Shown here piece after piece: positions 1 through 64,000 of a stretch of DNA of 64,000 bases (position 1 is its first letter; each line of letters starts with the position of its first letter). The notes beneath the pieces are model-generated. The model did not search any database. It worked only from the letters and a program-made list of their open reading frames with translations, and was not told where the DNA came from. Source of the stretch: Morchella semilibera (lineage: Eukaryota > Ascomycota > Pezizomycetes > Pezizales > Morchellaceae); the NCBI GenBank assembly GCA_009192285.1, contig CM018606.1, positions 672,081-736,080 on the forward strand, given 5' to 3'. The position numbers and the translations under genes are program-made.

Positions 1-151
1 TCACATCACCAATGATACCGGCGCCGGCGGCTTCGGTAGAGGCACGAGCAGCGATAATGTGCACGGGTGCGCAGTCGGCACGGGTCTCGAGGATAGGAGT
101 GGCGCTGGAAACCGCAGCGAGAACAAGCGTGATCAGCATTGACTGCTTCAT
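1..151 (-). CDS. CE5 acetylxylan esterase/cutinase-like secreted protein, N-terminal part
   Basis: The first 50 residues of a minus-strand gene that runs off the left edge. The ATG at 149-151 opens a hydrophobic signal peptide (MKQSMLITLVLAAVSS) and a short pro-segment (ATPILETRAD). This is followed by CAPVHIIAARASTEAAGAG, which fits the N-terminal strand of carbohydrate esterase family 5 (cutinase and acetylxylan esterase; family consensus around C..vhiI.aRgStE..G.G). CE5 enzymes are secreted serine esterases that deacetylate xylan or cut cutin. The catalytic Ser (GYSQG), Asp and His lie beyond the window, so activity cannot be judged. The STEAAGAG wording leans towards acetylxylan esterase rather than cutinase, which is an inference. 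A TATAAAG lies about 120 bp upstream. Confidence 0.82.
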   Translation of the reverse strand, partial: MKQSMLITLVLAAVSSATPILETRADCAPVHIIAARASTEAAGAGIIGDV

Positions 152-267
152 ATTTGCAGAGGAATTGAGGCCGGTAGTATAATTGAATGAATAGGGATAG
201 ACTGGACTGCTCTGGTTGGTCGGTTGGTTGGTGGATGATGAGAATTAACCAGCTGGGAGAGGAAGGC

Positions 268-274
268 CTTTATA
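268..274 (-). promoter_or_regulatory. TATA box of the CE5 gene
   Basis: TATAAAG reads on the minus strand about 117 bp upstream of the CE5 start codon, a plausible core promoter position for a strongly inducible secreted-enzyme gene. Assignment is by motif and position only. Confidence 0.45.
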
Positions 275-2998
275 TCTCTGGAATCTCTGACCGAACCACC
301 CATTGCTCATCCTATTTCCTCTAAATCTTTACGTCGAAACTAGTTCGAACTCTGTATCTACAGCCCCCCTATCCGGGGAGCCGAGGCAGAAGCACCCCCC
401 TTCGGCATCTAAGATTAAGGCCTTTAGGAGGCATAAAACCCACAGAAATATCTGCTACTCCGTCATACCTGTGATACATCGTGGTGTTTTGCAACACCAG
501 CGGTCTTCCCGGTTGCACATATCCGAATCCCCGCTGTAGCACTAAAATGGCCCTCGGATTAAGGTTAGCGAGACAAGGATGCCTAGTCTGCAGATCATGT
601 TGTTGAAGCAGTAGTTGTTTCAACCGAGGGATAGACTCTTACTGCAGTTTCAAACACAGCTCCGAGGTAACTAGAAGAGGGCAAGTCAAGAACTTGGGTT
701 GGTGCTAGTGCCAGTGCAAGGCATTCTAGGTTTCCCCGTACCGTGGGTGCTATTACGACTGTCCGGGGGGACGGCCCTGTGCTGGTGATCCCTGTAGTTC
801 ACGCCGCACGAGGAATATTTATTATGCATATATCGACGGATTCTTCTCATTAGAGGTTGATCCCTCGGCGGTTTTATTTTAAAAGCTCATGTCTGAGTTC
901 TGGTTGATGCCGAGGCCGTTTCTATAATTGGCATCTTTCCAAAAGTTAGTATCTTGGGAGGAGTGAGGGGGGAATTAGGTTCTGGGTTTTGCTGATAATA
1001 TAACATACGTGCTATAGTAGGGGACTCGTGGTATTGGGATTTTGAAGTCGTAGGGAACCCGAAACGTTGACTCTATTAACCAGACACACCTACAGCTACG
1101 ATGGGAGTGTGTCAATAACTCTAATCAAGACCACTGCGAGCCGTTTTCTCAAGGGTCTAGAGAACAAACCACAGAGGGGAAAGAGGATACAATCCCCCAG
1201 GCTTATGCTTTGCCCAAAGACAGTACGAGCTGCCACCAATAGCGTGAAGGAAACCTCCTCACTATTGGCAAACCGCAAACTCTACAACAGATCTTCACTA
1301 TTGTGGTAATCCTGCCCAGCCAGCGTAGATCATACATGCATGCCAACCGGAATCCCACAGTTTGCTCCGACAGATCTGTTGCCAAGAAGCCTCGGTATTT
1401 TTTTCTCTCTCGGAGCTTTTCCCCACAGCGCATCAACACATGCAGATTCGCATGGGGAAACGCTTCGGAGCTGGTGGGGTTCATCCCAATGCTTGATTGT
1501 ATCCTAGATAAGCCATGTAGTGCCAGGATCCTTTTAGGCGGAACGCCGGGTCAATTAATTAATTGGTATGCACTTGGAAGTAATATGACCTTGAATGCGG
1601 GGTGTTGATTTAACTATTTTCTTTATGGTCATCTCCTGGACTGTGGGTGCCGTGTGAACTGCTTGGAACATCGTTTGCTTCATTTAGGCATATATATGTA
1701 GCTTAGCACATCCGTATACCGGTTACATATACTTGACAGGAACATACTCAGGAGTTAACAGCAGCCCATAAACTCTCTACTTGTGCCTATACAGTCAAAA
1801 ATTCTTGGTCAACGATCATTTTACCTAGCGCCTTGCAATGTGTTTTTTAGATTCCGAGTGATTACCTGTGATCCCATACCCCGCAGTGCCCATAGCAAAG
1901 CTCCCCACCGCCCGCAGCCAAAAAAAAAAAAAAAAAAAGACTTGATGAGGAGCCGGGCAGGGTGATGAGGTGTTTTTGTGTATTGGGCGGTGCTCTAGGC
2001 TGGATCCATTCAACGTTATCCTAAGTTAACAGAGATGAAAAGGACATACGTGATCTCTCAACTGTACACGGTTACACCCCTTGTATCCTAATTAAACACC
2101 TTGCCGAGCAATGTCACGCCTTATAAAACCTGGTCTAAGCGGGCTAGATTAATGAATAATCAGGCATTACTCACATGCGTATATATACGCACCCCACTCA
2201 AGCTGCAGGCCCCCATCTTTCGGCCGCCACTAGTTCTTAGGGCCATTGTCTAAGGCGGCTCGGGCTTCTTCTAAAACCTAGCGTACGAAACAAACTTTTT
2301 TCCGGAGCATTGAGTACGGCTTGCCGCCCCCTTGAAATGCCGTCCCTCCCGAACTGCCCGCAACTGTGGGTCATCGGGAGTGTAGCGTTGATTGACTGCT
2401 GGAGAAGCTTGACTGTTGGGGGAGCTATGACTATCGAATAACTGCTGGAGGAACTCTGAAGATAGTAGGTTTCGTTAATTTTAACTACCAGCAAAAGTTT
2501 TAGGATAGCTCACCTGGTAGCATCCAGATTGTGATGGAGGTCATTGTGGGCTCTTGGAAATACGGTGCTGAGATGTGGGGGAATAAAATGATCCTGGTGC
2601 GTGGAAAGTTTGGTCGCCAAACAAGATTGCGGCTCTGACGCTAGTCTTTTCTTTCCCCCCAAAATACATGCATGCAAGCCAGCTTAAAAGAGCAAAGATG
2701 GTTGCTGCCAGTATGCGTTGAGAGGCTGGGCTAGTGGTTGTGAGGGATGGAAATGGGGTGGTCGTGAAGGAGAGGTTCCCCAGCCGCGCATGGGGGTGGG
2801 TTTAATCCCCACCCCTGGTGGACTAAAAGTTTTTTCTTTTTAATATGAAATTCCCCCAAGGGCCAATTGAATAGGACTATCGGGTCACGCAAAGCCCAAA
2901 TTTGCAATAATTCTACCAGACTCTGTACTTGCGTACATGCATTTTTCCTCTTAATCTCTTCCGCTTTTTTCTTGAGCCACTACATGTAACCGTATGCA

Positions 2999-3015
2999 CT
3001 CTCTCTCTCTCTCTC
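2999..3015. repeat. CT dinucleotide microsatellite
   Basis: About eight CT units in a row in intergenic DNA. Confidence 0.9.
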
Positions 3016-4963
3016 GGACATCAGAAACCACCTTACTAAAGTCCCGAATCTTCGCAATAACTCAGCAACGAGCCGGGTTCCGGCTACGTTTCCTTACTCC
3101 CAAAGTCATGATGACGAAGGAGAGCGGTTCCATCACGAATGCCTAGGCAGAGGACTAAATGACAGCTACGAGGTCCAGACTCGTGTTTTAAAACATGATA
3201 GGCCTGCGTTTGACATACATAGGAGAATGAAAGTAGCCACCATTCCAAAGCCCTCCGCACACCGGACAGGTCTCTCCCTATCCCTCCTTCACAACTACTA
3301 GTCATAGGCTTGTTTAGTCGATGGCTTCATGATCACCACGGACACCCAGACCCCAGACATACACCGGCACAAAAAAACGTTGCTGAGGTGTTTTAGATCT
3401 TAGCTCCACTGTCCCGGCGAGTTAAAACGAGAATTTCCACTCGGACCCCCGCCCAAGGCCAACAACGCGCCGATATGGGAAAACGACCACATATTGCAAC
3501 ATCTATATTGTCATACGTGAGGGGTTTTTATTGTGGGTCGTTTCTGATTTTGTTTTCCGGATCTTGTTAAGGCCGCAGGTCCCGGGCTACTACCACACAA
3601 CAAAGTTTAGAGCGGCGAAAACCGAAACATGGCCTCAGCTCTCTAGAATCAGTCAGGTCCTGAAGATAACGTTATATCTGCTACTATAAAGCCAATGTTC
3701 CCTAGAAAACCCTAGACACCACCACCGCAAAGAAAGACGAGTCTAAGGGGGAAGGCCCTGGGGAGGCTCACTGATGCCTGTGATATATTTAGCAAGCTCC
3801 TAGCTACAAGAATCGACGTAATTATTAAATCCAGTCCCAGCGCTGTCACTTTGATCAATTGAAGCACCGAGTGATATTCGGTGATTATTTATATGATTAT
3901 ATGAGATTTTGATGGTTGCATAGTCACCTGCTCTGGTGCTCGGTCAATGACCAAGTTAGATCCACTACAGGCCAGTAAAAATAAATTGATATTACTTAAA
4001 TAACTAGGTAGTTACTTTTAGAGAGAAAGTGGATTTATAACTATCTTTAAGGAGCAGTGTTTATAGGCGGCCGGCCACCTATGGCCGCTGAGGAACAAGT
4101 TTGATTATTCAATTGCACGAGACCTACGTATGCGGACGTACCTATAGTAACAGGTTTAACAACACCTTCTCTTTGACGTTACGAACCCCCTGTTTTCTCT
4201 ATCTCTGTTGCTTCTTTAGAAGGAGTCCAGAGCTACACAAAACCAGTGTGGTTTTCCCCCGGGGGAGTTCCTTCTTTTCCCCATGGCTACTAGCTACGGC
4301 GCACCCGGCCACCCGGGCTACAACTCCACCTTCCCAAGGAATTAAGTACGGGCATTTATAAACATGTACGTGGTATTGTGTGCCGAGAACTAGGGTTACC
4401 TGGTAGGATCGTTATGTCCAGGCTTAGAGTACATGTATGAGTTAATGGGATTGACATTTTTGTTCCTATACCGGCCTGTATGTCATCCTTAGCTTCATCC
4501 CCTTCCTATTCAGTAGTGAGGGCACCGGAGTTAATTGGGTTAGAGTTCTGCGGCGGTTTTTTACCCGACAAATTCCTTTATGTATTAGATATAACAACAC
4601 GCATCCCCATTCCAAACCCCCACGAGAACCATAGCCCCCGTAAGTAGATCTTTGTCGCTCTTCATTGATATTGATACTGCTAGCTCCAGCTAGATGGGAC
4701 GTTGCAGCTTCTCCGAGTTTGGGAATCAACATATATGAGTCAAAATTGCACTTGACCATGAGAAAACAGAAGATTTTATGTAGTATAATGCCGACCGGCA
4801 GATAATATAAATTATAAAAAGGAAATTAGATTACAGCGACTCGCACTAACTTTTCCATCCCCAAAAATATGCGCACCGGGCACTGCTCCACCCGCAACCA
4901 TTCAACCTCCTAAACAATCCCCGTATAGTGTGTCCCTCCAAGAAGGGAGACAGGCGAGCCATC

Positions 4964-5808
4964 TTAGATGGTGGTGACATCAGAGGTTGAGTACAAGCAG
5001 ACCTTGGAGTCAGGGCCGCTTCCGAGTTCGGTGGGCTCAGCTCCGGAAGAGTTACCCTGGTATCTAGCACAGATCTTCTTGACGTTTGAGACCTTGGTAG
5101 ACTTGATGGTGATGGTATCTATATCGACCATATTAGCACGAGTTAAGAGTCTATGGAGATATATTACTCACCACCATAGTTCTGGTTTCCACCAGCAAGC
5201 AACTTTCCGTTCTTGGCGATAACACCAGAAATCTCGACCTGGCGCTTGGTCTGACCAGACTTGCAGTTTCCGCACGACCTCCACAATTTTCCAAAGTCCT
5301 GGACATAGAAGTCCTTGATGACAACCTTACCACCACCGTTGTGCTGGATGACCTTGTCGTCGGCGTTCTTGGCTCCTCCTCCAGTAACGTAAGAGGTACC
5401 AGAGCTCTGCTTGATGGTCAAGGCGTCCTCGCAGACATCCTCCCACCAGACATTCTGGATCGTGCAGGGGCCGAGACAGTGGACACCCTCCATTTGGTCC
5501 TTGCCAATGATGGCGTTCTTGAGAGTTGCGCCGGACTCGAGGATGAAGACAGCGTCCTTGTTGCCACCTTCGGCTTGGCCACCGCAGGAGACTGATAATT
5601 CTTGTTAGTATCACGAGTTGATATTGGGGAGAAGACCTGACTAACCACCACGGCCGAAGCGCTTCATGCCACCATCAAAAGTGCCGGTGATGGTCTTGGC
5701 AGAAGAGAGGGTAGTGCTGCTAGCAGCGGTGGGGAAGGTAGTAGTTGCGGCGGCGGAGACAGAAACGGCGCCGAGAAGGGCAGAAACGAGGACTGAAGTG
5801 AGCTGCAT
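4964..5808 (-). CDS. Pectate lyase, PL3 family, secreted
   Basis: Three exons: 5808-5646, 5591-5172 and 5118-4964, giving 245 residues, a usual size for fungal PL3. Both introns have GT..AG ends, and CTAAC or TGCTAAT branch points are visible. A signal peptide ([21 protein letters not shown]) starts the protein. The PL3 (class III pectate lyase) core follows: [29 protein letters not shown], the [18 protein letters not shown] motif, and [13 protein letters not shown] with its conserved Arg-Ser-Cys region; many cysteines are expected to pair as disulfides. PL3 enzymes cut polygalacturonate by calcium-dependent beta-elimination in a right-handed parallel beta-helix. The gene looks intact. Together with the CE5 gene on the same strand it suggests a plant-cell-wall-degrading lifestyle, which is an inference. 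Confidence 0.93.
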
Positions 5809-5996
5809 ATTTATTTTATTTCGGGTTGGTGATTCGATAGCGAAGTTTTATAAGTTTTTTTATAAGAGAGTTTGAATGAGTGAAGTTGCTATCAAAGCAA
5901 GCGAGTGAATTGAAATAAAAGTGAAGGTAGTGGAAGTAGAAGACTGAGCGAGTGAGTGAGGAGGGAAGGAAAAACTGAAGGTGGGAATATGAAGCT

Positions 5997-6003
5997 CTTT
6001 ATA
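5997..6003 (-). promoter_or_regulatory. TATA box of the PL3 gene
   Basis: TATAAAG on the minus strand about 190 bp upstream of the pectate lyase ATG, the same heptamer as at the CE5 gene. Motif and position only. Confidence 0.4.
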
Positions 6004-8047
6004 GTGAACTCATCGTGGGCAGTTTATGTTGGAAACACGGACCTCTGCTTGGATGTTTAGCTTATTCATGGGGCCCGTATCGGTACTCTAATTCTCCGGG
6101 TTCTACAAAGTATTAGGGATTGAGTTAAAATGATGTGACCCCTCTACTCCTCTACTCGGGACATTATGCACCGGTATGATCTAGACAAAAAGAGTGCACT
6201 TGCAGTATCAATTTTGTGCGCTCATGCATCCGTTCAACTAATATAGCGACGGAGTAATAATGAAGTCTAAGCGGATTAAGCTTCTTGGCTAATATATTTT
6301 AAAGCACGGACGGTCCTTGAGGTAAATATTCCAGATATGTCACGTTGTACTGTTACTTGGTCGCTTTAATAAAATCATTTAGGCCAGAGTTCTAATTCTT
6401 GGTAGCTGTAAACTATAGCCTTTTTCCTTTTCCTTTTAGACCGAAAGATACCACAGAGCACACAAAAAAAATAATCCCATAATGATAAATACATATTTCT
6501 AGTAACCAAATCTCATCACCACTCGAAGAGTGAAGTGTGGTCAGATTTGAGCTTCACAACCCTGAAGTGACGAACCCTTGCGCAAATAAACTCCGAATAT
6601 GTAGAGGTAATCATAAATATCTCAATTAAGGTATATCACTTGACAAGGATACAAGCCCAAAGCTAACTTTTGTATCGTTTATATTGGTAGTTGCTTAGCC
6701 ACTTCAATATCATCTAGTGGTAGGCCCACCACACATAGCATCGGACATTCTCCGTTTCGATCCTGGCGCCTGGGTCGAAGAGACATTCGATTCCAGGTAT
6801 CTAGACGGATGGCTGGGGGTTGTACGGGATATGGAAGCAAATTCCTCCGATGCATGGATGAATGACTTTAAACTCTAAATTAGGATAAATAGAGTAATTC
6901 CATTCCAGATCTTTCCGAACGTGAGACATGAAGTATCCTGGTCCTTGTTCAGATCTGTTGTTCTCGTGGGAAATATATTGACGCAAGACCAACGGCGGCT
7001 GTTGGTGATACATATCAACGGCTTAGTTAAGGGGTTGTGTGGCGTGTATGCTGTAAGCGAGTTTGTAACAGCCACGGATTGGGACGTTGAACACGAAGTA
7101 TGTCGCTGAGGTTTCTAGCGTGGAATCATGAGGCATTCCGGCCCGTTAGCATATGGGATCGGCAGAAATATCACCGAGTGACCTTAAGTGCATCAAGAAA
7201 GAGGGAGAGAGGCAGAAATATGGGGCGTTCGACCAACGGATACACCCCAATAACAATCGCTGCCAATGACTGCCAAGCCACATCGTATTCATATTTTACT
7301 ACACCACAGATTTGAAAGAATTACTATAGTACTAATCCCCTTAAGCTTACTACAAGGATTTCACGATATTGGTGAGGGTGGAAATTCGAAAGGGGTAAAA
7401 TTTCCAGTCTCTCTATTGTAGGAAATCTCCGTGTATATAGTGCCAAGAAAAACTTTGTTATCTGACCCCTGTTATTAAGCTAGAAGGAGGGCCTCGGGGT
7501 TTCCAGCGGAGGTCTGACCTCACCTTAGTGTGGAATTCCTACTAGCTACATTCATGTAGCTACATGTAGTAGACAAGTAAAACCCTTAGTACGTGAGACA
7601 CTGATCATGATCTAGATGCAGTCACTAACATATATCACGATAAGTAAATTTTGTAGAATTGGAAGTTACTAGGCATTATTAATTGAAGCGCCGGAAGGAA
7701 GATTGAGCTTTTACCTAACTACAATATGACTACTAGCAGTCACCGCCAGGACAGCAGCCCCAAGCCAAGTCCAAATGAAGTGTCGAGACGGTACCGTTCG
7801 ACGTAACTTGGTGTCGGTAAAAGCTAGAGAGTAGCGTATAAGAAAACCCCTGAGGAGGACCCTTAATTTTAATGAGGACTTTTCAATTGGTGAAGACAAA
7901 TGTGAACGTAGAACCACATGTATTGGCGATATACGTGATACTAAAATCTCCCTAGCTCGATACTAAACCTGAGATAAGGTTTGGGTCGATTGGCCAGCGT
8001 TTTTGATGAAATATCGAGTGATAGTTTATGATTCAGCGGATTGATAA

Positions 8048-8079
8048 TTGATTGACTGATTGATTGATTGATTGATTGA
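8048..8079. repeat. GATT tetranucleotide microsatellite
   Basis: About seven imperfect GATT units in AT-rich intergenic DNA. Confidence 0.85.
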
Positions 8080-9700
8080 ATAAAGGAAACTACCGACCAT
8101 GCCCGGATGTAGTTCGGGGATTACAAACACTTCCCCGGTTACGCTATCCTGAGTCAGCGCCCCATTCAATACCCCCTGCAGCTGATGAACCACCTGTATA
8201 GCATATACATGTAATTTGTATATGATCATGATATATTAGCGACAGGAAGCGGGAGCTAGTAAGACCTAGTATAATAAATATCGGTCTTATGGGCCCTAGC
8301 GCTCGGTGTGTTTTGTCCGCCGCTTCCGGTAGTACAACTTTGGTATGCTATTAGGAGACATCTCCGTGATTGGCTGGAATATTGGTATCGGTCTAGAATA
8401 TAAGTACATGTATATGTTAGATAATATAGGTACATGTATATGTGTGAGTTAGCTATAGGCTGAGTAGCTAGGGTGGTGCCTCTCTCTAATTGATAGGATC
8501 TGGTCATATCATCCTTTATTAACTTCATGACCAAAGAGTAAAAAATTAGCCCAAAAGACTTTCCCATGAGGCGACGTTATGCGAAAGTCTCATCGTAGAG
8601 GTTAAGTCGTTCGGTTAAGACTTAGACAAACACCTCTTGTCCTGGGCTTATAACTGGGCTTTCTTAATTCGGCATGCAAAACAAGGAAAGCTAGCTGATA
8701 TACATGGAGTAAGCCATAATTGGGTTCACTCGCCACGTTAACCGTGACTAAAAGTACATTTATGTAAGTACATGTAGTTGATGAGATTGAGAGTTTAAAA
8801 AATATTTACATGTAGTACATCGCAGGCCAGGTGGCCCTATAGCTACGTACATATATGTACATGTAGTGGTCTGATAATTCTCCCATCCCTCCACTTCCAA
8901 TATCCCCCTATCACCACTCTTAAAGTCTGATCCTAGGTATGAGCTCGGTATACGGAACAGCACAAACTTCTTCCCCTTGTGCTAAATTCTTGATGTTCGA
9001 GCTCTTTTTTGAGTATACGTATAAGCGCTTTTTAACCACACTTTCTTTGCAAATTAACAGATCCCAAATCTACTTATATGTAGAAGATTCGAGATAAGTA
9101 GGAACTGTTTAACGTTTTTCATTCCCGAAATTGAAGTGTCTTAACACCTCATCTTCAGGCATTCCCTTCATCACTGTCACTTCGTTTTAAAAACACAATC
9201 CCCCAACTATTGGTAGCTAATTTCTCCATAACTACAGTCTCGGAAATAGGGGTAAAAATGTAACTATAGAGCTACGGTATTGGGCCAAGGGTACCGGTTT
9301 AAACCAGCATCGTAAGTAGAGTACCATATCGATACCGCGTCAATACCGTATTCTTACAGAATCGCTAGATGACTGGAATACGGTAGTCAATTTCTGCCCA
9401 TTTTCGGTACTCTATATCTCTTAAAACATACGCTGCTGTTAATCATATATATATACTAATTCACTTATTCCTGACACGTAGACGCATGTGAAAAGCCACC
9501 CGGCAGAGTTACAACTTATCCCAAACATCCATACTTCGTGGAAAAAAATTGGATCACCGTAAAGGTTCGCCTAACTGGTCCCCATGGTATCCTTTACAGA
9601 TTTCTTGGCAAGTAAGCACAAATCACGGGCAAGAATTTTTCGGTCAGATTTTTTCTCTTGTATTTAGCCAACGGCAAGTTTGACTTTTCATTCACATTCT

Positions 9701-11580
9701 ATGACCGTCTATGACCGTCCATGGTTCCGGTACTTCAACATGAATTGTTTGTTAGCGTCTTCTCCAGAACAACACCACCAAACCTACGAAATCGCCAGAC
9801 GCATCGAAAAAATGGACCCTACGAATTCACAGCGTCATCTCCCTACCCTTAGGCCATCGGCTGCCGCCGCCAAAGTAGAGCTTGAAAAAATCTTCAGAGA
9901 TTTGTATCTCGGCGTTCAATTTGAAGCAACCCTAGGATTAAGAACCCTTGATTCGTCAGATTTGGAGGTGGCCATAACAAGGGAGGCTTTGTTAAACCAA
10001 CTGCTAGAGGTCAGAGGTGTCGCTTTAATAGATTCACTTGCGACAGCTGAACTTGCGGAGGCAAGTGCAGCTCTAGGTAAGTTTTCTCCAATAATCTTGT
10101 TCTCAGTGCTGCATAATCACTAATCGTACCACAAACTGTACCGTAGATTGTGCTTTGTGGCTGGAAAAATATGAATCTTTGAATGATTCTGATTTAGGAC
10201 TTATGTTGAGTCAGGCTATGGGTTCACGTACCCACATCTTTGACTCCTCTCACAGGGGCAATACCATACATACGACCCGGATCAACGGTGGGCCTGTAAT
10301 TACCAGCGAACTTATAGCTCAAACTTTAAAGAGATCTCGCCGCTACCTCCAGTGTGTTAAGTCTATTGGATGGGCTCTCTTTAGTCTACTCGCCTTATCT
10401 CCTTCATTTCGGCGTGCTCCTTCACAGCTCGGTCCGGCTAACTGGGATCACCTTCATCGATTAATTTTGGAAAACAAAGGCTCCTTTAAAATCATTGCCA
10501 ACACTGTACGGCCGAAACATGGGGCTCTTCTTTTTCAAATGCTACAAGACCCTTATATCACAAGGGCCCTAGATGGCCCTTCTCAATCCAGTGCGGTTCA
10601 GGTATCCTTGGCGTGGTGCGATGACTTTACGGCACTGATGAGTACTCACAAAAGCCCAGGGGACTTTAGCGACCCAATGGCGGTAAGGCATCTGATGCAT
10701 CCGCACAGGTGGTGTCTAAAATCAAACAAACAGGACGCTCAACCAATCCCAATTCCATACATTCCAATTGAGCATTCAGTGCTTGGCCTAGGGTTCACGG
10801 CAGACAATGACCCACGTTATATCGATACAAGCTCATGTGAGGCAGCTGGTCAGAAAGGTACCGGAGGGGACATTTGTGATATGTGCAAATCAACCGGCAC
10901 GGAGCATTGTGGGGCCTTGCCAAAAAGCTTCCGTCCACCAGTGGTAGAATTATTCGAGACCGAAGGCAGAGGAATTGGGGTTCGAGGCTTACAGGTATCA
11001 AATTGTTCATCTCGGATTCTATTTAATTTACTAAATCGTATTGTAGAGAATTACAAGAAATACGGTTCTGGCAGAATACGCGGGGGTTATCACAAAGAAC
11101 GTCACTTATGAAGACAATTACGTTCTCAGTGGTCCCAATAGTCAGAGAGACGCTAACTGGTATCTCATAACTAGTTTATATCAGGGTTTGTGCTCCATTT
11201 ACTCCATCCTATTGCTCCAAAAATAAATTTTTCTGAATACTCAGACTTTGGGATTTTATACACCGCTCACCCCCTATAGCCTGAGTCCCCAGAGCAGCTA
11301 ATTCTTCTACCTTTCTCTTATTATTTAACTAATCTTCTTCACTATGCGCTAATATATAATAGGTAACTTTACTCGATTCGTCAACCATTCGTGTAATCCT
11401 AATACCGTCCTAGCTTCTAAGGTGATCGGGAACAGGGAGATTTCAATCTTGTTTACAACCAAGGATATCGGTCTTTTTGAAGAGATCACTACAGACTACG
11501 GTCAAGGCCATTTCGTTCAAAGGGGGATGAAATGTCTCTGCGGCGCTCTGCAGTGCAAAATTGGCCCTGATTCTTCCTGA
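9701..11580 (+). CDS. SET-domain protein, lysine methyltransferase-like
   Basis: Four exons: 9701-10076, 10147-10994, 11047-11185 and 11363-11580, about 526 residues. The phases join exactly. The N-terminal 340 residues are unrecognised. A cysteine-bearing linker (SSCEAAGQ, ICDMCK, EHCG) sits where a pre-SET domain would be, with fewer cysteines than Suv39/G9a proteins have. The SET domain follows: VELFETEGRGIGVRGLQ, LAEYAGVIT, then GNFTRFVNHSCNPN with the cofactor-binding NHSC, and EEITTDYG with the catalytic-type Tyr. It ends with a post-SET CLCGALQC. SET proteins move a methyl group from S-adenosylmethionine to lysine, usually on histones. The substrate here is not evident. The start could be the ATG at 9701, 9740 or 9812. 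The exon 3/4 junction was chosen because it makes LITSLYQGNFTRF match the family's IDA..yGN..RF block. Confidence 0.83.
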
Positions 11581-13544
11581 TCGAGAGCTAGACAATTTAA
11601 CAGCAAGAATTTTCAATCAGTAACAATTTAGATTTTAGCAAACAAACGGCAATATACTGACTGCTTGGGGGAAAAATAAAGTGGGAGGTTATTTAACAGA
11701 AACTCATTCCCAGTGGGAACTATAGCATAGTTAGCCTTTGAAAATTCTTTTGGAGGCTTATATTTCATTATCCTACTTGCATCTAGTGTCTAAGACCGTC
11801 TACTTGTAATCACTTGCATGAGGATCATGATTATACGATGAACTTAGAACTTCGCTGAGAGCTGAAAATACCTTCTTACACTCTATCCCACTAGAAGGAG
11901 AGTTGGGCAGGCAAAATGAACGGAAAAAATTATCAGTGAGAAGGGTAGTAGTGAAGAATACTCTCTAGTAAGCCTCGGTAGTCGATCGTGCTCTGGGTGG
12001 ACTTTATGAGAGCTGAGGTACATTTCACTACGTGATCGCGGATTGTATAACCTGCTGTTTGAGGTGTTACTTGTCTCTTATTTCCGGGAGACGGGCTGGG
12101 CTCTTTTTATAATAGAAGCCAAGGATAATGGAGTGAATGGAAGAAGGAAAAAGAAGTAATGAGCGTGACCAGTATGAAAAGAAAGTAGTAGGAAAGAAAC
12201 CCAGTACTAACCCACAAACCGTCTGGCCGGCCGGTCCAGACGATGCTATAGGGCTGGGGTGTAATGGTGACTATGCTCACCTAACTGTCACCATTATATC
12301 GATTGTGACAATCGTGACGTACAGCAGTGATGGGGGGGGGGGGGTGGTAGGGTAAAATTCTGGAATATGATTTGATTCATGAATCATCACTCGCTGTTTG
12401 CAACTATCAGGATCTTGGGAATTGACTGTGAAATAGGAGGACAAGATTTGATTTGATATAATTGCTACATACATACTTATCTGACACAATCACTAATGGG
12501 TGCATCGGACAAATAGTCCTAGACACGTGCACTTGGACCGACCTTGCTTGGAAGCAACACATATTATATTACAATACAGAATTCAGTTACCATCACCCAT
12601 AAAGCGCGAGGAAAACGAGATGAGAGTGATTTACTAGTTTAAGAGGAGCCCTTCTCAATAACTTGGCGTGTGAGCTTTTTGTGGGAGGTGAGCTTAATGA
12701 AACTGATCGGCCTTGGTTGTGGTTGATTGGCTGGAATAATATGGTGTGTTTCTTCCCATGGCCAGAGGTGGCGTTGGGACTCGCTGGCGGCGGGGCGATA
12801 GGGTTGCATGGTTTGGTAATAGAGACTTTTAGCCACGGGTGTAGAAAGGCAACAAACAAAAAATTATTAATTCCCAAGACCATGCTGCATGCGTTTGCCC
12901 CCTGGCCCGCATAGGGACTCACAAGTACTCTGAGAAGGAAATCATAGGCATAAGGATTGAATATATCTCCATGCATATGTTTAAGTCCTGTACTTGAAAA
13001 TATTATATCACATCCTACTTGCATCCAACTTGCATGTCTTGGAAGTCTTGGGAATAAATAATTTTTTGTTCGTTGATGGCTAAAAGACTCTAATAGGGTG
13101 GGCGGGGTGCTGGTTCTCGGAGGATTCATTGAGGTGGGCCGGTGGATGGTGATTGGAGAAAACATGTAGGGGGTGAGGTTGATGGTTTGTTCCCCAGTTA
13201 TGCGTATCACCAAGAATTTTAAGTACGTGACCCCCCCCCCCACACCCCCCCCGCCCGCGCCCCGCCGCGAGATACACCAAGCGTTGTCACCGCCATCGAT
13301 ACCAGGATCAAACTCGTAAACGACTATGGGGACATGTTAAATTTACGAATCATGTCGTTTTCTGGATAGTACTGAATAGGTACGTAGACGAAGACAAGAA
13401 GACAAGCTGACACATAAACTGCATTTAACACACGCTACATCCCCTTTAACCTCTGTGTCTACACCCACCTGCCGCAATGTCATCCTCAGCCACCACACCC
13501 GTACATACATCTCTCCACCCCTCGCATTTGCTGTTCAATGTCCT
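11581..13544. other. Intergenic, about 2 kb
   Basis: It contains short homopolymers (a G run near 12331-12342; C runs near 13229-13251). A 216-codon minus-strand frame at 12593-13243 has poor protein-like composition and was rejected. No RNA gene or family was recognised. Confidence 0.55.
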
Positions 13545-13593
13545 TATCGCATGGTAGGATAAAATGGTCAAATTCGCGACCTGGTCTGTGCTG
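13545..13593 (+). repeat. Left terminal inverted repeat of the piggyBac-like element
   Basis: Starts TATCGCATGGTAGGATAAAA and matches the reverse complement of 15446-15494 with one C/T difference. Confidence 0.9.
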
Positions 13594-13656
13594 GATGTTG
13601 ACGCTGATAATTACTGTTCTTGGAAATCATGTGATATCAGATTCAGATTTGCGGAG

Positions 13657-15475
13657 CTATGAATGATAGGTCACAAAACAGGACTGGCAGAGAACATATT
13701 TACAGAGCGAGCAAGAATAGTATGATGTAGGGGCTCGCTTTCGCCTGTGTCCTTCTCTTCTCAACCTCAACCGGCAGCGTTCACACTCTCTTCTCTTACT
13801 AATACGTACTTTGACATGATTTGGGCCGGCAACAGGTAGGGGTAGGTCAGTTATTCCATATGTTAGACTATATCTTAACGCTGTAGTTTTTCTTTCATAC
13901 CAACGGGCCCTAGTCCTAAATACCCCATACTTTTTAAGTAATTGCCCAGCCACTAAAAGACGGAAATTTTTATGGGTAAGCCGTTCACCTGTAGCAAGTC
14001 CGTGAATAAGAAAACTATTTACAACTGTCACGTCCAACAACCAAAAGAAATAGGGCAACCAATTACGCCGTGCTACTAATTGGGTAAAGAAGTAGCTGCG
14101 TAGTTGATCAGCAATATCAACTCCTCCTTTATGGTAGTTGTAATCATCGATAAGTGCTGGAATTGGAATATTCATTTTATGATTATTTCCAAATGCGGGC
14201 CTTAGCAATCGACCACTTGTGCTTGTCAGGCGTGGACGTTTCCGTAGACGAGTAACCTTCTCATTCAAATCATGAACAGTAGATAGGACGTGTACATGAT
14301 TGTTATCTTGCCACTGCATTGCCAGTACTAACCCTTCACTACCGGTAACCACACCTCCAGAAACAGTATTCCAAGGAATATTTTTGTCGGTGTTATCGTA
14401 CTCTTTAGGAAATCGACCTGCCTGTACTCGAGCTGTTCCACATGCACCTATCCCCAGTCTTCGAAGTTTCATAAATAGTTGTACTGTACTGAAAAGATTG
14501 TCCATATAAATAACAAAATTGTGTTGACGATAAGGGAGAGAAGTTTCAGCAAGCTGATAGACAACAGCAGTAGTTGGTGCAGAGATACCAATCGAATTCC
14601 GGTGGGTTTGGGACAGCTCTGCTATACCATTAACTCTGGAATGAAATCGCCAGTTGAGGGTATATCCATGATCGCAGATAGCAAAAAACTTTATATCCTT
14701 CGGTGATTGGTTTATTAGGCATTCGAACTGTATGCTTGCTCCGTCCTCCAAATCTTATCATCATTTCATCGACTGTCACTGATGCTGAAGGAAGATAGTA
14801 CTTCATACAGTTTTCCCGCATCTTAGAACTCAACGGCTCAAGCTTCTCCCACCACTCACCCTCTCCAACCGGTGCAACATGCAAGTATCGCTTGATCTGA
14901 AAGAACCTATTATTTCCCATTGATTTAGATACCGGTCCCTTCCATTCTGGTACATGCAGTCTAACACCAGATCGCTTCCTCCACAAATCTGTAGGTGTTT
15001 TGCATCGATACACTCCCATAGCCATCAAAAGCGCCAGGAAAACCCGCAATTCTTTGGTAGTAACAGGCTTCCACTTCCTTCTAAAAGAATAAACTGAGGT
15101 ATCATGTGCCCCTCGCATATTGGCATAGGCATTGGTATTCTGGGCTAATAATTCTAGTGTCTCGTTGGTCCAAAAAAGCTCAAAGATATCCAGGGGCGAC
15201 TCCGTTCCATCGGGTAGTAATGCTTCTGCCTCATGGAAAATCCTTGACATAGGCTCGTACGCATCTGTGTCGGCACTAGCATATCGAAGGGGTGCTTGTT
15301 GCAGTTCATCTAAAGGGTTCCGGACTGCTGCCATAGTTGAATACTCTGAGGCTTGCGGACCGTAACCAAGTCCAAAGTTTTGTACCCCGCCCTTGAAGAG
15401 GTAGCTGAGGTCGCACTGAGACAACTTCTGAAACAGCTTGGCTGGCAGCACGGACCAGGTCGCGAATTTGACCAT
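13657..15475 (-). pseudogene. piggyBac-family transposase (DDE_Tnp_1_7), one frame break
   Basis: Two overlapping frames, 15475-14630 and 14751-13657, cover a full piggyBac transposase. Conserved blocks appear in order: the N-terminal FELFWTNETLELLAQNTNAY and LRVFLALLMAMGVY; the first catalytic Asp in VTVDEMMIRFGGRSKHT; KPITEGYKVF then AICDHGYT; the second Asp in FVIYMDNLFSTVQLF; the third in KGGVDIADQLRSYF. A C-terminal cysteine-rich zinc-binding domain (CERC, CSLCKYVLC, C) ends it. All three catalytic Asp residues are present. The only visible defect is a one-base shift in an A6 run at 14683-14688 (T6 on the coding strand). This could be a real mutation or a homopolymer sequencing error. 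The enzyme cuts and pastes the element without leaving a footprint, as known for the family. Confidence 0.9.
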
Positions 15476-15494
15476 TTTATCCTACCATGCGATA
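15446..15494 (-). repeat. Right terminal inverted repeat of the piggyBac-like element
   Basis: Reverse complement of the left repeat. The longest transposase frame has its first ATG (15475) inside this repeat, and an ATG in the same context exists at the left end, so the next ATG at 15334 is a reasonable alternative start. Confidence 0.9.
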
Positions 15495-16991
15495 GACCAC
15501 CCCTTTTTGTCTGAACCTGCACTTCCCTATATATCAAGGGTGCTTGCTATGTTTCTTCAACCTTCCGGTCTCCGCCCCCGAGCATTTGTAGATACATGGC
15601 TGGTCTATCCGTTATTGCCGTACGTGTGTAACTTTCTCTGCCTCACTCTAATTCCTTCAAGCTATGATAGATACGATATTTGTGCCCAAATCGAAGCTAT
15701 TCCGAGTACAGTTTTACCGGCTGGATGATAATCTGCAAATAATTCTCCTGGACAGTTAGGCTCATTCGCTAATCGAGCCCAGAGGTCTTAGTCCCATTAC
15801 ATCCCCGCATTACTTGCGCCCGCACAGTTGGATCCGCAGGTGGCCATGGTGTCCAGAATTTACCGCTTGGATTAGGGATGCCTATGAACCAGCTGCAGCT
15901 GCAGAGTAACTTGATTCCTGTCCTCCAAGTTGAAGTAATGCTTTCTCTGAATCAGGGAGCCCTCCCCACTCTGCCCCCTGGACTGTGAAAAGCATGATCA
16001 CATCTTTTTTGCAAAATCCAACGTCCTACGTCAATGAACCTAGCTAATGGGCATAACTCAATGGTATGATCAGAGGGTGCAACTATAACAAAAGGGGCAC
16101 CTTAGCTGGAAAGTAGGAAACCAAGGACTCATAGACGGCGTTAATAAACAGATTTATTCAATACTGTCTGAAAATACGTATTTGCGGTTGATAAGACTAG
16201 GATTCTTCCTTTGATACTAGGTATTCATAGCGTTTATCCCTGAGGTCGAGAGGGCGATGCAGTGTTTAGCTTGACCACCGTAATTCATAGTGTGGCACTG
16301 CTAGGCAAGAAGACATGTGTTGATAAGTACTATCTGGGCGACTAAATGTAATTTTTATCCGAATTAGAGACGATCAGGACCACAAAGCTTGGTTGGGTTC
16401 AATTTACATGTACTACTTATCATGGTGAAGGGTCGGGAGGGAGCGCAGGACAAGTTGTCAGACCGCGACCGGCTTAGCCCCCGGGGTTTCTCGGGAAGGT
16501 ATGAAGGCATAACGTTTAGAAACAACGAAATCTTCTATTCTTGTCCAATTTTAAGAGGCACATCCGGCAACTACCTCTCGGTGAGTGCTTAGTCGCTTAT
16601 CACCCAAACAACCATACACTCGTGATCCTTGTTCTTAGCTGACATAATTATCTAGATGCAGGCATTGTTACGAACATCTTCACACTATCCAGTACCTATT
16701 TCTTCCTAGGTTGGGAAATGTCAACCCAGCAGAGGATAATACTCTCCGGGCGATCTGTCGCAGTAAACCTTTAATTGGGGCCAGGACTGGCAACAACAAG
16801 AAGGATCTACAAGTTACCCCATGTACACACATCTATGCATGGGGGTTCCAGAACGAATAAAAGTCTCAACTTTCCTCCCAAGAAATATTCCTATTGAAAT
16901 TCCAAGCCTCAGGTAGGACTTTGCTTACGACAAGCTCTTCGTTCTCTATTTTTCCCCTTATTGTAATTGTTTCTATGGTCTGAGACCAGGA
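15495..16991. other. Intergenic, 1.5 kb
   Basis: Nothing recognised apart from a TACATGTA at about 16405. It carries the promoter of the following secreted-protein gene; no clear TATA box is seen close to its start. Confidence 0.5.
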
Positions 16992-19419
16992 ATGTTTTCC
17001 ATTAACTTCTTTCTCACTTTAGCAACTTTGATCAGTTTCTCCACACTACGCACAAATGCAAGAACTATATACCCTCGCGAACTCGAGGCTGGAATACCCG
17101 GTAATGCTAATGGCGGAAAGCTTCCGACTGAAAACTTTGAGCTTCGACCTATCAGAATAGATCCGCTACTACATGGTCTCAATCGACGATCTGAAGTTCC
17201 ACCTCTCCAAGACTTTTCGCGGTTGGTGCCAACTGATCAAGAATTGATGATGTATGGAATCCCGCTTGGTAGGCCCCCGCTATATATACACCCCAATATT
17301 GCCTCTTATTCTAACCCCTATAGACGACGGGACCTTCTTCGTCGCAAACCTAACTCTCCATGCACCTGAAAACTCCCGTATCCTCCTCATGGAGAAGTTT
17401 GAAGGCCTTACCTCCGCCGTCGACTGCTCCACGATTGGCGACCACAAGCTCTCCGTCACTTTGATAGATGAGGATGTCTTCTCGTATATCCAGATATGGA
17501 GCTGGATCAATGAGCGCGAGGATAATCAGTTTGTTATGATCACGAACCACGAGGGTTGCGGCCCGGCAGCGCAGCGCGCAGTGTTCTGGGTGAGGAAGGT
17601 GGATTATGTGGAGGAGGCTTTGAGGGTGGACTTTTATGCCGTGCAGACGGAATGGGCGGAGGTTGCGGGGACGTATTGCATGGACTTTGGGACGATGGAG
17701 TTGCATTACGGAAGTGAGGGTGGTGGGGTTTATGGGCCGCTTGAGAAACGGTGGAACCCGTTCACAGCGGTTAAGAACGCCTTTGATAATGCAGGGAAGG
17801 CGATTAAGAATACGGCGCAAAAGGTGGGGGATGGCATCAAGAAGACGGTGACCAATGTCGGCAATGATATTAAAAAGACGACCACTCAGGCTGGGAATGG
17901 CATTACCAAAGTATTTAATAATGTCAAGAATACCGTAAAGGATACAGCCAAAAAGGTTAAGGATAAGGTGGTGAGTGTAGTAGATACGGCAAAGAAGAAG
18001 CTTGGCCAAGGCCTTGCAGCGGTAGAGAAGGGGATTGGGAAAATAGGTACTGGGAAGATTGGAAAGGATAATCTCAGCCTTAATATCGCTGTTGGGAAGG
18101 CCAACGTGAAGAAAAATATCTTCACGGGGAACCAGGGGTAAGTAGTATTCGAGTCTATCACTACCGGAACTCTGCTAATCAATCCTTCAAAATAGAGCAC
18201 AGATCGTCGATTGTCTTAACTGCTTTGTAACCGGTAAAATCTTGATGTCTGGTAATATGCAGGTATACAGCTCCAGTTAAATCCTAGCCCCACGAGGGAT
18301 CGCTAATGAGATACTGCATATGTTAGTTTGTAAAATTCGTCCCAAAGTCGGCCATATTCGAAGTCAAACCAAAGGATATTGGGACTACGATGAAGTTTAG
18401 GGTGTTTATCAAGAAAAACGATGCCATAAATCCAATATTCCAATTTGAGAAGGATGTGTACTCAATGAACCTCCCGTCCATTAATGTAAGACATTCACCG
18501 TCTTTGGTATAGAGTAGCTCTATTGATGACCTCTTCTGGTGTATCAGATTCCCAGTGTGTTCAGCCTTGGACCTAAAGCAGAATTGACTGTAAGCTTTCA
18601 ATCCAACGTCCGTACCGATGCCGACTTCACCTTTGGCGTCAAAGGCTCTGTAAGTCCCCTCCATTAAATCTGGGCCCCTCATCAAACTAACGCTCTTTAC
18701 TTGACTATCAGGTCCCAAATAATGCAGTATTTCGCAAAGACCTCCTCAACAAAAACACACCTGGTCAATCCAGCAAATGGACCGGCGCCAAGATCACCGC
18801 CCTCCCCTTCGAACTCGTCAGCGGTGCCATTGACGTAAAGATTGATACTGGCACGAACCTTGTCTTTGGTGTCGGCGTCTCTGCTATTGGCATAGGCTCA
18901 TACGATGCCGGGTTTAGACTGAGAATACCGCGCATTGGCATCGATCTCAAGACGGTGAAAAATAGTAACGGGAAGCCGGCTTGTGCGGGGAACAAGGACA
19001 AAAGTGCGACTGGTGTGACAGTGACGAGCGATGCGAACATTGAGCTAGTTGCGGTGGCGGGGAAGAATACGATGATTGTGGGAAGCTTTTCAGAGAAGTT
19101 GCTTTGGGTAAGATGGAGCACTACTGCCAAGGAAAGCAAAGTAAAATGGCTAATAAAGCCTAGGGAATTAAATTTCCACTCCCTTCACAGTGTTATCCAG
19201 TCAAAGACAGCAGAGGAAAGCCAGCGCCGAGTTTTGCAACAACAAAAACGGGGGGTACCGGACTGCTCAAACAGGCAGTTGCGCTCGGGGGCACCCTTAC
19301 GAGCAAGAAGAAAGGGAAGACCGCTGTGGTATGTACTGAGTTAATTACCTTCTTCGTAGGTTAGCTATAAAAATGTCTGACTAACAACTCGGCTGCAGAA
19401 AAAACCTAAGAAGCATTAA
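16992..19419 (+). CDS. Secreted DUF7029/DUF7223-type fungal protein with LEA-like middle
   Basis: Eight exons: 16992-17268, 17324-18137, 18196-18262, 18327-18485, 18548-18649, 18712-19107, 19191-19328 and 19399-19419, giving 657 residues with all phases consistent. A signal peptide (MFSINFFLTLATLISFSTL) comes first. Residues about 93-215 (DDGTFFVANLTLHAP, VDCSTI, IQIWSWINERED, MITNHEGCG) resemble DUF7029. Residues 237-335 form a lysine-rich amphipathic repeat (KNTAQKVGDGIKKT, VTNVGNDIKKTTTQAG). The rest (AQIVDCLNCFVTGK, IPSVFSLGPKAEL, FGVGVSAIGIGSYDAGF) resembles DUF7223, a beta-rich extracellular domain. Such pairs are common in secreted fungal proteins of unknown role. The domain names are from memory of the family look, not a search. 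Function is unknown; cell-surface or matrix location is inferred. Confidence 0.8.
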
Positions 19420-20473
19420 AAGAGCGAACGTACGTTACTGGCCTGGGGGTAGCACGCCGGCTTGATCAACTTGGACCTACAGCTGGTACTGTATGTTTGT
19501 ACATGCTATTTGTATGTACCTACATGTTCTAGTTGAGCTGATCTACAGTATATCTTGTCCCCTGCACTGTCTCTGGAGTTTGGATTTAAAACTCGAGTTT
19601 TTAAAATTTGGGTATTTTGGGTTTGGGTATCTTCTTTTAATAGAGGGTTTGGGGGCGCTTTGGACGGGTATTTGTAATTAACTTGGCAAGGAAATAAATA
19701 ATCTAAGTAAACATAAAACGATTATAGACACTCCATACGAAGCATCGTGCTGAGAAAACTAACGAACAAGCACCAGCCTAAGAAAATCCCTGTTAAAGCC
19801 CCCCTCCCCTCCCCACCCCGAGTGATGACTCATGATCAACCACCAACCAAAGAAGAGACCCCTCATGTAACACTACAGGCCTTTGCGTAATCTAACACAG
19901 CGTCACGTCAGGATCCCAATCCTACAACGAGTCAACGACTTTCACCCACCTAGGCCTAAACCCCCCCACCTTTGCAGTTGTTGCAGTTGAGCATGTATCT
20001 ACAACATGGACCACATAGTACTCCATGTACCTACTCTGCCACCGACGTGAATATAGTGATGTACCAGGACGTAATTGGATAAAACAGATGCAGGTGTGTG
20101 GGCAAGTCTCTAAAGAGGCGCGGCGTGGCGGCCCCAGGATCGCTTAGATGATCGAGAGACTGACCACATGGCCCACGCATACCTTGCTCTGCCCCCAATT
20201 ATTCCCCACACCAACTCTAGAGTTCTGGACGAAACCCTCAAATGCATCTTGCCTCGAATGCTTATTCTTCGTATGGGAATGCTTAACCGAAACAAAGAAA
20301 ACATCAGATGATAAATATTTACAAAATTAACCCTAACCCAATAACCAAATCCCCAGGCCTACCCGGTTCCAAAAACCGGCAAAATTTGGTTCTTGCCTGT
20401 AAAGGCTGTGCCCCCATAGCTTTGGTAATAACGCCGCAGAAAAAATATCACCGTGCATGATATACGATCAAAC
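19420..20473. other. Intergenic, about 1 kb
   Basis: Lies between the convergent ends of the DUF7029 gene and the P450 gene. It holds C-rich stretches and short TACATG motifs near 19500 but no supported coding frame or RNA. Confidence 0.5.
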
Positions 20474-22478
20474 TTAATCTTCTCTTGACCGAACTTTGCA
20501 GGCAAAGCCCTCGCCTCTCAAAATAGGTATCCAGTGGTCGGAGAAGATCATGCGGTCGTGGCCAATAGCATCCAGCTCGAATCTCCTAAAGACCCCAGCA
20601 AATGCAAGGAAAAGCTCGCAGTAGGCAAGGCTGCGTTTTTGAATTAGTATACTGAGAGTTGGATAGATTTGTACACATGAAACTTACTTGACACCTAGAC
20701 ACTGCCTACTACCAGCACCAAAGGCAACAACGTATTTCTCGTTGGCCTTTGATTCGGGCGAGAGCCAACGGTCTGGAGAGAATGTATGTGAGTCTGGGAA
20801 TATCTCTTCGTCATGGGATATAGAGTAGTGATCAATCTCAATCACAGACTAATCGTAATGTGAGCTCAGTACAGTGTAGAATAAATGTGATAATGTGACT
20901 TACATCTCTGGGAAGATGATAGCCACCAATCACGGCTCCCTCCATGGGCACTAGTCTAGGGTTTGCGGAAATGACACCATATCCTAGTCGTAAAGCTTCC
21001 TTAACAACACCTCTCTACACACAAGGAGTCAGCAAAGGGAAAGGAGGAAGAAAGAGGGGGAGAGGGCGCCGATGTTCCCGGGCAGATCATACCAAATAGG
21101 GTAAGCTTTCAAGTTTCTCGTACGGCAACATCTCGTTGATGTTTGGCATAGCTGTCTTTAACTCCTGGTACAGCTTCCACGCGATTTCAGGATTTCTCGC
21201 AACCTCCAAGGCACCGACGCAAAGAATCCAACGGGTAGTGTGCATACCTGCACCTACAACGCTGACAGCTTCGTGAACCAGGTCCTGTGGGTTTGGGTCG
21301 TCGTAGCCTTCCAACATCTCTACAAAAACAGTTCTGTGGCCGGCCTTAATTTCTCCATTTCTAGTTTTCTCAAGGAGGATATTTAGTTGTTCTTCGGCGT
21401 CAACCTCAAGTTCTCTGAACCCAGCTGTACGGCGGAAACTATTAGTATATGGTCTGCACAAGATTGATTTAACCCTACCTCCGTCTGGGAAAACCCTCAT
21501 CAGAAGCCAGGGTGGTAGGCTTTGGAATATTTTTGCAATGATCGGGAAGCTCTTCAAAATCATGAATGCCTCTTGCTGAGCATCAAATGCAGAGGCGACC
21601 TTAGACACAAATCCTTCATTCGAAAGAGTACTATATGTTGAAAACCAGTCAGCGTTGATGCAATGGCAGGGACAGGGGAGGAAATAAACTCATATCCTTA
21701 CTTGTAGGACTTTGCGTATGCATATTCAGTAACAATATCGATAGTAAGTGATACAAATGCATTGTAGAAGTTGACCTTAGAGTCCGCTTGCTCAAGCTCC
21801 TTGATTTTATGACATAGAAAGTCGCATTTTTCCCGGATCGTCTTTTCGAACTCCATGATACTACGCCGAGAGAACATCGGGTCTAGAACACGGCGTTGTT
21901 TTCTGTGAACAATGGGGTTGATGGTACTGAAAGTAGATCTCGCGAGACCAAAAAGACTGTAGAATGCGGGATCTTTGGTAAGAGGAGACCCCATCCTGTG
22001 GAGTTCATGAAAAGCGCCCGAGTTCCGGAGACGAACTTTGTTTGGAGAAATTCTGACAATAGGGCCTAAGTTTCTCTTAAATCAGTATTGTTCGACAGGC
22101 CAGACGGTGTTTTCATAGTTCTCACCATATTTCCTGTGCAACTCGTCCATATGAAACGTCATATCACCCTTCTTAACTATCTAAAAGGCTTTAGTCATAG
22201 TCACCTAGGTTGAAAATATACCATCCACTCACATCGTGATACATCTCATATATCGAGCTCACTGCTGCCAATCTGGGTCCGGGGTATTTCGAGAGCGGGT
22301 GAAAGAAAAATCTGTATGTGTAGACTCCAATGCGGTAGGTAATCCATAAACTAGTGACGATTATGGATGCTTCGAGTTTTGAGAGTGATGGAAGCCATGA
22401 TTTTGCTACCGAAGCCCACTCAACATACTGATTAATGATAATATGGGTATCCATTGCGCTGAGTGCTGCCACGGACAT
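20474..22478 (-). CDS. Cytochrome P450 monooxygenase
   Basis: Seven exons: 22478-22233, 22180-22126, 22065-21702, 21630-21093, 21014-20904, 20848-20688 and 20630-20474, giving 543 residues. An N-terminal membrane anchor (residues about 38-60) is followed by HPLSKYPGPRLAA, the proline-rich hinge. The I-helix motif is VVGAGMHTTRW, ExxR is EALR (407-410), the PERF-like block is SPDRW (462-466), and the heme-binding loop is FGAGSRQCLG with Cys488. All P450 hallmarks are present and the gene looks intact. It is a class II ER-anchored enzyme that hydroxylates or epoxidises small molecules using P450 reductase. The HPLSKYPGP style and overall look recall the trichodiene-oxygenase-like fungal P450s, but the substrate is unknown. 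An alternative start is the second ATG at 22454. Confidence 0.93.
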
Positions 22479-24007
22479 ACGGGACGGTTAATACAAAATA
22501 TATCAATATCAGAGGTGGGACATTCGCCTTTCTTATACCTATGGGAAGAATGGTCGGGTATACCGTATACTCTTTCATAAACGACCCGCCATAACATATT
22601 AGTCCAATGGGCCCATCAATTGTAAGACGAATGCGAGCACATGTGTAATGTGCATCTCTCCTCCCATGTGCTGCATGTGGCCCAGTATTCTGGCTCAAAA
22701 CCGGGAACCTGGTGAACTATTCTGGGCTTTCCCATAAACCGGGGCTGGGTGATATGAGCCTTCAAAAATTCTCACCTACTAACAATTCTGTCATGGGCCA
22801 GGGCTATCACTGTAACATGTGTTGTCCTGACGCTAAAGTGACAGTCTACCAAATCAAAGAAGCACCGCCGTCACGATTCACACTAGAGTAGGATAATCGC
22901 AAGCAACGGGCTCTACCTCTAGAAGACCAAGTTGCGGGGTATGAGAAGAAAATCCCGCTGTGCCGGTACCTGTTGTGGAGCTAGAGCAGAGCAGCTATGG
23001 CGTTGGTGCATGATGCATAATTTCTATCTTATGAGACGATGACGAAGGAGACCCAAGGTAACTATCTGAAGAAATACTCATCGCTTAATCGCGTTAAGCC
23101 TGTGGTTTAGCAACCTGAACTTTCCCATTCTTAGATTTTAGCGCATATTGGCGCATATTGACAGCAGTACTATACTTGATGAGCATATACGATCCGCAGA
23201 GCCTGGCGATATTAGCGCCACGTGTTCAGAATTATAGTGAAAGTGTAAATGGGTCGGTTCAAATTAGTTCACACAGCCAATGTCGGAACTCACAAGCCCC
23301 GCGGTAAACTCTATTTTCCCTCGAGGCCCTCTAAATTATGGATCACATTCCTAGAGTGAGTGTTGACAGTAAGTCTAGGTTAAATATTACCCGCAGGGGA
23401 GTTCTGAGCTGAAGGTGGACATCACTGCCATCCTACGCTCTACTCTATATAACTACTATGCATAGATTTTCTAGCGAGGGCATTTTTGCCCATCCCTTGA
23501 TTGGTTACTGCATGTGTAAGGTGGTGCGCTTCTGTATGCAACCAGGACTTTTCCGTTTAATTTAATTTGTGTATGTACGGTTCGCTGGTGACAAGCAATC
23601 CATGATCCAGGTAGAGTGCTATCTGTGTAGTTGTGTTAGCCACTTTAAAGATAAGGTTGAAGCCATGAGAAGACTCGTTTCTTTTCCTACTTCCTGGTGG
23701 CATGATACGAAAAAGATGCGACTATCAATGCCTCCAACTATTCGATCCTTGTGGGTGATATATAGGACAAGGGAGTAGGGTTTGCCCAACCCCGTAGACT
23801 ACTGTGGGCCTCACGGGGCCACGCGGTGAAATATATAATGTCTCGAGGCAATTGTCCCGAGTTATTCTGTCTGTTTTATGTGGGGTTGGTTCTTCGAAGA
23901 GGGTGAGGGGTGTATGAGTTGACTAGCATTGCATTTAGGTATTTGAATTAGAAACATTTGCTACATGCAGACCGCGGGACATGGACTCATCGCGGCATAA
24001 GAAACCC
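22479..24007. other. Intergenic, 1.5 kb upstream of the P450 and left flank of the CACTA element
   Basis: No gene recognised. It carries the P450 promoter region and ends at the ACT target duplication of the transposon. Confidence 0.5.
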
Positions 24008-24010
24008 ACT
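24008..24010. repeat. Left target-site duplication ACT
   Basis: ACT directly precedes the CACTA terminus and recurs directly after the other end at 33371-33373. Three bases alone are weak, but they fall exactly at the edges of the inverted ends. Confidence 0.75.
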
Positions 24011-24031
24011 CACTATGGTACATACATTTGG
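24011..24031 (+). repeat. Left terminal inverted repeat of the CACTA-type element
   Basis: CACTATGGTACATACATTTG pairs with the other end over CAC...GGTACATA and TTTG; a few bases differ and the right copy is shorter. Confidence 0.75.
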
Positions 24032-24036
24032 TGGAG

Positions 24037-24560
24037 ACTGTTTAACTTAAACAGTTTTACTGCTTAAACCGCCTAAAAACTGTTTAAATCCTAATTTTAA
24101 ACAGTAAAACTGTTTAAAATCCGGCATTCTGCCCAGAAACTGGTTAAGTACCGGGTTTAAACAGTTCAACTGTTTAAACCCATGTCGCTTGCAAACCTGG
24201 TTAAACAGCCAGACTGTTTAATACGTGCATAAACAGTTTAACTGTTTATGGCTTTCCGCCGCATAGATACGTCCTTTGGTTAAACAGTCAAACTGTTTAA
24301 ATTATTAAAACAGTCGAACTGTCTAATATCGCTTAAACAGTAAAACTGTTTAATTCCTCTCATTGGCTATATATATATATATAAAGCTTCTCATTTAAAC
24401 AGTCACCGCTAAGCAAACAGTAAAACTGTTTAACTTAAACAGTAAAGCTGCTTAAATCATATCTAGTCGGTCATTTAAACAGTAAAACTGCTTAATTGCA
24501 TGTGTCTAGTCGGTTCATTTAAACAGTAAACTGCTTAACTCAAACAGTTACGGTGTTTAA
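24037..24560. repeat. Left subterminal array of TTAAACAGT/ACTGTTTAA palindromes
   Basis: About a dozen interrupted palindromes of the form TTAAACAGT-N2/4-ACTGTTTAA plus half-sites (ACTGCTTAA variants) within 520 bp, many with AAA or similar as centre. In plant CACTA elements, comparable subterminal repeats are bound by the element's TNPA protein; a similar role is inferred here. Confidence 0.9.
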
Positions 24561-24656
24561 TCCACGATTCAGGTTGGCTATATAATATATAGTACACACA
24601 CACAATATAGCACGATTCTATTAACACCAATTGGTTCAATTGCAGTTGATCATGAC

Positions 24657-27600
24657 CTATTCGAAGAGCGCCGTATATCTTCTAACTATATACTCTCTAC
24701 CTTTGTTGTTTAGTATCCCTATTAGCTCGCGGATATCAGCTGCTGGAATTATTCTTATTATCCCTTTCCCTCCGCGGTATCGCAGCCTGCCATCCTTATG
24801 TACCGGGAAATGCCTTATACATGCGAGAAGAAGTTCGCAATCCTTTTTCTTCCTGATAGCCCCTCTTTCTTTTAACTGAATCTGCTCGTCAACTGGCTCC
24901 GCACCCGTGGCTGTTGTATTCCATAGAGCGAGTCTTCTCGTTACTTGCAGATGGCGCCGGATGAAGGCATTCTCCTCTGGATTTGGAATATCCACAGTAA
25001 AAAAGAATAGGACCTCGCCGTATTCAGTTAAAGTTTCTCTTTCCCCATCCCGGAGGTTTCCATTTCGATCCGGTAGAGCTCGTGCCAGTTTAAAGCTTAC
25101 GAATGATGTTGACCGAGTGAGGTTTGACCTCTGTTTTGTTGAAGAAGTCGCTTTAAATGGGTATGGGTCACCACGTTGTACTGTAGTCTTGAAATCTACA
25201 GCTCGGAATACACGACAATGTAATGGAATCTCATAACCATCTGCTGTGGCATCTAACTGAGAATCCTCAGCATCATCGATTGCAAGATCCACATCAAAAT
25301 CTTCGTTTCCCAGGAAGTTACGAAGACATATCCTTTCATATGGCGTCAAGGCCTTTACCTTTGATGGACCACAGAAAGTTATCGTATCTCTCTCGCGCAT
25401 ATCCGATACCACTTTGGCTTCCGGCGGCCTGGAATTTTTTATCCGTTTCGACAAGAACTTCGCCAGCAGGATATTACCATCTGAGTCTTCATCGCTACTC
25501 TCCACCGTTATTCCTTCTTGGTCTATAACGTATACGAGACAGTTCTTTTGTTCCAACATGGTGATCGTGTTGGAGATATTTTTATTCGTCGAAACCCTAG
25601 ACTTTGCCGTTTTAGCCAGTGTCCCGCAGAAACGCTCCATCGCCCATTGCGAGTATGAATACATGGGGCCTGCCCATCGAAGGGCTTGGGGGACATGGAT
25701 TATTTGGTGAAAAACAGGTAGGCAGGCCTTGAGCCGTGTCCATTTCATACGATAGTATCGTCTTTCGTAATAGTCGCTGAACCTCTGGATGCTGACCTCC
25801 AATTGGGTCAGGTCGTCGTCGAGAATGGAGTGATCGCATGTTAGTTGAATAGCCTCTATCAGGTTGACGAATTCAACGTAATCCTCTTCTGGAAGGACCC
25901 CCTTCATGTATACCGGACCTATGATGAACGCAAACAGCTTCCACTCCGCCGCAGTCATCATATTGATGTATTCTAAAAAGTTCTGAGTAGCGGGCCAAAC
26001 AGCTGTGGAAACGTAGATGAACTCGATGCAATATCGGTGCTTATCCGCTCCCATATCTTCAATGGTATGTTGTATGGGTCCTCATTTGCGATAACCTTTG
26101 AATCCCGGCCTCTCGATCTTGCCTGTGCTGGATTTGGTCTAGACGGTGCCCTCGCTCGTCTTGTTATACCAGGGCCACGACCTGCTGGTGTCACTCTATT
26201 TCGCCGAGCTCGAACCTGTATATAAATACACATCATGATTTAGTAAATGATTGATTCTTAGATATAACTCATGTAAGATTGTTGTATATTACCGTTTGTC
26301 TCCCACTCCTTGCAGTGGCTGGAGAACCCCCTTCTTTTACGCCGTCGAGTTCGTTTTCACTCAGCTCGCTGTCAGCATCAGATCCGCCTGGGCTTTCCTC
26401 CTCGCGACCACGATCGATCATGTCAATATCTTCCTCTTCCTCAACATTCGAATCTTGCCCCGATTCCTCTTCTGAATCCTCTTCCGCACCTGCAGATTCC
26501 TCCTCCGGTTCGTCACTGAGCTCCCCCCTGTCTCTCTGCGCTTGATTTCCCGCACCTCGCCGCCGGGGTCCAGCTGGCTCACTTTCACCGACATCACATA
26601 CAAATCTTCCTCTCCAGTGCTTGACGAGATCCGGAATGATGTTCTCGAACCACAAATGCATGCTATCTGGTGGGAAGCTTCGTGGAAAATCAACTGCAGT
26701 CAAGCGGCTTAGAATAGACAGACCTTTGATACCATATTTAGCCTTTTGCTGCACCGTTGCACCTCTTCTCGCGATTTGTTGAGCAACCAGACGAAATTCC
26801 TCGTCTATTCGCATTGGGAGGCTTGTACGGTCCCACGTTTTCCAGGGGTAACCCGAGCCCTTGCGTATTCTAGCCTTCTGTGGGGTGTCTGTCGGCGGAG
26901 TCATTGGGCAATACAGGGACCCGTTCCATACACCCCTGACCATACAATACTCGCAATAGCAATATGAGCGATTCCCCGTTACTTTCATGAGTTTTTCACG
27001 TGCAATCATGTCTGCGGCAACCAGGCATAGATATCCATGAAGAGTGAAGTGTTTTTCAGGCATCCATGATGGTATCGACGCATTCAAAACACCCCGTATC
27101 CCCCGCTCGAGTGCTTCAAGCTCTTTGACCAGAGGGTACAAGAAAGAGTCAATATCCCTTGGTGTTTTGGGACCTGGTATGAACCCTGTGCAAAGCATGT
27201 TTTGTCGTTTCGTTCGAACGGTGGGTGGAAGATTGAGGCACAAAAGAGCAATCGGCCAAATAGAGAATTTCGCCCTTGACTGAAATATCTGAACCCCATC
27301 GGTAGTTAATACGAATCCCAGGTCCGTTTTCTGCTGGAATAGGCGTTTAGCCTTCATGTCTCGGTAAAGATCACCAGTCCAAAAGTCGGAGGTAACACCT
27401 TCTTGTGATTCGGCTTGGTCCCGATAAGCTATCAACCAACTTGCACGTACTGGATCTGCATACCAAAGCCTGAGACGGTGCTCTATGGGTATATAGTCGT
27501 ATGTAGCGTAAGGCTCTTTCCTGGCACCTATACCAACCTTCCATCTGGGGTGTTGACAGTAATCGCATTGCCGCTTATCTGGATACAGCGCATAAGACAT

Positions 27601-29319
27601 GCATGACGACTTACAGCAATCAATGCTTATCGATTCCACGCCGGTCTTGTTTTGAATCCATTTCTTCGTAGTTCGGTAATCCCAGCACGACCGGTGGTCG
27701 ACATTCTCGACTGAATCAGTGAAGGATATATTGTTGATCAATGACGTCATATCGCTTGCCGATGCCCTGGACAGCTTATGTGTAAGTTTTATGTCATGTA
27801 TTGCCACCGATAGCAGCTCAGTTTTTGACATTGCCGTTTTTCTCACACCATATGGAAAACCGCCCTCTTCGTCGTCTGTAGTACTGGATTCCACAGATCT
27901 AGAATCTGCGCCAGGGTTTGCTCTATCCAACCGTCCCTCACTAGTACTGCTAGCAACACTATCGCGGCCTGGCATATCCTCATCTGAACTGGATAAAAGA
28001 TCGGAATATATGTCATACTCAAACTGTGGCTCCGCAACAAATCCCCTCCTCATTAGGCCTGCAGCTGCACCAACAACATCTTCATCATTATTCTCCTCAT
28101 CGCTATTAACCCCACTTTCGACCAATACCTCTTCGTATCCGTCCGAAGTCGATTGGTCGTCACTACCGTCATGATTGATGATGTGGGCGTTTTCTGAAGC
28201 CATATCTATATCAGAACTACCCTGTATATGTCGCATAGCCCCACTATCTTGCGATTCGTAAGGTAGACTATCCATCTCAATATCTGACTCTTCCGCCATG
28301 CCAGGGCTGATTTGGTCGTTTTCGTTGTTTGCTGCAGGTGAATCAGCTGCTTCGGATCCTGGATGCTGCACGTATGGCAATATTGGAGGGGGGCTCGAGG
28401 CTATAATATTCTCATCATCGGAACTATCGGCTGCATCCGCCGGGATATGCTCATGCCTGTTCTCGAAATGTTCCTTTTGATACCGGCGCGGGGTCACTCG
28501 GGGCTTTCGAGCTGGCAGTTCCGGCGGTTCTTCGTCCACATCTAGATCATCCTCGGGCTGGTCTGCAGCTGGTTCATCAGAAGACATCATGTCTCCCCAA
28601 GCAACACTTTCAGACTGATGATGGCTTGTTTGGTCATTCAGCTCCGTGTTAACATGATCTATTAATCTAGGTACAGCGCGACGTCGTCTTCTTGCAGGAA
28701 ATTCCGGGGCATCAAATTCATGATCAACTCCGACCAGGCCCCCACCCACGCCACCCATGTAGCCCGGTCCAATATGTCTTGGAGATCGCAAAGATGAATC
28801 GTGGGGTGAAATGGCTCTGGGTTCTGACATCGCCGGTCGGGCATATATGGCTGGCCTTCGGGTTCGAACTGTTCGGGGTGTTCTAGCGGGTATAATGGCC
28901 TGTAGCTCATCATCCTCGTCCGACTTATCCCCCTGCACCCCAAGCTGATCATCGTTATCTCCAGAGCTTGCACCATCGTCATCCAGCTGTTGGTCGCGAA
29001 TGTGTCTTCGGTTTGGGGCCCTTTGGGACGGTTTGGATCGAGGTCTCCTGGCAGGCAAATCTGGACGTTGTAGCTCTGTAGTCTCTCTTGTCGCATCTCT
29101 TGCCCGTGAACCCATATCAACATTCCCCTCGAGCTCCTGATCATCGACTCCGCTTGAGTTTTCGATTTCGTCATCGTCCCCACGCGGCGAAAATAACTGA
29201 TCCAACCTGTCTTGCTCTTGCGCCTGCAAGTGCATGTGCCATTCTGATAACTTCGTGACCGGATGTGGACGGATGTCGAGCAGCGAGCAGCTACAAACGC
29301 GGTAGAAACCAGCAGGCAT
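24657..29319 (-). pseudogene. Plavaka-like (Tnp2/CACTA) transposase, one frame break
   Basis: Exon 1 is 29319-26293 (1,009 codons) and exon 2 starts at 26215 after a 77-bp intron. The N-terminal 450 residues are acidic and disordered (many D, E and S). A Cys cluster (CCKSSC, CDYCQHPRW) precedes the catalytic core. The core blocks are LTTDGVQIF, WPIALLCLNLPP, GFIPGPKTPRDIDSFLYPLV, a CEYC knuckle, PPDSMHLWFENI and, after the intron, WAMERFCGTLAK. These match the Tnp2-type CMC transposases called Plavaka in fungi, including the DG..iF strand of the RNase H fold. Exon 2 changes frame at an A5 run (25975-25979), between PQLFGPLLRTF and LEYINMMTAAEWK. All else is open to the TAG at 24657-24659. The product would excise and reinsert the element; activity is doubtful if the shift is real. 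Confidence 0.87.
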
Positions 29320-29848
29320 TTCTCTTTTGATGAGTTAGGTAGAGTTGAGAAGAAAAAAAAACTGGGGGTCTTGCGCCAAGAAAAAAATTTCGTTTCTTGG
29401 GGGGGGGGTGTTGAAGCAAAATCGTGGTGGTGTCTATATCTTATGTGTGGAAGTGTAAATATGTGGAAGTGCAAATAGACGAGCGAAGTGCAAAAGACGA
29501 GTGACCTTGTATGTGTTAGGCAGCTTAGAGCTGTGTGCAACTCCTACCATCACATGACTTTGATACATCTTATCTGATGGATAGCACCAAAACGGCTAAA
29601 CTAAGCTTTATCGGATAAGATCAAGACAAGATATGCCTATCGTGGCACGCTAACTGATTAATTGGGTATAGTCTAAGAAAATTTTCTCCTTTCGCTTGGC
29701 TATCAACAATCTCAGCTCATCCAACACCCCCCCATTAACACCCCCCCCCCAACACTACGGCCACTTTCATCCATCATTCTCACTATCATCCCCCCCCCTC
29801 TCTTTCAAACAGATACACTCAGTCGGTCCCGTACGCGCAATCCCACCG
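29320..29848. promoter_or_regulatory. Divergent promoter region between the two transposon genes
   Basis: 529 bp between the divergent start codons. It contains a G9-10 run near 29400, a C-rich tract near 29740-29800 and several GATA/TATC motifs near 29565-29640. The subterminal palindrome is not present here, so that motif is confined to the ends. Confidence 0.5.
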
Positions 29849-32635
29849 ATGTCTCCCAGTGTACAAGAGATCTTGCAGGCGAAGAAGGAGGAACTGATGA
29901 GGCAGATGCGCGATCTGGAGGAGAAAATGGCTGCAGAGGAAGCTATGCTCACACAGAGCCTGGAAAGAGAACAGGAAGTACCCGAGCACGCGGTCGAGGG
30001 CAAAGGTTCTGATGAAAGCAGTACAGAACAGGCTGGTAAGCTGATCCATCACCATTCTTCTCCATCTAATTATCGGACCGGTAGGCGGCGGTACGGGTAT
30101 AGTCATGAAAGTTACTAATGTTCCTATATGCATCTTAGCCAAGGGAAAGTCCAAAGCTCCTGTTTTGCACCAACGAACGATGACAGGCAGGGGAATACTT
30201 TCACCAGTCGGAGTATATACCACCCCCGGCTCCGAGATTAGCGAAGCAGACTCAGATCAGATAAGCCCCAGCGTTCGAGCTCAAATCATTGCGGAAAAAA
30301 GGAAGAGCCAGAAAATGCCGGTCCGGTTTAGTGAGCCTGAAGGTGGACAATCTCAAGGTCTGAGCTCCAACAAATCCGTGGCAGCCATCAGCTCGAAACA
30401 TTCGACGATTGCAAGGCAAGGCGGGGCACCGTTACAACCGGCTAAGTCATCCTCCGCGTCGTCGTCAAAAACTCTACCCCGAAAGTCAGCCTCAATCGTA
30501 CACGACCATGACACCGACGAAACGAGAGAAGAATCGCCAGACCCCAGCGAAAACATCCCAGATGAAGAGGGAGTTGACGTCGATGATGTGGATATGGGTA
30601 TGGACACTGGTGAAGAACTGCGACCAAACTCCAAGGCTTTTCGGCGATCCCTCAACATTCGGATGGGCGTGATGATTGAAGGAACAGATAATATTGATAG
30701 GAAAAAATTGAGGCTACGGCGGCAATGGGTGTTGGAGGAGTGTCTGGCCAAGGGCATACGTTTGGACACTTCTTTCAATTCTTATCCCTATGAGACGAAG
30801 ATGTGGCCTATGATCAAGTATATTGCAATAACCGCCCCCAGGGAATGGGGCTGGGACCGCATGTTGGCCAAGGATGTGATTCGAACGATGTGCTGGGATC
30901 GGGGACGCAACAAAAGGAATCGAGCACTCAGAGCAGCTGGCGTTCCCCCGGATCCCACAAAAGCTCGCAGAAAACGGCTCCCTCCCACGACAGCCGATGA
31001 TAGTGGTGGCTCGGGCAAACACGATAGTAGCCAAAGAGTCGAGACGGCTATGGAGGCCAATGGAGAAGCGGATGAAGGCCATATGTCCACACGAAGATCG
31101 ACTGCCCCAACCAGCACAACAATAACACCACCGCCACAGCGATCACGTACAACGAATGCCCAAAACAAAGACAACCGCGGAGTTCAACAACCGGTGGTGC
31201 TGACAGCGCCAGCGGGTGGTCGAAACCAGGCAAGTAAAGTTAGCAAAGTCCCAACTGCTGCCACTAAATCCAAACCCCCTACAAACAAACGGCCGCAGGT
31301 CAGTGGTGGCACTGAAGGTCCAAAAACTAGCGCTCCCGTGGCCGTACCGATCAGCAAACTTGTTCGTGGTCGTATGCAAGTTCAAAGCCCCCCTTCCCCG
31401 CAATTTGAGTCCAGCCCCCTCGTCCCCCCTGCCCGCACCCCCGTTCATTTGCATAAATTCAGGCAGCCCAAATTAACAGCACTGGAAACTATCGGGCATG
31501 CGGCAAAAGATAAAGCTGATACAGACGAGGAGAAGGATGTCTTCCAGGTGTTCATGGGCAAAAGGGTTTTCCGTTTTGCCACCGACATAGAATGGGACGA
31601 GTTTGAACTTGAAATTCAAAGTCGTGTTGCTTTAGAGGCTGATGAGTCTATGTTTTACCGGGCGCGTGGTGGCGTGATAAAGAGTGGAAGCCTCTTGCCT
31701 ATCCTGTCGAGTTGGAAAGGATGATAGAACAATACGCTCACTGCGGGGCAGAAATTTGTATCAAGGAAGCGGTAAGTCTATATGCCCTGATTATATACTC
31801 CTAGGTTAATCATGTCAGCTGTTTGCTAACTTTGGTGTTGCTGACTATACAGCGAGCGTTTATAGAAGAGGAGGAGGAGGAGGAAGAGGGTGCTCCTGTT
31901 AGGAATAGAAAGAATTCACTGGTTTGGCGATGACCCCCGGCCTATAGATATAATTTATGGTAAGAATTTTTTCTTATACGGAGAACTAACGATATCGGTG
32001 CTATGCCATAGCCTGCTGGAGAGCCTGGAGAACCTGACCTTGTGATTGGAGGGCAGGACATTAATAATCATTCCGAGATAACACAAACTCTCGTCCCAAA
32101 CACCCCGAATGATTACGAAAAGGGCAAGTTGCTAAGTAGTACGGGATTGATAAGCCCACCTGATTCGAACAAGGACTCGGCTTCACCGGAAGGCTTAGCT
32201 ATAGGGATGATCAGCGAAAGTACTAAACCATGCAAAAGAAAATTCCCGCATCCTGAACATGCCCATCTGCCATCACCGGAGCCATCTCAAGTACCGGATT
32301 CACAAATCCCCACTACACAGGCAGTTGTTTCGCCTATCGTGAAGAGAAAACGGGGCCGCCCGAGAAAAAATGAGAGTATTCAGGAGTCACAACTGCCTGC
32401 CTCGCAGACTGCAGATCAATTGGAAGAGGATATCAACAAACGCAAATCAACCAGGAAGATTACCAAAAGTATGAAAGTTTTGGATAACGGAGAGACCCAG
32501 AAAATTACCGGTGATGCTAACAAATTGAAATGTGCGAAGAATAAATGGAAAGAAGAGTGGGTTGGGTTTGAAACACGCAATCCACCAGCGTATTTAATTG
32601 CACGTGGAACGGCGGAGGGTGAGCCCGGGAGATAA
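29849..32635 (+). CDS. CACTA-element accessory gene, coiled coil plus AT-hook (TnpA-like role inferred)
   Basis: Exon 1 is 29849-30035 (ATG at 29849; MSPSVQEILQAKKEELMRQM opens a coiled coil of about 40 residues). Exon 2 starts at 30139 and is open to 31724 (SEISEADSDQIS, a basic centre RRQWVLEECLAKGIRLD). Later exons follow near 31.7-32.0 kb and a last open stretch of about 200 residues ends with TAG-like closure at 32635. The last part has an AT-hook, KRKRGRPRKN, and ends EEWVGFETRNPPAYLIARG. No known family was recognised. Frame agreement between about 31,655 and 32,040 is unclear: RDKEWKPLAYPVELERMIEQ and RIHWFGDDPRPIDIIY lie in frames that do not join simply, so extra introns or one or two indels must be assumed. 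A DNA-binding function on the subterminal palindromes is inferred from the AT-hook and from CACTA biology. Confidence 0.65.
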
Positions 32636-32894
32636 TAGGTAACTGTCCTCTTCATATATATAACTTGCATGGGTGTGGTCGGTCTGATGTGTAATTTTCA
32701 GATATGCTCAACAATACCACGTTACATTACCAACCGATACACTTTTCCAGCTGCAACACGTTACGATTGATCTATATACAAGAGCTGCGAGAGGGTGATA
32801 GGTATATTAGATACATGTAGGGAAGATTAACTGTATCGTATACCATAGTCACCGGTTGCAATTGAATAGCTACTGCGCAATATGCTACTAAAAT

Positions 32895-33353
32895 ACTGTT
32901 TAAAATACTGTTTAAATTAAACAGCTATAGATAACGTAAAACTGTTTAAACTAAACTGCTTAAATTAAACTGCTTAAATTAAACAGTCGTAAACTGTTTA
33001 AACCATGAGTCATAGGTCGTTAAAAAAACTGTTTAAATAAAACAGTTAATGAAAACAGTTTTACTGTTTTACTTAAACAACTTATCTAAAACAGTTTTAC
33101 TGTTTTACTTAAACAACTTATCTTAAACAGTTTACTGTTTTACTTAAACAACTTATCTTAAAACAGTTTTACTGTTTTAATTAAACAACTTATCTAAACA
33201 GTTCGGGTGTTTAATTTAAACAGTTTCACACACCGCCCATAGCAACGAAATTTAAACAGTTTCCAAACAGTTTTCACGCAGTTTTCAAACAGTTTTCTAA
33301 ACAGTTTACTGTTTAAACCACTAAACAGTTTAACTGTTTAGACTTAAACAGTC
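32895..33353. repeat. Right subterminal array of the same palindrome
   Basis: The same TTTAAACAGT/ACTGTTTAA units as the left array over about 460 bp, including a block where a unit of about 36 bp is repeated four times (33053-33205). Confidence 0.9.
33053..33205. repeat. Tandem repeat, about 36 bp x 4, inside the right array
   Basis: Each unit carries AAAACAGTTTTACTGTTTTA followed by an A/T-rich linker ending AACAACTTATCT; copies differ by one or two bases. It looks like recent local expansion of binding-site units. Confidence 0.85.
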
Positions 33354-33370
33354 AAATATGTACCTCGGTG
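33353..33370 (-). repeat. Right terminal inverted repeat of the CACTA-type element
   Basis: Read inward: CACCGAGGTACATATTTG. Followed directly inward by the first ACTGTTTAA half-site, as on the left. Confidence 0.75.
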
Positions 33371-33373
33371 ACT
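33371..33373. repeat. Right target-site duplication ACT
   Basis: Partner of the ACT at 24008-24010. Confidence 0.75.
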
Positions 33374-34734
33374 GATCCTGTCCTTGTTGGTCATATATTC
33401 TCACTCGCTGAATATCAAAAACTTGACCGTCTGTGCGGGGAACTGAGACCTTTTTAACCACACTTCCAACTTTTTCGATCGGCCTAGACCTGTTGTGGAG
33501 GCAGATGTGATGCAGGATTGAAGAATTCCTACTTGCCACGCGAGAGTGACAGCTTTCTTCTTTGAAGTCACGCTTCCAAGCGTAATTCTCAGACTGGTCT
33601 AATAGACATAAAGCGTTACTCTGCGCACCTATCTTCTCCCCACTATGATGCCAAGGTTCCAAATTACCTTTTTACCTACTCTGCGATCCAAGTATCGCGA
33701 AACAAACACTACCGAATGGGATGCTCTAAATTTTACCCGATGGAGTCCCTTCGCGGTACGAAGATTGCGCAGAACCGTAATAACGGAGAGTACCGGAAAC
33801 AATAGGGCCATACTCCTAATTGTGATACTAACGGGCTTTTCGTAAAAAATTTTACATGAGCGAGGATGTCAAGTCATTTTTTGCTGATCACGGCCAGGTA
33901 GACCAGGGAGGGGAAATACAAAGCGTCACATTTCATTCCAACATCTTATGTAGTATCTGTGCTCTTTATATATGTATATTTTATTCCTATTATGAAGGAG
34001 CTAACTCTAAATTTCAATACTACAGTACCTTTATATTTAGGTATCCGCCAAAGTACGACCTACCGTGATAGTATTCACCAACACCATTATCCTCGCGTGG
34101 GTTTTGAGAAGGGCCAAGACCTATTCGAGGACTCTCCTCAGGTTCCGGTCGATCAGGTTATTCCCGGGTAGTCTCTGCGCTCCGGGGCTGCTGCACCGAT
34201 TATCCTTGGAGTTGGAGAACATCAGTTCCGGTCATGTCAATATCTATTATTGGGAGAGAAACTTTTCATGTGTGGTAAAAGTTAAGCTCCACCCCTTCAA
34301 GAGCCCCACCCGTTTGTTCAAAAAACCCCATTTGCTAAAAATCCGTATGCTGTTCTCATGGTAACATAACCGCGATCACTCAAAGTCTTAGATATCCTAA
34401 TAGCCTTGTGCAGATAGGTAGGGATACGACACAAGTCGTGGTCGCACTTTCACTGGCCCTGCAGGGAAACGAATACATGTAATACATGTATGTAGTTACA
34501 GGGTTCATACTCTAGCACATACAGCTCCCCTTGAACCGATCGACACCCAGAGAACGACATCTCTCTTTAATTAATGTCTATTGCCGGTAGAAGAATATTC
34601 TTTAAAGCTCGGCTGCTGGTTCGGATCTACTCTTTGAGAACATCACGAAATCAAGACCCGCTGTTTCGATTACTACTACGCGTATAGTGCGCATGTGTAG
34701 GGTTAAAGCGGTTGGTAGTGAGGTCTGCAAGCTT

Positions 34735-34767
<33 letters not shown>

Positions 34768-36147
34768 CTTTTCTTTCTTCATCTGCATATACGATAGCTA
34801 ACAGGCCTATTTTAAAGTTGTCCGCCTGTCTACCAAGAGCTGCAATCGCACGGCTATTGTTTTTTTTCACCACCGCGTGTTACCCACCTTTCCGATCTCT
34901 TTGCAGAACAAGGTTTATTACCCATAGGAATACCTTGAAGTGTGATATTTCGGTTACAAATATGATCTATACTTGAAATCATAAGCTTTGGTTAACTACT
35001 TACAAGCCTAGCCTAGTGCTTTTCAGAAGCGGTGAGCCCGACCGGATTACCACAATATTAATGAACTACTTGGACCCAGCCCGGTCCGTGAAGGTTTAAC
35101 ATACATGGATGTTGATTGATTGATATTAAGGATGAGGATCAGTCCTCACTGCAATGTAACACCATGATATTCGCACCTAATCACCTTCACCTTCTAGAAC
35201 ATTGATTGGGAGAGATATATTAGCCTCGAAGATCAATACAACTAGGACACAGAATTTTCACTTGAATATCCGTAAAATCAACGAATCGGTTCCAAGATTG
35301 ACGACATAATTATGTGCATAGCGTATACAACTTTTACGATGGTACTGTCACCTACGAACACGTACCACATCATTGCATCTCCACTCATATTCATAAATGG
35401 TTGTATGTTGAGTGTGTCGAACGCACAGACCCTCGCCTGCGTTCCCGGTTATGAGAGCATGGAAATCATAGATAAAATCCCCTGTGAGTAAGCGTTCATG
35501 TCGTTACTAGGATGGCAAAGAGTGGGGATCTGTTTTACCAGAATACTTATGTATGTAACAGACATAGAACCGCCATAGGCCTTGCCAGGAGAGAGAAATC
35601 TTCTCACAGAGGAAATCGCTTAAAGAACCAAGCTCAAGCTACCCGGAACTAGTGTTTCAAGTATAGCACATGTGACACATGTGTGTATGGGAATAACTGA
35701 TCTAGAATCCCTCAACTGAGTAGAAAATAGATAGGAAAAGTCTTTTGTGAGGTTGAGGCTTTTCCCTATGTAGGTAACCAGGCATCTAGGTAGTGCACTT
35801 GATCGAGCAAGAGTAACCATTGGATCCACAGAGTACTCCTGCAGGTTTTCACATGCATCATGAGATTCACCCAACCTTACGATCGTTTCAGCACAATTTT
35901 CAAAAATACCCGGAAGAACATCCCTGAAGAAAATACCAATAAGACAGTGAGGAACCCTCGATATTAGGAGGATTGATAGGATACATGAAGATTTTTTTCC
36001 ATCTTAAGTGAAGAGAAAAAAAGAAAGAGAAGGGGGGAAAAAAATGAGAATGTTACCTAGAGCACGTGCGCACACCCACTACTTAATCCCCCCTCTCCAC
36101 CTGTTTCCCATCAACGTCGACAATAATCGTATACACGCAATCTCAAG
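33374..36147. other. Intergenic, 2.8 kb
   Basis: Right flank of the CACTA-type element to the MFS gene. It contains two adjacent TACATGTA copies at about 34474-34492, a T-rich tract (34731-34780) and a short palindromic GTGACACATGTGT region near 35668. No coding frame is supported. Confidence 0.5.
34731..34780. repeat. T-rich tract
   Basis: About 50 bp of nearly pure T with a few C. No target duplication or retroposon body is seen next to it. Confidence 0.8.
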
Positions 36148-38182
36148 ATGGGGATGTGGATCTTCGAACCAAAGCCTTCAAGGCATGTACCGGGTACTAC
36201 TCAATTATATGAAGGCGAGAGAACAGAGGAGTCGCCGAATCAAAGAATCAATCTGAAGCATGGAACTGGGAAGGACAGCGACATGTTGCTCGTTCCACAA
36301 CCTTCTGATTCACCAAATGACCCGCTGGTATGAGCTCCTAACATGAGTTTAAACATATTTTGATATCACGCTAAAAACAAATTTAGAATTGGCCAATCTG
36401 GAAACGTGATCTTACACTACTAATTCTATGTCTCGCTGCAGCTGTTGGTATGTTATCTGCCTGACAGCACTAAGAATCAACTGAGGGCGATTGCTAACTT
36501 GTGATCCTAGCCGGAGTTCTTGGCCCTGCTGTAGCTCCCATAAATGCGGTTTTGGTTAAAGAATTCAACACGACCTACCATTTTGTGGCCAGGTTCGCTG
36601 GTTGGCAATTTTGGCCAGCCGCCGTTGCTGGACTCGTAGGCTCTGCCTTTGCCCGAGTTTGGGGAAAGCGCCCAGTTTACCTGATTTCTATCATTCTCCT
36701 TTTCATTGGAGCAATCTGGAACGCGCTTGCGACGAGCGCTGACAGCTTCTTGGGCGCAAGGGTACTTCAAGGCTTTGGTCTTGGTGCGTTCGAAACAATT
36801 GTTCCTTCTTCGATTGGGGATATGTATTTTGTAAGTTTACAAGCCTAATATATTTTATCGACGGATAAGACATTAACAGGAAAATTAGGTGCACCAAAGA
36901 GGAAAGAGGATCGCCTTTTACAACTTGAGCTTCCTGGGGTGTACATATTTCATGCCAGTGCTTGGAGGGTACATTTCCATTCACCACGGTTGGAGGACAC
37001 AATTTCAAATCATCAGCGCCTTCCTAGGCCCTATCATGCTCTTGGTGTTCTTCCTTGTTCCGGAACATGCATATAATAGACCGGCCATCTACAATACTGA
37101 CTACGCATCCGAAGACAATTTGAGTGATTTGGACGAGCGACTTGGTCAATCTAGTGGTACAACTCCCAATGCAGCGACAAAGGAAGCAAACACTTCAGAG
37201 GAAGCTGCGGAACCAAGGTCCTCGAATAATGCGGCGGGGGTTGAGGTAAAAAAGACATTCTTACAGGAGTTGAAGTTGTACAACGGACGATTTTCGGATG
37301 AGAGCTTTTTTAAGCTGCTACTGGCTCCCTTAGCATTGTTCGTTTATCCAGCTACGATCTGGGGCTTCCTTTTCCAGGGATCCTTTATCACCTGGGTATG
37401 TATATTGCCAATGAGCTAGACAGGTTCACCGGCTAACGTCCCTATCTGTAGGGTATCGCCGTCTCTGTAGTCCTCGCCCAGATGTTTGCCGGACCTCCAA
37501 CGAACTTCAACCCTGAGCAACTTGGATACATGTACGCCGCCCCCTTTATCGGTGCTGTCATTGCCTATTTTGCTGGTAGTCTTCTCTCCGACTTCTCTGC
37601 CAAATGGATGGCCCGCAAAAACAACAACGTCTATGAACCTGAATTCCGGGTCATTCTCGTGATCCCAGTTGCCATGTTCGGTCTCCCCGGGTTGTACGCA
37701 TACGGCCATGTTGCGGAGATGCATTTGCACTGGATTGTCCCGTCAATCCTGTACGGATTTTTGACGTTTGCCGTTGTCATGAGTTGCACGGCTACATTCT
37801 CGTACATCTTGGATGCGCACAGAGATGTCTCGGTGGAAATGTTAGTGTCTGTGCTATTGCTGAAGAACTTTTTCGCATTTGGGGCCACTTACTTCCTTGT
37901 GGGTTGGGTCGCCACAGACGTAAGTAATCATTTTCTTTTCCCCCCATCCTGCTATTATATGCTTTCATGTTTTAAAATATCGGTTTTTAACACATTCTGT
38001 AACTTAATTAGGGTCCGGCGAGGGTATTCGACATCATGGGGGCGATCCAAACCGCCATCTGCTTCATATCAATTTTCATATATTTATTTGGGAAGGCCCA
38101 GAGAGATTTTATGAACCGTCATAACCTACTCAAATGGCTCGGCCTGTACCCCAAATCTGTCAGCAACGTTGCTGTTGCCTGA
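36148..38182 (+). CDS. Major facilitator superfamily transporter (DHA1-like)
   Basis: Six exons: 36148-36327, 36387-36447, 36511-36830, 36889-37395, 37452-37919 and 38012-38182, giving 568 residues. The cytosolic N-terminus carries the fungal MFS signature VPQPSDSPNDPL, continued across intron 1 as NWPIWKRD. The membrane part starts with LTLLILCLAAAV and has about 12 helices. The loop 2-3 motif A is GSAFARVWGKRPVY, followed by GARVLQGFGLGAFE. A long hydrophilic central loop (about 70 residues, rich in N, E and A) separates the halves. These features fit drug:H+ antiporter-1-like fungal transporters of the plasma membrane; the cargo is unknown. The gene is complete and convergent with the aminotransferase 630 bp downstream, which could point to a shared metabolite (inference). 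Confidence 0.92.
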
Positions 38183-38814
38183 TTCCCACGGGATTTAGTT
38201 CATGCTTTTCCTTTCTTTCTTCCACTTAAAAAGTTGTATAGAATAAATGAGTAATGAAAATTTCCACCATTACCCCAAATTAATGTACTCTAACGAAACC
38301 CCCTCGCCTCTGTAAAAAGTGGTTGGCTTCGTAAAGGTGGGGGTATGTTATAAGAGCCGTTCATGGTTCTCTCATTCCTACACCTCCGTTCACTTTCACA
38401 GTATCTATACCCTCAGATAGTGTGAACATTGTAGAGATACAGTATGAAAAAATGGGGTGAAATCACTTACGGAATTTGGTGACAAATACCGAATTAAATC
38501 GGCATTAGAGGAAGAGTACTGTACAAATACCATATTCTTACCGCAATGCTAGCGTACCAACGAGAATACCGTAGTGATCCCACCCCTCTTTTTGGTACTG
38601 TAGGCTTTAGCAGGTGAACTTCTCGCTGCCTTTAGGTTACATGTATGTTATTGATTTTACCTTTTGTGCACTTTGTTACTTGTGGTTATTTGCCTGTTTT
38701 TTTCAGTATAAAATAGTCTCCCTTCATCATTTGTACCCCCAGATTACATATACAATACGATTCTCTGTCCTTCTAGAAAGGGCCCAGATCAATAATCCAC
38801 GCTCCTAAACATCA
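38183..38814. other. Convergent intergenic region, 632 bp
   Basis: 3' ends of the MFS and aminotransferase genes meet here. AATAAA-like signals (near 38241) and one TACATGTA (about 38639) are seen; no gene. Confidence 0.55.
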
Positions 38815-40148
38815 TCAACCGCATAAGACCCCGCTATACCTTTCTACAAACCTCTCCACCGCCCCTACAAGAGCGTCTACATGCTTCCTCTCATGCACTA
38901 TACTTATTGACATAAACCCTCTGTGTGCGATATAGATGGCCTCCTCCACGAGCAAATAGAAAAACAGCAACTCCCGCACCATGGTTTTCTCCGCCTCATC
39001 GCTGCCTGAAAACCCAAAAGCCATCAAGCTCCCGATGCCTGTAATTCTCACCTTTCCGCCCACTTTCTCCAGAGCCTTCTCAATACCAATCCTAAGTTCA
39101 TTGCCAAGTGCATTCACATCATACAGCACCTCTGGCGTCAGCAGCCTTGCCGCAGCAACACCACCTGTCATGCTGAGAATATTGTTGTTGAAAGTCCCTG
39201 CATGCTTTACCCTGGTAAACGTATCCATAATATCCCCTCTCCCGCCAAATGCACCAAAACTCATTCCGCCAGCTAGGTACTTGCCCAGCACCGTCATGTC
39301 AGTCTCGATACCTAGCTTCTTCTGCAAGCCTCCCCAGTGCAGCCGCGACGTCATCGTCTCATCGAATATCAGCACCACACCAAGCTTTGTCGCCGTGGCC
39401 CGAAGATACTGCAGGAACTCCAGAGAGGACGGGATACACCCTGCCGACCCCAACATCGGCTCGACAAGGATCGCCGCAAGGGAGTCTTGAGGTATCTGCT
39501 CGAGCTTTGCTGCAGTGCCTGGAATATCATCGTATGGAGCAATCACATACTCATGCGGGATATTATGAGGCGCAGAAACACCACCCGGGAATCCCAAAGG
39601 GCCGCCATGGTATCCTTCGGCAAACACCAGAATCTACCAACAATTACCTTCCACGAACGGATGGACTAACCAATAGAAGAAGGAAATGACCGCCAACGCA
39701 CCTTTTCTCGCCCGGTGTATATCTTTGCCGCCGCCAAGGCCATAATACTTGACTCCGTCGCCGAATTGGTAAACCTTATCTTTGCTAGTCCAAAACGCTT
39801 ACACAGGGCCTCTGCTAGCTCGCCCTCGAGCTCGTTCACGCTACCGAAGTTGAGGCCATTGTCGAGTGCGCCTCGCAATGCCTCTAGAATCACCGGGTGT
39901 GAGTGGCCGAAAAGTCCAACGCTGTATTCGCCGAGAAAATCGGTATATTGACCTCCGTCAACTGATGTGAGGGTCACGCCGGTGGCAGAACGGAAACAGA
40001 TTGGGAAAGGAGGGTATGAGAGGACGGAGCGGGTGTTGCCTGCTGGGAAGTAGGAGAGGCGGGTTGAGTGTTTGGCATTTGAGTTTGGGTTAGAAGAGAT
40101 GAAACGGGACTTGAGATCCTCTACCGCAGTGGACAGTGCCAAGGACAT
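38815..40148 (-). CDS. Class-III PLP aminotransferase, glutamate-1-semialdehyde aminomutase-like
   Basis: Two exons: 40148-39702 and 39633-38815, giving 421 residues. Blocks in order: GEYSVGLFGHSHPVI, RFTNSATESSIMALAAAK, GYHGGPLGFPGG, the PLP-ring Asp in IFDETMT (Asp240), the Schiff-base Lys in VLGKYLAGGMSFGAFGG (Lys267), and HAGTFNNN. These are class-III aminotransferase signatures nearest to glutamate-1-semialdehyde 2,1-aminomutase. Fungi make 5-aminolevulinate from glycine and succinyl-CoA, so a heme role is unlikely; related fungal enzymes are thought to act on specialised metabolites. The ATG at 40146-40148 was chosen as the first start of the long frame. Cytosolic location is likely, since no targeting signal is evident. 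The gene looks intact. Confidence 0.92.
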
Positions 40149-41213
40149 GATGGACTATTTCTTGTTGGTATTTGCGGAACCTAGGGAAGGAATTTGTTTC
40201 TGTAGCTCCATGCTGATATCGAGTGGCCTTTATATATTCATTGACAGTACTAGCTAGGAAAGATAATGGCCACGCTGGGTCTGAGTAACCGCCAGAGAAG
40301 CGGGGGATGATATGATCCAGTTTTCTTGCTATAACTAGTTCAGGAAGGTCAATAAGCACTGCATCGTGATGATCGTCCGTCAGAGTCATTACTCGGCCCA
40401 GTCGGCATGCCGAAGTACAACATGCAAACCGATTTTTACTGGAGAACTTTACAACTCTCTCCAATCAAATGTGTTAGTATTCAATTCAACATATTATGCA
40501 ATGTTTTGACCGCCGTCAGCTTTGGCGTAGTAGGAAGAAAAAGGATCTGCTTGAAACACTTGGAACGTGGTTTCGTTTGAGTAATCCCGATGTATGTACC
40601 TACTCGGCCCGGGAGGTCAGACACTGGGTTAACGGTATCCCGAGTTGCGATTATGTGCTGAGGGATTTTTCTCTTTCCGGAATATCCTGCATGGCTTCTC
40701 AAGGTGTGAATTATGAGTCACGTTTTAAAGGTCACGTTTTAACATGGATGGCTTGGTTTACTTAACGGGAAGGGTCCTATGTAATTTATATTATTATACA
40801 GTATCAACTAACTACTTCATGTAAGTAGGTACTGATCTTTAATCCTTACACGGGATGGTGTTAAATCTATGTACGTACCTACACTGTCTCATCCGGCTCA
40901 GTAGGTCGACAGAGTATATATATCTGCGTCTATTATCTCGGTCTGAATGTATACTCTTAAGGGTCAAGGGGGTGCCTCTTGAATTCTCATTGATAGAGGT
41001 AGGAGTTGATCTCATATTGGGAGTTGATATCAGTTATACGTATATGTAGTGGATCATAGGACTGGTTCCTGAAACATGTTTCGCCAAGTAACATGGGCTT
41101 ATCCATCCTATCATAATTATCATTCCAATCCAATCCTCCCCCAACCTCAAACCTCCCTCTCCAACCTCACAAACTCTCAACTTTTGCAAAACCTCACAAC
41201 CACCGCCATCAAA
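40149..41213. other. Divergent intergenic region, about 1 kb
   Basis: Promoter space of the aminotransferase and the DUF2470 gene. A plus-strand frame of 89 codons at 40496-40765 is not supported by family or context. The CT/CA-rich stretch just before 41214 is typical of fungal 5' leaders. Confidence 0.5.
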
Positions 41214-41994
41214 ATGTCGACCCAGCGCCCAACCCCCACTTCAACTCCAACCCCCTCCTCCGACGCTGCCACAAAGGAGCGCATAATCAACCACATGAAC
41301 AAGGACCACTCCTCCTCGCTGACCGACTTCCTCCTCTTCTACTCTCACCTTCCCGCGTCCCTCGCCGCCACCGCCGAGCTAGTCGACATCTCACTGACAC
41401 AGCTGACGATCTCGTCGCGCAGCTCGCCGACGGGCACGACAACGACCTTCATCCCCATCCGGCCCACGCCCATGACCTCGTACCGGGACGCGCGCGACCG
41501 CATGGTCTTCATGCACCACGAGGCGCTCGAGGGGCTCGGCAAGAGCCCGCTCATCGTCGACTTCTATGTGTACCCCCGCACGGTTGTGCAGTGGGCCACC
41601 TTTCTCGGCGTCTGTTTGGGGTACTACGGGTTCAGCTTTAGGAGCAATTTCGAGCCCGGAGCGCTTATTCATGAGTATGCTTCCCCATAGTTGCTGCGGA
41701 CATGGGCCTTAATTACTTATACCTATGCACAGCTACATCTTCTTCATGATGCCGACTATCGCGAGCCTGTGTGCCCGTTTCCACTTCCAGTGGTTGCTCT
41801 TCATCTTGGGGATCCACATCTGGGAGACGGTGCATATGGAGCGAACCCGGCTGCGGAGGCACCAGACCCCGCGGTATGGGCTGGTGTGGTGGCAATGGAT
41901 CGCCGGGACCTTTTTTGAGGGCTACGGATGCTTCATCAGGTTTGACCAGGCGGTGGAGGAGCTGAGGGCTAAGAAGGCGAAGGAGACGCATTAG
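41214..41994 (+). CDS. DUF2470-domain membrane protein
   Basis: Two exons, 41214-41674 and 41733-41994, giving 240 residues. The ATG at 41214 follows a pyrimidine-rich leader with AAA before the ATG; an upstream in-frame ATG at 41076 would only add a low-complexity stretch. Residues about 22-105 (KERIINHMNKDHSSSLTDFL, PMTSYRDARDRMVFMHHEAL) match DUF2470, the fold that forms the C-terminal part of heme-handling flavin-reductase-like proteins (HugZ type). The second half has three or so hydrophobic segments (WATFLGVCLGYYGF, YIFFMMPTIASLCA, FQWLLFILGIHIWETVHM), so it is likely an integral membrane protein. Function is unknown; a link to heme or iron is only suggested by the domain. Confidence 0.85.
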
Positions 41995-42832
41995 GCTTGG
42001 GAAGTAGAGCTAGAAGCAGTAGAAAGACGGGTAAGGTTGGGTGGGAATGATGGGTTCCTTTTACAGCCATAAAGTAGTCAAGAACAAGTAGTTTCAGACA
42101 GGGCTACCAAACTTCTCATGACCCCACAAAGTAGCTGGCAAAGTCCACAAGAAAGAGCACTCCACAGGTAAGTACAATGTATACACTCAATCATCCATTT
42201 ACACCCCAGCAACAACAAACAAAAGAACGGCCGAATATACATGTATCAGCACCTAGAGCTACAACTATTCTAGTAAGCTTCATCTCCAGCTAGATATACA
42301 TACACAAACCCTGCATGGACGTCCAGATACATACTAGTATTTTGGAATGTTTTTATATCAGTCATAAGCAGCTATGAGTACTCTACATGATAGAAGAGGC
42401 TGTTTACAATTACCCTTTGGCACGCCCGCTGCCATGAGTCAAAGCATGATCACCGAGTACTGTGACTCGGTTCTTGCTACGTATTTTACCCTAGGTTCTC
42501 TATTTCCTTTTCACGCGATAGCTATGTGGAGTAGAAAAACGCCGATAAGTGGCAGCATATCGGTTTGCAGATCGGTACAGGTATATTCTGCCCTTGACGT
42601 GCTCTATCGTAAGCATATATTCTCGATAGTATTTAGCACGACATGGGCACTCCCAACTACATGTACTTGTATGTATGGTTGATTGTATCGGGACCTCCGA
42701 TCCACTAAGTAGTAGTACTCACTGCATCACGTCTGCCTCCAAGCAAAAGAGAGGCCACTAACAACCGCACCAACAAACAACCCCAGCCTAGTGCCATTCC
42801 CCAACATACGGTCCAGCGAAGAGCAAAAGATA
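41995..42832. other. Intergenic, 0.8 kb
   Basis: Two TACATGTA palindromes (about 42239 and 42659). No supported gene; a 102-codon plus frame at 42374-42682 lacks any family resemblance. Confidence 0.5.
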
Positions 42833-42904
42833 CTCCGATGCGGGGAATCGAACCCCGATCTGCTCGGTGAAAGCGAGCGATGCTAACCGTTACACCACAT
42901 CGGA
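42833..42904 (-). tRNA. tRNA-Glu (UUC)
   Basis: 72 nt, no intron. Acceptor TCCGATG pairs with CATCGGA, anticodon stem GCTCG/CGAGC encloses loop CTTTCAC (anticodon TTC), and the T arm is CGGGG-TTCGATT-CCCCG. The A box (GTGTAACGGTTAGC) and B box (GGTTCGATTCC) are intact. It decodes GAA. Confidence 0.97.
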
Positions 42905-43265
42905 TGCGGTATGCAAGCATTTTAGGTTGCTACGAGTTACTGGTGTTTGCTGGAAATGATCACTATACCAGATTTCCCGTAGCGCTGTGGAGTTCATACC
43001 AGCCCACGAGGGGACTCTGTTGAATATTCTTACGGTCAGCTCTGCTTTGGACCGAGGCTACCAATAATTCATGGGGCTCAAAAATACGGATTTCATTGCC
43101 TTATAGTATCTAGTGGTCTGGTTGGGTCTTTGAACTGCCTCGAAAACCAAGCAAATTGGTTGTCTATCTTTGTATCCTTCCGCTAATCTCGACATGTCTT
43201 TGATCCAAGTTCTCGGGATATAGTCAATCAAGTATTTTACCCCGTCTAAGGGTTAGGTCCCCTCT
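42905..43265. other. Spacer between tRNA-Glu and a hypothetical frame
   Basis: Nothing recognised; it supplies the 5' flank of the first tRNA gene. Confidence 0.5.
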
Positions 43266-43613
43266 TCACGCGATAGAGTTTACCGATATGTTGAAACATT
43301 TTATCCTCATCTTTCCGTAGTAGTCCAACTCCCCCCGCAGCCTTTTCAGTTCCGAGGCGCATCCTGGAAGTGGTCCATTTTGGCTGTTAAGGATTCCGAT
43401 TAGACCGACCATTCGCATGGTCTCGCAAGGTGACAAGAACTTAAGTGAGAGCATAATAACCACAAGCTTTTTTTGGGTCGTTTGATGCCCCCTTGCCCCC
43501 GCCCCAGTAACCGTAGCCAAGGCCCTGGTAGGCCCGAAGATATCAATGATAATCGATAGCCTTTCCCATATTTCTGGGTGGTTTGGGCTTTGGAGGAGGG
43601 GGTGCCATTGCAA
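43266..43613 (-). CDS. Hypothetical frame or gene relic
   Basis: A 115-codon minus frame with protein-like composition (EIWERLSIIIDIFGPTRALA, KKLVVIMLSLKFLSP). It continues upstream in frame into FFGSIADATILQW. No start context, introns or family could be assigned, and it lies between two tRNA-Glu copies. It could be an exon of an unrecognised gene or chance. Confidence 0.25.
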   Translation of the reverse strand: MQWHPLLQSPNHPEIWERLSIIIDIFGPTRALATVTGAGARGHQTTQKKLVVIMLSLKFLSPCETMRMVGLIGILNSQNGPLPGCASELKRLRGELDYYGKMRIKCFNISVNSIA

Positions 43614-43759
43614 GATGGTCGCGTCGGCGATGGAGCCGAAAAAGTATGAATATATGTATGTAATAGTAAATTATGAGCAAATTGTTCTACATGTAACCTG
43701 GTACTCTGTGTGTTCAGTACCAAACTCAGGTTAGAGTTTCTGGCTAAAAGAAAATTGAA

Positions 43760-43831
43760 CTCCGATGCGGGGAATCGAACCCCGATCTGCTCGGTGAAAG
43801 CGAGCGATGCTAACCGTTACACCACATCGGA
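43760..43831 (-). tRNA. tRNA-Glu (UUC), second copy
   Basis: Identical over all 72 bases to the copy at 42833-42904, same strand, 927 bp away, with unlike flanks. This indicates either gene conversion or strong conservation of two tRNA genes. Confidence 0.97.
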
Positions 43832-44256
43832 TAACTCCTAGTTTCACCACTAATTAGATACTCCAATCCAAGCCTTAGTCACCCAGTGTAGAACTAAACT
43901 CTAAACTACTCATTAAGCCCGGGCAGCCATATACGGTAGCTGTTCAGATAAGCTCAGACAAGGCTCATAGAATGTCACTCGTGCTGTCATGCTATTCTTT
44001 CCAGTAGTTATAATCCAACCTCATTGTAATTGATATCAAAATTCCCATACCACACCTCGCTGATACACAGTTCGAACCCCAGCTCCGTAGTAGAGTAAAC
44101 ACATACGGGAGTAACGCCGAAATCCAAAACAATACGAATATAACACACGACCACTTCGTCGAGATATATGTAATATATATATCGCTTTTACAATATTTGC
44201 CCTCCGTAGAAACTCCTTCGAACCAGACTTTAGGCCCTCGTTAGGACACTACCCAA
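43832..44256. other. Intergenic, 0.4 kb
   Basis: No gene or repeat recognised. Confidence 0.5.
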
Positions 44257-44780
44257 TCAATCCCCGTTTTTTCCTTCATCTGCTCCAGCACAACTGATTG
44301 CAGAACCATCAACCCTCCACCACCGGGTATGTTCAATACACCCTCCAAACTGCCAATCCCGATCAGTATACCGCACCACCCAGCCTTTCTTGCCAAACGC
44401 TGAACACAGCAGTACCAGAGTCTCCACCGCGACAGAATGGCTTATCGCCGATCGGGAGGATGAGTTCGAGTTTTGCTGGCGAAGAAAAGCTACTCGGGCG
44501 TAAAGTGGTCGGGCCACCGTTCGGAGATTTTTCTTCAGTACGATGATACATATAAAAACTTGTACTATTCACTATTCCACCAGTTATTCCTGACGATGCT
44601 CCACCCTTAGCAACTATCTCACCCCCCTTCGCACATCTAAAGGGTCCCAGCCTTAGAGTTTTTCTTCATCTTGAAAACTTTTGCGATTCCGAATGCATTA
44701 ATATCACACTAGGAGCCATTTATTCCGGCCTAGTCGTCATTCATTTTCACCATTACCTAGTCTTCCAGCCAGCCATTACG
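44257..44780 (-). pseudogene. Decayed trypsin-like (chymotrypsin-fold) serine protease gene
   Basis: Reading the minus strand, AKGGASSGITGGIVNS is followed 45 residues later by GDKPFCRGGDSGTAVFS. These are the two landmark blocks of fungal trypsin-fold proteins (K.G..SG.T.G and the catalytic-Ser GDSG). Further upstream, NGTDRNGWLED, then DD and AGING, and NAFGIAKVFKMKK lie in one frame interrupted by three TAG codons (44757-44759, 44730-44732, 44709-44711). The upstream part and the GDSG part are in different frames, and the region after GDSG (KKGWVV) shifts again. Some shifts may hide introns. At least the TAG codons look like CAG/TGG to TAG transitions. The His and Asp of a catalytic triad were not identified. 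It is likely a dead host gene; the family call is from motifs only. Confidence 0.42.
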
Positions 44781-46071
44781 ATCCGTCCCGTTCCCATACG
44801 CAGTGACGCTCCCAATACCCTGAAACTATTTTCTTTTCACTGTTCTATTCCAAGAATCTATAACCACCCCCTTATCTTCGGGGTGTTCGGTCCTAACCTT
44901 TGTTCGTTTGAGTTCGGGAACCGAGTGCGCGGTTACGTGAAGAGCGACTGTATCCACGCTGGAGATACTCCCATTGGTGAAAGCAACTCACGATCCGTGA
45001 TATCCACTTCATTTCAGGTTAGATTTAAGAAGATAAACATAGAGCACTGATCTTTTAGATGCACCGGCGGGAGGAGGAAGGTCGCTCCTTCCTATTCACC
45101 AAATCTTTGATTGGTTAATTCCAAGAATCTTAAGATCCTTCGGGTCGTTACTAATTTCATATGACTATAGTTGAATTGCCTTGTGGTGTTTAGAATCGAT
45201 CGCCCACGTGAAGTGCGGACGGAGGTTTTTGTCCCATTATAAGATCAATTGAAGTCCAACAAATATCAAAGATAGTGGAAACTGTCCGTGGAAATCAAAT
45301 GCCTATCAAGTGAGTATTGTGAGAAGGAATTATGAGAAGGAGTGGGGAGGGCGGGCGGAGAAAACTGTTAATATATATCAATCCCTTATGTGGCACGACT
45401 GGGGCTGGAGTTCTGGATTCTTGTCGCTTGAAACACCATCTCCGTACCTCCGGATCTATTTGGAAAAATATACCGGGAAAGCCATCATTTTACCCAATGC
45501 TTTAAAACTCACTCGGTGTGCATCGAGCAAATGCTTCACTGATCATCGAACGGTTATACCTATAAGGTATGAGGTCATATGCATGAAAGAGTTTTCTCGA
45601 CAGCAATGATGCGTTTCTTACCAATGTGTATTTGGAATGTCTATCATCTATATTTCGATATCCGGGTGTGAGGTTCGGTTCTGAGCAAGCAGGTACAGTT
45701 CATAAGCATGATTGACAGGCCGATCCAACTGCCAGATAGGATCTGCACTGTGCTTAGGAAAGTCCTGAAGTGTTGAGATGATGTTAAACCCTCAGAACCG
45801 ATCAAAAAATAAATATTATTATCATTGATAACATCCCCTCATGTTATCCGCATGGCTGCTCATCGCGAACAGTGGGGACTTTTTAAATAATGATGAGGCA
45901 ATTCCTGGAGTTTCAAAGCCTACTCGAAGCTTCAGGACTCTTAGTCAACTGCATGTACTTGACTGACATGTAGTCGCACAAAAGACAAAACCTATGAGCT
46001 AAAGCTATGTTCATTATTTGGTAGTAAACAAGCAATCCCCTGCCCAAATAACCACCTCCCAAACTACATGC
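44781..46071. other. Intergenic, 1.3 kb
   Basis: May hold more of the decayed protease gene at its left edge. No other coding or RNA feature is supported; a 99-codon plus frame at 45310-45609 has no family. Confidence 0.45.
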
Positions 46072-46627
46072 CTACAGATATCCCAGTGGCATTGAGATCG
46101 AGAAATCGATACCAAGCTCCTTCTTCAGCAACCCGCCCAGCGTGGACCCATCCCTTGTCGACACCCACAAATAGTGTATCGGGTCCCAATCGAACCTATT
46201 AGGGCCCGTAATGGGCGAAGAGATCCATATCTGCCTGTTTGGGGGCTGTTTGTTGATTACATATGTTCCCTGCGGATACGTTATAGTAAGGACCCCGGCC
46301 TAGAACGTCAATTTTGTTAGGTATCGTAGGTTTTGAGGGGCGGAGGATAGGACGAACGCTGTACTCAACATCCACATCCGTTCGTCTTTCTGCAACTGCT
46401 TCGATACTCTCGAGAATACCTTCGAGTGTACCCTCGGAGATCTTGTGGAAGTTATCGAGGGAGAAACCTTCCTTATTGTATGCGACAGCCCGAGTTTGCG
46501 AGAACGATCGTGCTGCAGCGAGGACTCCCTGGGCGCGCACCGGAACGACAAGCCATTGAGAGGGGTTTGAAGCGACAGCTCGAGGCTGTTGTCGCAGCAT
46601 AAGCCTGCGTAGAGTAGTTCGGAACAT
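46072..46627 (-). CDS. YFH1: Frataxin, mitochondrial iron-sulfur assembly protein
   Basis: Two exons, 46627-46358 and 46299-46072, separated by a 58-bp intron with a CCTAAC branch point; 165 residues. An Arg-rich presequence (MFRTTLRRLMLRQQPRAVAS) with RSFSQTRAVAY fits import to the mitochondrial matrix. The mature part has the acidic helix FHKISEGTLEGILESIEA and DVDVEYS. Across the intron come AGVLTITYPQGTYVINKQPP, then NRQIWISSPITGPNRFDWD, the frataxin sheet surface and its Trp. Frataxin speeds sulfur transfer on the Nfs1-Isd11-Acp-Isu complex during Fe-S cluster synthesis. Without the intron the frame would run into a false C-terminus, so the splice choice rests on the conserved GVLT..GTYVINKQ. 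The gene is complete. Confidence 0.96.
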
Positions 46628-47465
46628 TGGTATGTGTGTGGTACTTCGAACTCGACGGGATTTGGCGGCGAGGTTTTGGCCTCAGTGGTGGATGCGGGAT
46701 GTGCCGTTACAGGGTTCTCGGCATCGAAGATGGCAGTGTATTATTCATCATGGATCAGTACCCACTCTGTGTAGATTTGTTCACGTACATGTATGCATAA
46801 ACATTTTAGAGGGCTCTAGATAAGTTAGGGCAACGTATATACAGTCGGCATAACAACTATACAGAAAATTGAATCGCCGGACAATTGTCATTTTATTTGC
46901 CTCGCAATTAAATTTCTAAACGCCCGCATCTTGAGTATGTAGCTAGAGATCCAATATATGTAAGTACATACTCAAAATTGAGCCCAGCTCAACCTCACTA
47001 ACGATACTACATATACATGTAAGTAGCCAATGAAATTGATGGGTTTGTTATCAGAATTGACGGAGGACTTGGCAATGATAATGGTATGCTCTTGTGGCGA
47101 GGCAGTTCTAAGCATTTAGGATTCAATCTGGTAACTTTATTTTCTCTTATGCTTTCTTACTTGATTCTTATCTTCTTTGCTTTTATTGGGGGAAAACTGT
47201 CAGATATTGTATACCCACAAACTACACACATTTAACTTATAAACAAGAATCCTATTTTTCTCTCACTTACCTCAAATTTGTTTATATACCCACATAAGTA
47301 AGTAGGGTTGTGTAATATGGCAACACTGCTCAAATGACCGCAGAAACTTCAACTCACAAAATACCACCTACTGAGCACATGTATTTTCACATATTCTTCG
47401 AGTGTCATGGCCATTTCAGTCGTCCCTTACTTTAATACCCAACGCCACCCTAACACCTGAGTAAA
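46628..47465. other. Intergenic, 0.8 kb
   Basis: Promoter side of frataxin. Two TACATGTA palindromes (about 46787 and 47014); no gene recognised. Confidence 0.5.
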
Positions 47466-47969
47466 CTACATGTGACCGGCGGGTGGCCTCTCCTCAAACC
47501 ACTTGGCGAGAAGGTTCAGTGACATGTATTCCATTCTCCCCAGATCTTCCCCCGAGCACGCAACAAGCAATTTCAAGTGGCCGCTCGTCAGACGGTTCGA
47601 TCTGACATATCTATTCAGATCGTCGGTGATCTTATCCTTCAGTGCGTCTGCCTTATCAATAATTGATTTATACGTGCTCAACAGCAGACCCACGAAACGC
47701 ATTTTTTGCAAAGAAAAGTCGTCATGCCCCATGCATGCCCGACATATGTTCTCAAGTATAGGTGGACATGTCCGGATATATACCCAGAGACCCAATAGTA
47801 TCACATCCTCATCACTGTCCATGACCGGCCGAGAAATATCCAGAGTGTTTATGAAGTGCACGAAGTTTTCCCTCACGGCGATAAATTGTACGACGAGGCC
47901 TGATAGGTCATTGTCGTTCCAAACCCAGTCGTCGGGTAAGGTGACCCTGGAAATAGGACTCAAGACCAT
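47466..47969 (-). CDS. Hypothetical protein, 167 residues
   Basis: A single open frame with protein-like composition: DDWVWNDNDLSGLVVQFIAV, EDVILLGLWVYIRTC, ENICRACMGHDDFSL, YKSIIDKADALKDKITDDL, YMSLNLLAKWFEERPPAGHM. It is predicted mainly helical with no signal peptide or clear membrane span. No family was recognised. The start ATG at 47967-47969 is the first in frame. It could be a lineage-specific gene, or the last exon of something longer; the antisense frame of 175 codons is judged a shadow. Confidence 0.4.
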   Translation of the reverse strand: MVLSPISRVTLPDDWVWNDNDLSGLVVQFIAVRENFVHFINTLDISRPVMDSDEDVILLGLWVYIRTCPPILENICRACMGHDDFSLQKMRFVGLLLSTYKSIIDKADALKDKITDDLNRYVRSNRLTSGHLKLLVACSGEDLGRMEYMSLNLLAKWFEERPPAGHM

Positions 47970-49567
47970 CGTTGGAAATCTGAATAGTGAGGAGGTGCGT
48001 TTAGGATACGTTTTTCCTAGGTGCGTTTAAGGCACTTGAACTCTAGTTAGAAAAATGGTTAGAAAAATGCGCGGAAGTGCCCAGGCTAGCTAGCCTGTAA
48101 AAACCACCAAACCCGGAATACCCACGATTGTTCGTATTTCTTCTATGAATATTGATTGCTGGCTTGCAATAATAGGAGGGAAAGGGTGTGTACGTACGGG
48201 CGCGGGAGACTGGTTTGAGAATAACAGATATATAAGTTAACAAAACTGACTCGTGTTCATCTCATACTATGCGCAGTGATCGCTGCTCAATACTAAGGCA
48301 CGCAAATCTATGACTATATCAAGCGAACTATTCTACCACCACCAATTTAGGTCCCAATTATCTCTTTTCACTAATTAGCTACATTTATGAACACTTAACC
48401 CTGGTAATCCGACATACATAGACCTCTGAACATTACAAAATTTACAAGAAATTACCCGTTGTCAAATTCAAATGATTCGCGCAGACAGCTAACACGAATA
48501 TTAAAGCCGACGAGAGAAGAGGGTGGGGGGGCTAGAAATCGCCCTCGAGCCCTCGAACTATACCCAGGGCACAGCCGATAGCGATCTCTATGAGCTCGTA
48601 CTCGCATATCCAAATACCCAACGCAAGGCCCTCCTGGACCATTTGGGGACCAAGAGGGGCCTTTGTTTGCTCCGCATATATTTCAGCGGTACAAATGGAG
48701 TAAGCGACTGCTGTTTGAGTAGAGTTCTATGTATTTTGTTATCGAGAATATTGAAGGTTCAATATTACTTTTTCCACTGAACATTAATGGCCATTAATTG
48801 AATTGTTTGGTTGAACCTTCGTGTAGCATATGTATACGTGTATGAGTTATCAAATCATTTAGCTGCCTTTTAAGGTCACCGATTATCACTCGCATTCGTG
48901 GCTTGGCATCTCAGAGGTTGATTCACTTCATTCATTTTGACAACAAACTCCGCCAATCCCTACATCCTCGTCCATACCCATGCACACTAGCACTTTGGTA
49001 ATCATCTCACATGGCACCAATCTTACCTGGCGCCGCTCACCTGCAGGCTTTTCAGGAGAAGTAAGGTTGTGAATGCCTTGTCCTAGGAGATTCCTGCAGA
49101 GGATCCATGCAGGCTGAACTGTTAACGGACTGGATTACGAATAATTAATAACCAAGAATGTATAGTTAGAGAAGATAGAGTTTAGAACCTAGATGCAGGA
49201 ACTGTACTTTACTACCGATGTGACTGCCGTCAGTCATTCATAGGCCCCGAAAACCTCGAAACGCGATAACTAATCATTGAGATAATGACAACAACTTTCG
49301 TGAAGTCCAGCATCTTAATGGCCCATATGCAGTGAGCTCTGCAGCATCCCTCTCCGCGAATGTATTATGCCATCCATTATAGTCTCCACAGTGGGGTATC
49401 TCAATTGAAATAAGGCCTTGTGCCTCGAGCCCGCACCAAGCCCAATAATCAAGGCGGTGTATACCTACCTAACACTATGATCCGTATAAAAGCCACCCCG
49501 TTCTTTCTCCTATTCAGAGAGTTATTGATCCTTCTTCAATCATTATCCTACCCTCATTCCCCCCACA
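47970..49567. other. Intergenic, 1.6 kb
   Basis: No supported gene. Ends with the promoter of the FAD oxidase gene. Confidence 0.5.
49485..49492 (+). promoter_or_regulatory. TATA box of the FAD oxidase gene
   Basis: TATAAAAG 83 bp upstream of the ATG, followed by a pyrimidine-rich leader. Confidence 0.55.
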
Positions 49568-51570
49568 ATGCTAAACCTTCTCTCCATCCTTACGCTCGCC
49601 GCCGGGGCCGCAACCGCCTCTGCGGGCGCTTCCACCTGTAAATCTTACCCCAACACACCTTCTTGGCCGTCTCAAGCAAAGTGGGCCACCCTAAACAGCA
49701 CCGTCTCCGGCCGGCTGATTGCCGCCATTCCGCCGGCCGCGTCGTGCCATGATGAGTTTAAGGATATTTCCACCTATGATCCCGCAAAGTGCGAGATTGT
49801 AACGGCAAATTGGCTGGATCAAAACCCATCGTATGCTTTTCCTTCCTTCGTGTCCTGTTGGGTTATCGTGGCTGACCTGAATGTTTGGTATTGATCAGAT
49901 TTAATCATCCAGTGGGGGTGCTTTGGGATTTTTGGACAAATAGAACTTGTTTGCCGACCACTAAACCAGAGGAGGGATGTACGCTGGGGACATATCCCGA
50001 GTATGTGATTAATGCGACGACGGTGGAAGATGTGCAGGCTGGTGTAAACTTTGCGAGGGTAAATAATGTTAGGCTGTGAGTGCAAATGAGCTTTTGTAAA
50101 GGTTAATGAGTAAAGCTGACACTTCGGCGCTATCGTAGAGTTATTAAGAATACTGGGTAGGCCTTTAATCGTATTATTTGGGGGAGCCTTAGTTGATGTA
50201 TTTTATAGCCACGACTTTATGGGAAAGTCAACCGGTTCAGGTTCACTTAGTATCTGGACGCATCATTTCAAGGAAATCAAGATTATTGATTCCTATTCTG
50301 ACCCCTCTACAGCCTACAATGGCAGCGCAGTAACGCTCGGGTCTGGTTGGCAGACTGCCGGCATATATAACGCCCTTGACGCGGTTGGAAAGGTTATTGT
50401 TGGGGGCGAATGTGCTGTGTGTTTACCCTATTCATATTACTTATACACATCCTCTAATTTCTCTTAGGGCGTTGGATTCTCCGGGGGTTATATCCAAGGC
50501 GGTGGTCACGGCCCCCTATCAACCCTCCATGGTATGGCTGTAGACAATGTCCTTCAGTTCAAGCTGGTGACTGCAGATGGTCTATACATAACCGCTGACG
50601 CCAATAATAATTCTGATCTTTTCTGGGCATTGCGAGGTGGTGGGGCTTCTTCTTGGGGTGTCGTCACTTCCGTCACCGTGAAAACCTTCCCTACTCCAAT
50701 TGTTTCTGGAGCTGTTGTACAGTTCCAACAAACCACTCCCGATATCTTTTGGGAGAGTATTGACATTTTCCACTCCTTCACTCCACAGTTTGCTAAAGCC
50801 GGCATGTTTGGCTATTACGAGCTCAGTGTGGGCTCATTCCTTCTAAAGCCGCTCCTAGCGCCTGGGAAGTCGGCCGCTGAACTTACTGACATCCTTTCCC
50901 CACTATTTACCGCTTTCGATGCCATCGGCATTCCATACACCGTCAATATCACTACCTACCCCACATTTCTCTCCGGCTACAATGCCCTTTTTGACGGCGA
51001 AGCTGCTGGCATAAACATGTTCACGAGTTCCCGTCTCATTCTTCATGATCATGTAGTAGCCAACCACACAGCAGTAACCCAAGCCTTCCGTCTAATAGCA
51101 GAAGCTGGACTGGCCATTATCGGTCATGTTGTAGCACCTGGGCAGTTTGGAGGGGTGCTGGAAGAGACGTCAGTGAATCCCATTTGGAAGAATGGCTTGC
51201 TGTTGCCATTGCACAATCACTTTTGGCTGGGTAACGAGACGGATAGCGATTTTTGGGAGGTTTTAGAGCTGTTTGATGACGTCTATGATGCGGCTTTGAA
51301 AGAGGTATCTCCTGGATCAGGTACTTATGTGAACGAGGTGCGTGGTGAACTTCTCTTTCTTAGATATGAAGTGTTGATGTTGACGTCCGCCGAAATATGT
51401 AATAGGCAAATGCATATGACCCTGATTGGTCAAAAGAGTTGTACGGAGCTTCATATGAGAGGTTGTTGAGTATTAAGAAGCAAGTAGATCCGGAGAGTGT
51501 ATTTTATGCGAGGACGGCGGTGGGAAGTGAATTCTGGACTGAGGTAAACGGAAGACTGTGTAGGGCGTAG
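49568..51570 (+). CDS. Secreted BBE-like FAD-linked oxidase (VAO/PCMH superfamily)
   Basis: Six exons: 49568-49830, 49899-50075, 50139-50156 (18 nt), 50209-50416, 50468-51337 and 51406-51570, giving 566 residues. A signal peptide (MLNLLSILTLAAGAATASAG) leads. The FAD-binding half has YPEYVINATTVEDVQAGVNF, VIKNTGHDFMGKSTGSGSLS with His154, and GGECAGVGFSGGYIQGGGHG with Cys221. His154 is in the place of the 8-alpha histidyl link, and Cys221 aligns by eye with the cysteine of bicovalent berberine-bridge enzymes. The C-terminal BBE motif is AYDPDWSKELYGASYERLLS then DPESVFY. Several N-glycosylation sites (NST, NRT, NAT, NIT, NHT, NET) fit secretion. Family members oxidise sugars, alcohols or specialised metabolites using O2; the substrate here is unknown. 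Confidence 0.93.
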
Positions 51571-54500
51571 ATGGTTTATAGGGCTTGATTTTTCCATAGT
51601 TACCTCTATCCTTTAAGTTAGTTCGAATCCCCCTTTGATGTAATGTTCGAGTAATAGAAAAAGGGGTGATAATGAAGGAAGCACGTTACTTAGATTTATT
51701 TCACTCACTGAGATAAGGAATTCCCCGAAACGCTGTATATCGTAGTCTTCTCAAAGCAGTGCGCTAATGCAGTTGGAGAACTTTACTAACGGACCATCCC
51801 GTGTTCACAATCTAGCCACCCACGCCGCTCAAACAACATTCCCTACATATGTACATACCAAGTTTTACACATAAGGCCGCTAAACAGCAACTTGCCATCA
51901 CCTTATACATGCAATACATATAAATTTAAGGTAGATACATACAGCGATGCCTATATCAACTTTGAGTTCCCAACCCCATCAATCTTCAGCTGGTTCGTGG
52001 AAAGCCCGGGTAGTTTCTGAAAAGCCTAAACTCCAGGCGGTTCCTTACCATCCCGGTCCAGAGGATACCAAATATTTCTATTCCCCTACCAGATACGATT
52101 AATCTATATCTCGATCCTGTTCCGGACAGGATTTCGGGGGTTGGTAGTAGTACTTCAACTCTGCTAGAAATCATATTTCTACTCCTGAAAGCATATCGCC
52201 ACCCCGAAAAGCGTATCCTACTCCGATGACGGATTCTGGGCTTTCCAGGCTCAGAGTGCCCAAGGCCCTTCCAAAGCCTGGCATGCATGGCCTATATAAA
52301 TAAAATACTTACTAGGCTTAGGCTTTGGTGGGAAACTGCAATTCGACAGCATCATGTGACCACGATAGGTTTGAGGTTGGGAACGAGCTCAGCTGCACAG
52401 CATTGCAAAAAGCAGACTTTCGTGTCTAGATGCAACTACAGGTCGAGTGATCGTGCGTGACTCGCATGATTAATGGCTCGCGGCAGGAGCTTTTTACTGG
52501 CGTACACCTGCCAACTACAACTAGGTACTGATAACCTCAACACCCTCGAGTATCTGAGGGCTGCAAATTAGGGTCGTTTCGCCCTCAAACCCTTCAGTTG
52601 CAAACCCTAATTGGCTACATCAGGTGAGTATAAATTATTCAACACCGACAAACGAAGGGTAAATATGTGCTCTCATGCAGATGTCAACTTTAATGACATC
52701 GGGATCTACTTTAATCAGAGCGCATGCTCAACTGATGCCCTAGCTCTGAATAGGGCGTCAAAATGACTTTCCCTGTAAGTCACCAAGGACCTTTTTCAAG
52801 ACAATAGGGCAGCGCATGAACAGCATTTTGTTACTGTTGAGCCTAGACTATCACGTGCTTCTTACCTCCAAACAAACATTTACACAAGACTCATCATATC
52901 TTGATCAACCGCATACAAAACATGCCTAAGCAGTGTGATCGACAATCAAACAGCCCAACTACATTAGGTACTTAGGTTCTCAGTCGTCATACCGAACATT
53001 CTCCCAGCAGTAGCAGATTACTACATGTATGTAGCTAAGCCTTTGACTACATGTAGCCAAACCCCTGCCTTGGGCTGTAGTCCTGGGTTTAGTTCCTCTT
53101 GGGATCTACTTTAATTCCGATAGGGATAAGCCAGTGTACTACGGTGTGAAGGGTAAGTGAGTAGAACGTAGCAACGCAAACCGCACCGCCGAGTTCTACT
53201 CACTTACCCTTCACACCGTAGTACTCTACCCGCGGCGGGTCAGTGTTTGGAGTTGCGAGCCATTCCCTGCCACGTGTGGGTCCCATCATTTCCCCAAATG
53301 TTTGGTTTTAAACGCGTGATGGTGCTACCTCCAGTAAGCCCCATTGGATATGTGCTGTAGTGGTACCTCATTTACCATTTCTTATCGTCAGTGGTACTTA
53401 TTGGTCAGGAAGCAACGTCACTCGGTACTGTCAGGGTATGTAAGTAAGTAGATGATGTTGGGTTGTTTCCGTTCGTCATTATCTCTCGTCTACTAAGGCC
53501 TTATTCCCGCCTAACGTCGCCCCTCCCCCGCAAGCATACATGTAGAGTACCTGTATCGATGCTTCACGAACGTGCGCTGAACAAAGAACTCGGTTGCAGC
53601 AGGATTATTGAAACCCTAACCCTAACCGAACGCGGCTATCCGAGCAGGTTGGTATGAATTTATCAAGCCCTATCATGTATGTATTATTGTCCAACCGCAC
53701 TGGCGGGAATGGTGTTTGAGGTGGAGATGACACTGTAATAATATAGATAGCTTCAGTTGTGTAGGGTATATTACACATAAATTATACCCTAAGAGCCTCA
53801 TCATCTCGAAAAATTGCCATGTCCATCCCATGATTTACGGATTGCCTTCATCACGTAACGTCTGGGTCAAGTTCACGCGCTGACAATACTTTTGTTGAAA
53901 GGAGTGTGTACACGAGTCGTACCGTGCAAAGTCAGCGGATCACGAACGCTCACTCGTGACACCCGTTACAGCCCCTGGCAGGGGTAGGGGGACAAGCTTA
54001 AGATAAGTCCCTAATTGATAACCACCACATCCCCTTAATCATCCAATTATATTTCGAGAACTGACCACAACGAGCCGTTACACCACCCACCACCCACCAC
54101 CCACCAATACCATCTCCATCAGTACCACCATAATCATCATAACAAAACCGAGATGCCTTGCTCTACAGATCTCGTACAGCAGGCTGATTCGAGTCTTCCG
54201 TGACACACTCAGGAAACCACACAGGGGAAGAGACCGGACATTGCGCACCCCAAAGAAAAAGCCAAATTAATCGTGTTGATCATTTCGCCATAGTGTCCGA
54301 GCGCAGGAACCATACTAACCACAGGTATGGTAGCGGAGAAACCCCTCATAGGTAAAGAATGAATAATAGCATTATTATTGCCCTAATACTACATGTAGGT
54401 ACTGGTACTTTTACTCTACCTACACTACTATGCGTTGCTATGTACCGGTGCTATGCGAGGAAAGGTACTGGTTAGTGGTCAGGCAGGGACCGCCGCCGAG

Positions 54501-55307
54501 GTATTATGTAGGTATCCTCCTACTGGGCCCCGAGTTTTGAATGAATTAGTACCTTTCCCCCCTTTTTTTACTTTTTTTTTATCCCTCATTCATTCCAAGA
54601 GGGGGAAGGAGGGGTTGTTGTCCCCTTCCTAGGTTACAAGGTTTTCCAAAGAAGGGACATTGTCAGGCTCCAGCACCGTTCCATCCGCCTCAGGGTCCAT
54701 CACCACCACCAACCCTCCTTCACGCGTGGGTTGATCCACTGATCAATTTCCGCCCAGGGTCAAGTGCCGTAGAAAAAAAAATATTGTAGACTTCCTTTCT
54801 AGATATCCTATGTGAGTTACCCTAGTTTTGGGGGGGTTTTGGGGTGTGTGGTTATCAGTCAGTGTCACGGATGGACTAGCTGAAGTAGAATATTATATAC
54901 TGTGGACCCACGGACGCGCTCCTCCCCCATCTTGGTATCTATCTGTCTGTCTGTCTTCCTTCGAACCCTTTCAACTTACCTTCTTCTTCTTCCCTTTCTT
55001 TCTCCCTCCTCTCCTCCTATTGATTCCCCACTTGCTCACTCATCCCCTTCTCATCAATCGCTTGCAGCTCTCCTCTCCGCACACACCCGAAAGTTTTAGA
55101 ATAAACGAACACGGCGGGGTGCAGTGGTAGTTAAACAAGCAAGCAACCGATTCGGTTACGTTTCCGTCGCAAGGCTATAACAACTAAAACACGGATCAGC
55201 ATCGAGAGCCGGAGAGAGATAAAACCTCATCTGTCCCTCTTCATTCTTCCAATTGATATTATCACGACAACTACAAACCCCCCCATCAACAAATAATATC
55301 TACAACC
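51571..55307. other. Intergenic, 3.7 kb
   Basis: No gene supported. It contains a perfect hairpin (53136-53224), a 15-bp direct repeat (GGGATCTACTTTAAT at 52701 and 53101), a short CCCTAA repeat (about 53611-53627), a CCACCCACCACC tract near 54085-54105 and four TACATGTA palindromes (about 53028, 53049, 53537, 54390). The last 300 bp are CT-rich and look like the 5' leader of the next gene. Confidence 0.55.
53136..53224. repeat. Perfect long inverted repeat (32-bp arms, 25-bp loop)
   Basis: Left arm 53136-53167 (GTACTACGGTGTGAAGGG...) and right arm 53193-53224 are exact reverse complements. Transcription would give a stable RNA hairpin. There are no clear flanking duplications and no coding capacity. 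Confidence 0.95.
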
Positions 55308-55991
55308 ATGTCCGGAACAGAAGAACAGAGCTCCACCAGGTTCAACTACAGGCCAACCTCGTACGTTTCCCCCTCGTCCAGAGAACTACATACACCCCTT
55401 CCCCGAGAATCACCTTTCTTTCTAACACTGTGGGAGTTAGGACAATTGCGCGGTCTTTCTCAGAGCAGCTGAACGACGCGTTTTTGATCGACGATAGCCT
55501 TGACAAGCTTGCCTCCACCGTTGAGCAAAAGTACTTTGCCTCCATCCCCCCCTCCCACCCGCCCCCAAACGTTTCACATTGCTACCCCTGAACGCCGATC
55601 TCTAACGTTCGTGAGCAGGAAGCAATCCGTCACTTTCCAGTCCTCGGAACTCAAGCTTCTCGAAGAGTCAATCCGTCGCGCCGAGGCCCTCCTCGAGGAG
55701 AAGAAGAACAGGCTCTCACAGCAGTTCCCCGGCAGTGTTCCCCCGAGCTCTACCAGTCCCAACTCCAGGAAGGCAAGACCCCCAATCCCGACCTACGACA
55801 GCAACGGGAATGAAAACAGTGCCAGTGGTACCGAGGAACCGCCGGCAAGGGCCGCCCCTAAGCCTCCAAGTGCTGACGGGTTTGTAGTAGTGAAGAAGAC
55901 ACCGAGTATGCTGAGTTCGGCGGAGGAGCAGAGGAGGTTCGAGGAGCAGCACAAGGGACGGCCGCGCCCTCCTGTGCCGACTGAGAGCTAG
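55308..55991 (+). CDS. Small conserved-looking coiled-coil protein, unknown function
   Basis: Three exons, 55308-55360, 55441-55530 and 55619-55991, giving 171 residues. The frames join as MSGTEEQSSTRFNYRPTS then RSFSEQLNDAFLIDDSLDKL, ASTVEQKKQSVTFQSSELKL and LEESIRRAEALLEEKKNRL. Intron 1 has a CTAAC branch point 18 nt before its AG. Residues 40-85 are a strong coiled coil; the rest is disordered and proline-rich (KARPPIPTY, RAAPKPPSADGF, RPRPPVPTES). No signal peptide or membrane segment. Not recognised as a named family. The proline-rich tail with PPIP/PPVP motifs could bind SH3 or WW domains (inference). The frames of both ignored introns contain Pro/Ser-rich nonsense, which supports the splice choice. 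Confidence 0.75.
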
Positions 55992-57739
55992 TCAAACGAG
56001 CTGCAGCTAATTTGGTTAATATTTTTCTTTCTTTCTTTTTTGATTAGTTCCCCCCCCCCCCCCCTCCTAAAGTTAAAGACGACGTGGGTGCGGTGTGCGT
56101 CTAAAACTGCCTAGATTTTTTTTATCCCCCCGCTTTGTTTGCTTATTCTGGTGTTCCTCTACTTCGGGTTGTATTTTTCTTGCTTTCTTTCTTGAATATT
56201 GCGGAGTCCGTGGAAACTGCATGTTATGGAGGGAGAAAGAGAAGGTTTTTTTTTTTAGATTGACGGACTGATGGGCTGGACTGGACTGGACTGGCGTAGT
56301 TAAGGAGATTCTGGTAGGTTGCGATGTGGTGGGTGTTCAAGGACGGGGGGGTAGAAGGCCTCTTTTTTTTTTATCAAGATAGCGATTTTTAACTCTGTTT
56401 TCTGGAGGGTGGGTTCAGTTTCTGTTCTCACCCTCCTTTTCTTATTATTCCTTCTGGCCCCCCCTCCCCACCTTTACCCACCACCTCTATGTTCCTTGGA
56501 TGTTATCACACAATTATATGTAGGCCATGGCACAATGCGCAGCAGCAGTTTGATAATAACATGAACATTCTAAAAAAGAAACAAGGTGCGGAAAAGAGAG
56601 AAAAAACACAATGGAGTGATCATTGATACATATATGTAGGACAAGTGAATATTTCCCACCGAACTGACCCCACGGAAAAGGAAGCGCCGGAACTATGCAT
56701 AAAATGTCGCGATATTCTCTCCCCGAGCGCTCAAGTGAATGAGCAACCCCATGACGGCCCTTCGGGTGTATTGGGGCCGCATGGGGGACGTGGGGAGGAT
56801 TGAACTGAACCGAGAAGAAAAGAGGAGAAGAATACTGGTCATTATTCCCTCTAAACCCTCTATCAAAAATAAAACAAAAATAACAAAGACAGAAAAACAC
56901 GAGTAAAAATTTAAAAAAAAATTAACAACCTTAATACCTTTAAATTTTTAAAAAAAACTCACCCACAACTTACACAAACAAGCACGTTCGAAGCCGGACA
57001 TGTTTTTCGGCTCGGACCCCGGTCAAGGTAGCATCAGCCCCAATTAGCAGTCGCCGTCGAGGTCTTTCTCGTCTTGACAGGCCCGCATTGGCCATTGCGC
57101 GCGATGCGCAAGGACGAAGAGTGAGAGAGAGAGAGAGAGAGAGGACACGATTGGTTTTTTTTTTTTTTTTTTCATTTTCATTTCTTGGAGAAGAAAGACA
57201 ACGACGGACGACTATGAACGGGGTGCTGGACGTGACCTGGGTCCGAGCGAACATGGGGGGCCCAGAACTGCTGTTGTGTGCTATGGTGAGTACGTAGAGG
57301 GAAGGGAAGGGAAGGGGAAGGGTTGTTGGCTCTCGCGACCTTTAAGGGAACAGAAAAAAAGATGAACGGGTGGGTAAAGAGGGGAAGGGGGAGAGAGAGG
57401 AGGATAATACAGATGAGCAATAGAGACAAGAGGGTTGGGGAACTCGGGTTACACCCCCCACACATGACCAAAAGCGGCCAATCCAGGCTAGTCTAAACTA
57501 AGCCTACGGCATTTCAAGCCGCGGCGCCACAACGCCGCAGTAACGAGCCACAGCAGCAGTCACCAGGCTTAGGGCGGATGTTTAGGGCATCATGTTCGGC
57601 CCACCCACACAAATCCCGCCTGTCAACGAACGATTAACGGGTGATACTCACAAAAAAGTTAATTACCCTTTCACAAAATAATCAACCTCCCACCAACCCC
57701 GACGCCCCTCTTATCTCCCCGCCTATCGACAATATCAAA
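55992..57739. other. Intergenic, 1.7 kb, homopolymer-rich
   Basis: Downstream of the coiled-coil gene and upstream of RPL5. Many C, T and A homopolymers (for example C14 near 56050) and a GA microsatellite (57122-57143). Frames seen on both strands here are short and biased by these runs. Confidence 0.55.
57122..57143. repeat. GA dinucleotide microsatellite
   Basis: About eleven GA units. Confidence 0.9.
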
Positions 57740-58916
57740 ATGGTAAGCTCAACGTCATCCACGTCGTCATGATGGAGAATTGAGCAATTCGCTAATTATG
57801 GGGGATTTTTTTGTCCGGGGGGGGAGAAATAGCCGTTCACCAAGGTCGTCAAGAACCGTGCGTACTACTCACGCTACCAGACAAAGTACCGTCGTAGACG
57901 TGAGGGGAAGACCGATTACTATGCCCGTAAGAGGTTGATCACCCAGGCCAAGAACAAGTACAATGCGCCCAAGTACAGGCTCGTTGTCCGCTTCACCAAC
58001 AAGGACGTACGTTCCCCTTTACTTCCGAGCTCCAGCTTGAGAGCTGTACGGTACGAATTTCCGGGGAGAAAGGCTGATTTTGGAGGATTTGGGGGGGAAT
58101 TATAGATCATCATGCAGATTGTCTCCGCCGAGATTGTCGGCGACAAGGTCCTTTGCGCTGCCTACTCCCACGAGCTCCCCCGCTACGGAATCAAGCACGG
58201 TCTCACCAACTGGGCCGCCGCCTACTCCACTGGTCTCCTCCTTGCCCGCCGTACCCTCACCAAGCTCGGCCTGAACGAGGAATTCGAGGGTGTTACTGAG
58301 GCTGACGGCGAGTACAAGCTCACCGAGGAGTCTGAGGAGGGACGCCGCCCCTTCAAGGCTGTTCTTGACGTTGGTCTTAAGAGGACCTCAACTGGTGCCC
58401 GTGTCTTTGGTGCCATGAAGGGTGCTAGCGATGGTGGAATCCACATCCCCCACTCCGAGTCCAGATTCCCTGGATTCGACATTGAGACCAAGGAGTTGGA
58501 TGCCGAGGTTCTGAGGAAGTACATCTTCGGTGGTCACGTCGCTGAGTACATGGAGACTCTTGCCGACGATGATGAGGAGCGCTACAAGTCCCAGTTCCAG
58601 AAGTATCTTGATGACGATATCGAAGGTATGGTTCTCCCAGAATGAAGCTAGACCACTCACCCGCTCTTCAGGGTGAGCTTTATGCCCCACCACCGCACTA
58701 ACGTTCCACACACTCACAGCCGACGGTCTCGAGGAAATGTACCAGGAGGCCCACTCCAAGATCCGCGAGGACCCCAACCTTCAGGACCCCGACAACAAGG
58801 ACTCCAAGGGCAAGGAATACTGGAAGGGCGAGTCCGAGAAGTACCGCCTCAAGAAGATCTCCCGCGAGGAGAGACGACAGAACGTCCAGAAGAAGATTGC
58901 CGAGAAATCATCATAG
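57740..58916 (+). CDS. RPL5: 60S ribosomal protein L5 (uL18)
   Basis: Four exons: 57740-57742 (the ATG alone), 57833-58006, 58106-58625 and 58720-58916, giving 297 residues, the standard length. Blocks: [112 protein letters not shown], and the basic C-terminus [18 protein letters not shown]. uL18 binds 5S rRNA with uL5 and joins the large subunit as the 5S RNP in the nucleolus. An intron directly after the start codon is common in fungal ribosomal protein genes. The frame would seem to end early at 58645 if intron 3 were not removed. Codon use is biased as in highly expressed genes. Confidence 0.98.
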
Positions 58917-60200
58917 ATTTCTTTTCCTTCTTCTTTTGTGGGTTACTGCGGGGGCTCTTTTTTTTTTTTTTCTAAAAAAAATTTAACGGGTTTTTTCATT
59001 TTTTTTTTCCTTCTCGCTCACTTTTTTTTCCTTCTTTTTCTTTTTCTTTTTTTTTTCTTTTCCCCATCTTACTATTCTGTGATGTGTCGATATGACCAAA
59101 CTCGAAAGAATTAACATACCATATGCCGGGGGAAAAAAGAACCAACCAACCAAGAGAGTAATAATACCACCTACGATTGGACGCCTCGGGTTTGAAAGAC
59201 ACAACTTGCCAGTATGGGAACCTTTTTTTGCCATTACTCTTCATTTGCTGCGCGATAACAATTGTTGGTTCCTTTCCTTTTCTTTTCCAGTGAATCTTGC
59301 TTTTGTGAAGAGCGCAGGGATCTGTGGCGCTTGTGATAATCTTGATGGTGCTGTGTTGCGGGTTCCGATAGCTGCGAGTAACCTGCCAGAGGATCGCCCG
59401 GGCTCGGCGCCTTGTGTAAACCGTTGAACCTTGCCATTGATATACTGGAGATGTAATTGCCATGAACTGTATGAATATACCGGAATGAAGCCGGATGGGC
59501 TAGATGTCGGTATCTGACTAATCCACTCCTCCGTAACCCTCAATCCTCCCCATCCAAATCCATGAATCCAATCCTGTCCCCGCCAGCTGCTGGGCGCGAG
59601 AAAGACAGGCAGTGAGAGCGACAAACCCTAACCCCCACATAATCAACCGTAGCTGTTCCGCACGGCGGGGCATATGCACACGAGCGGTGCGGGAATACGG
59701 GCCTGCAATGCAGCTAGAGGCACAAGCGTGGGCCGGGCCCTGGGGGCTGCGCACGTAGGTACATACAGGCAGTATTGGAGGGCAGGATCGGGGGGGGGTT
59801 AAGCTGGCGGGCTGGCGACGGTTACTATTTATATGTACTTGGACGATTCCCCCGTGTATAGAAGAAAATGGGCTGTATGTAGTTTTGTAGCCCCCGTGTA
59901 TGTACCCACCACCGCGAATCACCAGCTCTCACTCGTACCCGCAGTGCCAATCAAGACTTGAGTGCCCATAACAACCAATTCCAATTCCAATTCCAGGCCA
60001 GCCCCTCTACTCGCTCGCTCGCTCTATACACACACACATAAACAAATAAAAAAAAAATAAAAAGGTCATGTATATGCCCAAACTCCCAACGCCGGCACTC
60101 GAACGCAAAAAACCAAGACCCATAACCGTCCGCATCGCGGTGGCACAGACCCTTCCCCCCTCCCTCGCTCCCCCTATTCACTTTTTCCCGTCGTCGTGGA
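58917..60200. other. Intergenic, 1.3 kb, T-rich 3' region of RPL5
   Basis: Long T runs just after the RPL5 stop, then ordinary sequence. Overlapping frames on both strands at 58996-59624 are without family and are judged chance. Confidence 0.5.
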
Positions 60201-60437
60201 CTACTTGAGGCACTCGGCGCAGCACTCGCCACAGCACGCGCAGCACCCCGTCAGCGCCGCGATGAACTCGCCGACGCACAGCGACACGGCGCCGCAGCAC
60301 GTGTTGAACAGGTTTGCGAAGTCCGCGTTTGCGGCCGTGGCGGCTGCGTGCGGCGTCCTGCCGGCGCTGCCGCTCGGTGGGTGCTCTTCTTCTTCGCTGG
60401 TGGTGGACATGGGGCGTGGGGGGGTGTAGCCGGACAT
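60201..60437 (-). CDS. CYSTM-type cysteine-rich mini-protein
   Basis: A single exon of 78 residues with start MSGYTPPRPMSTTSEEEEHP. The N-terminal half is polar and disordered; the C-terminal 35 residues hold the cysteine-rich module: NTCCGAVSLCVGEFIAALTG then CCACCGECCAEC. This resembles the CYSTM (cysteine-rich transmembrane) module of small eukaryotic stress-linked tail-anchored proteins. These sit at membranes, and many of the cysteines may be palmitoylated or bind metal (family knowledge). It differs from classic CYSTM by a longer hydrophobic stretch before the last cysteines. The overlapping plus-strand frames are GC-rich shadows. A G-rich tract upstream (60480-60500) belongs to its leader. 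Confidence 0.75.
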   Translation of the reverse strand: MSGYTPPRPMSTTSEEEEHPPSGSAGRTPHAAATAANADFANLFNTCCGAVSLCVGEFIAALTGCCACCGECCAECLK

Positions 60438-61062
60438 TTTTCTTGGTGGTTGTTGTGGTTGTGGCAGAGAGGGAGAGAGGGGGGGGGGAGGGGGGGGGGG
60501 GTGTATATAAGTACTATTCTATGCGCGGTGTCTCATATTTCTAAAAGTGCAGGGCGGGAGAGGATGGGGTTGTGGATACTTGTGCAGCATATGCAATAAG
60601 GTTTATATAATGTACCTGGGCGAGGCTGAGATCCTGGCGTGTGTAGGTACAGGTAGGTAGGTACAGTTGTTCATGGGGTGAAGACGGACGCTGGGTGTTG
60701 ACAGGCAGTATGACTATGGGTGGGGAGGGACGCCCAGGCTTCTCTTATTCGTTGAGATCCCCCGCTCGTCAACACCCAGCGTCCGTCTTTGCCCCCCGTG
60801 AGCGGCTGTAGGTACTTGTGTTAAGGTTCTTCTGGGTACATGTGTAGAGAGAGACCGATACGGTAGGTATGCACCCGCACCCGGTACCTACCAGCGCCGG
60901 GGGCCTAGAGTGCTTACTATGCACCCGGTACATGTAGGTACATACCCTCATCGCGTTAGCCCTCCTTAGTCACCACCCACCCTACCCTCTACATAATTAC
61001 ACACAACCTTTTCCTCCTCGAACCCCACCACAACCACAACCACAACCGCAACCACAACCACA
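60438..61062. other. Intergenic, 0.6 kb with a hairpin
   Basis: Lies between the divergent CYSTM-like and DPH3 genes, so it probably holds both promoters. G run near 60481-60501, an imperfect inverted repeat (60681-60789) and a TACATGTA at about 60929. A CCACAACCACAACC repeat ends in the DPH3 leader. Confidence 0.6.
60681..60789. repeat. Inverted repeat with 22-bp arms
   Basis: AAGACGGACGCTGGGTGTTG plus AC at 60681-60702 is the exact reverse complement of 60768-60789, with a 65-bp spacer. Partial pairing continues outside the arms (GGGG/CCCC). Confidence 0.92.
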
Positions 61063-61373
61063 ATGACAGCAGAAGCCATCTACGACCAGATCGAGATCGA
61101 GGACATGACCTTTGACGCCACGCTGCAGCTGTACCACTACCCGTGCCCGTGCGGCGACCGCTTCGAGATTGCGCTCGACGACCTGCGCGACGGCGAGTGC
61201 GTCGCCGTGTGTCCGAGCTGCTCGCTCATGATTGAGGTCATCTTTGAGCCTGTATGTCCCCCCTCTCTGGCTGGTGGTGGTGGTGGGGGTGGGGCTAATG
61301 GGTGTAGGAGGACTTGCCGCCGCCGCCGCAGAGGGCCTTGGAGGCGGGGATGGGGGTGGGCGTTGTTGCGTAG
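61063..61373 (+). CDS. DPH3: Diphthamide biosynthesis protein 3 (CSL zinc finger)
   Basis: Two exons, 61063-61251 and 61308-61373, giving 84 residues against 82 in yeast. The CSL zinc-ribbon core is present: [39 protein letters not shown] and [17 protein letters not shown], with zinc ligands Cys28, Cys30, Cys50 and Cys53. Dph3 (Kti11) carries electrons to the radical-SAM Dph1-Dph2 enzyme that starts diphthamide on EF2, and also serves Elongator in wobble-uridine tRNA modification. The second exon adds [14 protein letters not shown]. Its acceptor (GTGTAG) follows a CTAAT branch-like site. Without splicing the frame would continue into low-complexity Gly/Arg, which supports the intron. Confidence 0.95.
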
Positions 61374-62451
61374 TGTTTTGCTTGTTTGGGGGGTTTGGGG
61401 GTGTTTGGGCTTGTGTTTGTTTGTTTGTAGAGATGGGTTCAATAATAGCCCCCTACGTTTCTTGACTGTCTGTCTTGTCTTGCCTTGTCTTCGCCTAACG
61501 AACTAACTACATAACTAAAGAACTAACCTAGCTACATGCAACTCACGAACTACCAAACCATAGCTACAATATGCACGTAGAGTGAAGGCCGGTCAGCGCT
61601 AATTGCTGCGCTGCGGTTTGTCAGCGTAGATACGGGCGGCCGCTGCCGAAACAGCGCAAGAAGCTTATCTGCCTATCCCAGCAGCGAGGAAGAAGCTTAT
61701 GCAACAGCCGGCCCCGCAGAGCAGAGTCTGGGGTAGCCGGGGGGGGACAATTGCGGGGTGGGTGTGTGTATGTATGTATGTGTGTATGTATGCAGTTAGA
61801 CGCTTCGCTGTCGCCCAGTCGAGTGATGCCCTGTGAGGAGCTGTGCTGCTGTGTTGGTGTTGGTGGTGGTGGTGGTGGTGGTGGTGGTGTGTGATAATTG
61901 CGGGTGGGTGGTGGTGGTTTCGACCGTTGCTGTGTGACAGTGAGAATAAAGATGCCCTGTAGTAGTAAATGTAATCCTGGTTTCATCGCCTTTGAAACAG
62001 CCGTGCATACACGAATACATACACCGAACAACCAAAGCGTCCTTGGGCCCGTCCCGCCCGAAACGTGGAAGAAAGAACAGCTCATGAAACAGGAGGCGAG
62101 CGAGGAGTGAGTGAGTGATGAGATGTGATCTACTGTAGCAGAGATGGAATTGATGAATGTAGATGATGTAGATGTACTCACGGCTAATCACTTTAAGCGC
62201 CCGCCGCTGATTCGCCCGTTATTTCTGGATGGCATCACAGCGAAACAGCCCCGTGTCGAGCTGCGCTTAAGGGATGGAGAGATATAAGTATCTACATATG
62301 AAGTGTGTGCTTCCCCTCCCGGCACTTTGCGTGTGGAACCGGGTAAGATTGTTTAATTGCTGCATTGCATTGCATTGGGAATCTTGAAGACTTTCTCTAA
62401 TTAATACTCTCTCTCTCCTCTCTGCTGGACACAGATAGGACAGGATACATA
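61374..62451. other. Intergenic, about 1.1 kb with microsatellites
   Basis: Contains TTTGTTTG and GTAT repeats and a GGT microsatellite (61858-61890). Frames on both strands here are driven by these repeats. No RNA gene is recognised. Confidence 0.55.
61858..61890. repeat. GGT trinucleotide microsatellite
   Basis: About ten GGT units, slightly imperfect at the left edge. Confidence 0.9.
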
Positions 62452-64000
62452 ATGTCCCGTTCCGCAATGGCCGCTCACACTGTCCTGCAGGCTACACCAT
62501 CGCCATCACCACCACCACCACCGTCATCTACAACTACACCACCCTCGACCATAACCATCGCAGACATGGAGATGGACAGAGTCATGGCCCTCGGCAATCT
62601 GTAATCCCCTCCTCCCTCCTATAAACAATATTAGAACTAACCCCCCCCCCTCCTCTTTTCCTATAATCAACACTAACACTAACCCAGAGACCTCGAGTAC
62701 GTGGCCTGGAACCTGCCCAAGACTGAACCCGGCGAGAAACGTGGCCGTACCAAGGGCCTCTTCCTGACCCCCATCGCCCTCTTCACCCCAGGAACCTCCT
62801 TCCTCTCCTCCACCCCAACTACTGCCACCACCAGTTCCTCCCTCTCATGGCTCAAGAAGCGCTGCTCAGGCTTTGCCAGCACGCCCTCGACCCGCGCCGT
62901 CCGCGACATCAAGCGCCCAAACTCGTGGAAGCTCTACGGCACCTCCTGCAATCCCTCCACCGCCGCGGAACCCCACTTTGTGCGCCTGGTCTTTGCAACC
63001 CCCGCCGCAAACGACGCCTTCACCCGCTGCGCCGACCTGCTCAACGCCCTCGCCGCGAAGCGCTTCCTCCAGTACTCCTCCCCCCGCGAAAAGATCCACC
63101 CGTTCGGCATCGGCTTTGACTGCGGCGTCCAAAAGTCAAAGGAGCGCCTCTACATCATCTCAAACTGCGCAAAGCAGACACCCTACCTCCGCCGCGTCGC
63201 CGTCGCATTCGAGCACCTGGACGCCTCCACGGGCGAGTGGCGCCGCAGCACCGACACAACCAGCGTGGTCGACCGCATCGGCTTCGCAACCTACAAGAGC
63301 GCGCCAAAGTCCGCCGTCCTCGCCGCCAGCACCCTCGACGCGATAACCTTCAAGGACGACGCCTACCTGCGCTTTGCGCGCGTGACCCTGCGCTTCGGCG
63401 CCCACCCAGAGCGCACGGTGCTCGACCTGGGCCGCGGCTTCGAGCCCACGCTGCAGTACGGCAAGACGGCCACCACGATCACGATGCAGCGCGCGCGCGT
63501 GCGCACCTGCGAGGGCAGCCGCGTCTCCACGCCCGTGCGCACGGCTGTGCGCCTCGTCTTTACGGATATGAAGGAGAGTCGGGGCCGCACCAGCGGTGCC
63601 TTCCGCCGCAACTCGGGCGTTGGCCGCCACGCGGCCGGTGAGGCCGAGAAGGTCATGGGACTGCTGCGGAAGACGGTCGCGCTGGCTGCCGTCAATACAC
63701 TCGGGCTCGAGGACGGGCTCGAGGACGATGCAATCTTCCAGATGAACATCCAGCGCGTCGTCACGGAGAGCGGGTTTTCGGCGAGGAGGAAGGGCGCCGA
63801 GGGGCCGGCGGAGAGGGTACAGGGCCTTGGAGCGCAGTTTCGTAACTCGACGCTGTTCTTGGTGCCGTGCTACGAGTCCAACGGCGTCAACATAGTCTTG
63901 CAGAGCAGGAACGGCGAATACGTCCTCCGCCAATACAGTAAGCCCCCTCTATCCCCACTCTCCACCCCTCTATCCCCACTCTCCACCCCCACTAACACAC
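62452..64000 (+). CDS. Unrecognised GC-rich gene, 5' part, runs off the right edge
   Basis: Exon 1 is 62452-62600 (MSRSAMAAHTVLQATPSPSP, then Pro/Thr-rich). Exon 2 starts at 62688 after a CTAAC-type intron and is open for over 400 codons to a likely donor at 63938 (TACA|GTAAG). In all, about 466 residues are visible. Readable blocks: DLEYVAWNLPKTEPGEKRGR, SWKLYGTSCNP, RLYIISNCAKQTPYLRRVAV, ITFKDDAYLRFARVTLRFGA, ERTVLDLGRGFEPTLQYGKT, NSTLFLVPCYESNGVNIVL, SRNGEYVLRQY. No signal peptide; alternating strand patterns suggest a beta-rich fold. No family was recognised. Third-position GC is very high compared with the left half of the window. The long antisense frame at 63160-63933 is a GC-driven shadow. 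The rest of the gene lies outside the window. Confidence 0.72.
63947..63988. repeat. Tandem repeat, 21 bp x 2, inside a likely intron
   Basis: CTCTATCCCCACTCTCCACC plus one C, repeated exactly twice just after the predicted donor at 63938; more copies may lie beyond the window. Confidence 0.9.

Follow-up and report, generated by a model that had tools for sequence, protein, structure and literature searches.

The window, a 64,000-nucleotide stretch of Morchella semilibera contig CM018606.1, contains at 24011–33370 an element delimited by terminal inverted repeats and target duplications, with motif arrays near both ends and two divergent genes, a transposase gene and a partner gene (gene 2). 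Its features are listed below in window coordinates:

24008–24010, unstranded: target duplication, left copy (ACT, 3 bp); AGG and ACT at the other sites
24011–24024, plus strand: left terminal inverted repeat CACTATGGTACATA, found in 4/4 copies
24037–24548, unstranded: left subterminal array with 22 occurrences of the AAACAGT/ACTGTTT motif and 6 close palindromes
24657–26215, minus strand: transposase exon 2, with HxxxH and the last E motif; weak DUF4218 match
26216–26292, minus strand: predicted transposase intron, 77 nt (GTAATA...CAG)
26293–29319, minus strand: transposase exon 1, with the first D, second D and CxxC; Pfam Transposase_21 (tnp2)
29320–29848, unstranded: intergenic stretch between the divergent genes
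29849–30035, plus strand: gene 2 exon 1, start and splice sites predicted
30139–31771, plus strand: gene 2 exon 2
30642–30944, plus strand: conserved domain of gene 2, ~100 aa, 39% and 48% identity in the two relatives compared
31853–31959, plus strand: gene 2 exon 3, protein end in the simplest model
32012–32635, plus strand: open frame with an AT hook at ~32342–32374
32895–33352, unstranded: right subterminal array with 25 occurrences of the AAACAGT/ACTGTTT motif and 7 close palindromes
33357–33370, minus strand: right terminal inverted repeat CACCGAGGTACATA, found in 4/4 copies
33371–33373, unstranded: target duplication, right copy (ACT, 3 bp)

The borders are defined by comparison among copies. 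The genome has four copies, each 9,360–9,361 bp long and bounded by precisely these ends, at three distinct sites. The left end reads CACTA and the right end CACCG, CAC..GTG ends are present in 4/4 copies, and CACTATGGTACATA matches the inverted CACCGAGGTACATA at 11/14 positions. Each of the three sites carries its own perfect 3-bp duplication (ACT, AGG and ACT; p ~4e-6 for chance matching of all three, assuming equal base frequencies). The 100-bp flanks agree at only 20–28/100 positions across sites, indicating that homology ends at the element borders. These observations bear out the first-pass annotation, which had proposed a complete element with defined borders and an ACT duplication at both edges, had called for several copies sharing these ends with 3-bp duplications of their own, and had named homology past the borders as grounds for refutation. 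It had also regarded an empty site with a single duplication as decisive; none was found when the genome was searched with the left-hand flank of each site. Besides each site itself, a full-length match was seen solely for the C21/C22 pair, in which the two places are filled, and the remaining matches were short dispersed repeats that stop short of the insertion point (2/4 rows; 41/42 rows, 40/87 candidates scored). The 14-bp end pattern occurs at 24 places genome-wide, 8 of which are the ends of the four copies (reversed control, 6); near each of the 16 remaining places AAACAGT occurs once at most within 700 bp, and no array comparable to the element's was found there. A genome search with both ends recovered no short non-autonomous deletion derivatives and a single diverged relic (C16:609763-610163; 82% and 74%).

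The copies differ pairwise by 3–8 substitutions in ~9.36 kb, implying that the transposon moved recently. The C21 and C22 copies have common flanks (0 differing columns of 1500 on the left, 10 of 1505 on the right) and represent a single insertion carried by two paired contigs. That the four copies reflect assembly duplication instead of transposition has a negligible probability: this reading holds for the C21/C22 pair, yet it is refuted for the three sites by the unrelated flanks and own target duplications of the other two copies. Both genes are open in the C21 copy, and comparison with it reveals a single frame break in each gene of the window copy. For the transposase, exon 1 is interrupted in the C22 copy alone, its frame being open in the window, second C4 and C21 copies; exon 2 is open in every copy except that of the window, which has one break. 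Gene 2 exon 2 is open in C21 and C22, with one break in the window copy and another elsewhere in the second C4 copy. Since 13 indel events separate the C22 copy from its near-identical C21 partner, the breaks in the window copy may be assembly errors; otherwise this copy would need proteins supplied by another. The presence and divergence of two genes noted at first pass hold, whereas the frames of both are broken in the window copy. Proposing the element as the type of a new family is reasonable, although a copy with unbroken frames would serve better as the type than the window copy.

The subterminal motifs are confined to the ends of the element. AAACAGT/ACTGTTT occurs 22 times in 24011–24660, 0 times in 24661–32850 and 25 times in 32851–33370, with 4 further occurrences elsewhere in the window; dinucleotide shuffling of each end, repeated 200 times, gave means of 0.4 and 0.7 and a maximum of 4. 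The longest perfect inverted repeat of the left array spans 24153–24181. The palindrome arrays annotated earlier at both ends are thereby substantiated, with 47 motifs in the ends and none in the middle.

The transposase matches Transposase_21 (E 6e-14, 52.2 bits, cut-off 28.6), in agreement with the earlier call of a Tnp2-type gene divergent from a second gene. Its DUF4218 match is weak and under the cut-off (E 0.024). Further Pfam matches under their cut-offs were to DUF1258 and Furin-like. Exon 1 has no match in PDB (by sequence) or NCBIfam. Catalytic residues, assigned by motif order and not structure, follow the order D, D, CxxC, HxxxH, E, with the first D at residue 672, leaving a long N-terminal part. 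D, D and CxxC are present in 13/13 relatives compared, and HxxxH and E in 11/11 covering exon 2. The stretch at 29320–29848 presumably holds the promoters of both genes.

With its CAC..GTG ends, 3-bp duplication, Transposase_21 domain, D/D/CxxC/HxxxH/E motifs, subterminal arrays and a second, conserved gene, 24011–33370 is very probably a full-length, low-copy and recently mobile CACTA/EnSpm cut-and-paste DNA transposon. PIF/Harbinger elements likewise have two genes and 3-bp duplications; membership in that group was rejected on the Pfam match of the transposase to tnp2, and the transposase has no match to the Harbinger model up to E 5. The first-pass label, Plavaka-like, refers to a CACTA-related fungal group of a related catalytic clade that is common in this genome, with 128 matches to PF18759, and has CxxC and HxxxH in common with EnSpm (PMC12730594). 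Assignment to Plavaka is nevertheless highly improbable and the label does not stand: it denotes a different Pfam family, 0/128 listed PF18759 matches fall on any of the four copies, neither transposase exon matches the Plavaka model up to E 5, and the Plavaka ends given in the published account are TGT..ACA (A) or CATCA..TGATG (B), as against CAC..GTG here (PMC12730594).

Gene 2 encodes 633 aa in the C21 copy under the simplest model. The frame at 32012–32635 would either belong to gene 2 as a further exon, joined through different splice sites, or form a gene of its own; its AT_hook match is marginal (18.2 bits, cut-off 17.4). Exon 2 of the C21 copy has no match in Pfam or NCBIfam, comparison of gene 2 with PDB by sequence returned a single chance-level match (E 1.3), and single-sequence fold prediction of the conserved domain gave a mean pLDDT of 45. 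No published description of gene 2 was recognised in the literature searched, which excluded Repbase and most subscription journals, where one may exist.

We compared 13 of 19 distinct diverged places in the genome. In a 14-row tree, the element clusters with four relatives (support 1.000) whose transposases are 55–63% identical to its own. All four nearest relatives among the 13 have a gene-2 relative head-to-head with the transposase and <5 kb away, which makes gene 2 a conserved part of this clade. Outside the element, 6/8 gene-2 places have a Tnp2 match no more than 5 kb away; two gene-2 relatives are in tandem orientation instead of head-to-head, and two have no nearby Tnp2 match. The end core CACYRNGGTACA occurs in correct orientation, <3 kb from the coding parts, at one end each of 4/4 relatives (0.02 expected in all within 3 kb, one of the four ends having been known before the pattern was chosen). 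Two extra candidates lie ~8 kb out (0.09 expected), and 2/8 expected ends of the four relatives have no match to the core. The candidate ends are at C1:4268625 and 4283839, C1:5294622 and 5309742, C21:864978, and C21:1251161. One relative's end (L081), CACCGCGGTACA, has the same terminal core and a different palindromic array, with 11 ACACA[GC]T motifs inside and 0 in the 162 bp outside.

Judged by its location and conservation, together with a single marginal AT hook in the frame at 32012–32635, the gene-2 protein most likely binds the subterminal repeats in a TnpA-like manner. The transposase would cut at the CAC ends, while the gene-2 protein would bind the AAACAGT/ACTGTTT arrays and join both ends, by analogy with TnpA of maize En/Spm, and perhaps also regulate the element as TnpA does. 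A rather unlikely alternative is that the N-terminal part of the transposase, which is long, binds the repeats, with gene 2 acting on silencing or expression; some fungal transposons are reported to carry an anti-silencing enzyme (TET/JBP; PMC12730594). The scan for TET/JBP covered exon 2 of the C21 gene 2, where neither TET/JBP nor any other Pfam family was matched, and the last frame in the window, which yielded the AT hook alone. The TnpA analogy and the AT hook would favour DNA binding by gene 2, and otherwise nothing speaks directly against binding by the N-terminal part. It is improbable that gene 2 is a passenger, a host gene captured by chance and outside the mobility machinery: its role is a prediction and it has no recognised domain besides the marginal AT hook, but its head-to-head retention in all four clade members despite their transposase divergence, and its proximity to Tnp2 matches at most places outside the element, argue against capture.

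Returning to a repeat-binding gene-2 protein, we tentatively propose, as a possibility falling a little short of an even chance, that gene 2 founds a new transposon-encoded DNA-binding family, the fixed partner of one CACTA clade, whose specificity shifts with the arrays (AAACAGT here, ACACA[GC]T in one relative) while the core CAC[CT]RNGGTACA stays constant. If so, a conserved cutting code would be split from a fast-changing recognition code. The family makes testable both a TnpA-like binder in fungal CACTA elements and the joint change of binder and repeats. The contribution of the family is to unite ends and duplications that are proven, copies that are very young, one copy with both genes open, and a partner gene kept, within the same genome, across diverged relatives bearing at least one different repeat array.

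En/Spm has CACTA ends and a 3-bp duplication, and its subterminal motif differs from AAACAGT/ACTGTTT. Its partner protein also differs from that of the element, whose right end is CACCG. Maize En/Spm and plant CACTA elements resemble the element in their tnp2 transposase, subterminal repeats and two proteins; En/Spm is 8.3 kb long and encodes TnpD/Tnp2 plus TnpA, both spliced from one transcription unit, whereas the element has two divergent genes (PMC2613891, PMC1636069). Fungal EnSpm and Plavaka families have already been reported in complete form, including their ends and duplications (Kojima 2025, PMC12730594); novelty therefore does not lie in the structure itself, and the earlier remark that full structures are rarely described was only partly right. 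The fungal EnSpm/CACTA families have CAC..GTG ends, 3-bp duplications and a CxxC/HxxxH CACTA-clade transposase in common with the element; compared by published description only, they are described with a TET/JBP dioxygenase, in contrast to the unrecognised partner here (PMC12730594). SmTRC1 and animal/fungal TRC elements share the Transposase_21 domain, and fungal relatives are reported, with TRC ends that the authors could not define outside three animal species (DeMarco 2006, PMC1636069). Unlike the element, SmTRC1 is described with CCC ends and a 2-bp duplication (7/14 copies; PMC1636069).

The element at 24011–33370 of the window is bounded by the left tip CACTATGGTACATA and, in inverted orientation, the right tip CACCGAGGTACATA, with ACT immediately outside both ends. 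It carries a transposase gene and a second, divergent gene (gene 2).

Coding features of the element in the window
29319–26293, reverse strand: transposase exon 1, open frame
Between exons 1 and 2, reverse strand: inferred transposase intron, 77 nt
26215–24657, reverse strand: transposase exon 2, open in the C21 and second C4 copies
29849–30035, forward strand: gene 2 exon 1
30139–31771, forward strand: gene 2 exon 2
31853–31959, forward strand: gene 2 exon 3

Copies were sought in the source assembly (56.8 Mb, 23 contigs, labeled by C numbers) with the element's leftmost 601 bp and rightmost 621 bp as queries. Both queries returned the same four full-length places; apart from a single C16 relic, the remaining rows were weak reverse matches within these copies.

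Full-length copies in the source assembly
C4:696091: window copy
C4:2662804–2672164: second C4 copy, inverted
C21:1480750: C21 copy
C22:1482440: C22 copy

All four copies are 9,360 or 9,361 bp long with identical ends, and are flanked by duplications of ACT (window and second C4 copies) or AGG (C21 and C22 copies). The C21 and C22 flanks differ at 0 of 1500 columns on the left and 10 of 1505 on the right; because of this near-identity the two copies represent one insertion on paired contigs, which leaves three independent sites. Flanks of these sites agree pairwise at 20–28 of 100 positions, the level of unrelated DNA. The borders drawn in the first-pass annotation, which looked to further copies with their own 3-bp duplications for confirmation, are thus borne out. 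No empty site was found in the assembly when the left flanks of the three sites were searched. Pairwise, the copies differ by 3–8 substitutions and 1–18 indel events (5 substitutions and 1 indel over about 9.36 kb between the C21 and second C4 copies); many single-base indels are attributable to the C22 copy alone, an excess that looks like assembly noise. Such small differences mean that movement of the family was recent. Contig pairs C21/C22, C12/C13 and C9/C10 carry the same features at near-equal coordinates, which would fit an assembly that retains two haplotypes of certain chromosomes. The C16 relic (C16:609763–610163; loci L013 and L014) is a diverged right end in which an AAACAGT-type array can still be recognised and a few additional bases split the terminal core; it may stem from an older wave of the family.

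Both element ends are densely arrayed. The left 650 bp contain 22 instances of AAACAGT or its complement and the right 520 bp contain 25, against 0 in the 8.2 kb between the arrays and 4 in the other 54.6 kb of the window; none of 200 dinucleotide shuffles per end held more than 4. Close palindromes (AAACAGT-n-ACTGTTT, spacer ≤5 bp) number six on the left and seven on the right.

Transposase exons 1 and 2 read as a single 1,528-aa protein in the C21 copy, and the second C4 copy likewise keeps both open. In the C22 copy an interruption falls in exon 1, and the window copy has one frame break in exon 2, ahead of the HxxxH and E motifs. The protein matches Pfam Transposase_21 (tnp2) at 52.2 bits (cut-off 28.6), with sub-cut-off matches to DUF1258 and Furin-like in exon 1 and DUF4218 in exon 2. 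Exon 1 gave at least 58 tblastn matches in the assembly (45 of 56 candidates scored), which outside the four copies merge, after joining pieces and C21/C22 pairs, into 19 distinct places; the motif comparison used 13 of these. All 13 retain the first D (xDGV), the second D (AD) and CxxC when the best of any overlapping pieces is read (at three loci a weaker overlapping piece lacks the motif), and HxxxH and the last E persist in each of the 11 whose sequence reaches exon 2, a set without L035 and L038. These residues, assigned from motif order rather than structure, agree with the D-D-C(2)C-H(3-4)H-E order of EnSpm and relatives (PMC12730594).

The first-pass annotation had called the element Plavaka-like. 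The Plavaka model PF18759 has at least 128 matches in the assembly (123 of 153 candidates scored), none of those listed lying on the four copies, and it does not match transposase exons 1 and 2 at E up to 5. According to PMC12730594, PlavakaA has TGT..ACA ends with 2-bp duplications and PlavakaB CATCA..TGATG ends with 2- or 3-bp duplications; fungal EnSpm families have CAC..GTG ends and 3-bp duplications. The lack of any listed PF18759 match on the copies and of any match to the exons, together with these differing termini, contradicts a Plavaka identity, which we reject, and the sequence identifies the element as EnSpm/CACTA. Plavaka itself is present elsewhere: at least five PF18759 matches share an equal score, each with one in-frame TAG, which hints at recent spread.

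Gene 2 in its simplest, three-exon model encodes 633 aa in the C21 copy. The C21 and C22 copies keep its exon 2 open; one frame break interrupts this exon in the window copy and one, at a different place, in the second C4 copy. Gene 2 exon 2 has no match in Pfam or NCBIfam, and a single, chance-level match among PDB sequences. A further open frame beyond exon 3, to 32635, contains an AT hook slightly above the Pfam cut-off and could be joined through other splice sites. Against the assembly, gene 2 gave 22 tblastn matches (E up to 0.1), or eight places once the four copies' own 6 rows are set aside and pieces and C21/C22 pairs merged; two fetched relatives align at 39% over 160 columns and 48% over 100 columns. 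A Tnp2 match is found no more than 5 kb from six of the eight: four are head-to-head with it (C1:4.28, C21:0.858, C21:1.248 and C1:5.306 Mb) and two are arranged in tandem, at C1:5.526 Mb (E 4.5e-8) and at C3:2.912 Mb (E 0.057, which by itself is not significant). Near the remaining two, both on C17, there is no such match. A tree built from 14 catalytic-domain rows (the element and 13 relatives) places the element with the four head-to-head relatives and no others (support 1.000; 55–63% identity to the element). By arrangement and tree grouping together, the divergent gene pair is an old, stable feature of this clade within the assembly.

The ends of these relatives were sought with CACYRNGGTACA, a pattern shortened only after the end at locus L081 had been read; it occurs 109 times in the assembly, versus 60 for the reversed control. 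Among the matches listed, in contig order with C1 and C21 covered as needed, each of the four relatives has one correctly oriented end no more than 3 kb from its coding parts (0.02 expected overall), the C21:0.865 Mb match being L081's own end and hence not an independent test. On C1, two extra candidate ends are found about 8 kb away (0.09 expected within 12 kb), one on the far side of a Ty3-like retrotransposon; two of eight expected ends have no CACYRNGGTACA match. That retrotransposon, whose end in L078 (C1:4273600–4275500) comes directly after the C1:4.277 Mb relative's transposase, is seemingly nested in it, its integrase-like and chromodomain-like features being judged by eye. The abundance of Plavaka in the assembly, this Ty3 element and the structure of the genes make a fungal source likely. 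The L081 tip reads CACCGCGGTACA, followed by 538 bp rich in ACACA[GC]T...TGTGT palindromes (11 half-sites inside, 0 in 162 bp outside); in this relative, therefore, the terminal core is kept and the array motif changed.

These data establish mobility with precise ends and a 3-bp duplication, a CACTA-type motif layout, a conserved partner gene and dense arrays, and we regard the account of the element as a whole as highly probable. In En/Spm, subterminal repeats are recognised by TnpA, required along with TnpD (PMC2613891). By analogy, the gene 2 protein may bind the subterminal arrays and would assemble the element ends for the transposase; a DNA-binding role is moderately probable.

At L054 and L071/L074, AACCCTAA-like repeats accompany some CACYRNGGTACATA sites at distances of up to 600 bp; these repeats are telomere-like or due to chance. 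The window also holds a piggyBac-type transposase at 13657–15475 on the reverse strand (DDE_Tnp_1_7, E 3.8e-25 and 3.5e-33), probably a broken copy since it is split across two overlapping frames.
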